From NCBI GenBank assembly GCA_020722185.1, contig DYLH01000012.1, positions 1 through 47,010 on the forward strand: 47,010 nucleotides of DNA, read 5' to 3'. Source of the DNA: Candidatus Avelusimicrobium gallicola. GTDB lineage: Bacteria; Elusimicrobiota; Elusimicrobia; Elusimicrobiales; UBA9959. The number at the start of each line of letters is the position of its first letter. The stretch's first letter is position 1. Shown piece after piece: positions 1 to 47,010 of this stretch. Made by a program: the position numbers and the translations under genes. A model generated the notes under the pieces. That model was not told where the DNA came from, searched no databases, and worked only from the letters and a program-made list of their open reading frames with translations.

Positions 1-33
1 CTTTATCAAAACTAAAGTTCTCTCTATAGCCAT
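1..33 (-). CDS. ndk: Nucleoside diphosphate kinase, N-terminal fragment cut by window edge
   Basis: Only the first eleven codons lie in the window. Read on the minus strand from the ATG at 33, they give MAIERTLVLIK. This matches the very conserved start of nucleoside diphosphate kinases (usually MAIERT, a few residues, then IKPDA), which move phosphate from ATP to other NDPs. An AGGAG Shine-Dalgarno lies just upstream of the ATG and a good sigma-70 promoter lies further back (77-105). The gene is divergent from the receiver gene at 173. The call rests on a short but distinctive N-terminus, and the rest of the gene is outside the window. Confidence 0.72.
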   Translation of the reverse strand, partial: MAIERTLVLIK

Positions 34-76
34 ATCCCTCTCCTTTTGTTTTCCACAGCTAATTATTTCAGAATAA

Positions 77-105
77 ATTTTAGTTTTTAATTAGTCCTTT
101 TGCAA
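77..105 (-). promoter_or_regulatory. Probable sigma-70 promoter for ndk
   Basis: On the minus strand a -35 TTGCAA (105-100) is separated by exactly 17 bases from a -10 TAAAAT (82-77). It lies about 45 bases upstream of the ndk ATG at 33. Seen by eye only. Confidence 0.45.
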
Positions 106-124
106 TAATGTAGCAAAATATAAA

Positions 125-154
125 TTGAAAACATATAGTCTAATCTTGTAGAAT
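125..154 (+). promoter_or_regulatory. Probable sigma-70 promoter for the receiver-lysS-lol-mcs run
   Basis: TTGAAA (125-130) and TAGAAT (149-154) are spaced by 18 bases. They are followed by a GGAGG ribosome site just before the ATG at 173. This is the only clear promoter before the tightly packed run of genes ending at 5445. Confidence 0.45.
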
Positions 155-172
155 TTATCTTTTGGAGGTCTT

Positions 173-556
173 ATGGCCAAAATAATGTTAGTAGATGATG
201 AAAAGGATGTTTTGTATTTGCTTAAAGTTTTGATGGAGAAGGAAAATTTTGAGGTTATAGAAGCATCTAATGGCCTTGAAGCTTATAATAAACTTACAGC
301 TGACAATGAGCCAGCAAGACCAGATGTGATAATTTTGGACATAATGATGCCAGAAATGGATGGCTACACTCTGCAAGCTAAAATGCAGGAGATGGAAGAT
401 CTGCGCAAAACTCCGGTGATAATACTGACAGCCAAAGGTCAGATGAAGGATTTATTTGAGCTATCTTCGAATATACATGCTTTTGTCGAAAAGCCTTTTG
501 AGCCAAAAAATCTGATAAGAATAGTCAAGGAAGCGTTGAATAAAAATGGAAAATAG
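173..556 (+). CDS. Stand-alone response regulator receiver domain protein (CheY-like)
   Basis: This 127-residue protein is a single receiver domain with no output domain. It has the acidic pair DD near residues 8-9, the phospho-acceptor aspartate in the ILDIMMPEMDG segment (about residue 55), a conserved Thr in ILTAKG and the Lys in the VEKPFEP loop. Such proteins accept phosphate from a histidine kinase and act through protein contacts. A GGAGG site precedes the ATG. Its last codons overlap lysS by 11 bases, so it heads the lysS-lol-mcs run. No partner kinase is in the window and its output is unknown. Confidence 0.9.
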   Translation: MAKIMLVDDEKDVLYLLKVLMEKENFEVIEASNGLEAYNKLTADNEPARPDVIILDIMMPEMDGYTLQAKMQEMEDLRKTPVIILTAKGQMKDLFELSSNIHAFVEKPFEPKNLIRIVKEALNKNGK

Positions 557-2024
557 CACAATAGACGAAATAATAAAATCAAACTATGAAAAAATTCGTG
601 CCCTGAGAGAGAAGAATATAGATCCTTTCCCAAGGCGCTTTGAAGTAAAAAACAAGATTGCCCATGTGATAAAAATGTCAGAGGGTTCTCATGTAGTTAC
701 AGCTGGCAGAATGGTTCTTATGCGCGTTATGGGCAAGGCCTCTTTTGCGCATATAAAAGACGGGACTGGGAAAATACAGATTTATGTAAAGAAAGATTCT
801 GTGGGAGAAGAGTCCTATGAGGTATTCAAAAAAAATTGTCATGTGGGAGATTTTCTTGGAGTTGAAGGAAAAATATTCAAAACTCATACGGGCGAAATAA
901 CCATAAATGTTGAAAAGATAACCATCCTCTCTAAGTCGGTTCGACCACTGCCTGAGAAATGGCATGGGATAACAGATCCTGAGACAAGATATCGCGAAAG
1001 ATACCTTGATCTTATAGCTCATGACCATGTCAGAGAAATTTTCGTCAAAAGGGCAAAAATAATTTCAATAATACGCTCAATACTTGATTCAGATGGCTAT
1101 ATCGAGGTGGAAACCCCTGTCCTTTGCTCTCAGGCTGGAGGCGCTTCAGCAAGGCCTTTCATAACATTTCACAATGTATATAAGACAGAGCTCTATATGA
1201 GGATAGCCACTGAGTTGCCGCTAAAAAAGCTCATAATAGGCGGATATGACGGTGTCTATGAAATAGGTCGTGTTTTTAGAAATGAAGGCATAGACACAAA
1301 ACATAATCCAGAATTCACGACTCTTGAAGCGTATAAAGCTTATGCTGACTATAATAAAATGGCTGAACTTGTGGAGAGAATTTTTGAAAGATGTTGTAGC
1401 GAGTTTGGATTTTATGAAATTGAATATGAAGGATTGAAACTTAATTTGAAGCCGCCTTTTGAAAGAATACATCTTCCAGAGAGGTGGAAAGAAAAACTTG
1501 GTCAGGATATTCACGAGGTGCTTGCGGGAAAATCTTTCAATAGAGATAATTTGCGCAAGCTCGCAGACTCGCTTGGCATAGATTCCAATGCTCAAACCCC
1601 TTCTGCCAAGATTTTTGACAGAATAGTTGATGAAAAAATAATCAATGATGTTGAACATCCCGCTTTCCTTATGGATTACCCAACTGCCATAACGCCTCTG
1701 GCCAAGACAAAAGAGGGGGATGAATCAATAGTAGAAAGGTTTGAATTCTTTGTCGCTGGACATGAATTGGCAAATGCCTATACAGAGCTAAACGATCCTG
1801 AAGATCAGAAATCAAGGCTTGTAGAGCAAATGAAACAGCGTGACGAAGAAAACAATGGGGAAGCTGACATACTTGACAAAGATTTCATAGAATCTATGGA
1901 GTATGGCATGCCTCCAACTGGCGGAATAGGCATAGGCATTGACAGGCTTGCCATGGTCCTGACTGGCAATCCTTCCATAAGGGAAGTTATCCCATTTCCT
2001 TTGCTGAAGCCTTCTCAAAAATGA
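546..2024 (+). CDS. lysS: Lysyl-tRNA synthetase, class II
   Basis: This 492-residue protein has the usual length for bacterial class II LysRS, which charges tRNA-Lys with lysine using ATP. The N-terminal third is the OB-fold anticodon-binding domain, containing GKASFAHIKDGTGKIQIYVK. The catalytic domain carries motif 2 (FRNEGIDTKHNPEFT) and motif 3 (GIGIGIDRLAMVLTG) near the C-terminus. The ATG at 546 overlaps the upstream receiver gene, and an AAGGAAG lies about 12 bases upstream. The stop overlaps the next ATG (ATGA), so translation is probably coupled to lolC/E, an arrangement seen in other Gram-negative lineages. Confidence 0.96.
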   Translation: MENSTIDEIIKSNYEKIRALREKNIDPFPRRFEVKNKIAHVIKMSEGSHVVTAGRMVLMRVMGKASFAHIKDGTGKIQIYVKKDSVGEESYEVFKKNCHVGDFLGVEGKIFKTHTGEITINVEKITILSKSVRPLPEKWHGITDPETRYRERYLDLIAHDHVREIFVKRAKIISIIRSILDSDGYIEVETPVLCSQAGGASARPFITFHNVYKTELYMRIATELPLKKLIIGGYDGVYEIGRVFRNEGIDTKHNPEFTTLEAYKAYADYNKMAELVERIFERCCSEFGFYEIEYEGLKLNLKPPFERIHLPERWKEKLGQDIHEVLAGKSFNRDNLRKLADSLGIDSNAQTPSAKIFDRIVDEKIINDVEHPAFLMDYPTAITPLAKTKEGDESIVERFEFFVAGHELANAYTELNDPEDQKSRLVEQMKQRDEENNGEADILDKDFIESMEYGMPPTGGIGIGIDRLAMVLTGNPSIREVIPFPLLKPSQK

Positions 2025-3241
2025 ATAGGTTTCCCCCTGAGCTTTTTATAGCGTTGAGGTACTTAAATACTCAGCGCAAAGGGCTTTTTACACTGATAAC
2101 CACATTCATCGGAGTAGCTGGTGTGGCCCTTGGCGTGGCAGCATTGATAGTAACTCTTTCTGTGATGAATGGGTTTCAGACTGATATAAGAAAAAGATTA
2201 TTGGACGCTCAGGCGCATATTATAATTTATGGAAATTTTTCCATAAGAGATTATGAAGAAGTTACAGCTAAACTTTCTTCAATTTCACATATAAAGTCCT
2301 TTTCTCCTTTTTTTATGGGGCAGGCGATATTGTCAGCTCAAGACAGGACTGCTGGCGTTGTTGTCAAAGGAATAAGCGAAAAAGAATTTGAAGTCAATAA
2401 TCTCAAAAAAGCCATAAAGGCGGGCAATTGGGATAGTATCATTTCAAGCAAAGGGGAAATAATACTTGGGGAAGAACTGGCGAATAATTTAGGAATATGG
2501 ATAGGAGATTATGTAGTGCTTGTTTCCCCAAAGATAGAAGAGGCGGCTATGGGAATAGTGCCTAAGATGAAGAAGTTTAAAGTTGCCGGATTGGTTAACA
2601 CTGGCTATTATGAATTTGATGCTTCTTTTGCCTATTGCTCGCTTTCAGATGCTCAGGAGTTTTTTGGTCTGGCGGGATATGCCAACGGGATTTCAGTTGC
2701 TTTAAAGGATTCAGAAGAAATATTCAATTCATCAGATGAAATAAAAAAGGCGATAGGCGCTTATTATCCGGTAAAAACATACGCTGAGATGAATAAAAAT
2801 CTTTTTTCAGCTCTTAAACTTGAAAAATTTATGATGAGCCTTATTCTTGTTTTGATAATAATAGTGGCCACTTTTACTATAGCTTCAAATCTGCTTATGA
2901 CAAGTGTGGAAAAGATAAAAGACATAGGCGTTTTGAGATCTATGGGCGCAAGCCCAAATTTTATAAGAAAAGTATTTTTCTACGAGGGTATACTGATAGC
3001 CACTCTAGGCATCTTCTTTGGCTTTCTCATAGGTCTTTCTATTTCATGGTTTATAAAAAATCATCAGATAATCACTTTACCATCGGATATTTACTACATC
3101 ACCAGAGTGCCTGTAAATATAAATGTATATGACCTTTTCTGGACGGCGATAGTTTCTTTTGTGCTTTGCATTATTGCCGCCATATATCCAGCTTATAGAG
3201 CTTCAAAAATAAATCCCATAGATGCTATAAGGTATGGTTGA
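2021..3241 (+). CDS. Lipoprotein-releasing ABC transporter permease, LolC/LolE family
   Basis: This 406-residue inner-membrane protein is a MacB/FtsX-type permease. One transmembrane helix lies near residues 20-45, then comes a large periplasmic domain, then three helices in the C-terminal third. The N-terminal IALRYLNTQRKG and the VTLSVMNGFQ segment are typical of LolC/LolE, which extract lipoproteins from the inner membrane and pass them to LolA. Only one permease gene is present next to LolD, so the transporter may be a homodimeric LolF-like form or have a second subunit elsewhere. The start overlaps the lysS stop. Confidence 0.9.
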   Translation: MNRFPPELFIALRYLNTQRKGLFTLITTFIGVAGVALGVAALIVTLSVMNGFQTDIRKRLLDAQAHIIIYGNFSIRDYEEVTAKLSSISHIKSFSPFFMGQAILSAQDRTAGVVVKGISEKEFEVNNLKKAIKAGNWDSIISSKGEIILGEELANNLGIWIGDYVVLVSPKIEEAAMGIVPKMKKFKVAGLVNTGYYEFDASFAYCSLSDAQEFFGLAGYANGISVALKDSEEIFNSSDEIKKAIGAYYPVKTYAEMNKNLFSALKLEKFMMSLILVLIIIVATFTIASNLLMTSVEKIKDIGVLRSMGASPNFIRKVFFYEGILIATLGIFFGFLIGLSISWFIKNHQIITLPSDIYYITRVPVNINVYDLFWTAIVSFVLCIIAAIYPAYRASKINPIDAIRYG

Positions 3242-3912
3242 TGAAAAAAATAATTGAGATAAAAAATCTTGTCAAAACTTACACTCAAGCTTCCGAGCAG
3301 ATAGTGGTTTTAGATGGTGTATCCTTCAGCGCTGATGGCGGAGAATTTATTTCTCTTGTTGGTCCAAGCGGTTGTGGCAAATCCACTTTCCTCAATATAG
3401 TTGGTTTGCTTGATTCTTCCTATGGAGGAGAATTGAAACTTTTTGGATCTGATATCGCATTTATGAGCGAGGATGAAAAATCTTCATTGCGACTTAAAAA
3501 AATAGGCTTTGTTTTTCAGTTTGACTCCTTGCTGCCAGAATTTAGCGCTATTGAAAATGTGGAACTCCCCGCCATGCTTATAAAGAAGCCCTCTATTAAA
3601 TACTCAATGGATCTTTTTAAAAAATTTTCACTTGAAAAGCTGACTACAAAAAATCCTCGCGAAATTTCAGGGGGAGAAAAGCAAAGAATAGCGGTTTTAA
3701 GAGCTATGAGAAATTCTCCGTCTTTAATACTTGCAGATGAACCGACGGGGAATTTAGATCATCTAAATGCTGTTAAAGTGCTTTCGGATTTAAGAAAGGC
3801 ATGCGACAATGGCGTATGTGTGATTACTGCAACTCACAATGAGAATCTGGCGGAGGAATTTTCAGATTCAATATATTCTTTTAAGGATGAAAAATTAGTA
3901 AAAGTTAAATGA
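3241..3912 (+). CDS. lolD: Lipoprotein-releasing ABC transporter ATP-binding protein LolD
   Basis: This is an ABC ATPase of about 223 residues. It has Walker A (GPSGCGKST), a signature written ISGGEKQR, Walker B (LILADEPTGNLD) and the switch histidine in ITATHNE. It powers the adjacent LolC/E-type permease. I take the ATG at 3241, which overlaps the permease stop by one base (TGATG); a TTG codon sits directly before it. The ATGA overlap with the next gene continues the run. Size and motifs fit the LolD/MacB ATPase family, and the specific call rests on the neighbouring permease. Confidence 0.9.
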   Translation: MKKIIEIKNLVKTYTQASEQIVVLDGVSFSADGGEFISLVGPSGCGKSTFLNIVGLLDSSYGGELKLFGSDIAFMSEDEKSSLRLKKIGFVFQFDSLLPEFSAIENVELPAMLIKKPSIKYSMDLFKKFSLEKLTTKNPREISGGEKQRIAVLRAMRNSPSLILADEPTGNLDHLNAVKVLSDLRKACDNGVCVITATHNENLAEEFSDSIYSFKDEKLVKVK

Positions 3913-4403
3913 AATGTCAGGAATGTAAAAAAGAAAATTTTACCGTTTTACTCAAAGTGCTTTCCAATGGTAGGATAAAAACACTTAAACTTTGCGATAC
4001 TTGCGCCAAAAAAAAAGGATACTCATACGAAGATGTTCCACCTTTGCCTGAGGATTATGCCGAAAAAATAATACTTCATGAATATGTGCCATCGAAGAAA
4101 AAGAAGCTCAAATGTCTACACTGCGGCACACTTTATATAGATTTTTCTAAAAACGGCAAGTTGGGATGTCCGCTTTGTTATTTTTATTTTGAAAAAGAAT
4201 TAAAAAATATTTTTGAGAAAATGGGGCTTGAGAATTACAGAGGAAAAATTGGACATAATTCTCTCATAGGTGAAGGAAAATTGAATAAAAAGAGAATTGA
4301 ATCTCTGAGAGAGAAGATAAGAATATGCCTGCAATTTAATGATTTTAAAACTGCGAAAAAACTTCAAGAAGAAATTTCAAAAATAGAAAATGAGAAATGT
4401 TGA
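3909..4403 (+). CDS. mcsA: McsA-like protein, zinc-binding with UVR motif
   Basis: This 164-residue protein has four CxxC pairs: CQEC at the start, CDTC, CLHC and CPLC. They can hold two zinc ions as in Firmicutes McsA. The C-terminus (about 128-160) is a helical UVR motif (FNDFKTAKKLQEEI) shared with UvrB/UvrC. McsA activates the protein-arginine kinase McsB and links it to Clp proteolysis. Here it overlaps the lolD stop by 4 bases and the mcsB-like gene by 14. All zinc ligands look intact, in contrast to its partner. No ctsR or clpC lies alongside, unlike the classical operon. Confidence 0.85.
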   Translation: MKCQECKKENFTVLLKVLSNGRIKTLKLCDTCAKKKGYSYEDVPPLPEDYAEKIILHEYVPSKKKKLKCLHCGTLYIDFSKNGKLGCPLCYFYFEKELKNIFEKMGLENYRGKIGHNSLIGEGKLNKKRIESLREKIRICLQFNDFKTAKKLQEEISKIENEKC

Positions 4404-5445
4404 TTCATTTATTGAAAGCATAAAGTCTTTGCCTTTCAGTTTTTGCGCTCCGCTGATGGGGATAAGGGCTGGAGTTTACAGAAATTTTTCAGACCTTAAA
4501 TTCGCTCACATTGAAAAGGCCGATAACTTAAATAAAAGGAACAAGGATATTCTGTCTTTTCTAAAGAAAAGTCAAGATTTAAAGCCTTTGTTTTGCTTGA
4601 GTAAAGAGAAAAGCAAAGAAGAGATGGGGATTCTAGTGGAATCTCTTTTCTTGAAAGAGCCTATTTCCAAGGAAGCTTTTTCCATTATAAAAACCGAAAA
4701 ATTTTTTTTTGCTCTCAATTTTTCAAGTCATCTGGAAGCTTTTCTCTTTTCAGATTCTTCTCGTCTTCAAGATGACATAAATTTGCTTATCTCTTCTTGT
4801 GAGAGATTGGAGAATATTTCTCACTTTGCTTTCCTGCCGTCCTTTGGATTTTTAAGCGAGGAGCCGCTTAAGAGCGGAAATATGCTTTCTTTGAAGGCCT
4901 TTTTGCATTTGCCCGCTCTAAAAAAAGCCGGCAAAATTAATTCCATAATGGAACAAGCCTCGATCTTTCATATTTCCTTTTCTTCAGTATTGTCAGACTA
5001 TCCAGAAACCGGGGCATTTTATTGCGCGGATGGCAATGGCGGTTTTATGAAAGAAGAGGAATTTGTGGAAAAATTCCTACTTTATCTCAAAGGGATTTAC
5101 CAAAAAGAGCTTCAAGTTAGAAAAGAGGTTTATTCAGATATTAAGGCAAAAGATCCGTCATTTAGATCTATTGGAATATTGCAAAATTGCAGAACTCTTG
5201 GTTTTTTTGAAAGCCTTTCACTTCTTTCAGATTTGAAGCTTGGTTGTGAAGAAGGTTTTATAAAAACTGATTACTCAAATGCTATACTTCTGGCGATTAA
5301 AAGTTTTTTGCCAGCTAATATAAAATTTTGGGCAGCTCGCCTTAAAAAAGAAGAAGATATTTTGCGCGCTGAAATATCTAGAAAGCTTTTTGCTGGCAAT
5401 GATGATAGCGCTGCAGTGCATAAGACATCAGCGACACAGTGCTGA
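4390..5445 (+). CDS. McsB-like protein with ablated kinase active site (probable pseudokinase)
   Basis: This 351-residue protein aligns by eye with McsB (ATP:guanido phosphotransferase fold) over most of its length. Shared anchors are the HLPAL helix (173-177), the F.FGFL stretch (152-155), RSIGILQNCR and LSDLKLGCEEGFI. The catalytic landmarks are changed. The family NEEDH is NFSSH at 110-114, the CPTNVGTG loop is EEPLKSGN at 157-164, and the SSRxRLARN nucleotide motif is replaced by MGIRAGVYRN. The C-terminal regulatory region is better kept. The start overlaps mcsA. The family is likely; loss of arginine-kinase activity is an inference from missing residues. The last codons resemble the downstream spacer and may be a run-on tail. 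Confidence 0.75.
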   Translation: MRNVDSFIESIKSLPFSFCAPLMGIRAGVYRNFSDLKFAHIEKADNLNKRNKDILSFLKKSQDLKPLFCLSKEKSKEEMGILVESLFLKEPISKEAFSIIKTEKFFFALNFSSHLEAFLFSDSSRLQDDINLLISSCERLENISHFAFLPSFGFLSEEPLKSGNMLSLKAFLHLPALKKAGKINSIMEQASIFHISFSSVLSDYPETGAFYCADGNGGFMKEEEFVEKFLLYLKGIYQKELQVRKEVYSDIKAKDPSFRSIGILQNCRTLGFFESLSLLSDLKLGCEEGFIKTDYSNAILLAIKSFLPANIKFWAARLKKEEDILRAEISRKLFAGNDDSAAVHKTSATQC

Positions 5446-5468
5446 ATCGCGCAAGTGTGAAAGACATA

Positions 5469-5482
5469 AGCGCCAAAGCGCT
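5469..5482 (+). other. Small hairpin in the mcsB-amylase spacer, possible weak terminator
   Basis: AGCGC and GCGCT flank a CAAA loop, followed by a short A-rich stretch with no T run, so termination is doubtful. The surrounding 193-base spacer has an imperfect direct repeat of an AAGACAT-AGCG unit (about 5423 and 5461) that reaches into the 3' end of the mcsB-like gene. Confidence 0.3.
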
Positions 5483-5638
5483 AAAATGCAAAAATTCCAA
5501 CCTTCTAAATTTGGAAAATTCTAACTTCTTAATATTTTCTGACTTAATGTCTATTCTCTGTATTTATTCTTTTTACGAAACTTTTATTAGGACTTTGGAC
5601 CCTTGATTTAAAGATTATTTATTATTAAGAATTTATAT

Positions 5639-6847
5639 ATGAAGTCTATCGCGATGCTGTCTTTTCTTCTCTTCTCCACATCTTTGTGGTGTCAGGACAG
5701 ATCTATAATGCTTCAAGGTTTCAAATGGGACAGCGCAAAAGTTGGGAATTGGTGGAATGTTCTAGCGAGTAAATCCAAAGAAATATCTTCTGCTGGCTTT
5801 AATATTGTTTGGTTCCCTCCCTCTCAGGACTCTCTGTCTGATGAAGGCTACTTGCCAAGACAGCTCTATGTTCAAAATTCAAAATATGGCAGCGCACAGC
5901 AGCTCAAAAATGCCATATCCGCTCTTCATTCAAATGGAGTTTATGTATTGGCTGATGTGGTGGCAAATCACAGAGTAGGCGTGAAAGATTGGGCTGATTT
6001 CTCAAATCCTGATTGGGGTTTGGATGCTTGCGCTGGCGATGATGAGTACAATGGATGTAAAGGTTCTAGGGATAGCGGTAAGAAATACGAAGCCGCGCGA
6101 GACATAGACCATTCGAAAAGCTATGTTAGAGAGGATATCAAAAGATGGCTTTTGATGCTCAAAGAAATTGGATATGATGGATGGCGATATGATTATGCAA
6201 GGGGATTTTCCACCTCTTATTTAAGAGAATATGATGATTTTTCTTCGCCGATTTTTTCAGTGGCTGAGATATGGGACGATCTGGATATAAATAATCCAGA
6301 TTCTCACAGACAGGCTTTGTGCGATTGGATGGATGCTGCTGGGAAAAAAATAAAAGTTTTTGACTTTACTACAAAAGGACTTCTTCAAAGGGCTATTTCT
6401 TATGGAGAGTATTGGAGACTTAAAGACAGGAATGGCCAGCCCTCTGGCCTTATAGGATGGTGGCCTGGAAATTCCGTGACATTTATAGAAAATCACGACA
6501 CACAGGAAAGGCAGGGCTCAGGCAATAAAGCATGGCCATTTCCTTATTCAAAAATAGCTGAAGGATACGCTTACATACTCACACATCCTGGTATTCCATG
6601 CGTATTCTGGCCACATTATTTTGAATCTAATGCGCGCGCGGCTATAGACGCTATGATAAAAATAAGGATTAAAAATGGGATTAATTCCAGAAGCTCTGTT
6701 TCAATACTGGCCGCCTCAGACAATATTTATGCGGCCTTAATAGACGGCAAAGTCGCCGTAAAGCTTGGGTCAAAGTTATGGGATCCGGGAAATGGTTGGG
6801 TTAAAAAAATTGAGGGCCAGAATTATACTATATGGACAAAGAAATAG
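5639..6847 (+). CDS. Secreted alpha-amylase, glycoside hydrolase family 13
   Basis: This 402-residue protein starts with a signal peptide (about residues 1-19). Mature sequence begins near the MLQGFKWDS segment typical of the plant/archaeal-like GH13 branch. All four conserved regions are visible: DVVANH (106-111), GWRYD with nucleophile D185, AEIWDD with acid/base E210, and ENHD with D287. It cleaves internal alpha-1,4 bonds of starch or glycogen outside the cytoplasm. The barrel is followed by a short C-terminal domain and no carbohydrate-binding module. There is no clear Shine-Dalgarno before the ATG; a possible TATTAT box is 13 bases upstream. It overlaps the next gene by 16 bases. Confidence 0.9.
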   Translation: MKSIAMLSFLLFSTSLWCQDRSIMLQGFKWDSAKVGNWWNVLASKSKEISSAGFNIVWFPPSQDSLSDEGYLPRQLYVQNSKYGSAQQLKNAISALHSNGVYVLADVVANHRVGVKDWADFSNPDWGLDACAGDDEYNGCKGSRDSGKKYEAARDIDHSKSYVREDIKRWLLMLKEIGYDGWRYDYARGFSTSYLREYDDFSSPIFSVAEIWDDLDINNPDSHRQALCDWMDAAGKKIKVFDFTTKGLLQRAISYGEYWRLKDRNGQPSGLIGWWPGNSVTFIENHDTQERQGSGNKAWPFPYSKIAEGYAYILTHPGIPCVFWPHYFESNARAAIDAMIKIRIKNGINSRSSVSILAASDNIYAALIDGKVAVKLGSKLWDPGNGWVKKIEGQNYTIWTKK

Positions 6848-7536
6848 AGAGTAAATTGCCAGAAATATACTTTTGCTCTTTTGGTCTTAAACTTGAGCAC
6901 ATCACATATGAGACTTTAGAAGCCCTTAAAAAAGTGGACATAATTTTCCTTCAGGCCTTTGATTTGGGGATTGAAGAATTTTTTAAAAAAGCTGATATAA
7001 AAGCCAGGCTTGTAAGATTGAAGCATCCAGAAAATGGAGATTTTTCTCTCATAGCCAATGATTTGATTCTTGCATCTCAGAAAGGCAAAAAAATAGCAAT
7101 TTTAACTTATGGATTTCCTTCTTTTATAAATGGGCTTTATGAAATCTTCATAAAAAAGGCCGAAGGCAAAGCGAAAATAAAAACATTATATTCGGTTGGA
7201 TCATTGAATCCTTTGCTGGAACTTGCCGGCATTTCAGATTTGTCAATGGAAGGAGTTCATTTTTTTAATTCCCTTGCCCCCGTTTTTCTTAAAAAAATAG
7301 ACGAAGAAAAACATATTCCATGCTTTATTCTAAATCCACATCGTTTTTCCGCCAGAGATATGAAAAAGCCTTTCCTATCTTTTTATTCAAGATTGTCAAA
7401 GAAAGGATATTCCTTTTATCTTATTCAGGCTGAGTCTGCTGGTAAGCATGAACAGGTGGTTAAGAAAGTTTATTTCGAAAGCGAAAAAGACCTCAAGAAT
7501 ATAGGCGAAAGAGCCACTCTTTTTATTTCCCGTTGA
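6832..7536 (+). CDS. Divergent tetrapyrrole methylase-fold (SAM methyltransferase) protein
   Basis: This 234-residue protein has the outline of the tetrapyrrole (corrin/porphyrin) methylase fold. The N-terminal FGLKLEHITYETLEALKKVD matches the family's glycine loop followed by LTxxAxxxLxxAD. An ILTYGFPSF strand stands where the family has the GDP turn. A central SVGSLNPLLELAGI corresponds to the GxSS/GISA helix. The family uses SAM to methylate porphyrinoids, diphthamide precursors, rRNA (RsmI) or peptides (borosins). The usual GxGxG and GDP motifs are eroded, so substrate and activity are open. It overlaps the amylase gene and is the last gene before a strong terminator. Fold is a moderate call, function unknown. 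Confidence 0.55.
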   Translation: MDKEIESKLPEIYFCSFGLKLEHITYETLEALKKVDIIFLQAFDLGIEEFFKKADIKARLVRLKHPENGDFSLIANDLILASQKGKKIAILTYGFPSFINGLYEIFIKKAEGKAKIKTLYSVGSLNPLLELAGISDLSMEGVHFFNSLAPVFLKKIDEEKHIPCFILNPHRFSARDMKKPFLSFYSRLSKKGYSFYLIQAESAGKHEQVVKKVYFESEKDLKNIGERATLFISR

Positions 7537-7553
7537 ATCGTAAAGAAATGAAA

Positions 7554-7585
7554 AAGCACGTAAGCGTGTTAACGCTTACGTGCTT
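7554..7585. terminator. Strong bidirectional terminator between convergent genes
   Basis: A perfect 14-base inverted repeat (7554-7567 with 7572-7585) surrounds a GTTA loop. It is flanked by A-rich sequence on the left and TTTT on the right, so it can stop transcription from both sides. It lies between the converging genes ending at 7536 and 7600. Confidence 0.85.
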
Positions 7586-7599
7586 GTTTTAAGGCAAGT

Positions 7600-8838
7600 C
7601 TATCTATAGTATCTGTCTGGATTGTAGATAAAGTAAAAGTCAAATGGTTCAAGGCGTGGGAGGTTTATATACCGCATACCTTTTTCATCAACTTTTTCTG
7701 CTGAGTACTCCATTTTTTTCGTGCTTTGGGGTGTATTATAGTCAGGATTTTTTGTGAAACTTGTTTCATCTATCCTATCTACTATATAATCCGCCCATTT
7801 ATAGCTTACGGCATTGTCTCCAAATTCCTGCCAATCGCCATCTGAATTTTTCTCATACATCTTTTTTCTAAACTCATCCATTGAAAGGCCTATCTTCTTA
7901 GCCACCGGGATATGAAGCCTCTTTTCCCATTCTCTTGCCCAATCAAGTTGTTCTTTTAGCTGAGTCATATTACCCCAGTTCATAGTGGACATTTGGTGAT
8001 GAAGTATTATGGCATTGGGATAAACAAAAGATTTTTTTGCCAGTGTTGTTATAACAGCAGCCATGCTTGCGGCGAAAGATTTTACCACGACATACACTGG
8101 CGCTTTGCTTGACTCCATAGCTTTAAGTATTCTGTATCCAGACATCACTGAACCGCCCGGAGAGGAGTCTATAACTATGAATATCGGCTGAGTTGATATA
8201 TTGTTGAAATAATGTATCCTTTCAGTCACATAATCTGCTGTTTCCCTAATAATGGGGCCGTTCATAGATATTCTTCTGTCGCTAATCACAAGTTCTCTGT
8301 TCTTTTCATTAAAAGGTTTATCGTAATATAGAGGATCTGTATTGCTGTATTTTTTCAAGTCTTCTTTTCTATCTCTCATTTCAATTTCAGTTTTAAGTTT
8401 TTCCAATTTAGCCTTTAGCATTTCATTCTCATGCTTGATTTTTTTTTCGGCAAGTTCCATTCTCTTTAATTCCATTTCAATATCAGATTTTTCTTTGGAA
8501 TAAGATAGGGATGCAGAGCGTATTTCCTCATTTTTGAGATCATTTTCAAGCTTAATCCTTTCCAGTTTTTTTGAAAACTCCTGTATTTCCTTTTTATTTT
8601 TCTCAGATGAAAGCTTATTTTCAAGAGAGAACTTTTGAAACTCATCATTTAGGGACTGAAGTTTGGCTTTGACCTCTTCATCTAATAACTTATTTGATGT
8701 TGAAATCATCTCCAGTTTCGTTTTAAGCGCTTTTAGCTCAGGGTTTTCATCTGACTTGACAGCAGGTGTCGCAGACTGAGCGCACAAAGACGCTGAAAAT
8801 ACCATCACAACAATCGGCGCAAACAACTTCTTTAACAT
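7600..8838 (-). CDS. Exported ClpP-like serine protease with long N-terminal coiled coil
   Basis: The 412-residue protein starts at the ATG at 8838, preceded by AGGAGG; a longer reading with seven extra residues has no ribosome site. Residues 1-20 form a signal peptide. Residues about 35-163 are a charged Lys/Glu-rich heptad region predicted to be a coiled coil. Residues about 180-370 are a ClpP/crotonase-fold domain with the oxyanion SPGGS (226-230), nucleophile S258 in FAASMAA, and H280/H281 in ILHHQM; a downstream Asp-rich stretch precedes an AVSYKWAD helix like ClpP AVEYGLID. ClpP is normally cytoplasmic. Export and the coiled coil suggest a periplasmic or membrane-associated peptidase. 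It has its own promoter. Confidence 0.75.
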   Translation of the reverse strand: MLKKLFAPIVVMVFSASLCAQSATPAVKSDENPELKALKTKLEMISTSNKLLDEEVKAKLQSLNDEFQKFSLENKLSSEKNKKEIQEFSKKLERIKLENDLKNEEIRSASLSYSKEKSDIEMELKRMELAEKKIKHENEMLKAKLEKLKTEIEMRDRKEDLKKYSNTDPLYYDKPFNEKNRELVISDRRISMNGPIIRETADYVTERIHYFNNISTQPIFIVIDSSPGGSVMSGYRILKAMESSKAPVYVVVKSFAASMAAVITTLAKKSFVYPNAIILHHQMSTMNWGNMTQLKEQLDWAREWEKRLHIPVAKKIGLSMDEFRKKMYEKNSDGDWQEFGDNAVSYKWADYIVDRIDETSFTKNPDYNTPQSTKKMEYSAEKVDEKGMRYINLPRLEPFDFYFIYNPDRYYR

Positions 8839-8863
8839 TTTTCCTCCTATTAAATACATCTAA

Positions 8864-8892
8864 ATTCTATGTAATAAAGCAAAAAAGATCAA
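8864..8892 (-). promoter_or_regulatory. Probable promoter of the ClpP-like gene
   Basis: On the minus strand TTGATC (8892-8887), a 17-base spacer and TAGAAT (8869-8864) lie 26 bases before the ATG at 8838. This suggests that the protease gene is transcribed separately from transketolase. Confidence 0.5.
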
Positions 8893-8913
8893 TCTTCTTG
8901 GACAAAAACTGAT

Positions 8914-10860
8914 TTACTTCAATGCTTCTTCGGCTCTAGCTGCTATTTTTTCTGAAGTGAGTGAAAAGAAAGCGTAAACATCTTTTTCTGGAGCTGATTT
9001 GCCAAATTCATCTACCCCAATCACTTCGCATTTTTCTTTGAGTATGTCTGAGAAACCTATAGTCCTTCCAGCTTCTATTACAAATTTTTTAACTCCCGGC
9101 AAAAGTATTTTTTCCTTGTATTTCTCATCTTGATTTAGAAATAAATGTACGGAAGGCATAGATACTATGGCTGTGGCTATGCCTTTTTGGGCAAGTATTT
9201 TAGCCGACTCAAGCGCTATGTGAACTTCAGAGCCGGTTGCTATGAAAAGCAAATCAGGGTTCTGGTTTTCTACAAGGAAATACGCTCCTCTTTCAAAATT
9301 TTCCTCTATTTCTTTTTCATAGTTGGCAAGAATAGGAAGTTTTTGTCTTGTCAGTATAAGCGATACTGGTTCTTTTGTTTTGCAGATATACTCCCAGGCT
9401 CTTTTGGTCTCTATGGCATCGGCGGGCCTTAAATCGCAAAGTCCAGGAATAAGTCTTAAAGACATTATGTGTTCTATAGGTTGATGGGTTGGGCCGTCTT
9501 CTCCAACAGCTATGCTGTCATGTGTGAAAATAAATATTGAAGGCGCTTTCATCATTGATGCTATTCTTATAGGGGTTTTCATATAGTCAGAGAAAACTAA
9601 AAATGTGGAGCAGAATGGTCTTATCCCGCCATGTATGGCGAGACCATTTGTTATTGCGCCCATAGCATGCTCCCTTATGCCGAAATGGAAGTTTCTCTCA
9701 GGGAAAGCATCTATCTTTGTTTTTGTAGATGGAGCAAGATCAGCAGAACCGCCATATAGAGAAGGGAAAAATGGGGCTATATCATTTAAAACCTTGTAAG
9801 ATGCTTCTCTTGTGGCTATGGCGGAATCAAATTTTAGTTTAGATTTTATTTCTCTGACAGGATCTAAAGATAAAGCAAATTCATCGTATTGAGATGGATA
9901 GGCTTGTTTATAAGCTTGAGCGATCTTTTCCCATTTTTTGAAAAGGTTTGATTTTTTTTGAGCTATCTCATCAAAGTTCTTCCTTATGTCTTGAGGTATT
10001 TCAAATGGAGTTTTAGATGGCCAATTTAGATTTTCTTTTGTTTTTATAACTTCTTCGGCAGATAGCGGTTCTCCATGGACTTTATTTGAATCCTGTTTTG
10101 GACTTTTATATCCTATATGCGTTTTTACTATGATGAGCACAGGTTTGTCGCTTTTTTTGGCTTTTATGATGGCCTTGTTTATTTCTTCCTGGTCATAGCC
10201 GTTTTCAACTTTGAGAGTCAGCCAATTTTGAGCCTTGAATCTCTTCTCCACATCTTCTGTAAATGTGAGAGATGTAGAACCTTCTATTGTTATGCTATTG
10301 CAGTCAAACAGGCATATTAACTTGTTTAGTTTCATATGTCCGGCAAGCGAGGCGGCTTCATAGGATATGCCCTCCATGAGGTCTCCTTCTCCACAGATGA
10401 CATATGTCCTGTGATCTATTAGTGGAAGTCCTGGTTTGTTAAATTTTTCGGAAAGTATTTTCTCTGCCATGGCCATACCAACTGCATTCGCAAAGCCTTG
10501 TCCAAGTGGGCCAGTTGTGGTCTCTATGCCCACAGTATGCCCATACTCAGGGTGGCCAGGCGTTAAGCTGTTTAGTTTTCTAAATCTTTTTAATTCGTCT
10601 ATACTCAGTCCGTAGTTGAATAGATGTAAAATGGCATACATAAGCGCTGAGCCATGCCCGGCTGAAAGCACAAAACGATCTCTGTCCACCCAGAGCGGAT
10701 TTTTGGGATCAAATTTTAGATGCTCTTTGAAAAGGGTATAGGCTATATCCGCTGTGCCAAGCGGCAGACCCGGATGTCCTGAATTTGAGTTTGTTATCAT
10801 ATCCATAGCAAGAACTCTTATGGCATTTGCGTTTGTATAATCTCTTTCATTTAATTTCAT
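8914..10860 (-). CDS. tkt: Transketolase
   Basis: This 648-residue full-length transketolase transfers two-carbon ketol units in the non-oxidative pentose phosphate pathway using thiamine diphosphate. The N-terminal domain has HPGLPLGTADIAY and GHGSALMYA, and the TPP/Mg motif GEGDLMEGISYEAA follows. The pyrimidine domain has FGIREHAMG with the conserved Glu, then HDSIAVGEDGPTHQP. The C-terminal domain is complete. The ATG overlaps the end of the Nudix gene by 4 bases, so the two are co-translated. Confidence 0.96.
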   Translation of the reverse strand: MKLNERDYTNANAIRVLAMDMITNSNSGHPGLPLGTADIAYTLFKEHLKFDPKNPLWVDRDRFVLSAGHGSALMYAILHLFNYGLSIDELKRFRKLNSLTPGHPEYGHTVGIETTTGPLGQGFANAVGMAMAEKILSEKFNKPGLPLIDHRTYVICGEGDLMEGISYEAASLAGHMKLNKLICLFDCNSITIEGSTSLTFTEDVEKRFKAQNWLTLKVENGYDQEEINKAIIKAKKSDKPVLIIVKTHIGYKSPKQDSNKVHGEPLSAEEVIKTKENLNWPSKTPFEIPQDIRKNFDEIAQKKSNLFKKWEKIAQAYKQAYPSQYDEFALSLDPVREIKSKLKFDSAIATREASYKVLNDIAPFFPSLYGGSADLAPSTKTKIDAFPERNFHFGIREHAMGAITNGLAIHGGIRPFCSTFLVFSDYMKTPIRIASMMKAPSIFIFTHDSIAVGEDGPTHQPIEHIMSLRLIPGLCDLRPADAIETKRAWEYICKTKEPVSLILTRQKLPILANYEKEIEENFERGAYFLVENQNPDLLFIATGSEVHIALESAKILAQKGIATAIVSMPSVHLFLNQDEKYKEKILLPGVKKFVIEAGRTIGFSDILKEKCEVIGVDEFGKSAPEKDVYAFFSLTSEKIAARAEEALK

Positions 10861-11408
10861 ATTTTCTCCTTATAGAGCATATAATGGTAAACTGCTATGA
10901 TAGTTTTTGAATCTTTTATTTTTCCTCCGGCAATAAGCGAGAGCGCTTTTTTGGGTTCAATTGCCGTCCAATTTATAAATTCATCCTCGTCGGGGGAATT
11001 CTCTCCCGGCTCGAGTCCTTTTGCTATGTATATCTTCAATACTTCGTCTGAAAAAGCCGGAGTAGGCCAGAAGTCAAGAATATGAGTCATGGATCTGGCA
11101 GTGAATCCTGTTTCTTCTTTCAATTCTGCTATAGCTCTTTTGATTGGATTATCTTTTTTACTGTGAAGCTTGCCAGCAGGAATTTCAAGGGTTTCATTTA
11201 GAACAGGATATCTATACTGCCTTACAAATATTATTTTTCCATCCTTATCTATTGGCAGTATAGCTACAGCTCCAGGATGCTCCATAAACTCTCTATTGGC
11301 TGTTTTGCCATTTGGAAGCATAATCTCATCGTCGCGGAATTTAACCGCTCTGCCCAGATAGACTGTTCTCTTTTTCAGCAGCTTTTCCAGAAAAATACTT
11401 TTCTTCAC
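10857..11408 (-). CDS. Nudix hydrolase, probable ADP-ribose pyrophosphatase
   Basis: This 183-residue protein carries a Nudix box beginning at the GKLH turn and continuing through RAIAELKEETGFTA, with the REL.EE core (here AELKEE). ADP-ribose pyrophosphatase features include the upstream VRQYRYPVLNETLEIPAG segment and the later proline of DFWPTPAFSDE. It hydrolyses nucleoside diphosphate derivatives such as ADP-ribose. The likely start is GTG at 11408; I see no ribosome site, and a TATAAT box ends only six bases upstream, so the message may be leaderless. It is divergent from dnaE and overlaps transketolase. Confidence 0.88.
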   Translation of the reverse strand: MKKSIFLEKLLKKRTVYLGRAVKFRDDEIMLPNGKTANREFMEHPGAVAILPIDKDGKIIFVRQYRYPVLNETLEIPAGKLHSKKDNPIKRAIAELKEETGFTARSMTHILDFWPTPAFSDEVLKIYIAKGLEPGENSPDEDEFINWTAIEPKKALSLIAGGKIKDSKTIIAVYHYMLYKEKI

Positions 11409-11410
11409 AA

Positions 11411-11428
11411 ATAAATTATATAATTTAT
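11411..11428. promoter_or_regulatory. Perfect 18-bp palindrome carrying divergent -10 boxes
   Basis: ATAAATTATATAATTTAT is its own reverse complement. It holds a TATAAT on each strand, so the same element can serve dnaE (rightward, ATG at 11453) and the Nudix gene (leftward, GTG at 11408). No good -35 hexamers are visible on either side. Confidence 0.5.
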
Positions 11429-11452
11429 GTGAGAATACTTAAATGAGGAAAG

Positions 11453-14400
11453 ATGTCAGAAAAGTTTGTGCACCTTCACAATCACAGTGAGTATTCCCTC
11501 TTGGACGGCATGCTTAGAATAACAGATCTCGATGGGAAGACATCGTCATTTCTGAAAAATGCCTATAAAAACGGGGTTAGGTCTATGGCCATCACAGATC
11601 ATGGAAATATGTATGGCGCCATAGATTTCTACAATAATGCCAGAGCTGTCGGGATAAAGCCCATACTTGGATGTGAGTTCTACATAACATCCGGACCAAG
11701 AACTGACAAATCAAAGGAATCTAAATATGAATATGGACATATCACAGCTCTTGTGGAAAACAATAAAGGATACGAGAATATTGTGGAGATGTTGTCATTG
11801 GCGAATCTAGAGGGATTTTATCATCATCCGCGAATAGATTTTGAATTGCTTGAAAAATATAAGGAAGGAATAATCTTTCTTTCGGGTTGTCTTAAATCTC
11901 TTGTGGCATATAATTGCGCTAAAGGGCAGATGTCCAAGGCTCTTGAATATGCGGGGAGATTTAAGGACATTTTGGGCCCAGACAATTTTTACCTTGAGTT
12001 AATGGATCACGGCATAGAAGAAGAACGATTGGCTTTAAAAGGTCTGGTTGAAATAGCCGCCAAAACTGGATTAAAAATGGTTGCCACAAATGACTGCCAT
12101 TATGAGAACAAAGAAGACTGGTTTGCCCATGATGTTCATATCTGCATTTCGACAAATTCTCGTCTGGATGACCCGGGCAGATTGAAGATGAATACTAAGG
12201 AGCTATACTTCAAGAGCCCCGATGAGATGATAAAACTTTTTTCTGAAATCCCACAGGCGATTTCAAATACAGTTGAAATAGCTGATAGATGTATGGTGGA
12301 AATAGACAAATCTAAGATCTATCTTCCAGATTTCAAAGTCCCCCAAGAATATATTGAAAAAACTCAAAGCGAGAGAGAGGCGCAATTTGAATACTTAAAA
12401 GCCCTTTGTTATTCAAATCTTGAAAAAAAACTTAAAGACTTTTCACAGAAATACAAAGAGAGACTTGATTTTGAGCTTGGCGTGATTAAAAAGATGGGTT
12501 TTGCGAGTTATTTTTTAATAGTCATGGATTTCATTAAATACGCGCGTGAAAATCAGGTGCCTGTTGGTCCCGGTAGAGGTTCTGGGGCGGGGTCCCTTGT
12601 GGCTTATGCTCTAGATATAACAAGGGTGGATCCTCTGGAACACGATTTGCTTTTTGAGCGTTTTTTAAATCCAGAAAGGACCAGTATGCCAGATCTTGAT
12701 ATAGATTTTTCAGATACTGGCCGCGAAAAAGTTATAAGGTATGTAAAGAGCAAATATGGCGAGTCCAATGTGGCAAATATAATAACTTATGGCTCAATTA
12801 TGGCTAAAACCGCCGTAAAGGATGTGGCCAGAGTTATGGGAATATCCGCAAGCGAGGCGAACAATATTACCAAGGTTATTCCAAGCAATACAACTTTAAG
12901 GCATGCTCTATCTGAAATTGAAGAGTTGAAAAAACTTTCAAAGGAAGAGAAATATAAAAAGCTTTTTGATGTGTCTTTGAAAATAGAGGGCTTGAGAAGA
13001 CAAACGGGAGTTCACGCAGCTGGTGTTTTGATAACCGCAAAACCAGTGATGAAGTATGTGCCTCTTGCCGTCAGGGACAATGTGGTGACAACTCAATATG
13101 ATGGCAATATACTTACAGAGCTTGGTTTGCTCAAAGTGGATTTTCTTGGTCTGAGGACACTTTCTGTAATAGACAGAGCCGTAACGGAGATAAAAAAGAA
13201 AAATCCTGATTTTGACATCAATAAGATCCCTCTCGACGATAAAAAAACTTTTGATCTCTTGCGTACGGGCGAAACCACAGGAGTATTTCAGCTTGAAAGC
13301 GAAGGGATGAGACGTCTTGTGAAAAATTTGAAGCCCACAGTTTTCTCAGATATTTCCGCTCTAGTCGCTCTTTACAGGCCGGGGCCGCTTCAGTCTGGAA
13401 TGGTGGAGCATTTTGTAAACAGGAAGCATGGCAAAGAAAAAATAGTTTACGAACATCCATTGCTTGAATCCATATTGAAGGATACTTATGGAAATATAGT
13501 TTATCAAGAACAGGTTATGGAAATAGCCAAAAAATTGGCGGGGTTTTCTCCCGGCGAGGCTGATAAACTTAGAAAATCTATGGGAAAGAAGCTGATGGAT
13601 GTCATGGAAAAGGAGAGGGAACATTTTATCAAAGGGTGCGCCAAGAATGAGATATCAAAAAAAATCGCGGACAAAATTTTCAATGCGATGATAGAATTTG
13701 CCAAGTATGGTTTCAATAAATCCCATTCTGTGGCTTATGCGACAGTGTCCTATCAGACAGCGTATTTAAAGGCCAATTATCCGCTTGAATTTATGTGTTC
13801 TCTTCTGACAAGTGAAATAGGTCACAATGCTATGAACACATCTGTGGAAAATAAACTTGTCACTTATAGGGAAGAGGCTTTAAATATGGGCATAAAAGTA
13901 TTGCCTGTTGATGTGAATAAATCCTTTCCTTATTTTGCCATAGAAGACAAAGACATACGTTTTGCTTTGACGGCTGTAAAAAACATAGGCGAGGGTGTCG
14001 CCGAGGAAATAGTTGGGGAAAGAGAAAAAAATGGCCCTTATAAAAGCTGTGTGGACTTCATCTCAAGGAATAATTCAAAGCAATTTAATAAAAGAGTTCT
14101 GGAATCTCTCGCTAAAGCAGGTGCGCTTGATTCACTCTATCCCTCAGTGGAAAAAAATGAAGAGAAGAGGTCTTTAGCTCTTGAAGATATAGCTGGCGGG
14201 ACAGAAAAAATGATGGAAATGTTTTACCAGGGGTCCTTGTTTAAAACAGCTGAAAAGAAAAAATTGACTGAACATGAGTTGCTAAAAAATGAAAAAGAGG
14301 TATTGGGATTTTACTATTCCAGCCACCCGCTTGCCTCTATGAAAAAATATATTAAAATGGTTTCCCCGCATAGCTTATATAATGTAGCAATGGATGAAAA

Positions 14401-14926
14401 ATATCAGGACAATAGAGTTAGAGTTTCTGGCATAATAAACCAGGTAAAAATGCTTAAAACTAAGAAAAATGAACCGATGTGTAAATTTTTTATGGAGGAT
14501 TTGACCGGGGAAGTAGGTGTATTTGTGGGAGCGCAAAAACTAAATGAATTTTCCAAGTATATTATTCTTGATTCAATGGTTACTATTACCGGAAAAGTTA
14601 AAAGTGGTTTCAGGGAAGGAGACCCTCAAGAGATAGTTCTCGATGATATTTGTGAATTGAAACATGCTCTTGCTAAATACGGAAAAAATCTAATAGTTTT
14701 TTTTGACGGAAAATCGATCATGGGGGAGAGCGAAAAAGATTTTGCGGCCTTAGTGAAAACACTTGAAAAACATTCTGGTTCTATGCCCGTGTTCTTCAAG
14801 GTGGATTCGATAAATGGAGAAAGTTATCTTCTTGAAACTTCTTTCAGAGTGGATTTTACTAAAGATTTATTCGCCGATTTGGATGGCTGTATAGGGGGCA
14901 ATTCATGGCAGATAGAAAGCGCATAA
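11453..14926 (+). CDS. dnaE: DNA polymerase III alpha subunit
   Basis: This 1157-residue replicative polymerase is of the DnaE1 type. It begins with a PHP domain (FVHLHNHSEYSLLDGM, later ITDHGNMYGA), followed by the palm with catalytic aspartates in PDLDIDFSD near residues 412-420 and GPGRGSGAGSLVAYAL. The fingers region contains FGFNKSHSVAYA-like sequence. A helix-hairpin-helix and beta-binding region follow, then an OB fold (RVRVSGIINQVK) near residues 980-1060. Its 3' end overlaps a receiver-domain gene by 22 bases. GAGGAAAG precedes the ATG. Confidence 0.97.
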   Translation: MSEKFVHLHNHSEYSLLDGMLRITDLDGKTSSFLKNAYKNGVRSMAITDHGNMYGAIDFYNNARAVGIKPILGCEFYITSGPRTDKSKESKYEYGHITALVENNKGYENIVEMLSLANLEGFYHHPRIDFELLEKYKEGIIFLSGCLKSLVAYNCAKGQMSKALEYAGRFKDILGPDNFYLELMDHGIEEERLALKGLVEIAAKTGLKMVATNDCHYENKEDWFAHDVHICISTNSRLDDPGRLKMNTKELYFKSPDEMIKLFSEIPQAISNTVEIADRCMVEIDKSKIYLPDFKVPQEYIEKTQSEREAQFEYLKALCYSNLEKKLKDFSQKYKERLDFELGVIKKMGFASYFLIVMDFIKYARENQVPVGPGRGSGAGSLVAYALDITRVDPLEHDLLFERFLNPERTSMPDLDIDFSDTGREKVIRYVKSKYGESNVANIITYGSIMAKTAVKDVARVMGISASEANNITKVIPSNTTLRHALSEIEELKKLSKEEKYKKLFDVSLKIEGLRRQTGVHAAGVLITAKPVMKYVPLAVRDNVVTTQYDGNILTELGLLKVDFLGLRTLSVIDRAVTEIKKKNPDFDINKIPLDDKKTFDLLRTGETTGVFQLESEGMRRLVKNLKPTVFSDISALVALYRPGPLQSGMVEHFVNRKHGKEKIVYEHPLLESILKDTYGNIVYQEQVMEIAKKLAGFSPGEADKLRKSMGKKLMDVMEKEREHFIKGCAKNEISKKIADKIFNAMIEFAKYGFNKSHSVAYATVSYQTAYLKANYPLEFMCSLLTSEIGHNAMNTSVENKLVTYREEALNMGIKVLPVDVNKSFPYFAIEDKDIRFALTAVKNIGEGVAEEIVGEREKNGPYKSCVDFISRNNSKQFNKRVLESLAKAGALDSLYPSVEKNEEKRSLALEDIAGGTEKMMEMFYQGSLFKTAEKKKLTEHELLKNEKEVLGFYYSSHPLASMKKYIKMVSPHSLYNVAMDEKYQDNRVRVSGIINQVKMLKTKKNEPMCKFFMEDLTGEVGVFVGAQKLNEFSKYIILDSMVTITGKVKSGFREGDPQEIVLDDICELKHALAKYGKNLIVFFDGKSIMGESEKDFAALVKTLEKHSGSMPVFFKVDSINGESYLLETSFRVDFTKDLFADLDGCIGGNSWQIESA

Positions 14927-15273
14927 TGGTTGCGGAAGATGACCCAGATTTAATTGACCTTGTATGTGATTTTTTAAGATCAGAGGGATATGAGGTCGTC
15001 AGTGTCACAAACGGAAAGGAAGCTTTAAATAAGGCTTTGAGTGAAAAATTCGATTTGATTCTTTTGGATGTTATGATGCCTTATGTGGATGGCTATCATG
15101 TGGCTTATGAAATCAGCAATAGTGAAAATACTCCCAGAATAATAATGATGACATCTAGAGATGTTCAAGTGGAGAAAGGCATTGGCCAACTAAGCGGGGC
15201 AATGGATATGATACAAAAGCCATTTGATCTTGAAACACTTTCAAACAAAGTAAAGAGCGTCCTTAATGGATAG
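14905..15273 (+). CDS. Stand-alone receiver domain protein
   Basis: This 122-residue CheY-like protein has the acidic cluster EDDPD (about 11-15), the phospho-acceptor Asp in LILLDVMMPYVDGY (about residue 55), a Thr/Ser pair in MMTSRD and the Lys in IQKPFD. No output domain follows. It starts inside the end of dnaE and is therefore probably translationally coupled to it. This is the second orphan receiver in the window that overlaps a housekeeping gene. No partner kinase is visible. Confidence 0.9.
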   Translation: MADRKRIMVAEDDPDLIDLVCDFLRSEGYEVVSVTNGKEALNKALSEKFDLILLDVMMPYVDGYHVAYEISNSENTPRIIMMTSRDVQVEKGIGQLSGAMDMIQKPFDLETLSNKVKSVLNG

Positions 15274-15360
15274 TAGCGAGACATCCTTACTCATTTTCAC
15301 TTTCCCAGATGTGGTGCAAAAATAGGTATAAAAAATGTAAAATATGCATAAGGAGAAAAT

Positions 15361-16113
15361 ATGAAAAAAGCCTTTAAAAAAATATTTTTATACTCTTTGA
15401 TTTTTATTCCTATGCTGTCATATGGCGCTGGAAAAGAAAGGGATGAAAACTTAATACTCCCGGATATAAGCTTAATAGATATCCCAACATCTGGCATAGT
15501 AGATTATTATGGCTTTTGTTTTAAGTCTAGATTTTATTCTTCAGGCGGAGTGCTTACATGGCTGAATTTTGGGGTAATGGATCGTCTCAATCTCGGGGCT
15601 TCATTTATGGTGGACAATCTCGTAGGCTCTGGAACTCCGGTGAAGATGGTTCATCCAGAGATACAAGTTAAATTTCGCTTTTATGACGGCGGCATATATC
15701 TTCCTTCTCTGGCCATAGGATATGATGGGCAGGGCTATTACTACGACAGGGATATAAAAAAGTATATGGAGAAAGAAAAAGGCCTATATCTGGTTTCTTC
15801 AAAGGAAGTGTTGACTCCCGGGCTTGTGGCTCATGGCGGACTCAATGTGCCTGATTTTGACAATAGTTATCTTTTTGGTTTCATCGGTCTAAACTACAAT
15901 ATAGAGGAAAAAGTGAATCTCATGGCTGAATATGACAATTTTTTTCATTCAGATGATCCGGAAAGGTTCAATATTGGAGCCAGATTTTATATAACTCCAA
16001 CCTTTACTCTTGACGCTTCGATAAGGGAAATTGGCAGAAGTGAAAAGTTTTCCAATGGTTGGCCGAGAAAATCTGAGCGTATATTACAGATGACATATAA
16101 TACAAGCTTTTAA
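15361..16113 (+). CDS. Exported beta-barrel outer membrane protein, unknown function
   Basis: This 250-residue protein has a signal peptide (residues 1-21, ending SYGAG). Alternating aromatic and hydrophobic strands with glycines follow, such as LNLGASFMVDNLVG and FNIGARFYITPTFTLDASIREIG. The pattern resembles small YjbH/OmpA-like barrels that respond poorly to simple classification. The protein ends in an aromatic residue (TSF), as expected for BAM-dependent outer membrane proteins. An AAGGAG site is 5 bases before the ATG and an A/T-rich -10-like box is about 20 bases further upstream. It may start the run that reaches dapA. Confidence 0.65.
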   Translation: MKKAFKKIFLYSLIFIPMLSYGAGKERDENLILPDISLIDIPTSGIVDYYGFCFKSRFYSSGGVLTWLNFGVMDRLNLGASFMVDNLVGSGTPVKMVHPEIQVKFRFYDGGIYLPSLAIGYDGQGYYYDRDIKKYMEKEKGLYLVSSKEVLTPGLVAHGGLNVPDFDNSYLFGFIGLNYNIEEKVNLMAEYDNFFHSDDPERFNIGARFYITPTFTLDASIREIGRSEKFSNGWPRKSERILQMTYNTSF

Positions 16114-16136
16114 TCAAAAAACGCAGGAGGAAAAAT

Positions 16137-17171
16137 ATGAAGAAAAAAATAGGAATTTTGACTGGCGGTGGAGATTGCCCGGGACTTAATCCAGCCATAC
16201 GAGGATGTGTGTATGCAGGTGAAAGATTTGGATATGAATTCATAGGTTTTAATGATGGCTGGCGTGGGATAATTGAGGGCAGAACAGAGCCTCTCAACAG
16301 GGAAAAAGTAGAGTACATAGTAATGCAGGGCGGAACTATACTTGGCACTTCAAGAACCAATCCTTTCAAAAAGGAAGAGCATGTAAAGAAAGTTCTTGAA
16401 AATTTCAAAAAATTTAATCTTCATGCCCTTGTCGCTATAGGTGGAGAGGACACTCTTGGAGTTGCCACAAGGCTTTATGAAGAACATAAACTAAATGTGG
16501 TTGGCGTTCCAAAGACTATGGACAATGATCTCAATGTCACAGACTATACTTTTGGTTTTGATACATCTGTAACGAGGGCAATGGAAGCAGCCAATGCCTT
16601 GATAGATACCGGGAGAAGCCACAGAAGAGTTATAGTTTTTGAAGTGATGGGCAGACATGCTGGCTGGGTGGCTCTTTTCACCGCTATGGCAACAGCCGCA
16701 GATTATTTATGTGTTCCAGAAAGAAAAATAGATGGCAAGGATATGATTGAAAAAATCAAGAAAGCCTATGAGAGAAAAAAATTTGCTTTGGTTGTTGTAA
16801 GCGAGGCGGTTGAAATAGATCAGGAAGAAAAAAATCCTATTCAACAGGAAGTGGATCAGTTTGGTCACATAATACTTAAAGAGAGAGGGATGGGGGAGAA
16901 AATAGCCAAGTATATAGAGGATAAAACTGGGATTGAGACAAGGCATGCAGTTATAGGCCATATGCAAAGAGGCGGGCAGCCAACTCTTTTTGACAGAATA
17001 CTTGCCACGAGAGTAGGTATCAAGGCGGCAGAACTGATTAGAGACGAAGATTTTGGCAAAATGGCCGCTCTTGTTGGAAACAAAATTGTTGGAGTGCCTC
17101 TTAAAGATGCCACTGGCAAGTTGAAAGTTGTAAGCGAGGAATGGTTTAAGCTTGCGGATTTGCTTTTTTGA
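16137..17171 (+). CDS. pfkA: 6-phosphofructokinase, probable pyrophosphate-dependent type
   Basis: This 344-residue PfkA-family enzyme phosphorylates fructose 6-phosphate. GILTGGGDCPGLNPAIRG opens the protein. The phosphoryl-donor loop is GGEDTLG (102-108), and the catalytic loop is PKTMDND (125-131). ATP enzymes have Gly after the acidic residue of the first loop and PGTIDND in the second, whereas Asp105 and Lys126 here are the PPi-type residues. MGRHAGW and GHMQRGG complete the active site. An AGGAGG site precedes the ATG. The PPi preference is inferred from these two residues. Confidence 0.92.
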   Translation: MKKKIGILTGGGDCPGLNPAIRGCVYAGERFGYEFIGFNDGWRGIIEGRTEPLNREKVEYIVMQGGTILGTSRTNPFKKEEHVKKVLENFKKFNLHALVAIGGEDTLGVATRLYEEHKLNVVGVPKTMDNDLNVTDYTFGFDTSVTRAMEAANALIDTGRSHRRVIVFEVMGRHAGWVALFTAMATAADYLCVPERKIDGKDMIEKIKKAYERKKFALVVVSEAVEIDQEEKNPIQQEVDQFGHIILKERGMGEKIAKYIEDKTGIETRHAVIGHMQRGGQPTLFDRILATRVGIKAAELIRDEDFGKMAALVGNKIVGVPLKDATGKLKVVSEEWFKLADLLF

Positions 17172-17203
17172 AATCAGGCAGAAAAGGAGCTTTTGGAGGT
17201 TAG

Positions 17204-17746
17204 ATGAATAATAATGATCAGGGATCTAAGCCCTTTCAGCGCAAGACTATAATAGTTAAAAAAAATCTTCAGTACAGGTATATGCTGCTGATTTCATTTA
17301 GCGTATTTGTAGCTTTTATAGTAATGTCGCTTGACATGATGTGGACAATTTCCAAGGTGGTCAATGAGCATCCAATGATGCAGCCAATGCTGGATGAGAT
17401 TTTTTCTATGGCACCCTTGTTCACCGTCAAAATAGCTATGTATCTGCTGATAGTGATAATAGTTTCTGCTGTCATCTCTCATAAAATGGCAGGCCCAATA
17501 TACAAGTTTGAAAAAAGCTGTCAAACAGTGGCTTCAGGAGATCTTTCACATAGAGTTTTCCTTAGGAAAGGAGATCAATTGATGGAGTTGCAAGACAGCT
17601 TCAATGAAATGGTTTCAAAATTTCATTCTTATGCTGTGGAGTCTGAAAAACTTAAAAATAAAGCTTTAAGCAATCCAGACCTGACTGCTTATTGCGCTGA
17701 GTACGATAAGAAAGTCAAAGAGATGATGCCTAATTTTAGATTATGA
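17204..17746 (+). CDS. Membrane protein with HAMP domain and no output domain
   Basis: This 180-residue protein has two transmembrane helices (about 26-48 and 76-98) around a short external loop. A HAMP segment (GPIYKFEKSCQTVASGDLSHR through DSFNEMVSKF, about 104-148) and a short helical tail follow. HAMP domains relay signals across membranes to kinases or chemoreceptor domains, but none follows here. The neighbours are pfkA upstream (33-base gap with GGAGG) and the TolC-family gene downstream (ATGA overlap). It could regulate a partner in trans or work as a structural envelope protein. Confidence 0.75.
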   Translation: MNNNDQGSKPFQRKTIIVKKNLQYRYMLLISFSVFVAFIVMSLDMMWTISKVVNEHPMMQPMLDEIFSMAPLFTVKIAMYLLIVIIVSAVISHKMAGPIYKFEKSCQTVASGDLSHRVFLRKGDQLMELQDSFNEMVSKFHSYAVESEKLKNKALSNPDLTAYCAEYDKKVKEMMPNFRL

Positions 17747-19005
17747 ATTTCAAAGCTATTCTCGCGGCCTTTTGTTTAATTTTTGCATATGGTTTTTCCC
17801 GCGCTGATAGTGAAAAGTTGACTCTTGAAGAGGCTCTATCTCTTGGACTTAGGTCAAATATTTCAATTCTCAAAGAGGAACAAAATCTGGTTATAGCGCG
17901 TCAGCGCGTAAGGGAGGCTAGGCTTCTGTTTCTTCCTTCTCTGGCGCTTTCAGCTGACTATGCCAGACCAAATTTGGATTACCCTCTTATACTTAACAAT
18001 GAAACAGGTCCTCGCTACATTGATCCATATTATGAAGACAGAGATTTTTATGGTTTGAGAGTATCTGCCATATTGCCTATATACACTGGTGGCAGATACA
18101 GAAAAACTCTTGAACTTTCAAAAATTAACTATTCAAGACAAAAGGTTAGTTTGGATATATCAATAAGAGACACTAAGCTTAAAATAGAAAAATCTTTTTA
18201 CTTGGCTTTGCGTTCAAAATATATTCTGGCTGACATAGAAAAATATTATCCTCTGGCTGAAAAATACTTTTCTAAAATTTCTTCCAATTCCTATGAGTAT
18301 ACCGATGCGTTCAAAATAATGTGTGAAATAAAAAATGAAAAAATGGAAGCGGAAAAAAATTACCACAATCATCTCTCGGAGCTTAAGACACTTATATACA
18401 AGAGCGGATCTTTTGATCTGGAAGGCGATTTTTCATCTCCTTGCAAAATGACTTGCGAGGAGAACAAAGTTTCTCTTGCCGCGGTTGAGACCAGCGCTGA
18501 ATTGCTTAAAAATATATACCAATCTAGGATAGATGCTGTCTCAGTCGAGATGGCTTTTAGACGCAAGTATCCAAATATATATCTTGGTTTCTCAAAAGAT
18601 GTAACTGCTAAAAAATTTTCCTCTCTGGCAAATTCTGAGGAAAGTTTTTCAGCTTCAGCCGCTTTCATAAACATAACCTTGCCAATAAACTATGATTTCT
18701 GGACTGAGATACAGAAAAAGAAGGCTGAGGAAAGAGCTAATGAGCTTGAAATGCTTTCTGTAAGGGAAGAGATTAAGAATAAATCTGAAATAGCTTGCAG
18801 AGAATACAACTATTACTGTGAAAAAATAAGGGATGATAAAAAAAGAATTGAGGAAATTGAAAAGTTGATTGAAACCAATAATAAAAATGATTTTTTAGCT
18901 CTCAAACAACTTAAGCTTTTTTGCGAGTTTAAGAAAGCTTATTACAATGATGTCTATTCCCAAAAGGAGAGGGCTTTTGAATTGGAAGAGTTTCTTAAAA
19001 AATGA
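17743..19005 (+). CDS. TolC-family outer membrane efflux-like protein
   Basis: This 420-residue protein begins with a signal peptide (about 1-22). LTLEEALSLGLRSN, the classic start of outer membrane efflux proteins, follows, then long helical hairpins. LSADYARP and VSAILPIYTGGRYRKTLEL match the conserved barrel strands of the family. Such proteins form trimeric export ducts for RND, ABC or type I systems. No membrane fusion or pump gene is adjacent, so its partner lies elsewhere. It overlaps the patatin gene by 4 bases. A few segments are shorter than in typical TolC. Confidence 0.82.
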   Translation: MNFKAILAAFCLIFAYGFSRADSEKLTLEEALSLGLRSNISILKEEQNLVIARQRVREARLLFLPSLALSADYARPNLDYPLILNNETGPRYIDPYYEDRDFYGLRVSAILPIYTGGRYRKTLELSKINYSRQKVSLDISIRDTKLKIEKSFYLALRSKYILADIEKYYPLAEKYFSKISSNSYEYTDAFKIMCEIKNEKMEAEKNYHNHLSELKTLIYKSGSFDLEGDFSSPCKMTCEENKVSLAAVETSAELLKNIYQSRIDAVSVEMAFRRKYPNIYLGFSKDVTAKKFSSLANSEESFSASAAFINITLPINYDFWTEIQKKKAEERANELEMLSVREEIKNKSEIACREYNYYCEKIRDDKKRIEEIEKLIETNNKNDFLALKQLKLFCEFKKAYYNDVYSQKERAFELEEFLKK

Positions 19006-19937
19006 GACTATCTTTACTCATCGTAATCTTTACATGTTTTATGTCTTATGGATCTGAGAATACTGACATTTTCTTTAGCGCGGTTGCCTCATTGCCTGTG
19101 GGGGATAGACCTTCAGTAGGCCTGGCTCTTTCTGGCGGGGGGGCCAGAGGTTTTGCTCATATAGGCGTTCTGGCGGCTTTAGAAAATTCGTCCTTTCCCA
19201 TAGACTATGTCTCTGGGACTTCTATGGGTTCTGTGGTGGGCGCTTTTTATTCTGATGGATTGCCTGTAGAAAAGATGTGGCGATTTGCAGAAGAAGCGGA
19301 AAAATATAAAATATCGAGAGATTTCTCTTCAGTTAAAATACTTAAACTTATAATGACTGAGCGGATGATAGATCCTTTCTACATAAGAAAGTTTATAGAC
19401 GAGCATTTCTCAGGTAAAAAATTTCAGGATATGAAACACCCCTTTGCCTGTGTCGCTATGGATATAAGGACAGGAGAAAAAATAATATTCAAAGAAGGTG
19501 ATATGGCTTTGCCCTTGAAAGCCAGCGTAAATATTCCGGGTATATTTGAGCCATTAAATTATGGAGTCAAGGAATTGGTAGATGGCGGCGTAGTGGATTT
19601 TTTACCTACAGATGCGCTCAAAGAGTTTGGGGCTGAGTGGATAATATCAAGCATTACCGAGTCTAAGATGAATTCTCCTCAGAAAAATGTCATTTCCGCT
19701 CTTATGCAGGTAATAGACATAAGAGGGGGGCTTCTTGCCAAAGAGAGCAAAAAAGAGTCAAATTTTATTTTTATGCCAGATGTTTCAGATATATCAGTAA
19801 GCGAATTTAGCAGGGCGGAAGAAGCTTCAATTAAAGGTTTATTATACGCTTGGCCGAGAATTGAAGATTTAAAAGAGGCCTATTTAATTTTCGCCCTGCC
19901 TAAAATGGCAAAAAATTTGAAAAGTGTGGAAAGATGA
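19002..19937 (+). CDS. Exported patatin-like phospholipase (RssA family)
   Basis: This 311-residue protein has a cleavable signal (about 1-17). The patatin core begins with LALSGGGARGFAHIGVL (oxyanion hole), the nucleophile S74 in GTSMG, and the catalytic dyad aspartate D194 in DGG. The family hydrolyses acyl esters of phospholipids. A signal peptide in front of the RssA-type core suggests action in the periplasm or at the outer membrane, perhaps on lipid turnover. It lies between the TolC-like and TPR genes with overlapping stop and start codons. Confidence 0.9.
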   Translation: MRLSLLIVIFTCFMSYGSENTDIFFSAVASLPVGDRPSVGLALSGGGARGFAHIGVLAALENSSFPIDYVSGTSMGSVVGAFYSDGLPVEKMWRFAEEAEKYKISRDFSSVKILKLIMTERMIDPFYIRKFIDEHFSGKKFQDMKHPFACVAMDIRTGEKIIFKEGDMALPLKASVNIPGIFEPLNYGVKELVDGGVVDFLPTDALKEFGAEWIISSITESKMNSPQKNVISALMQVIDIRGGLLAKESKKESNFIFMPDVSDISVSEFSRAEEASIKGLLYAWPRIEDLKEAYLIFALPKMAKNLKSVER

Positions 19938-20878
19938 AAATTGTTTTAATTATTTTGTGTATTCTCTTTTTAAACTACGACACAAGCGCTTTTTTCTGGG
20001 GTAAACCTGATTATTCCAAGGCGCGTCTTATGCTTGAGGAAATGCATTCTGCATTCAAATCTGATAATTGTTCTATTGTCTTGTATAAATACGAAGAATT
20101 TTTGAAAGAAAAACCTCCCCTAAGTCTTAAAAGAGACGCTTACTTATATGCAGGAGAGTGTTATGAAAAGATGAAGGATTTGCCAAGTGCTGTGTCTGTT
20201 TATAAACTTGCCGCGGAGTTGTATCCCAAAGATGAGATATTTCTTAAAAAAGCTTCTTCTCTTTATCTTGATAGTGGGCTTTATCAAAGCGCCCTTAATT
20301 TCTTGAAAAAGCTTGAAAAAATGCGTCCTTATGACAGCCAAGTGTGGCTGATGATGGCAAGAGCGTGGAAAGGACTTGGCTTTGTCAGGAAAGCTGTGCA
20401 CTATTACAGGCGTCTGGCGGCTTCAAATACAGAGGATTATAAACTTTTAAAAGAATATTTAATCGCGCTTAGAGAGAGTGGTTCACTCAAAGAGGGCTAT
20501 GAGCTAGCTATAAAAGGATATAATGAGTCAAAGGATCCAGATTTTGCCATAATCGCCGCTGAGATGCGCGCTTTATCTGGCAATCTTAAATCTGCCTTGT
20601 CGCTACTAAACTCACTTGAAAATTCAGGAAACTGTTCCTTGAAGTGTAGAAAAATGGCCGCTGTTTATAACTTTTTTGATTCCAATATCTCAGCTTGTCA
20701 AAAACAGCTTGAATTTACATCTCAGGATGAAGATTTTACTTCTTTTATGAGAGGGATTCTCTCATTTAACACAGGGGACAAAAAAAGCTCTATTTTATTT
20801 TTTAAAAAATCTTCTCTGTCAGAGGATACTTTTATAAGAGAGGCATCTGAAAATTTTCTAAAAAGGATGGCTCAATGA
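19934..20878 (+). CDS. Exported tetratricopeptide repeat protein
   Basis: This 314-residue protein starts with a signal peptide (about 1-19). At least four degenerate TPR units follow (for example AYLYAGECYEKMKDLPSAVSVYKLAAELYP, shown here only by its ends: AYLYAGECYEKM and LAAELYP). The later units contain LMMARAWKGLGFVRKAVHYY. TPRs bind peptides and scaffold complexes. Its place between patatin and dapF, with 4-base overlaps both sides, makes it part of the envelope run. Function is unknown beyond a likely periplasmic scaffold role. Confidence 0.75.
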   Translation: MKIVLIILCILFLNYDTSAFFWGKPDYSKARLMLEEMHSAFKSDNCSIVLYKYEEFLKEKPPLSLKRDAYLYAGECYEKMKDLPSAVSVYKLAAELYPKDEIFLKKASSLYLDSGLYQSALNFLKKLEKMRPYDSQVWLMMARAWKGLGFVRKAVHYYRRLAASNTEDYKLLKEYLIALRESGSLKEGYELAIKGYNESKDPDFAIIAAEMRALSGNLKSALSLLNSLENSGNCSLKCRKMAAVYNFFDSNISACQKQLEFTSQDEDFTSFMRGILSFNTGDKKSSILFFKKSSLSEDTFIREASENFLKRMAQ

Positions 20879-21702
20879 GTGTTGAAACCAAAGAAATAAA
20901 TCTCAACAAGGGTCGCTTAAAAAATATTTTTTGGAAGCTGACTGGGGCGGGTAATGATTTTGTTTTAATTGAGGATAGAATTGGATTAAAACTTTCAAAA
21001 TTGGCTTTGAGACTTTGTCATAGAAAATTTGGCATAGGAGCCGATGGACTACTGGCAGTTAAGAAAAACGGAAAAATGCTTTCAGTGAGATATTTTAATT
21101 CAGATGGATCAGAAGCCTTTTGCGGGAATGGCTCTCGTTGTAGCGCTTTTTGGGCATGGAAGGAAGGAATTTTTGATAAAAATATGGTACTTGAAACAAA
21201 GGCTGGTTTTATAAAAGCAAAAATAATTTCATCTGAAGTCGTTGAACTTGAAATGCCCTCGCCCCAAAAAATAAAACTTTTTCTCAAAGGTTCTTTTTCT
21301 TCAAAATTTCCGAATGTTCACTTTGCTGATAGTGGAGTGCCACATGCTGTAATTGAAGTAAAAGATGAAAGAAAAATAGATGTGGACAGAGAAGGGCGAG
21401 AGATTAGATTTAATAAAGTTTTTTCCCCAGACGGCGCAAATGTAAATTTTGTGGCTTTAAGAAACAAGACATTGTTTATAAGAACATATGAAAGAGGTGT
21501 TGAGGGGGAAACTCTTGCTTGTGGGACAGGAATAGTTGCCTCTGCTTGTGTTTTTTGGCAGATTAGAAAGATTGAGAGCCCCATAAACATAATTTCTAAA
21601 TCCGGTATGAAATTTAAGGTGTATATTGAAGGCGATAAAAGTATTAGCAAAATTTTTGCTCAAGGACCTGTGAAAATGGTTTTCAAAGGGGAGGTATTAT
21701 GA
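20875..21702 (+). CDS. dapF: Diaminopimelate epimerase
   Basis: This 275-residue enzyme converts LL-DAP to meso-DAP for lysine and peptidoglycan synthesis. The two catalytic cysteines are present: Cys83 in SEAFCGNGSRC and Cys216 in GETLACGTG. The substrate-binding TGAGNDFV (23-30) and GADG segment are intact. The N-terminus is about ten residues longer than usual before the core; the ATG at 20875 overlaps the TPR stop codon, and I see no better internal start. It is followed immediately by dapA (4-base overlap), so two steps of the DAP branch are co-transcribed. Confidence 0.95.
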   Translation: MSVETKEINLNKGRLKNIFWKLTGAGNDFVLIEDRIGLKLSKLALRLCHRKFGIGADGLLAVKKNGKMLSVRYFNSDGSEAFCGNGSRCSAFWAWKEGIFDKNMVLETKAGFIKAKIISSEVVELEMPSPQKIKLFLKGSFSSKFPNVHFADSGVPHAVIEVKDERKIDVDREGREIRFNKVFSPDGANVNFVALRNKTLFIRTYERGVEGETLACGTGIVASACVFWQIRKIESPINIISKSGMKFKVYIEGDKSISKIFAQGPVKMVFKGEVL

Positions 21703-22577
21703 TTGAAATAAAAGGATGTTATACAGCAATAATTACGCCATTTAACAAAGGGAGGGTTGATCTTTCTTCTTTCAGGAAGATTATAGACTTTCAGCGCAAG
21801 TCTGATATTTCTGGCATTGTGGTGGCGGGATCTACCGGGGAGGGATCTTCCTTAAAAGAAGAAGAGTACTTAAATTTGCTTTCTAAGGCGGTGGAATTTT
21901 GCGAAGATAAAGATGTTATAGCTGGTTTTGGATCTAATTGCACTGAAAAAACAGTGGATATGATAAAAAAAGTTGAGAGAACCGGTGTAAAAGCTTTGCT
22001 TGTCCTGTCGCCATATTACAATAAGCCCACACAAAATGGTCTTTACCTACATTTTGAACAGGTGGCAAAAAACACTCGCCTTCCTGTCATAATTTACAAT
22101 ATACCGGGCAGAACCGCTGTGAATATTTTGCCCTCGACAATAGCGGATTTGAGAAAAAAATATTCCAATATAGTGGCTGTAAAGGAAGCCTCTGGCAGTA
22201 TAGATCAGGTAAGTGAAATCATTTCAATTACAGATAAAGATTTTGTTGTTTTAAGCGGCGATGATTCACTCACCTTGCCAATGCTGAGCATTGGCGCTAA
22301 GGGAGTGATATCTGTGGCTTCAAATATAATTCCAAATGAAATATCTGCGATATGTTCATCTTTTATGGATGGAGATATTGAAAAAGCTAAAAATCTACAT
22401 CTTAAATTTTTACCATTTATAAAATCGCTTTTCAGCGAAACAAATCCAATCCCAATAAAATATATTATGTCCCTAAATGGCTTTTGTCAAAATGAGCTTA
22501 GATTGCCATTGACTGAAATAAGCCGCGAAGCCTGTGAAAAAGTAAAGAAGGCTATGCTAAAAAGCGACATAATATAG
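21699..22577 (+). CDS. dapA: 4-hydroxy-tetrahydrodipicolinate synthase
   Basis: This 292-residue TIM-barrel enzyme condenses pyruvate with aspartate semialdehyde, the first committed DAP/lysine step. The Schiff-base lysine K162 (AVKEASG), Tyr133 (IIYNIPGRT) and the GSTGEGSS loop (44-51) are all present. GGAGG lies just ahead of the ATG, within the dapF end. It is the last gene of the run that began at about 15361 and is followed by a rho-independent terminator. Confidence 0.96.
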   Translation: MIEIKGCYTAIITPFNKGRVDLSSFRKIIDFQRKSDISGIVVAGSTGEGSSLKEEEYLNLLSKAVEFCEDKDVIAGFGSNCTEKTVDMIKKVERTGVKALLVLSPYYNKPTQNGLYLHFEQVAKNTRLPVIIYNIPGRTAVNILPSTIADLRKKYSNIVAVKEASGSIDQVSEIISITDKDFVVLSGDDSLTLPMLSIGAKGVISVASNIIPNEISAICSSFMDGDIEKAKNLHLKFLPFIKSLFSETNPIPIKYIMSLNGFCQNELRLPLTEISREACEKVKKAMLKSDII

Positions 22578-22613
22578 GGTTATCGTATTTGTAAAACGGA
22601 AAAAGAGAATAAT

Positions 22614-22647
22614 AAAAAAGCCCCAGCTAAAAGCTAGGGCTTTTTTT
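22614..22647. terminator. Bidirectional terminator between dapA and the FadL-like gene
   Basis: A-run, GCCC, AGCT, loop, AGCT, GGGC, T-run: the stem has one mismatch and U/A tracts on both sides. It can end transcripts from dapA and from the opposing barrel gene (stop at 22659). Confidence 0.85.
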
Positions 22648-22658
22648 ATTAAGTGGAC

Positions 22659-23870
22659 TTAGAACTTATATCCTACACTAAAGGCAGGCAGATGAGCATA
22701 GGCATTGTATTTGCCATTTAGCACATTGCCAGAGTTGTCATCTTGTATACTTGAGTCTATCTTTCTTTCTGTAAAATAGAGATAGGCATAAGAGAAATCA
22801 AATACCAAATTGCCTTTTGTGTATCCCGCTCCTATTGAGAAGGCCATTCTATCTGAGTCCGGCACCCTGTTTTCAAAATATTTTTCTTTAACAGGATTGC
22901 AGTCATAGAAAAAACCGCCTCTCAATTTGAGATTGTCTGAATATTTGTATTCAGTTCCCAATCTATATGCCCAAACGCTTTTCCATTTTTTTATGTCAAT
23001 AGTTGTGTCTGTGTCGGGAAGAGATGGATCAGCTATCGTAATGTCGAGTATTGTCTTGGACTTTATGTACAATTTATGGTATGTAGTCCAATTTGTGTAG
23101 TCAGCAGTAAAAGAGAATAGCCATTTTTCATTTAATTTATAGGCAGTCCCTATTTGGAAAGTGTCTGGCAATGTTATTTCAGTAGAAGCAGAATTGTCAC
23201 TGGTTAAATATCTGGCACTGCCGTCTACATCTATCTTAGCCTTGCTCCTATAGTTGGCGCCAAAATTCCACTTTTCGTTCAATTTATAAAAAGCCGCCAA
23301 ATTATATCCCCAGCCATATCCATCTCCTTCAAGTTCAAACTCTTTGGATAATATCATTTTATTTAATGTGGCATCTAAATACATATAATCTGCGCCAGCC
23401 GCAATTGAAAGTTTCTCATTCATTTTATACGCCGCATTTAGATTATAATTGAATGTTTTTACATCTGATAAAGTGGCCACATCCTTAGTTTCAGAGTCAG
23501 TTCCCCAATTGGTCTGAAGCCCAAATGGCGCATTTACTCCAAAACCAAGAGAGAATTTTTCATTCAATTTATGTGTGGCATAAACTTGTGGCGGCACATG
23601 CAGTCTTTTGGCTATTTCATCTTTTGTGCCATCTGTGTTTTTGTGTTCCATCACTGGCGCTATCATAACAGTTCCCAAGGAAATCTGGGTCTTATCCAAT
23701 TCTGTTATTGCAGCGGGGTTATACCACACTGCGCTTGGATCATCCGCCACAGCTGTGAACGAATTTCCCATACCATTAGCTTTGGCGCTTTGTTCAGACA
23801 GCCTAAATCCAGCTGAAAAGGCGCTGCTAGACATCAAGAGAACAATAATCATTACTGTCAGGTTTATCAT
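22659..23870 (-). CDS. OmpP1/FadL-family outer membrane transporter
   Basis: This 403-residue protein has a signal peptide (about 1-19, ending SAFSAG). The FadL hallmark FRLSEQSAKANGMGNSFTAVADDPSAVWYNPAA follows, cited here by its parts SEQSAKANGMGNSF and DPSAVWYNPAA. Repeated KLNEKW/KFSLGFG strands form the rest of the barrel, which ends in KF. The family imports hydrophobic compounds such as long-chain fatty acids. Its ATG follows directly after the TAA stop of the WD40 gene, with an AAGGAG inside that gene's end, so the pair is probably translationally coupled. Confidence 0.9.
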   Translation of the reverse strand: MINLTVMIIVLLMSSSAFSAGFRLSEQSAKANGMGNSFTAVADDPSAVWYNPAAITELDKTQISLGTVMIAPVMEHKNTDGTKDEIAKRLHVPPQVYATHKLNEKFSLGFGVNAPFGLQTNWGTDSETKDVATLSDVKTFNYNLNAAYKMNEKLSIAAGADYMYLDATLNKMILSKEFELEGDGYGWGYNLAAFYKLNEKWNFGANYRSKAKIDVDGSARYLTSDNSASTEITLPDTFQIGTAYKLNEKWLFSFTADYTNWTTYHKLYIKSKTILDITIADPSLPDTDTTIDIKKWKSVWAYRLGTEYKYSDNLKLRGGFFYDCNPVKEKYFENRVPDSDRMAFSIGAGYTKGNLVFDFSYAYLYFTERKIDSSIQDDNSGNVLNGKYNAYAHLPAFSVGYKF

Positions 23871-24716
23871 TTATTTCTCCTTTATTTTCCATATTTTCAT
23901 GGATTTATCATTTGATCCAGAAATAAGGAAATCTTCATAAATGGCCAAAGCGTATATCTCATCTTTGTGAGCTTCAAGTTCGCTTTCGGCCTCAAAATCT
24001 TTATTTAAGGTTTTTAGATATTCTCCCATGGCAAGTATGGTCTTGTCTTTGTAAAAGCATATATCATTTATCCACGAGGAGTTTCTTACCCTTTTTAACA
24101 AAGACATAGTTTCTATATCCCATATCTCAAGAGTTTTTTCCATAGATGTTGAAATAAAAAGCATATTTCCATTTATCCTTGCCCTATTTATTCCATAGAT
24201 ATAGTCTTCACTTTTTTTAAGAGTTGAAAGAGAATTGTCCAAAAAGACAAGATGAGAACCGCCAATAATTATCTTACCATTTATACTTGCGCAAGCCTTT
24301 ATATCGCCTATGCCCGGTTTTATAGTTTTAATAAGGGATGCTTTCTTTATATCCCAGAGCTTGGCTGTGGAGTCATCTGATACAGATAAAAGCTCTCCAG
24401 ATTTAAGCAAGACCATATCAGAAATCTGCCCGGAATGACCCTCGATTGATTTAATGGGAGAAAGAGTTTTAGTGTCAAATATTTTTATTTCGCCATTGGC
24501 AGAAGAAGTTATCAAAGAGGCCCCATCAGCTGAAAACAATATTTTTTTTACATCGCAGTTATGAGCCTTTATCTGACTCATAGCTTCCAGTATTGGAAGT
24601 CTGCACAAGGCTATGGTGTCATCTTCAGAAGAAGTGGCTAATAAATTGCCATAAACTGCCATTGAAAGTATTCCATCTTTATGTATTACATTTTCCCCAT
24701 AAAGTCCAAAATTCAT
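23871..24716 (-). CDS. WD40 repeat protein
   Basis: This protein of about 281 residues is built of WD40 blades. Clear endings include IKIFDTK, AKLWDIKKA, LEIWDIETM and MKIWKIKEK, with GH/AH-type starts (EGHSGQISDMV, EAHKDEIYALA). This makes six or seven blades forming a beta-propeller. I start at the ATG at 24716, which has GAGGTG upstream; a longer reading adds MRCI without better support. No signal peptide is present, so it is probably cytoplasmic. Propellers serve as scaffolds. Its role with the downstream FadL-like porin is unknown. Confidence 0.85.
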   Translation of the reverse strand: MNFGLYGENVIHKDGILSMAVYGNLLATSSEDDTIALCRLPILEAMSQIKAHNCDVKKILFSADGASLITSSANGEIKIFDTKTLSPIKSIEGHSGQISDMVLLKSGELLSVSDDSTAKLWDIKKASLIKTIKPGIGDIKACASINGKIIIGGSHLVFLDNSLSTLKKSEDYIYGINRARINGNMLFISTSMEKTLEIWDIETMSLLKRVRNSSWINDICFYKDKTILAMGEYLKTLNKDFEAESELEAHKDEIYALAIYEDFLISGSNDKSMKIWKIKEK

Positions 24717-24768
24717 AATACACCTCAAAGCTATTAAGACATTTCCGTAAATTATATAATTTTTTAAG

Positions 24769-25983
24769 ATGATTCAAAAAGTAAGGCTTTCAGTGAGATC
24801 TTCAATAAAGGACGGGATGTGTTGGGCGGCTATGTTTGGCTTGGCCGAAAATTATGCCGTGCCTTTTGCCATCAATTTAGGAGCATCAAGTTTTGTAATA
24901 GGCGTTTTGCGCTCATTGCCGGTATTTATCTCATCCATAGTTCAAATTTTTACAGAGCTGTTTGTTTACTACTTTAATAGTTGTAAAAAAGTGGTTTTCT
25001 GGTCTGTTTTTTTGCAGGCATTTAGCCTTCTCTTTGCTTCAATCTCCGCTTTTATCCCGACCAAATACGCTGTGTGGTTTTTCCTATTATTTATGATTTC
25101 CTATTCTTCTTTTGGCGCCCTTTCTTCAGCGCCATGGTTTACTCTTATGGGGGAATATCTCCCTTCAAATAGCCGCGGTCGCTTTTTTGGTTTTAGAAAT
25201 AGGCTAATAGCTATCTCTTTCTTTTCAGCTGGTTTTATAGCCTCAGTTTTTCTAAATTATTATGGCAAGAATATAATGGCCTTCTCTATTATATTTCTAT
25301 GCGCGGCGATATTCCGCTTTGCTTCAGCGCATTACATAACTTTTATGTATGAGTCCCACAAAAAATTTCATATACCTAAAACATTTTCAGGCCTTTTTTT
25401 GCCTTTTTCATTTAAGGAAGAAAATAAACAGTTTCGAGCCATTTTTATGGCTATTTTTCTCCTTTTATCTTCCACATATATTGCTGCCCCTTATTTCAGT
25501 ATCTATATTCTCAAGGATCTTAAATTTGATTATGTCAGGTATTTAATTCTATCAAGCATAGGACAGTTTCTCATATGGTTTCTTGCAAAGAACTGGGGTG
25601 AGATATTAGACAGGCGCGGATCCCTGTTCGTGTTAAAATATGCATTTATTCTTATTCCTGTGGTTTCACTGCTATGGCTTTTAAATAGGAACTTTTATTA
25701 CCTTTTGGCTGTTGAAATTTTTTCAGGAATTGCCTGGGGCGCTTATGCGGTGGGCAGTACAACTATAGTGTATGAGTACATAGAACCCTCTTTAAGAACC
25801 AGATACAATTCCCTGCTGATTTTTTTTACATCATCAGCGCAATTTTTTGGCTCTCTCATAGGAGGCATCCTTTACGATTATCTAGAGCAGTTTTACTCTC
25901 ATCCTTTCATCTTTATTCTTGGGATATCCACTCTTGGTAGGTTTTTAGCCCTTTATAGATTCAAGAATATACAAGATAAATAG
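24769..25983 (+). CDS. Major facilitator superfamily transporter
   Basis: This 404-residue, mostly hydrophobic protein has about twelve membrane helices and a central loop near residue 195-215. The stretch SNSRGRFFGFRNRLI resembles the conserved loop 2-3 region of MFS proteins, and GILYDYLEQF sits near the last helices. The substrate cannot be told. A TATAAT (24755-24760) ends only eight bases before the ATG and no Shine-Dalgarno is seen, so the transcript may be nearly leaderless. It is divergent from the WD40 gene. Confidence 0.82.
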   Translation: MIQKVRLSVRSSIKDGMCWAAMFGLAENYAVPFAINLGASSFVIGVLRSLPVFISSIVQIFTELFVYYFNSCKKVVFWSVFLQAFSLLFASISAFIPTKYAVWFFLLFMISYSSFGALSSAPWFTLMGEYLPSNSRGRFFGFRNRLIAISFFSAGFIASVFLNYYGKNIMAFSIIFLCAAIFRFASAHYITFMYESHKKFHIPKTFSGLFLPFSFKEENKQFRAIFMAIFLLLSSTYIAAPYFSIYILKDLKFDYVRYLILSSIGQFLIWFLAKNWGEILDRRGSLFVLKYAFILIPVVSLLWLLNRNFYYLLAVEIFSGIAWGAYAVGSTTIVYEYIEPSLRTRYNSLLIFFTSSAQFFGSLIGGILYDYLEQFYSHPFIFILGISTLGRFLALYRFKNIQDK

Positions 25984-26000
25984 GGTTTCCTGAAAGACCC

Positions 26001-26029
26001 TTGACAAATCAAGTATGCTAAATTAAACT
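26001..26029 (+). promoter_or_regulatory. Consensus-like sigma-70 promoter before the secreted unknown
   Basis: TTGACA (26001-26006), a 17-base spacer and TAAACT (26024-26029) precede an AAGGAGG site and the ATG at 26054. The perfect -35 is the best in the window. Confidence 0.7.
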
Positions 26030-26053
26030 TGTATTGTGGTTTAAGGAGGATTT

Positions 26054-26941
26054 ATGAGAGGTATTATTTTATCTTGTCTTATTTTTTTACTGGCGTCTTT
26101 TTCAATGTCTCAAGAATTTGAAGAAAGACTTTCCTCAATTGGCAAAGAGGAGTTGAGTCTTCCATCCCCATCTTTTGAAGCTGAAAATCAATATGCTGAG
26201 GTTGAGAATTTTTTCAAATATTTTGATTCAGCTGTAAATCTGGAAGAATTGTCTCCAGAAAGTCCAGCATATACAAAATCCATTTCAAGATCGGCTTCTA
26301 TCTATTCCATAAACCTTGACGAAATCAAGAATCAGTATTTGAAGGGCCCTATATTCTTCAAAACTTCAAAAGGTACCACTGTCTATGTGAGTGCCTCTAA
26401 ATCGTCAAATTGTCCAGATCTCTCTTCAAAATGCGCTGATAAAGAGAAGTTTTTTATGATTCTTACAACTTCAAGGGGAGAGACTTTTTTCATAAGAGCA
26501 ATGTCAATAGTTAATTGGGGATTCTTGATGAGCGGATCTAAGACTGTTGTCATAGACGGAGAAAAGTATACAGCTAAAGTATATGCTAATGCCTCTTCCC
26601 CTGAAAAAAGCAAGCTTGAAATAAAGGGACCTTCTGGCGCTGTGATAAGCTCTTCTCTGGATAAGCTTGGGCAGGCTCTGGCCGCCAATGCTATGCAAAT
26701 AAAACTGTCAAAAACATATAAATTGGCCTATGGAAATGAAATTGTTCAAACTGGCGGAGGCAATGCCAAATTTACTCAAAATACGCTTTTGCTTTTGATT
26801 CCTTATCCAGTTCAGGATGCTTCGTCTTATTTTCTCATAAAAACTGCTGACATAAAACCTACGGGAAGCATATTCCCCTCTATGGAGCCAAATTATATTT
26901 TCAAGAAAGTTGGATCTACTCTGGAGATATTGGAGAAATGA
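26054..26941 (+). CDS. Secreted protein of unknown function
   Basis: I do not recognise this 295-residue protein. It has a signal peptide (about 1-19, ending SMSQE). An acidic region follows, then an IKNQYLKGPIFFKTSKGTTVYVSA segment with cysteines at C.DLSSKC that could pair. Later there is a beta-rich part rich in Ser, Gly and Lys (VVIDGEKYTAKVYA, SKLEIKGPSGAVI). No catalytic motif or membrane anchor is evident. It has its own strong promoter and AAGGAGG site, and it converges with the TRAP operon. It is probably periplasmic. Confidence 0.6.
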   Translation: MRGIILSCLIFLLASFSMSQEFEERLSSIGKEELSLPSPSFEAENQYAEVENFFKYFDSAVNLEELSPESPAYTKSISRSASIYSINLDEIKNQYLKGPIFFKTSKGTTVYVSASKSSNCPDLSSKCADKEKFFMILTTSRGETFFIRAMSIVNWGFLMSGSKTVVIDGEKYTAKVYANASSPEKSKLEIKGPSGAVISSSLDKLGQALAANAMQIKLSKTYKLAYGNEIVQTGGGNAKFTQNTLLLLIPYPVQDASSYFLIKTADIKPTGSIFPSMEPNYIFKKVGSTLEILEK

Positions 26942-26972
26942 GATTCTAACTTACGGTTTTTCTTTTGCCTTT

Positions 26973-28223
26973 TCATATCCCGATTAGGTTGGGGAAGTAT
27001 GTTATTAGAATTAGAACAGCTGAAGTTATCAACCAGAAAGGCAAAATACTCTTATAAATTTCCCCAAGAGGTTTTTTGAAACGCCCGGAGGAAAGGAAAA
27101 GATTTATTCCAAGCGGAGGCGTCATATATCCAAGCTCTAGGTTTACTAGAAAAATTATCCCAAGATGAATCGGGTCTATACCATAATTGACAGCCACTGG
27201 CACTATCAGTGGCACCACAATAACTATGGCTGAAAAAATCTCTATCATATTTATCATCAGTATGAAAAAATTGAGAAAAAGCAAAAAGAATAATTTACCC
27301 GGTATGAAATTATGTATTATCGAGAAAAGTTTTTCTGGTATCTGTTCATCTATTAAATAACTGGTGAATCCAAGCGCGGCGCCAAGCACGGCAAAAATGG
27401 CGCCCACCAGCTCAAGGCTTTTCAAAGATATAGAAGGCAAATCTTTATATACATCTACTTCTTTCTTTATAAAGCATTCCACAATTACCACATAGAAAGC
27501 CATAATTGAGGCTGCCTCTGAGGCCGTGAAATATCCGCCATATATACCACCAACTATAAGAAATGGCAGCGGCAATTCCCACGCGGAGTCTACAATTGCA
27601 GAAAATATTTTTTCCTTTCTTATTTCTTGCGTGTTTATCCCGGTTTTGAGCGCTTTTAGCCATGCAAATATGTAAAAAGCAGCCATTAAGATTAGTCCGG
27701 GGATGATAGCCTTTTTGAATAGAATATTGAGATCCAGTTTCCCAACTATGGCATAAAGTATTATTGGAAGGGATGGGGGAAATAGCAGTCCAAGACTTCC
27801 AGTGGATGTGACAAGTCCAAGTGAAAAAGATTCATCATATTTTTGCGCCTTAAGTATCGGATATATCAATCCGCCCAGAGCTATTATTGTTACCCCAGAA
27901 GCCCCGGTAAAAGCGGTAAATAGCGCTGCCGCCGTGAGACTTGCTATGGCAACTCCGCCTGAAATAAATCCAAACATAGCTCTTGAGAGATTTAGCATTC
28001 TTTCTGGAGCTTTGGACGCGGCAAGCAAATACCCTGCAAAGGTAAATAGAGGTATGGATATAAGAGACGGCATGCTTTGAAGCCTCATAAGTTCTATTAT
28101 AGGGGCTGAAAAATCAATGCCGGAAATATAAAAAAGAAAAAAAGTAGCTATTGCTATGACTGCAAAAATAGGGGCGCCAACTAAGGTTGAAAAAAGTAAA
28201 AAAAGTGAAATTGTCAGTTTCAT
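26973..28223 (-). CDS. dctM: TRAP transporter large permease, DctM family
   Basis: This 416-residue integral membrane protein has about twelve helices typical of the DctM/ion transporter superfamily large subunit. Family segments visible include PSLISIPLFTFAGYLLA, TAFTGASGVTIIALGG and the GYMTPPLGINLFL near the end. It uses a Na+ or H+ gradient to import the ligand handed over by DctP. It is the last gene of the ridA-malQ-tatT-dctPQM run, two bases after dctQ. Confidence 0.93.
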   Translation of the reverse strand: MKLTISLFLLFSTLVGAPIFAVIAIATFFLFYISGIDFSAPIIELMRLQSMPSLISIPLFTFAGYLLAASKAPERMLNLSRAMFGFISGGVAIASLTAAALFTAFTGASGVTIIALGGLIYPILKAQKYDESFSLGLVTSTGSLGLLFPPSLPIILYAIVGKLDLNILFKKAIIPGLILMAAFYIFAWLKALKTGINTQEIRKEKIFSAIVDSAWELPLPFLIVGGIYGGYFTASEAASIMAFYVVIVECFIKKEVDVYKDLPSISLKSLELVGAIFAVLGAALGFTSYLIDEQIPEKLFSIIHNFIPGKLFFLLFLNFFILMINMIEIFSAIVIVVPLIVPVAVNYGIDPIHLGIIFLVNLELGYMTPPLGINLFLSSGRFKKPLGEIYKSILPFWLITSAVLILITYFPNLIGI

Positions 28224-28225
28224 AA

Positions 28226-28720
28226 TTATTGTTCTGTTTTAGTTTGTAGAAGCATTTTATTAAAAAAATGAAAAGAAGATAGGAAGAAGCTAATAGGCAT
28301 ACATAGTTGAAGAATAAATGCCCTAACTTCCAATCCAAAAGCTGAGAAAGCTATAGATACACTTTCATATTCAGCTTTGACAAAATATAGGGAGGACAGG
28401 AAAAGAATAGAAGAGGCTAAAAAGGCGCAGAAATATGCCGATTTTTCAAAAAATATTAAACTTTTTCCTTGAACTTTTTTAGATAGCAATTCAAGAGCAA
28501 AATGAGATCCTTTTTGGCTTACATATGCTACTGAGAACATAGCTGTGTTTAAAACAAGATATCTTAAAAAAGTGTCCATCCACATCAGGCCTGAATTGAA
28601 AAAAAATCTCAAGAAGAACTGTAAAAATGACAGAAATGTCATCGAAAATAAAAGTGAAAGCAGAACCGCTTTTTCAAATAAGTCAATTTTTCTTTCTGTT
28701 AGAAGCAGGAATTTTTTCAT
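28226..28720 (-). CDS. dctQ: TRAP transporter small permease, DctQ family
   Basis: This 164-residue membrane protein has four helices, as is normal for DctQ, which supports the large permease. The conserved early motif region is modified here as FFFNSGLMWMDTFLRYLV. It overlaps dctP by 4 bases and precedes dctM by 2, consistent with fixed stoichiometry. Confidence 0.88.
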   Translation of the reverse strand: MKKFLLLTERKIDLFEKAVLLSLLFSMTFLSFLQFFLRFFFNSGLMWMDTFLRYLVLNTAMFSVAYVSQKGSHFALELLSKKVQGKSLIFFEKSAYFCAFLASSILFLSSLYFVKAEYESVSIAFSAFGLEVRAFILQLCMPISFFLSSFHFFNKMLLQTKTEQ

Positions 28721-29703
28721 TTTTTCTCTTTTTTAAGGTATGACTCTATCTTTTCAAGCAGTTCTTTTTTGTAAACTTTTCCAGATAGATTTTTTCTAGC
28801 TTCTTCTCCCGCTTTTTTCAATTCTGCTTCATCTAAAGTTGATGGTTTTAGAAAAATAATCCCTTTTGATTTGAGAGTTTCTATGGCTTTCAGATTCTCT
28901 TTTCTTGAAATTTCATTTAAGGCTTTAAAATGTTTTTGTGCCAAATCAAGAAGTATTTGAGCATCTTCTTTGCTTAGCTTATCAAATGTTTTCTTACTTA
29001 AAAGTATTGCTCCACTTGCATTTGTTATTGGTATATCCAGAGCGTATTTCATCTTTGAATACCATTGAAGCGGTATGATTGTATTTGGTGTCCCATAAAC
29101 AGTATCTATCATCCCAGTTTGAAGGGAAGTCATAACATCTGTTATTGAAAGTGGAATGAGATTTGCTTTAAAACTTTTAAAGGTTTCTTGAGCTATTGGA
29201 TCTCCTTCCCACAGCCACATCTTTGATTTTGAAAAGTCAGATAGTTTTTTTATTGGATTTTTTGAAAAAACATAGACAGTTCCGACTTCGCTATATCCAA
29301 GCAAAATAAAGCCTTTTTTTAAAAATGTATTTTTTAATTCCTCATTGAAGGCTGAATAAACTGAATCTATTTGAATAGAATTTGAGAAAAGGAAAGGGGC
29401 ATCAAGAACTCGTATCTCAGGAGCAATTTCTCCAAGCCCAAAGCCAGTGAATCCAGCCGCATTTAGCTGGCCTATTCTTATTTTTCTTACAATATCTTTT
29501 TCATCGCCGCTTATACCGCCAGAGTAAATTTTCAAAGACACTCTGCCTGAAGTTTTCTCTTTTACCTCGTCGGCAAATTTTCTCAAGGTTCTAGTCCATG
29601 AAGTGCCTTCAGGCGCAAGGGTGGCAAATTTTATAACTGTGGACGCGTGAGCATTTAAAGAAAACAAAATGAGTATAGCAAAGAAAATTTTAAAAATAAT
29701 CAT
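28717..29703 (-). CDS. dctP: TRAP transporter substrate-binding protein, TatP/DctP family
   Basis: This 328-residue periplasmic binding protein has a signal peptide (1-20) and begins IKFATLAPEGTSWTR, a DctP hallmark. The motif that usually carries the ligand-binding arginine (KIRV or similar) reads KMWLWEGDPI at 161-170, so the arginine that grips carboxylates appears missing, as in the TatP members paired with TatT. The following YGTPNT is conserved. It overlaps tatT by 14 bases. The ligand is probably not a simple carboxylate. Confidence 0.88.
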   Translation of the reverse strand: MIIFKIFFAILILFSLNAHASTVIKFATLAPEGTSWTRTLRKFADEVKEKTSGRVSLKIYSGGISGDEKDIVRKIRIGQLNAAGFTGFGLGEIAPEIRVLDAPFLFSNSIQIDSVYSAFNEELKNTFLKKGFILLGYSEVGTVYVFSKNPIKKLSDFSKSKMWLWEGDPIAQETFKSFKANLIPLSITDVMTSLQTGMIDTVYGTPNTIIPLQWYSKMKYALDIPITNASGAILLSKKTFDKLSKEDAQILLDLAQKHFKALNEISRKENLKAIETLKSKGIIFLKPSTLDEAELKKAGEEARKNLSGKVYKKELLEKIESYLKKEKK

Positions 29704-30517
29704 TTTTTTTCTCCTTTAAGGCGATAGTTTTTTGTTTTGCGATTTCATCAAAAAAACGCTCTTTTGAATTCTCATTTCCTGAAGAGATAATTTCGTCAAT
29801 TAAGTCTTGAAAAAGCTTTTCATCCTGAGCGTATATGGCATAGGTTCTGGCAAACATATACTTGTTTAGAAGAAAAGATTTGCCATCTCCTTGAAGAGAT
29901 TTTTCAAAAAGCATTTTAGCTTTTTTAAGATCTCCTCCCATAATAGCTGGTTTTGAGGCGTATATTGAAGCCAGTATAGAGTATATGGCATTGTGAAAAT
30001 AAGAAGAATTTTTTTCTTCCAAAATCATAGCTTGCGTTTCTGTGTCTAAGAGCATAACGCTGTTCTCGCTATCAGATGGATTGAGGCTTATTAAGGCGCT
30101 TTTGCAGAAGGTATTCCAGAAAAGGGCGGGAGTGTTGTTTTTGTTTAGTCTTTTTTTATCAAGTTTTCCATTTTTAAATATTTTCTTTTTTTCTAGCAGT
30201 TTTGTCGAATAATTTATTCCTTTCTTATAAAATGTTTCTGCCTCTTGAGGATTTGATTCTTCAAGGAATGCCCAAGCATATCCACAAAAACCTATGGAAG
30301 CATTCAAGAGAAGTTTTTCATCTTCTTCTTTGGCAATCAAAATCTCCATTAGCTTTAGATTGGCGGGGAGAGATTGTCTTGAATAGTCCAGATCCTTTTC
30401 GCTAAATACTGAAGTCATCCCATCGTCTATTATAGAGGAAACAGACTTCACTGCCATTTTATCTATGGAACATGAGGAAAGGATTGCAAGAGATATAGCT
30501 ATGTATGCTTTTTTCAT
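29690..30517 (-). CDS. tatT: TRAP-associated lipoprotein TatT
   Basis: This 275-residue protein has a lipoprotein signal with lipobox LSSC (Cys16). The rest is helical with degenerate TPR-like repeats, for example FCGYAWAFLEESNPQEAETFYKKGI and ASIYASKPAIMGGDLKKAKMLFEKSL, given here by FCGYAWAF and MGGDLKKAKMLFEKSL. The last is a recognisable TatT signature. TatT forms a TPR ring that binds the substrate-binding protein in spirochaetes. The position upstream of dctP and the lipid anchor fit that role. Confidence 0.85.
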   Translation of the reverse strand: MKKAYIAISLAILSSCSIDKMAVKSVSSIIDDGMTSVFSEKDLDYSRQSLPANLKLMEILIAKEEDEKLLLNASIGFCGYAWAFLEESNPQEAETFYKKGINYSTKLLEKKKIFKNGKLDKKRLNKNNTPALFWNTFCKSALISLNPSDSENSVMLLDTETQAMILEEKNSSYFHNAIYSILASIYASKPAIMGGDLKKAKMLFEKSLQGDGKSFLLNKYMFARTYAIYAQDEKLFQDLIDEIISSGNENSKERFFDEIAKQKTIALKEKKNDYF

Positions 30518-32070
30518 CTTCTATTTTTAGAAAGTTCCTTTACAAATCTTATAGTTTCTTCATTCTTTTCCATGAATTTTTCTGCATTATCTTTAATCCT
30601 GTAAGACCAGTTGTGCGAGCCAACAGTATTTGGCTTGTTGATTCTTTCCTTGGATGCTATTATATCTTGAATAGGGAAAACTACAAAGGCAGAATTTGCC
30701 TTAAACGCTTTTTCAAGCACTTTATTCTTTGCCGACTTATATGAATGCGGTAAAGGTTCTTTCTTTTCGCAAATCATCTCCCAAAAAAGTTTTTTTTCTT
30801 TTGTTTCCACTTCTTCCCACCACAGGGCCATTGGTTCATTGTCATGTGTGGATGTGGTGGCAAGCGAGAGATAATCAAAATCCTCTGATCTTTTGTAAGA
30901 GCTATCTTTGTTTTTCTCCCAACGCAAAACCTTGTATCCGCAGACATCCAATTCTTTCAAAACCTTTGGCACATATTCAGGTATTACGCCAAGATCTTCT
31001 GCTATTGGAAGCATAGGAGAAGCCGATATAATGGCTTTAATAAAAAGCCGACCTCTTTGCTCCTGTTTCTCTTCGCCTTTGATGTCAAAGTCTGGTTTGA
31101 TACTTTTATCGTGGGGAATTACCCATGTCCTGAAAAAGCCAACCATATGATCTATTCTGAATATATCATAGAACTCAGAAAATTTTTTTACCTTAAGTCT
31201 CCACCATTCAAAATTATTCGAGAGAACATTTTCCCAGTTATATGACGGCAATCCCCACTTCTGCCCGTCAGCGCTGAAAGCGTCTGGCGGAGCGCCTGCC
31301 TCTAAATCTATTCTAAAATCGCCTATTCTGCTCCATACATCAGCGCTTTCTTGATTTACCATGAAAGGTAAATCTCCGAAAAATTTTATGTCGTATTTAC
31401 GGGCAAGTTCCCTAGCGCTTTTCCATTGTTTATCTATTTCCCACTGAATATATTTGAAATAATCTATCTGTTGTGAATTCTCTTTTTCAAATTTTTCAAG
31501 AGCATCTTTATCTCTATTTTTGTATTTCTCATCCCACTGTGTCCAGCTGGTCCAATTAAAAATATCTTTCATTCGCCTAAAAATAGCATAGTCGTTTAAC
31601 CAGTAGCCATTGTACCACTTATAGTCATCAAATCTTTTTTTTAGCTGAGGATCGTTTGCGCAGATTTCTTTGAAATGCAAATATTGTTCCCAGAGCAGTA
31701 AAAATTTTATTCTTTTTATGGCATCGTAATCTATCCAGTCTTTTTTTCTCAAATCTTTTATCTCAGCTTTGAATTCTTTTGATGAAATTTTACTTTCAAT
31801 ATTCGGAGAAAGATTTTCAATATCTTTTATGGATAAATATATCGGGTCTATGGCAAAAGCTGTCATAGATGTGTAAGGACAATTTGTATTTGGTGGCATC
31901 TCATTTATGGGTAGAATCTCTATGACATCAAGCCCCATCTCTTTGGCGACAATTATCCATTCTTTAAGCGATGCTATGTCTCCACACCCAAAGTCGCTTT
32001 CCGAATTCATTGAAAAAAGCGGGAGAAGTATTCCACTGTGTCTTGAATTTAAAAGGGGATGTTTCTTCAT
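30514..32070 (-). CDS. malQ: 4-alpha-glucanotransferase (amylomaltase)
   Basis: This 518-residue GH77 enzyme moves alpha-1,4-glucan segments between maltodextrins. The three catalytic acids are visible: nucleophile D307 in FRIDHMVGFF, E358 in IAEDLGVIP and D410 in TSTHDNEPM. The N-terminal SRHSGILLPLFSM and the GCGD segment are standard. It is embedded between ridA and tatT with 4-base overlaps, an unusual place for malQ. It would process oligosaccharides produced by an amylase such as that at 5639. Confidence 0.95.
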   Translation of the reverse strand: MKKHPLLNSRHSGILLPLFSMNSESDFGCGDIASLKEWIIVAKEMGLDVIEILPINEMPPNTNCPYTSMTAFAIDPIYLSIKDIENLSPNIESKISSKEFKAEIKDLRKKDWIDYDAIKRIKFLLLWEQYLHFKEICANDPQLKKRFDDYKWYNGYWLNDYAIFRRMKDIFNWTSWTQWDEKYKNRDKDALEKFEKENSQQIDYFKYIQWEIDKQWKSARELARKYDIKFFGDLPFMVNQESADVWSRIGDFRIDLEAGAPPDAFSADGQKWGLPSYNWENVLSNNFEWWRLKVKKFSEFYDIFRIDHMVGFFRTWVIPHDKSIKPDFDIKGEEKQEQRGRLFIKAIISASPMLPIAEDLGVIPEYVPKVLKELDVCGYKVLRWEKNKDSSYKRSEDFDYLSLATTSTHDNEPMALWWEEVETKEKKLFWEMICEKKEPLPHSYKSAKNKVLEKAFKANSAFVVFPIQDIIASKERINKPNTVGSHNWSYRIKDNAEKFMEKNEETIRFVKELSKNRR

Positions 32071-32447
32071 ATCAACTCTACAATGGCTTCTATCTCAACT
32101 AATGCTCCTTTGGGCAAAGCCTTTACTTCCACTGTGGCTCTTGCTGGCGCATTTTTGTTAAAAAAATGAGAGTAAACTTCATTCATTCTGGCAAAAAGAG
32201 AAAGATCTGTCATAAAAACAGTTGTTTTAAGAGTATTTTCTAAAGAGGTGCCAGCCGCCTTGGCAATAGATTCAAGATTTTTAATGGCAGCTTCTGTTTG
32301 TTCCTCTATGGTTTTAGGCATTGATGAGGTCTTTGGGTCTATAGGTAATTGTCCGGAAATGAAAAGAAGTTTTCCGCTTTTGACCGCCTGAGAGTATGGT
32401 CCTATGGCTTGTGGCGCTTCTTTGGTTTCTATAATTTCTTTCATCAA
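32067..32447 (-). CDS. ridA: RidA family reactive enamine/imine deaminase
   Basis: This 126-residue protein matches the RidA (YjgF/YER057c/UK114) family in length and motifs: PQAIGPYSQAVKSGKLLFISGQLP near the start (cited as AIGPYSQAVK and FISGQLP), then NLESIAKAAG and RATVEVKALPKGALVEIEA, with the key arginine at RATVEV. It hydrolyses 2-aminoacrylate formed by PLP enzymes. It overlaps malQ by 4 bases. Confidence 0.95.
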   Translation of the reverse strand: MMKEIIETKEAPQAIGPYSQAVKSGKLLFISGQLPIDPKTSSMPKTIEEQTEAAIKNLESIAKAAGTSLENTLKTTVFMTDLSLFARMNEVYSHFFNKNAPARATVEVKALPKGALVEIEAIVELI

Positions 32448-32459
32448 TCCTCCCTAAAA

Positions 32460-32657
32460 TTACAAATTCTTTTTGTCTCGGATAAAATTTTCAAAACTTC
32501 TGTCATAGGTTTTTTCGCCTGCTTTTGTGAAAAAACATCCGGGAATTTCATTGCGTTCTCTGTGATATGCTACACATTCACAGCAGATTCCTTTTCTTGG
32601 ACATGGCTCATATGTACAAGCGCAGGAAGAGTGATTTTCTTTTTTCTTGCATTCCAT
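32460..32657 (-). CDS. Small cysteine-rich protein, DUF6485 family
   Basis: This 65-residue protein holds nine cysteines, mostly in [18 protein letters not shown], followed by [14 protein letters not shown]. That pattern matches DUF6485, a conserved small family in anaerobes. Metal binding is likely from the cysteine spacing but unproven. An AAGGG ribosome site precedes the ATG. It is twelve bases upstream of ridA and probably heads that transcript. It is easily missed because of its length. Confidence 0.8.
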
Positions 32658-32852
32658 AAATCATACCCTTATATTAAGCACAAGAGAAAGGCTAGGTTTC
32701 AAATATCTCATTTATACCACCACAATACTATTATAAAAAATTGCTTCAAACCAAAACAATGATAATGATTTAAAATGATTTAATGAATCTTGAAAGATTG
32801 TGTTCATATTCATATAATTTCTATCGGTATAAATTTTTGCGGTGGAGGAAAA

Positions 32853-34199
32853 TTGAAATATTACTTTGTAGGCATAGCTGGTTTTGGTATGAGCGCTCTG
32901 GCTCAGATAGCCAGAGGACGCGGCGATGAAGTGTATGGTTCAGATAGAAATTTTGATTTGGGCAAAGCTCTTGACCTCAAAACAAAGTTTGAGAATATTG
33001 GGATAAAAGTGTGCCCTCAGGATGGTTCTCAATTGAACTCTGATTTTAACGCCGCTATTTTTTCAACAGCAGTTGAAGAAAATAATCCAGAATTTAAAAG
33101 AGCAAAAGAATTGGGCATAAAAATAATTCACAGGGCTGATTTTTTAGCCTCATATGTGAATAACTCAAAGACTATCGCCGTTTCAGGCACTAGCGGAAAA
33201 TCTACAGTTACAGCGATGATATATCACATGATGGAAAAGGCGGGACTTTCTCCTTCTCTAATCACCGGCGGGGCTCTTCGCTCCCTTATGGAAAAAGGTG
33301 GAATAGGAAATTCTGTATGTGGAAAAAGTAATTGGCTTGTGATAGAAGCTGATGAATCAGACGGAACTCTTGTCAAATACAAACCATATGCGGGAGTGAT
33401 ACTTAATATCTCAAAAGATCACAAAGAAATTTCTCAGCTCATAGATATATTTTCCACTTTTGCCAGCTCTTCTGACTATCTATTTGTAAATTATGACGAT
33501 ATTTTACTTAGAGAACTTGAAGGAGAGAAAAATTATTTTGGCATAAATTGCCCGTATACAAAAGTTTCTGATATAAGCTTGCATTTCAATGGAAGCTCAT
33601 TTATTTTAAATGGCCAAAATTTTGAACTGCCCCTTGCGGGTATGCACAATATATCCAATTTTGTTGCGGCAGCAAGCGTTTGCAATAAAGCTGTTGGGAT
33701 ATCTCTTAGAGATATGGCAGAATATATCAAAAGTTTCAAAGGCGTTTATAGACGCTTTAATATAATGGGCGAAAAAAATGGAATCACAGTAATAGATGAT
33801 TTTGCCCATAATCCCGCAAAAGTTCAAGCGGCCATCTCAGCAGCTTTGATTGATGTAAAAGGAAAGCTTATATCGGTGTATCAGCCTCATGGTTTTGCTC
33901 CTACCAGACTTTTGAAAAATGAGATGATAGAAAGTTTTGTAAAAAGTATGAGAGAAAATGATATTTTATTGATTCCAGAGATTTACTATGTTGGGGGGAC
34001 AGTGAACAAAGACATATCTTCAAAGGATATAGTGGAAGCTGTTTCTAAAAAAGGCAGAAATGCTTTCTACTTTGAAAAAAGATCTGATATCATCCCTGCC
34101 ATAAAAAAGATGGTCTCAAGTGGCGACAGGGTGATAGTCATGGGCGCCAGAGATCTCAGTCTTCATTCATTTGCAACTGAAATAATGGAAGCTTTGTGA
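32853..34199 (+). CDS. Mur ligase family protein, MurC/Mpl-like
   Basis: I take the TTG at 32853, eight bases after a GGAGGA site, because the protein then opens at the family core (KYYFVGIAGFGMSALAQIA); a longer reading from 32790 adds an unlike, cysteine-containing N-terminus. The 448-residue product has the three Mur domains. The P-loop is GTSGKST (112-118) where MurC has GTHGKT. The ADESDGT and DDFAHNPAKV motifs and a C-terminal VYQPHGFAPTRL with VIVMGARDL are kept. MurC adds L-Ala to UDP-MurNAc, and Mpl recycles tripeptide. Which one it is cannot be decided here. No other mur gene is adjacent. Confidence 0.78.
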   Translation: MKYYFVGIAGFGMSALAQIARGRGDEVYGSDRNFDLGKALDLKTKFENIGIKVCPQDGSQLNSDFNAAIFSTAVEENNPEFKRAKELGIKIIHRADFLASYVNNSKTIAVSGTSGKSTVTAMIYHMMEKAGLSPSLITGGALRSLMEKGGIGNSVCGKSNWLVIEADESDGTLVKYKPYAGVILNISKDHKEISQLIDIFSTFASSSDYLFVNYDDILLRELEGEKNYFGINCPYTKVSDISLHFNGSSFILNGQNFELPLAGMHNISNFVAAASVCNKAVGISLRDMAEYIKSFKGVYRRFNIMGEKNGITVIDDFAHNPAKVQAAISAALIDVKGKLISVYQPHGFAPTRLLKNEMIESFVKSMRENDILLIPEIYYVGGTVNKDISSKDIVEAVSKKGRNAFYFEKRSDIIPAIKKMVSSGDRVIVMGARDLSLHSFATEIMEAL

Positions 34200-34783
34200 A
34201 AGAATTGAGATATCATAAACAAATCATAATTACAGGCTTTGTATACAAGGCGCAGAGAAAACTTTCTCATTCAAAGGTAGCTGTTCTTGGATCTGGCAGA
34301 ATAGTCGTAGCGGCTCTGACTTATCTTTCTGGCAAACCTTATGTGTTTCCTGCTGTCTAGAGAAGAGATGCTCAATTAGCCTTGTTGGATCCTCTGCCTG
34401 TTCCCTGTCTTAAATGTATTTTCAGCTCAGATCTTTATGATCTAGGAAATTGTTCTGATTATGTAATTACTGGCTCTGTCGCTGGATCGCCAGTTTGTCT
34501 GTCTGCTTTAAAGACTGTTGGATACCTGAGTGGACTAAAAAAAGAAAAAAATGCCCTGCGTTCAATACAAGATATCAAGAGGCCAAGCGTGACTTTTCAT
34601 TTCTTTCTTCTCTTAAAAAGGTTACTTTAAATACTCCCTCTTTCTCTTGAAGAACTTGATATGGCTACTTCTTTTCTGAACAAACATAGCGAAATAAAAC
34701 TTGTATGTGAGAGAAGAATCAAATCTTCAATTGCTTTTTCACGACTTAAATCCATGGTTTTTTTAGAGCGAAAAAATCTTTAA
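34196..34783 (+). pseudogene. Decayed MoeB/ThiF-type E1 enzyme fused to a rhodanese domain
   Basis: A single frame of 195 codons is interrupted by TAG (34358-34360) and TAA (34628-34630). The first piece from GTG at 34196 begins ELRYHKQIIITGF and KVAVLGSG, matching the RYxRQI start and nucleotide loop of ThiF/MoeB, though the loop is GSGRIV instead of GxGGLG. The middle piece has PCLKCIF, corresponding to the CxxC zinc site, followed by a GSVAGSPVCLSALKTVGYL helix like GVxGxxxxLQALEA. The last piece (LVCERRIKSSIAFSRLK) resembles a rhodanese active-site loop, as in MoeZ-type fusions. About 100-150 residues with the catalytic cysteine region are missing between the first two pieces. It directly precedes a MoaD-like gene. 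Confidence 0.72.
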
Positions 34784-34805
34784 AATAAAATGCTAAAATA
34801 TAATT

Positions 34806-35081
34806 ATGGCAAGGGTAACTGTGTCAGTTTACTCCACTTTAAGGGATAAGCTTAGTTTTTCTAGCAAAGAGTTTAAAGGAAAAAATCTTGGAGAAGTTAT
34901 AAAAGACCTTTGCTCAATGAAAAAAGGCATAAGGAAAATACTGCTTGAAGAATATGAACTTGTTAAAAACTATTTTGTTTTAACTCTCAATTCAGAAATA
35001 ATAGACACATCTAAACTTGAAAAAACAAAAGTGAAAGATGGGGACATATTTCATATATCCCCACCAGTCAGCATAGGATAG
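34806..35081 (+). CDS. MoaD/ThiS-family ubiquitin-like protein with altered C-terminus
   Basis: This 91-residue beta-grasp protein looks like a small sulfur carrier: a VYSTLRDK strand, a NLGEVIKDL helix, VKDGDIFHISPPVSIG at the end. Family members end in GG, where the last glycine is adenylated and thiolated. Here the end is SIG, so the penultimate glycine is Ile. No ribosome site precedes the ATG; a TAAAAT (34794-34799) ends six bases upstream, which would suit a leaderless transcript. With its E1 partner broken, it is probably non-functional or repurposed. Flavodiiron gene follows after 8 bases. Confidence 0.75.
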   Translation: MARVTVSVYSTLRDKLSFSSKEFKGKNLGEVIKDLCSMKKGIRKILLEEYELVKNYFVLTLNSEIIDTSKLEKTKVKDGDIFHISPPVSIG

Positions 35082-35089
35082 GAGGACAA

Positions 35090-36280
35090 ATGAAGCCAGT
35101 GGAAATAAATAAAGGAGTTTACTCGATTAGAATTAATCATTTTAACAGAAAGTTTTTTGACTCCCTAATTCCATTGCCAGATGGCACAAGTTACAATGCT
35201 TATCTGGTCAAAGGATCTACTTATACAGCTTTAATAGATACAGCAGATCCAGAAAAGAAAGAGGTTTTCCTTGATTATCTTTCAAAAGTCGAAAAGATAG
35301 ATTATATTGTCAGCCATCATGCCGAACAGGATCATTCTGGACTAATCCCAGAAGTTCTTGCCAGATATCCCAAAGCCATAGTTTTGACTAATGCCAAATG
35401 CAAGGAATTGTTGATTTCTCATCTCCACATAGGAGAAGAAAAAATCAGAGTTATAAATGACCACGACAAACTTGATCTCGGTGGAAAGACTCTAGAATTT
35501 ATTTTCACTCCTTGGGTGCATTGGCCTGAAACCTTTTCAACATATCTCATAGAAGACAGAATACTTTTCCCTTGCGATTTTTTTGGATCTCATATGGCTA
35601 CAGATGAGTTGATTGCTGATTCTCAAGTCATATATGAGCCGATGAAGAGATATTACGCTGAGATAATGATGCCTTTTAGAAACAATATAAAGACTAATCT
35701 TGAAAAGCTAAAAAAATACGAAATAGATCTGATTTGCCCAAGTCATGGCCCCATACACAAGGATGTGAAATTTGCCATAAAATGCTATAGTGAATGGGCT
35801 CTGGCTGAGCCAAAAAATAAGGTTCTTTTGCTCTATGTCTCTATGCATGGCTCGACATTTGTCCTTGTAAATCGTCTCATCAGCAGACTTCAAGAACACG
35901 GCATAGAAATAGAAAAACTAAATCTTGAGGATGCAGATATAGGTAGAGTGGCAATGGCTATGGTGGATGCCGCAACGATAGTTTTGGCCACTCCAACGGT
36001 TCTTGCAGGTCCTCATCCCAAAGCTATATACGCGGCTTATCTCGCCTCTTTATTGAGGCCTAAAACGAAATTTTTAGCTGTGCTTTACTCCTATGGCTGG
36101 GGAGGAAAAACAGTGGAGTTTTTAAGCAATGTGCTTTCCTGTCTTAAAGCTCAGATTGTAGGACAGGTTGGAGTTAAAGGTTTACCTACTGAAAGCGATC
36201 TTAAATTGATTGATGAATTGGCAACATCTATTTCGGAAAAGCATCAAACCCTTCTCAATACTCAGGCAGTATTGAAATAG
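35090..36280 (+). CDS. Flavodiiron protein (FprA type)
   Basis: This 396-residue enzyme has a metallo-beta-lactamase-like diiron domain (1-250) and a C-terminal flavodoxin domain. All iron ligands are visible: H77, E79, D81, H82 in SHHAEQDHSG, H144 in PWVHWPE, D163 in PCDFFG and H219 in CPSHGP. The FMN loop is SMHGSTF. Such proteins reduce O2 to water or NO to N2O using a rubredoxin or similar donor. A GAGGA site lies before the ATG. It protects anaerobes. No rubredoxin gene is adjacent. Confidence 0.95.
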   Translation: MKPVEINKGVYSIRINHFNRKFFDSLIPLPDGTSYNAYLVKGSTYTALIDTADPEKKEVFLDYLSKVEKIDYIVSHHAEQDHSGLIPEVLARYPKAIVLTNAKCKELLISHLHIGEEKIRVINDHDKLDLGGKTLEFIFTPWVHWPETFSTYLIEDRILFPCDFFGSHMATDELIADSQVIYEPMKRYYAEIMMPFRNNIKTNLEKLKKYEIDLICPSHGPIHKDVKFAIKCYSEWALAEPKNKVLLLYVSMHGSTFVLVNRLISRLQEHGIEIEKLNLEDADIGRVAMAMVDAATIVLATPTVLAGPHPKAIYAAYLASLLRPKTKFLAVLYSYGWGGKTVEFLSNVLSCLKAQIVGQVGVKGLPTESDLKLIDELATSISEKHQTLLNTQAVLK

Positions 36281-36306
36281 GAAGATTTTGCTTAATGGCT
36301 TCTTAA

Positions 36307-38097
36307 ATGATAACGGTAAGAAATTTAAGCAAATCTTTTTTGGAGAAGACGCTTTTTAGAAATGTGGATCTTCAATTAAATGATGGAGATAGATTTGCGC
36401 TTGTTGGCCCCAATGGCGCCGGAAAATCCACTTTCTTTAAGATATTGACTGGCATTGAAGAGGCTGATTCTGGAGAAATTTTATTTAAAAAAGGCGCTCA
36501 GGTTGGGTATTTACCTCAAGAGAATCCCACAATTTCAGACTCTGAAGTACTTGCTCAGACCCTTGCTGATATAGAATATCCAAATCCAACTCAGATAGCC
36601 AAAGCGAAATCTGTTCTTTTTGGATTGGGTTTTAATGAAACCTATTTTCAGAGAAAGATTTCATCTCTAAGTGGTGGCTGGGCTATGAGAGTGGCTATGG
36701 CCAAGCTTCTTTTGAAAAATCCTTCTCTTCTTCTTTTAGATGAACCCACAAATCATCTAGACCTTGATTCTGTGTTATGGTTTAGAAATTATCTTTCTTC
36801 ATACAAAGGTTCTGTTTTGATTATATCTCATGACCGCTCTTTTATAGATTACACATGTTCTGGAATAATAGCTCTTGAAAATAAAACTTTCAGACTTTAT
36901 CGCGGCAATTATGAAAAATATTTACAGCAGTCTGAAGCTGAGAAAGAGAGAATTAGATCTGCGTGGAGAAGGCAGCAAGAAGAAATAAAGGATATGGAAG
37001 AATTTATAGCTAGAAATAGAGCCAGAGCTTCCACTGCCGGAAGGGCGCAGAGTATGATAAAGAGGCTTGAAAAAATTGAAAAGATAGAACTTCCACATGA
37101 AGTTTCAAAAGTTAAAATACGTTTTCCTCAGCCCAGACGCTCAGGCGATAGAGTCATAACTCTTAGGTCTGCTTCAAAAACCTACAAAATAGAAAATGGG
37201 CAGGAAATAAAGGTGTATGACAATCTGGATTTCACCTTATATAGAGGAATGAAGAATGCTTTTGTAGGCCCCAATGGCGCAGGAAAATCCACTCTTCTTA
37301 AACTTCTTGCCGGCATTATCAAACCAGACTCAGGGCATAGAGACCTAGGCGTAAATGTGGATGTGGGATACTTTTCACAGCATAGGCAGGAGACTCTTGA
37401 TTTAGATAAAACTGTAATTGAGGAGACAAGGTCAGCGGCGCCATTAATGAAGGAGACTGATTTGCGAACAGCTCTCGGCTCTTTTCTTTTTAGCGGAGAT
37501 GATGTTTTCAAAAAAGTGCGCGTTCTTTCAGGAGGGGAAAAATCGAGGCTTAGTCTTCTTAAAATACTTCTCAATCCTCCTAATGCTCTTTTCCTTGACG
37601 AGCCAACAACTCATCTTGACATAAACAGTTGTGAATCGCTTATTTCAGCTCTTAAAGATTATCAGGGAACTCTTTGCTTTATAAGCCATGATCTTTATTT
37701 CATAAATGCCGTCTGCAATAATATTGTCTATGTCAACAATGGCAGTGTCTCCATTTATCCCGGCAATTATGATTATTTTTCAATGAGGATGAAAGATGAG
37801 AATAAAGAAAAATCTGAAATAATTTCTAATATCAATGACAGCGAAAATAGCAGTTCATGGCTTGCCGAAAAAGAAAAGAAGAATGAGAAAAAAAGGAAAA
37901 TCAGGCGAATAGAAGAATTGGAGAAAAAAGAGTTGCCAAATATTTTGAATGAAATAGAAAAGATAGGAAAGCAGCTTTCAGATCCAGAAATATACAAAGA
38001 TTATTCAAAAACCTCGCAGCTCTCGAAAAAGGCCCATGAACTTCAAGAAAAAAAAGAATTACTTGAAACAGAATTACTCAAACTTATGGAAGAATAA
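36307..38097 (+). CDS. ABC-F family ATPase
   Basis: This 596-residue soluble protein contains two ABC ATPase domains with no membrane helices. Both Walker A motifs read GPNGAGKS, and both signature loops are visible (LSGGWAMR and LSGGEKSR) with Walker B LLLLDEPTNHLD and ALFLDEPTTHLD. The linker between them (about 205-260) is charged and helical, and a coiled-coil tail with repeated Lys/Glu closes the protein. ABC-F factors act on ribosomes in stalling relief or antibiotic protection; the subfamily is Uup/EttA-like and not decided. No strong Shine-Dalgarno is seen before the ATG. Confidence 0.93.
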   Translation: MITVRNLSKSFLEKTLFRNVDLQLNDGDRFALVGPNGAGKSTFFKILTGIEEADSGEILFKKGAQVGYLPQENPTISDSEVLAQTLADIEYPNPTQIAKAKSVLFGLGFNETYFQRKISSLSGGWAMRVAMAKLLLKNPSLLLLDEPTNHLDLDSVLWFRNYLSSYKGSVLIISHDRSFIDYTCSGIIALENKTFRLYRGNYEKYLQQSEAEKERIRSAWRRQQEEIKDMEEFIARNRARASTAGRAQSMIKRLEKIEKIELPHEVSKVKIRFPQPRRSGDRVITLRSASKTYKIENGQEIKVYDNLDFTLYRGMKNAFVGPNGAGKSTLLKLLAGIIKPDSGHRDLGVNVDVGYFSQHRQETLDLDKTVIEETRSAAPLMKETDLRTALGSFLFSGDDVFKKVRVLSGGEKSRLSLLKILLNPPNALFLDEPTTHLDINSCESLISALKDYQGTLCFISHDLYFINAVCNNIVYVNNGSVSIYPGNYDYFSMRMKDENKEKSEIISNINDSENSSSWLAEKEKKNEKKRKIRRIEELEKKELPNILNEIEKIGKQLSDPEIYKDYSKTSQLSKKAHELQEKKELLETELLKLMEE

Positions 38098-38210
38098 CAA
38101 AGCTTTCTTATGCGGCACAAATTAGTTCTTAAGTTCTAAAATTTACAACCTTTCAACTTTCAGTAATCTCTCAATGCCTATTTTCTAGTCTCTCACTATT
38201 AGATAGAAAC

Positions 38211-39461
38211 TTATAGTAGTGGATTTGATATTAGGCCGTCTGCAAGTTTAGGCTCAAACCATGTCGATTTAGGGGGCATAACTTTTTCTTTTTCTGCCAC
38301 AGCCATGAGCTCCTCTATTGAAGTTGGGTATAGAGCGAAAGCAACTTTCATCTCCCCGCTTTTAACGCGATTTTCCAATTCCACAAGCCCGCGTATTCCA
38401 CCTACAAAATCTATTCTATCTGATTTCCTCAGATCTTTTATGCCAAGAATTTTGTCCAAGACAAGATCTGAAAGTATGCTCACATCAAGACTTTCCACAG
38501 GATCATTCGTGGCAGGCTCTTTAATAAGAGACAGTGAATACCATTTGCCGCCTAGATACATTGAAAAATTTCTTCTAGAATTTGGCTTGACAGCTTTACC
38601 TTCTTCCTTGACATTGAAAACCTGCTTTATCTTTTCCATAAAATCCTTTTCGCTAAGCCCGTTTAGATCCTTTACAACTCTATTGTAATCCCATATTTTC
38701 ATTTCATTTGCGGGAAAAGCCACTGCCAGAAAGTAATTGTAAGATTCATCTCCTCTGTGTTTTGATCCTCTCAATGCCGCCATTTCTTTTTTTATCCTTG
38801 ATCCAGCGGCGGAGCGATGATGTCCATCTGCTATATAAACAGCATTCTCTTTTTCAAATCTTTCGCTTATAAAGTTTATGTCTTTTTCATCGTCTATAAC
38901 CCACAAAGTATGATTTACATCATTTATACCTTTTACTGAAAAAAGCGGCTCTCTAGCTGAATGCTTTTTTATTATAGCGTCAATTTCAGGTATTTGTTTA
39001 TAAGCTAAAAGCGCTGGTCCAGTTTGAGCCTTTACATACTTTATTTGATTTACCCTGTCATTTTCTTTCACTGGCCTAGTGAATTCATGCTTTCTTATTC
39101 TATTTGTGTCATAATCATCCACGCAAGCTCCAACCACGAGGCCTGTTTGTATGTGAGTTCCCATTTGCATTCTGTAAATATAAAATCTTGGTTTTTCTTC
39201 TCTTATGAGAATTCCGTCTTTTAGCATTTTTTCAAAATTTTCGGCCGCTTTTTTATAGACTTCTTCGCTGTAAACATCTACGCCTTCTGGAAGGTCTATC
39301 TCAGCTTTGGATACATGCAAAAAGCTAAAAGGCTTGCCCTTGGCTAACTCTCTTGCTTCTTTGCTGTCAAGCACATCATAAGGTGGGGCTACCACTTCTT
39401 GCGCGTATTCTTTTTTCGGTCTTATGGCATATATTGGATTAAAAATTGAAAGTTTTTTCAT
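38211..39461 (-). CDS. DUF1015 family protein (ParB/sulfiredoxin-like fold)
   Basis: This 416-residue protein has the DUF1015 hallmarks: APPYDVL near the start (25-31), TRPVKENDR and the DGHHRSAA signature (212-219). The last part, GLVELENRVKSGEMKVAFAL, is also standard. DUF1015 proteins belong to a ParB-like group, in which some members (SerK, SbnI) phosphorylate free serine. The gene follows serC-serA on the same strand, with a terminator between, and this neighbourhood recurs in many bacteria. Activity on phosphoserine or serine is an inference from context and fold. Confidence 0.88.
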   Translation of the reverse strand: MKKLSIFNPIYAIRPKKEYAQEVVAPPYDVLDSKEARELAKGKPFSFLHVSKAEIDLPEGVDVYSEEVYKKAAENFEKMLKDGILIREEKPRFYIYRMQMGTHIQTGLVVGACVDDYDTNRIRKHEFTRPVKENDRVNQIKYVKAQTGPALLAYKQIPEIDAIIKKHSAREPLFSVKGINDVNHTLWVIDDEKDINFISERFEKENAVYIADGHHRSAAGSRIKKEMAALRGSKHRGDESYNYFLAVAFPANEMKIWDYNRVVKDLNGLSEKDFMEKIKQVFNVKEEGKAVKPNSRRNFSMYLGGKWYSLSLIKEPATNDPVESLDVSILSDLVLDKILGIKDLRKSDRIDFVGGIRGLVELENRVKSGEMKVAFALYPTSIEELMAVAEKEKVMPPKSTWFEPKLADGLISNPLL

Positions 39462-39480
39462 AATTTTCTCCTTTGACGGT

Positions 39481-39508
39481 GGCTTTAAAAAGCCCGTGCA
39501 TAAATATT
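39481..39508 (-). promoter_or_regulatory. Promoter -10 and leader palindrome of the DUF1015 gene
   Basis: On the minus strand a TATAAT (39508-39503) stands between the terminator and the ATG at 39461, followed by the inverted repeat GGCTTTTTAAAGCC (39494-39481) and an AAGGAG site. No good -35 is seen. The inverted repeat could be a small operator or leader hairpin. Confidence 0.4.
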
Positions 39509-39517
39509 ATACAAATG

Positions 39518-39550
39518 AAAAAGGGAGAGTGAAAATCGCTCTCCCTTTTT
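39518..39550 (-). terminator. Rho-independent terminator after serA
   Basis: A 14-base stem (39518-39531 with 39537-39550, one G-T pair) with loop AAAAT and A/T tails. It lies 17 bases past the serA stop, so serC-serA messages probably end here before DUF1015. Confidence 0.8.
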
Positions 39551-39566
39551 ATAGCCTAAAACAAGC

Positions 39567-40514
39567 TTATATTTTATCGCCGTTTACAGCATGCTTTATT
39601 TTGCCTTCAAGCAAATAATCAGCTATCTGCTCAGCTGCCTGTCTTGCCACAGTTATTTGAGCATCCTTTGTGGATGCAGCTATGTGAGGCGTGCATATAA
39701 CATTTGGCATGGAGAAAAACACGCTTTCTGTGGCTGGTTCTTTGGCGTATACATCAATTGCCATTCCAGATATATGCCCGCTTTCAAGAGCAGACTTCAC
39801 ATCACCTTCAACCATTATGGCGCCTCTGGCGCAGTTTATGAGTCTAACGCCTTTTTTCATCTTAGCTATGCTTTCCTTGTTTATCATGTTTTTCGTTTTA
39901 TCATTGAGAGTTACATGGAAAGTTATGAAGTCTGATTTGGCAAATAGCTCATCGAGGGAAACAAGTTTTATCCCCATTTTTTCTGCTTTCTCTTGTGTCA
40001 TCACAGGATCAAAAGCAAGAACATTCATTTTAAGCCCTATCGCTCTGTCTGCCACAACAGATCCGACATTGCCACATCCAACTATGCCCAGAGTCTTTCC
40101 GGTCAGTTCAACTCCCTCAAATTTACTTTTTTCCCATTTGCCTGCTATTGTAGAGGCATGAGCTTGCGGAATATGCCTGGCCAGAGCCATCATCATGGAA
40201 ATGGCATGTTCAGCGGTAGACACTGTATTTCCAAAAGGAGTATTCATCACCAATATTTTTTTTGCAGAACAGGCCGCTACGTCTATGGTGTCCACGCCAG
40301 AACCAGCTCTTGCCACAGCTTTTAGTTTTGACGCGGCATCCACAACTTCAGATGTTATTTTTGTTGCTGACCTAACTATTACAGCATCGCAAGAGGCTAT
40401 TTCTTTTTTTAGGTCTGGCAAAGCCAGCCCCGGTTTATATACGGCCTCAAGCCCTCTCTCTTTGAGAGTTTTTTCACATATTGAATCGGCTTTATCAGCT
40501 ATTAGAACTTTCAT
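39567..40514 (-). CDS. serA: D-3-phosphoglycerate dehydrogenase, short form
   Basis: This 315-residue NAD-dependent enzyme oxidises 3-phosphoglycerate in serine synthesis. The Rossmann motif is GIVGCGNVGS (143-152), and catalytic residues are R230 (NCARGA), E259 (KEP) and H277 (CTPHIAAST). It ends at the point where longer SerA proteins continue into the ASB and ACT regulatory domains, so it is probably not allosterically inhibited by serine through an ACT domain. It overlaps serC by one base in a TAATG. Confidence 0.93.
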   Translation of the reverse strand: MKVLIADKADSICEKTLKERGLEAVYKPGLALPDLKKEIASCDAVIVRSATKITSEVVDAASKLKAVARAGSGVDTIDVAACSAKKILVMNTPFGNTVSTAEHAISMMMALARHIPQAHASTIAGKWEKSKFEGVELTGKTLGIVGCGNVGSVVADRAIGLKMNVLAFDPVMTQEKAEKMGIKLVSLDELFAKSDFITFHVTLNDKTKNMINKESIAKMKKGVRLINCARGAIMVEGDVKSALESGHISGMAIDVYAKEPATESVFFSMPNVICTPHIAASTKDAQITVARQAAEQIADYLLEGKIKHAVNGDKI

Positions 40515-41692
40515 TATTTCACCTCCGCTTTCTTATATTCCTGCGCAATAGTGTAATGCGCCCAGTCAAGCCACTTTGTCAGTATTTCTACATCGCTTTT
40601 TTCGATTGTGGCTCCGCACCATATCCTTATTCCTACTGGAGCTTTGGCATATGAATTTATATCGTGCGCCACGCCTTCCTTATCAAGCAAAGCTGTGATC
40701 TTTTTAGCGGCTTTAGATTTTTCTTCATCGGGCAGTTTCAAGAACCATTCAGATTTTATTTTAAGACACACTGAAGTATTGGATCTTATTTCTTTGCTTT
40801 CTGCCAGAAAATCTATCCAATCAGATTTTTCCACCCAGTCTTCCAGGACTTTTAAATTGGACTTTGATCTAGAAATTAGGGACTTAAGTCCGCCTATGCT
40901 TTCAGCCCATTTAAGCGCGTCTATGGCATCTTCAACGCAAAGCATAGAGGGGGTGTTTATTGTGCTATACTCAAGCTCTCCGGGCAAAAGTTTTTTTTCA
41001 TCCACGAGTCTGAATATTTTTGGCATAGGCCATGTGATTTTGGAATTTCTCTCTTCCATTCTTTTGACAGCTCTTGGGGAAAGTATTATCACTCCATGTG
41101 CAGCTTCTCCGCCTAGAACTTTTTGCCATGAAAAGGTTATCACATCAAGTTTTTTGTAATCCATTTCCATAGCAAAAACTCCGCTTGTTGCATCGCATAT
41201 CACAATGCCTTCCCTGTCATCTTTTATCCAGTCAAGATTTGGTACGCGCACACCTGAAGTGGTGCCATTAAACGTGAAAACTATATCGTGTTTGGAATTT
41301 GCTTTGGAAAGATCTGGAAGTTTGCCATAATCTGCATTATACTCGTTTACATCCTTTAGCTTTAGATACTTTACCGCATCTTTTATCCAGCCTTTACTAA
41401 AGGATTCAAAACCAAATATATCCAATGGCCTCTCGCCTAATAAAGACCACATTGCAAGCTCTACAGCTCCGGTGTCGGAACCGGCTACTACACCTATTCT
41501 ATAATCCTCGGGCAGTTCCAGAACTTTTTTCATTCTCATTGAAACTTCTTTCAATCTTTCTTTCCCTTCTTTTGAACGATGAGATCTGCCAACCAGGGCG
41601 TTTTTAAGAGCGTCGAGAGTCCATCCAGGTCTCTTGGCGCAAGGTCCAGAAGAAAAATTAGGACATTTTGTTTTTACAGTTGGTTTTTCCAT
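40514..41692 (-). CDS. serC: Phosphoserine aminotransferase
   Basis: This 392-residue PLP enzyme transaminates 3-phosphohydroxypyruvate to O-phosphoserine. N-terminal NFSSGPCAKRPGW and HRSKEGKERL are typical of the alphaproteobacterial/archaeal type of SerC. The PLP lysine is probably K191 in TFSWQKVLGGEAAHG, with the Asp of CDATSG at about 167. It has a GGAG site before the ATG. With serA it forms the first two serine steps; serB is not in the window. Confidence 0.95.
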   Translation of the reverse strand: MEKPTVKTKCPNFSSGPCAKRPGWTLDALKNALVGRSHRSKEGKERLKEVSMRMKKVLELPEDYRIGVVAGSDTGAVELAMWSLLGERPLDIFGFESFSKGWIKDAVKYLKLKDVNEYNADYGKLPDLSKANSKHDIVFTFNGTTSGVRVPNLDWIKDDREGIVICDATSGVFAMEMDYKKLDVITFSWQKVLGGEAAHGVIILSPRAVKRMEERNSKITWPMPKIFRLVDEKKLLPGELEYSTINTPSMLCVEDAIDALKWAESIGGLKSLISRSKSNLKVLEDWVEKSDWIDFLAESKEIRSNTSVCLKIKSEWFLKLPDEEKSKAAKKITALLDKEGVAHDINSYAKAPVGIRIWCGATIEKSDVEILTKWLDWAHYTIAQEYKKAEVK

Positions 41693-41773
41693 ATTTATCT
41701 CCTTTAAGATGAGCTATGCTTATACTACTATTTAACAATATTAAACCAGCTAAATCAACAATATGGTTAGCGC

Positions 41774-42772
41774 TCAAATGGTTTTTGTAACTTTGGATAG
41801 TCCTTTCGGAGAATCGGGATTTATACCTCTTTCACAGGCATGTTTCAGCGCACAAAGTTTTAAGAATATGTCAGTGAGTATTGCATTGAAAGGATATATT
41901 GAGGCAAATGGATATATCACTTTGTATGGAGTTTTTCTTTCCTTTAGTTTGTAAATCACTTTAATTAGATCTTCAGTCAGCTTTCCATTAGAGCTTAGTA
42001 TGAAAACTATGTCTTTGTTTCCATATGAACCGATAGGTCCGTGTAGAAATTCAGCAGCTGAATATCCAAAAGAATGTCTAAAAGACATTTCCCTGAATTT
42101 CAGAGCTGAATCCTCAGCCACAGCATTAAATGCTCCTCTGCCAACAAATCCTATTAAAGAAGAGTTATTTAATAGATGTCCAATATTTTCTTTTCTGTAA
42201 ATTTTTTCAAAATCTTCTATAATCTTTTCGCAATTGGTTGAGATATTGGCAAGTTCTTTTTTATTTAGCTTGGCCTTCCAGAGAAAAGCCGTTTTAAGCG
42301 CGCAATAGAGTTGCAGTTCGAAACTTTTAGTTGCAGCTACCGGGATTTCTTTTGAGTTAGAAAGAAGTATATGACAATCGGATATTTTAGCAAGGTTGTT
42401 CTGAGAAATATTTGGTTCATTTGTCACAGCTATTATTTTTGCGCCCCAGTTTTTTAATTTTTTAGAGCAGGCGATTATATCTGTGCTTCTTCCAGATTGT
42501 GAAAAAGACCACACTGTTCTATGTTTGAAGTTAAGTTTTTTTTGGGCATTGAGTATGGAATGTGGATGTATAAAATTAACTATCACACCGCAGTAAATCT
42601 CCCACAGATACTTGGCAAAAATTGTGGCATTGCCAGAGCTACCTCTGCCAAGCAGAAATACTTCATCTGTATACTTTAATTCTTTTGTAGAATTAGATGG
42701 AAATTTGAAATCTTTAATAAGTTTTGGAATTTCAAGTATGTCTGAATAGGTTGATGTCTTTTTATAGTCCAT
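41774..42772 (-). CDS. SIS domain sugar-phosphate isomerase/deaminase-like protein
   Basis: This 332-residue protein has two SIS domains. GRGSSGNATIFAKYLWE and SQSGRSTDIIACSKKL match the sugar-phosphate loops of the GlmS/AgaS/NagB-II group, and the tail NPDSPKGLSKVTKTI is the C-terminal signature shared with the GlmS isomerase domain. It would convert an amino-sugar phosphate (for example GlcN-6-P). The position after mltA and namZ suggests use in salvage of cell-wall amino sugars. No clear Shine-Dalgarno is seen in the 19-base gap. Confidence 0.82.
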   Translation of the reverse strand: MDYKKTSTYSDILEIPKLIKDFKFPSNSTKELKYTDEVFLLGRGSSGNATIFAKYLWEIYCGVIVNFIHPHSILNAQKKLNFKHRTVWSFSQSGRSTDIIACSKKLKNWGAKIIAVTNEPNISQNNLAKISDCHILLSNSKEIPVAATKSFELQLYCALKTAFLWKAKLNKKELANISTNCEKIIEDFEKIYRKENIGHLLNNSSLIGFVGRGAFNAVAEDSALKFREMSFRHSFGYSAAEFLHGPIGSYGNKDIVFILSSNGKLTEDLIKVIYKLKERKTPYKVIYPFASIYPFNAILTDIFLKLCALKHACERGINPDSPKGLSKVTKTI

Positions 42773-42791
42773 AAAAAGATTTTAGCAACTT

Positions 42792-43994
42792 TTACTCGTA
42801 AAGCAAAATGCCATCAGCTTTTAGCCTATTGAGGAAATCTTTATTTGAGTTATTAAAGAAGGAAATTATTTTTTCAGGTTTTTCGCCCTGTTCTATCATT
42901 TCATAAAAATCTTTTGTTCCTGTCATTCTTTCTACATCATCTTTTCTTATTTCAAAATTCTTGGGAGTGGTTTTCTTTAACCAATATACTGCGTACACAA
43001 AAATATCCAGAGATCTTACTTTGGATGGATCTATCACTTCGATTTTTATGCCTTCGCATTCTTCCCCATTGTAAATATCCGCCTCAGGCTTTCTTTTCTC
43101 AGTATAAAATTTTACACCTTCAATTTTGGCGGATTTAAGTTTTTTTAAAATTTTATTTGCTTTCATCCATGGCGCGCCAAACCAATGAAAAGGTTGACTG
43201 GTCCCTCTGCCGACAGAAACATTTGTGGCCTCAAAACATCCAAGCCCAGGATAAAGCAAAGCCGCTTCAAAATCTCTGATGTTTGGTGAGGGATTTACCC
43301 ATGGCAAATTAGTGGATGGGAAAAGAGAATCTCTTTTATAATTTTCTGCTTTTATGACTTTTAGATTGAGTTTAGTGGTTTTGTTTTTTTTATGGAAAAG
43401 GGCCATTTCCCCGGCGGTCAAAGCATGTCTGACTGGAACGCGGTAATAGGCGGTGAAAGCGCTTATGTTTTCTGAGAGCAAAGGGCCTTCCACAGTTTTA
43501 AGTCCTATAGGATTTGGCCTGTCAAGAACTATAAATTCAAGGCCTTTTCTTTCAGCTTCTTCCATAGCATAGCCCATAGTTGTCAGATATGTATAGAATC
43601 TGGCGCCTATATCCTGTATATCAAAGACAAGTGTATCCAATCCTTCAAGCATTTCATCGGAAGGTTTTTTATTTTTGCCGTAGAGGCTGTATATTGGGAT
43701 GCCGGCTGAAGAGGAAGAGTTTTGTATATGAACGCCACCTTCAATATCTCCGCTAAATCCATGTTCGGGAGTAAATATTGAGATGAGTTTAAAATTTTGC
43801 GCTCTGGACAAAACTTTTAAAATATGTTCTCCAGAAGCATTTACCGCGCTGTGATTGGTTATAAGCCCCACCCTTTTCCCAGATAATTGAGCAAATTCGC
43901 TTTTTTCCAATACATCCAATCCTGTAAGTGTTTTCTGAGCGCTGAGGGGGGAAAAAAATATTGCCGAGATGAAAACAAAGGTCAATCTTTTCAT
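42792..43994 (-). CDS. DUF1343 protein, probable exo-beta-N-acetylmuramidase (NamZ family)
   Basis: This 400-residue protein has a signal peptide (about 1-19, ending PLSAQ). The DUF1343 core follows: GKRVGLITNHSA, FTPEHGFSGD, DTLVFDIQDIGARFYTYL, LDRPNPIG and a later GLGCFEATNVSVGRGT. The NamZ enzyme of Bacillus, of this family (GH171), removes N-acetylmuramic acid from muropeptide ends. It overlaps mltA by 4 bases, which supports a role in periplasmic peptidoglycan salvage. Confidence 0.88.
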   Translation of the reverse strand: MKRLTFVFISAIFFSPLSAQKTLTGLDVLEKSEFAQLSGKRVGLITNHSAVNASGEHILKVLSRAQNFKLISIFTPEHGFSGDIEGGVHIQNSSSSAGIPIYSLYGKNKKPSDEMLEGLDTLVFDIQDIGARFYTYLTTMGYAMEEAERKGLEFIVLDRPNPIGLKTVEGPLLSENISAFTAYYRVPVRHALTAGEMALFHKKNKTTKLNLKVIKAENYKRDSLFPSTNLPWVNPSPNIRDFEAALLYPGLGCFEATNVSVGRGTSQPFHWFGAPWMKANKILKKLKSAKIEGVKFYTEKRKPEADIYNGEECEGIKIEVIDPSKVRSLDIFVYAVYWLKKTTPKNFEIRKDDVERMTGTKDFYEMIEQGEKPEKIISFFNNSNKDFLNRLKADGILLYE

Positions 43995-45259
43995 TTTTTA
44001 TCATCCTTCAAAATAATGAGATAGAGCTTGCCCGGATCCCACAAAGAAAAAGCAAATTTTTTAGCACGAGCTCCATTGCCAGCAAAAAAATCCACTCTGC
44101 CATTTTTTATAGCTCCTCCTGTGTCTTGGCAAAAAACAAATCTGGAATCTGCTTTTTTCCCAAAATAATTTCCATCTTTGTCCACATCTGGCAAATTTGT
44201 TTTCATAAAGGCCAGCATCCCAAACGGAATTATGGAGTTATCTATAGCTATAGAACGTTCACCAACAAGAGGATAGCCATAAGTCCCTTCCGGGCCAACT
44301 GTTATATCTGAATTATCTTCCAGTTTGAAAAAAGTATATCTCTTGTTTTGTGTGAGAACCTTTTTTTCAAGTTCAGGATGTGAATCTATGAACTTTTTTG
44401 CGCTGTCTGCATTTAGTTCCGCTCTGGTCATGAGGCCAGATTCCAAAAGCGCGGTCATCCAGCCCTTAAATTTAAGTGAATTTGTGGCGGCGTATTTGGC
44501 TTTCATATATTTGCCGTCAGGCAATTTTAGTATTCCAGAGCCCTGTGTGTGTAAATCCATTACATCCGCCGCGCTTTTAAGCCAGGCTAAGGGTCTGGCT
44601 TTATCTTTTAAAACCTCATTATAATCAATTTCTTCTCTAGAATAGTATGGTATTAAATTTCCGTTTTCAACCCTTCCAGATATTTTTTCTCCTTTAAATT
44701 TTTCATTGAAATTTTCCAGGTTTACTGATATAAGATCAGATGGCTTTTCATATATCGGGTATCTATATTCATCGGTCTTTGAAAGACTTGCCTCCATTAT
44801 GGGCTCATAATAAGAACTGAAAATTATATCCTTGCTTGAAGGCTTGACTTCGTATACATCAAAATTTGCCGCAATTTCCGCATTTAATTCTTCCCATGAT
44901 TTTTTAGAATTTAAAAGCTCAATCAATTTCTCATTCGTTTTAAAGAGAATATCATATGTGATCTTTCTATCGCCAAAAGAGTAAGAAGAATTATTTGATA
45001 AAGATTTTTCCAAAAAAGAAAGATTAAGATCTGAGGCCTTGAGGAAAGATTCTTTTTCTCCTTCATCTTTGAAAAATGGGAAATCCTTGCTTTCAAGTTT
45101 CACTATTGAAACTGGTGGCTTTGAAGTTTCTGGCGCTGTTGGGCACACTGGACAAGAACACTTGGCACGTGGCTGACTTAAAATTTGTGTATTGTCTTTT
45201 TTTTGCTGAAAATGACAGGCTTGAAAAATTACGAAAAGAAGTATGTATATTTTCTTCAT
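43991..45259 (-). CDS. mltA: MltA-type lytic transglycosylase with 3D domain
   Basis: This 422-residue protein begins with a lipoprotein-like signal (Cys15) and a short Cys/Pro-rich linker. The MltA domain follows (FSSYYEPIMEASLSKTDEYRYPIYEKP region, cited as SSYYEPIMEA). The DLHTQGSG segment comes next, and the C-terminal 3D domain contains QDTGGAIKNGRVDFFAGNG with the catalytic aspartate. Such enzymes cut glycan strands to anhydromuropeptides. The gene is divergent from the HEAT-repeat gene and heads the namZ-SIS run. Confidence 0.88.
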   Translation of the reverse strand: MKKIYILLFVIFQACHFQQKKDNTQILSQPRAKCSCPVCPTAPETSKPPVSIVKLESKDFPFFKDEGEKESFLKASDLNLSFLEKSLSNNSSYSFGDRKITYDILFKTNEKLIELLNSKKSWEELNAEIAANFDVYEVKPSSKDIIFSSYYEPIMEASLSKTDEYRYPIYEKPSDLISVNLENFNEKFKGEKISGRVENGNLIPYYSREEIDYNEVLKDKARPLAWLKSAADVMDLHTQGSGILKLPDGKYMKAKYAATNSLKFKGWMTALLESGLMTRAELNADSAKKFIDSHPELEKKVLTQNKRYTFFKLEDNSDITVGPEGTYGYPLVGERSIAIDNSIIPFGMLAFMKTNLPDVDKDGNYFGKKADSRFVFCQDTGGAIKNGRVDFFAGNGARAKKFAFSLWDPGKLYLIILKDDKK

Positions 45260-45321
45260 GTTTTCTCCTTGAAGTTTAGTGAAAAAGGCACTTCTATTAT
45301 CATAATAATTTTTTAGTTCAA

Positions 45322-45348
45322 TTGAAAGAGTTAAGTTTTTTGTATAAT
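45322..45348 (+). promoter_or_regulatory. Possible promoter for the HEAT-repeat gene
   Basis: A perfect TATAAT (45343-45348) has TTGAAA (45322-45327) upstream. The spacer is only 15 bases, so the fit is imperfect. An AGGGAG site precedes the ATG at 45389. Confidence 0.45.
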
Positions 45349-45388
45349 GTCTGTTGATGTAGATGAGTAAGATTTTTAGGGAGAATTT

Positions 45389-46465
45389 ATGAAAATGATT
45401 TCGGTTTTTTTAACTCTTTTACTTCTTATTTATTCTCACATTAGCGCTTCGGAATTATCTCAAAACAGTTCCTCGTCAAAACATACAAAAGGTGCAGTTC
45501 TTTCTAAAAGCAAAAAAAATCAAGCTAAAAAAAGCTCATCCAAAAATGAAATTTCAAAAAGCCAGGAGAATAAATCTCAGGTGTCGGCTTTTGATAAGGC
45601 TGTGTCTTCCCTAAAAAGTTTCAATCCTTATGAAAGAAAATCTGCTGTAGAGGCATTGTCTTCAATGAAAGATCCAAAAGCTATTGAGCATCTCAGGCAA
45701 ATGTTGAAAGACAGTGATGATTCTGTGAGAATATCTGCCATAGAAGGGCTTGCATCCTTGCGCTGTCTTGACTGCGAAAAAGAAATTTCAGTCATATTGT
45801 CTTCTGATAAAAATAATCTTGTCAAACAGGCCTGTGTTACATCTCTGCTTTACATAGGAAAAGTTTCTGATACAGCTCCTTTGATGAAGTCGGCTGAGCC
45901 GGGCGAAGAAAAATCGCTCAGGATTTCGGCGATAAGAACTCTTGGTATGTTAAATGTCAGGCAAGCTGAAAGCAATTTTATTTCCTTGATTAAAAAGGAA
46001 AAGGACCAGGATATTCTGAAAGCTCTAATAGATGCCCTTGGAAAAATGAAATCTTCTAAAGGTCTGTCTGAAATTAAGAATTTTGTTTTAAATGAAGACC
46101 CTATCACAAGACAATATGCTATAAGAGCTCTTGGAGATAGCGGAAACAAAGAGTTTGTGGATGTTTTAAAGCCAAGATTGGGGGAAGAAAATCCATATGT
46201 GAAAATGGAAGCAGCCTATTCCCTGGCAAAACTTGGAGACAATTCTGGACTGTCTATTGCATATTCATATCTTGATTCTGCTGATTTTTCTCTTCAAAAT
46301 ATGTCAATGCAGACTATTTCTCTAGTTGGAGATGATTCAAGCATAAGAATGCTTGAAGAAAAAATAAAGTCAGAAAAAGACCAAAACAAGAAAACAATGC
46401 TTGAATTCACACTTCAAAAACTGCAGGTAAGGCTTAGAGCAGTCTCCACTAAAAAGTCTAACTAG
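45389..46465 (+). CDS. Exported HEAT-repeat protein
   Basis: This 358-residue protein has a signal peptide (about 1-21), then a Ser/Lys-rich low-complexity linker (22-65). About eight HEAT/PBS-lyase-like repeats fill 70-350. Unit ends such as ERKSAVEALSSMKDPKAIEHL, cited here as AVEALSSMKDPKAI, and AAYSLAKLGD or YAIRALGDSG are clear. Such repeats are protein-binding solenoids. The basic linker may pass along the cell wall or membrane. Its partner is unknown. Confidence 0.82.
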   Translation: MKMISVFLTLLLLIYSHISASELSQNSSSSKHTKGAVLSKSKKNQAKKSSSKNEISKSQENKSQVSAFDKAVSSLKSFNPYERKSAVEALSSMKDPKAIEHLRQMLKDSDDSVRISAIEGLASLRCLDCEKEISVILSSDKNNLVKQACVTSLLYIGKVSDTAPLMKSAEPGEEKSLRISAIRTLGMLNVRQAESNFISLIKKEKDQDILKALIDALGKMKSSKGLSEIKNFVLNEDPITRQYAIRALGDSGNKEFVDVLKPRLGEENPYVKMEAAYSLAKLGDNSGLSIAYSYLDSADFSLQNMSMQTISLVGDDSSIRMLEEKIKSEKDQNKKTMLEFTLQKLQVRLRAVSTKKSN

Positions 46466-46621
46466 GGTTTATTAAATGGGGGGAGAGATGAAAAGAGGCT
46501 GGGGGGGAGAGAGAACTTTACCTTAGTTTTTTAATATATATATTCCTATTATATACTTTATTCTTTCAATTGAACCTTGCAAGTTTTAAGCTAGTTTCAG
46601 CTTAATTCACATCCTTAAAAT
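46466..46621. other. Gene-free spacer with G runs and small hairpin
   Basis: After the HEAT-repeat stop there are two G runs (six and seven bases) within an A/G-rich stretch, then a long A/T stretch. An AAGCT/AGCTT hairpin lies at 46588-46603. No good terminator or ORF is seen. Confidence 0.6.
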
Positions 46622-46984
46622 ATCTGGCACCAGTTTTTAGGTGCTTTTTATTTTAGGTGCCTTTAGGTGCCAGTCATTATTCATCAGTCATAGTTGCCAG
46701 TCATTAGTCATAGGTGACAGTCATTTGTCCAATGATATTTCCCCATCTCCCATCTATCTTTTCTCCCCACCTTTGTAAGGTGCCTGTAAGGTGCCAGGCA
46801 GGGCTATCATATAAGGTGCCTTGTAATGTACCTGTCTGTATGTCTGTAAGGTGCCAGGCAGGCTATCATTTGTTAAGGTGCCTGTAAGGTGCCAGACAGG
46901 GCTATCAGGTGCCTGTAAGGTGCCAGGCAGCAATTTCCGTGTGTAAGGTGTCAGACATGTGTAAGGTGTCAGGCAGGAATTTCC
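46622..46984. repeat. Irregular array of GGTGCC-type hairpin repeats
   Basis: The stretch holds two blocks. In the first (about 46622-46730) GCCAGTCATT-like units recur three times. In the second (46776-46984) a unit TGCCTG-TAAGGTGC-CAGGCA recurs: 46781-46800, 46841-46860 (one G-T change), 46879-46898 and 46910-46929. The TGCCTG and CAGGCA arms can form a 6-bp stem with an 8-base loop. Between copies GGCTATCA appears three times, and AATTTCC twice near the end. Spacing is irregular (about 30-60 bases) and no ORF fits. It may continue past the window end. It is REP-like, but no transposase is seen. Confidence 0.7.
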
Positions 46985-47010
46985 TTTTTTAATTGTTTGG
47001 TTTCAAGGTC

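Follow-up and report, generated by a model that had tools for sequence, protein, structure and literature searches.

In MoeB-MoaD and MoeZ-CysO pairs, the C-terminus of the carrier is converted to a thiocarboxylate. By analogy, an intact E1/carrier pair of the kind considered here would be expected to make a thiocarboxylate on the C-terminus of its own carrier. The stretch of DNA analyzed in this work (hereafter the window) comprises 47,010 nucleotides of a draft genome of Candidatus Avelusimicrobium gallicola (G000; 1.6 Mb, 60 contigs, 92% complete) and holds a pair of this kind with both members altered. Two congeners, G001 and G002, were used for comparison, together with more distant relatives.

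A MoaD-like carrier with an altered C-terminus

An open frame at positions 34806–35081 (+) codes for a 91-residue MoaD/SAMP1/CysO-like beta-grasp sulfur-carrier protein ending in HISPPVSIG. Family profiles match it with scores below the curated cut-offs: TIGR01687 (MoaD family) at 37 bits (E 3.5e-9, cut-off 49.5), the SAMP1 profile at E 3.3e-6, and PF02597 at 22.2 bits (cut-off 22.5). The AlphaFold model is confident (pLDDT 88.8, pTM 0.79); it was built from an alignment of 36 relatives, which drives the good predicted fold. A Foldseek search with the model returned SAMP1, CysO, Urm1 and MoaD, with E about 1e-5 to SAMP1 and CysO. The beta-grasp fold and the family profile of a MoaD/ThiS-type carrier are therefore present, the latter with a sub-threshold score, and the C-terminal Gly-Gly of such carriers is replaced by Ile-Gly.

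The replaced dipeptide is encoded by ATA GGA at 35073–35078 (+), as revealed by comparison of codons and homologues. The last codons of the gene are AGC ATA GGA TAG, while the congeners have AGC GGC GG(A/T) TAG. A Gly-Gly end was found in all 15 other intact homologues of our alignment (A1) and in 35 further named homologues (L094–L128), and the tail of close intact relatives follows the pattern PP[VI][SA]GG throughout. The initial annotation, which read PPVSIG where the family has PPVSGG, is thus borne out, and the alignment of close relatives revealed no SIG-ended homologue. The change from GG to IG takes two base changes, both in one codon, so a single-base sequencing error cannot explain the SIG end. 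The activity of E. coli MoaD needs both terminal glycines (Schmitz et al. 2007, as cited in PMC4326299).

Three near-invariant residues outside the tail dipeptide are also altered in the window protein, T10S, G17S and F85S, the last located just before PP. These changes had been missed initially. Deviating tails were seen among more distant homologues. L129 (Elusimicrobia UBA5214, match 4001–4249) carries an extension after the diglycine, GGRLDVWLYR, and would need proteolytic processing. L131 (a Dehalococcoidia MoaD-like protein, match 4001–4270) likewise lacks Gly-Gly and ends in PPAMGR, as against PPAIGG in its relatives L132–L134.

The adjacent E1 is a pseudogene, and no second E1 was found

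Alignment by tblastn and a frameshift-aware procedure to the intact E1 genes found at the same place in G001 and G002 revealed that the region at about 34196–34765 (+) holds a MoeB/ThiF-type E1 pseudogene whose C-terminus is rhodanese-like. The remnant aligns to MoeB/MoeZ/UbaA-type E1 over the N-terminus, the middle part and the rhodanese-like tail, with 42–50% identity to congeners; unlike these enzymes it has no catalytic core, its frame is broken and it cannot work. The largest deletion, of ~82–94 codons, has its junction at 34330–34331 (+) in the alignment to the E1 of L095 and L094 and took the catalytic core, including the NLNRQ and DCSDNF.TR motifs. Two smaller deletions bring the total to three, ranging from about 12 to more than 80 codons; a TAG stop at 34358 and two frameshifts were also found, and the GAGGIGS loop has become GSGRIVV. 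At least six disabling changes are present in total, and neither nucleotide-binding nor catalytic motifs of a MoeB/ThiF E1 are intact. The initial description of this gene as broken is thereby confirmed.

A search with PF00899 across G000 gave no match anywhere in this 92% complete genome. Each congener contains exactly one ThiF-family match, the E1 adjoining the carrier, and no ThiS-family gene other than the carrier was found in G000, G001 or G002. Because there is a single ThiF-family and a single ThiS-family gene in each congener, the E1 and carrier were the sole such set of the genus as sampled. The search for a second MoaD/ThiS and E1 proposed in the initial annotation thus returned neither, and the adenylating partner of the window carrier is represented by the adjacent pseudogene. 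In the window, no known route remains for charging the carrier.

Genomic context and search for a client

Upstream of the pair lies a MurC-like Mur ligase (32790–34199, +), which is present in 14 of 16 relatives whose region was examined and is a conserved neighbor in most of the family. Its score with TIGR01082 (murC), 306 bits, is below the cut-off of 335.1. Downstream lies an intact flavodiiron protein (FDP) gene (35090–36280, +) with beta-lactamase-like and flavodoxin domains (PF19583/PF00258, NF008887). The AGGAGG ribosome site of the FDP gene overlaps the stop codon of the carrier.

Side-by-side comparison of upstream sequences revealed an AT-rich element, aaaatgctaaaatataatt, at 34787–34805 (+), which matches aaaatg[ac]tatcatatgat, a sequence conserved in intact relatives. 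It may be a promoter and is not a ribosome site; a promoter scan of the element gave no more sites than did shuffled sequences. The initial annotation was correct in that no ribosome site precedes the carrier ATG, but this is not evidence of decay. The site is also missing from the intact carrier genes of G001, G002 and G003, and an SD-like tetramer is missing from 19 of the 38 genes of the window; its absence is therefore uninformative, and we rejected it as a sign of decay.

A client of the carrier was sought by co-occurrence. MoaE (PF02391), the partner of the small subunit of molybdopterin synthase (MoaD proper), was found neither in G000 nor in any of the 24 relatives searched, while the same search matched in 11 of 14 control genomes. 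Aldehyde ferredoxin oxidoreductase (PF01314), expected with a MoaD of the tungsten (AOR) cofactor, was absent from G000, G001 and G002. No TtuA/Ncs6-type thiolase (TIGR00269), as would accompany a TtuB-type tRNA thiolation carrier, was matched in G000–G011, and no Mec/JAB hydrolase (PF14464), the partner of a CysO-type carrier, was found in G000–G009. The genus has no true ThiG; weak ThiG matches there are short, covering about 39 positions within longer frames. The search over MoaE, AOR, TtuA, ThiG and JAB accordingly gave no client in the genus. A literature search on Elusimicrobia with MoaD or flavodiiron proteins returned nothing relevant.

Repeated loss of the carrier gene in the family

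The carrier was detected in 32 of 59 family genomes, two of these copies (G023 and G060) being broken or stubs, and is missing from the other 27. Of the carrier loci examined, only about eight have an adjacent E1. Carriers without an adjoining E1 keep the GG end, and all their genomes except G018 have another ThiF-family gene, for example one for a ThiF family-2 or TcdA-like protein. In G018 (L014/L062; 86% complete) a GG-ended carrier is present and no ThiF-family gene was detected; either its E1 lies in the missing part of the genome, or here too loss is at an early stage.

Where no intact carrier is present, the MurC and FDP genes usually still adjoin, and remnants can lie between them. In G044 (L160) the first 18 residues are fused to FPPVSGG; in G060 (L170) and G014 (L178) the C-terminal 17–21 residues are left; the G023 (L093) copy has an internal deletion and a frameshift; G054 (L168) and G061 (L162) retain only a vestige of the PPxSGG end. 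From these remnants and absences it follows that the carrier gene is dispensable and has been repeatedly lost in the family. What the stubs mostly keep is the very last part of the gene, the FPPVSGG codons, directly before the FDP ribosome site. The order of decay differs: relatives lose the body first and the GG codons stay, while in the window the tail is changed and the body is still open.

The PPVSGG codons form a 7-bp GC hairpin (CCGCCGG-NNN-CCGGCGG) that persists in decayed copies. In G045 (L165) and G064 (L164), directly before the FDP start, the stem is CGCCCG/CGGGCG, which looks like a compensatory change. The hairpin may be an RNA element belonging to the flavodiiron gene, or it may be due to chance.

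Divergence and selection

Columns conserved at >=90% in the family were inspected for changes on the window branch. The carrier has 4 of 22 such columns changed, the FDP 4 of 154, MurC 10 of 145 and the E1 remnant 6 of 18. The excess in the carrier over its two neighbors (4/22 vs 14/299) gave a Fisher p of 0.027 (about 0.03), and the carrier did not differ from the dead E1 remnant (p 0.30). This excess may be taken as moderate evidence of relaxation, and only as moderate, because the counts are small and the intact but divergent G012/G020 clade also deviates (4–5 of 26 conserved columns).

The protein branch of the window relative to the mean of the congeners was 1.73 (1.17–2.50) for the E1 remnant, 1.55 (0.83–2.92) for the carrier and 1.16 (0.89–1.52) for MurC; the carrier amino-acid rate is thus not clearly raised. 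The dN/dS check proposed in the initial annotation was run with a codon model. An omega of 1 over the whole carrier branch was rejected, which shows constraint for most of the branch only. Synonymous changes are saturated, with the branch length at its bound, so the model cannot see a recent relaxation, date the decay or decide between readings. We therefore dropped dN/dS as a test of decay.

From the excess divergence of the E1, we estimate roughly 0.07–0.09 neutral changes per base since its death. In simulations, a neutral carrier gene would remain without a stop over that time with a probability of about 0.45–0.5. With indels added at the density of the E1, the chance of a frame without stop or frameshift, had the carrier been neutral as long as the E1, is ~0.1–0.25. 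The open carrier frame is, for this reason, weak evidence for retention.

Probable stepwise co-loss of the pair

We consider ordinary stepwise co-loss of the E1 and carrier, caught early, to be the best explanation of the locus, with a probability of roughly 0.75. Co-degeneration, raised as a possibility in the initial annotation, is favored because the diglycine is lost, the only E1 is decayed and loss is repeated across the family. In the ancestor, as in other members of the family, the E1 would have adenylated the C-terminal GG of the carrier, with the rhodanese-like part aiding thiocarboxylate formation. In the window lineage, deletions, frameshifts and a stop put the E1 out of action. In a cell with no other ThiF-family enzyme, the tail and the probable E1-docking residues would have been released from selection, and the carrier has acquired the GG to IG, F85S, T10S and G17S changes. 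The first break may have been in the E1 or in the tail. The frame would still be open owing to the little time elapsed and the shortness of the gene, possibly helped by carrier translation running into the FDP ribosome site. Counting against co-loss are the open frame, the good predicted fold, the carrier rate of 1.55, which is not clearly raised, the rejection of omega = 1, the GG-ended carrier without a ThiF-family gene in G018, and the deviation of G012/G020 at conserved columns.

Several of these observations would be expected if the carrier had been freed from E1 chemistry and retained as a beta-grasp protein that binds without being conjugated, its partner being, for instance, the FDP or a former client enzyme: the frame is open, the AlphaFold fold is good, 18 of the 22 conserved columns are kept, and the carrier adjoins the flavodiiron gene in most genomes. 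We regard this as unlikely. Of 24 genomes that lack an intact carrier, 22 have the FDP gene, and the carrier persists without an adjacent FDP gene in G008, G012, G018 and G020, so any partnership between them is not obligate. Some of the lost positions fall in the tail, and we saw no new conserved feature. The suggestion in the initial annotation of another role beside the flavodiiron protein finds no positive support, and it is quite improbable that a bacterial ubiquitin-like carrier has here outlived its E1, shed its diglycine and become a plain binding protein for the FDP or a former client enzyme.

The frame could instead be kept as a leader whose translation feeds the FDP ribosome site, with polar stops and frameshifts selected against and the protein itself functionless. 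The carrier stop codon overlaps AGGAGG, and decayed copies just upstream of the FDP gene most often retain the 3′ end; both observations are consistent with such a role, but many relatives have lost the frame altogether and keep the FDP gene with its own ribosome site, which makes this explanation an unlikely one. An assembly or sequencing error behind both the SIG end and the broken E1 is conceivable in a contig of a 60-contig draft but highly improbable, given two base changes in one tail codon, three deletions and two frameshifts in the E1 next to clean genes, and the raised protein divergence of the remnant.

Comparison with known systems

Under stepwise co-loss the locus is a snapshot of an E1 and ubiquitin-like carrier pair dying: the activator and the carrier tail are gone and the carrier body is readable. 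Within the family, intact pairs occur alongside carriers that have no neighboring E1, the half-dead pair described here, stubs and clean deletions, and so the order and tempo of loss could be traced. The data point to an uncharacterized, dispensable Elusimicrobiota carrier without a known client.

By structure the window carrier is close to H. volcanii SAMP1 (Foldseek TM 0.82) and M. tuberculosis CysO (0.81), and less so to E. coli MoaD (0.68). It shares the PP-x-S/A tail of the MoaD/ThiS/CysO/SAMP1/Urm1 family (PF02597, TIGR01687) and differs from it in having Ile-Gly in place of the terminal Gly-Gly and in scoring under the curated cut-offs. The Elusimicrobiota murC-(E1)-carrier-flavodiiron cluster, which occurs in intact form in AS27yjCOA_52 and bin104, has the same gene order and upstream element as the window, but there the E1 is intact and the carrier is GG-ended.
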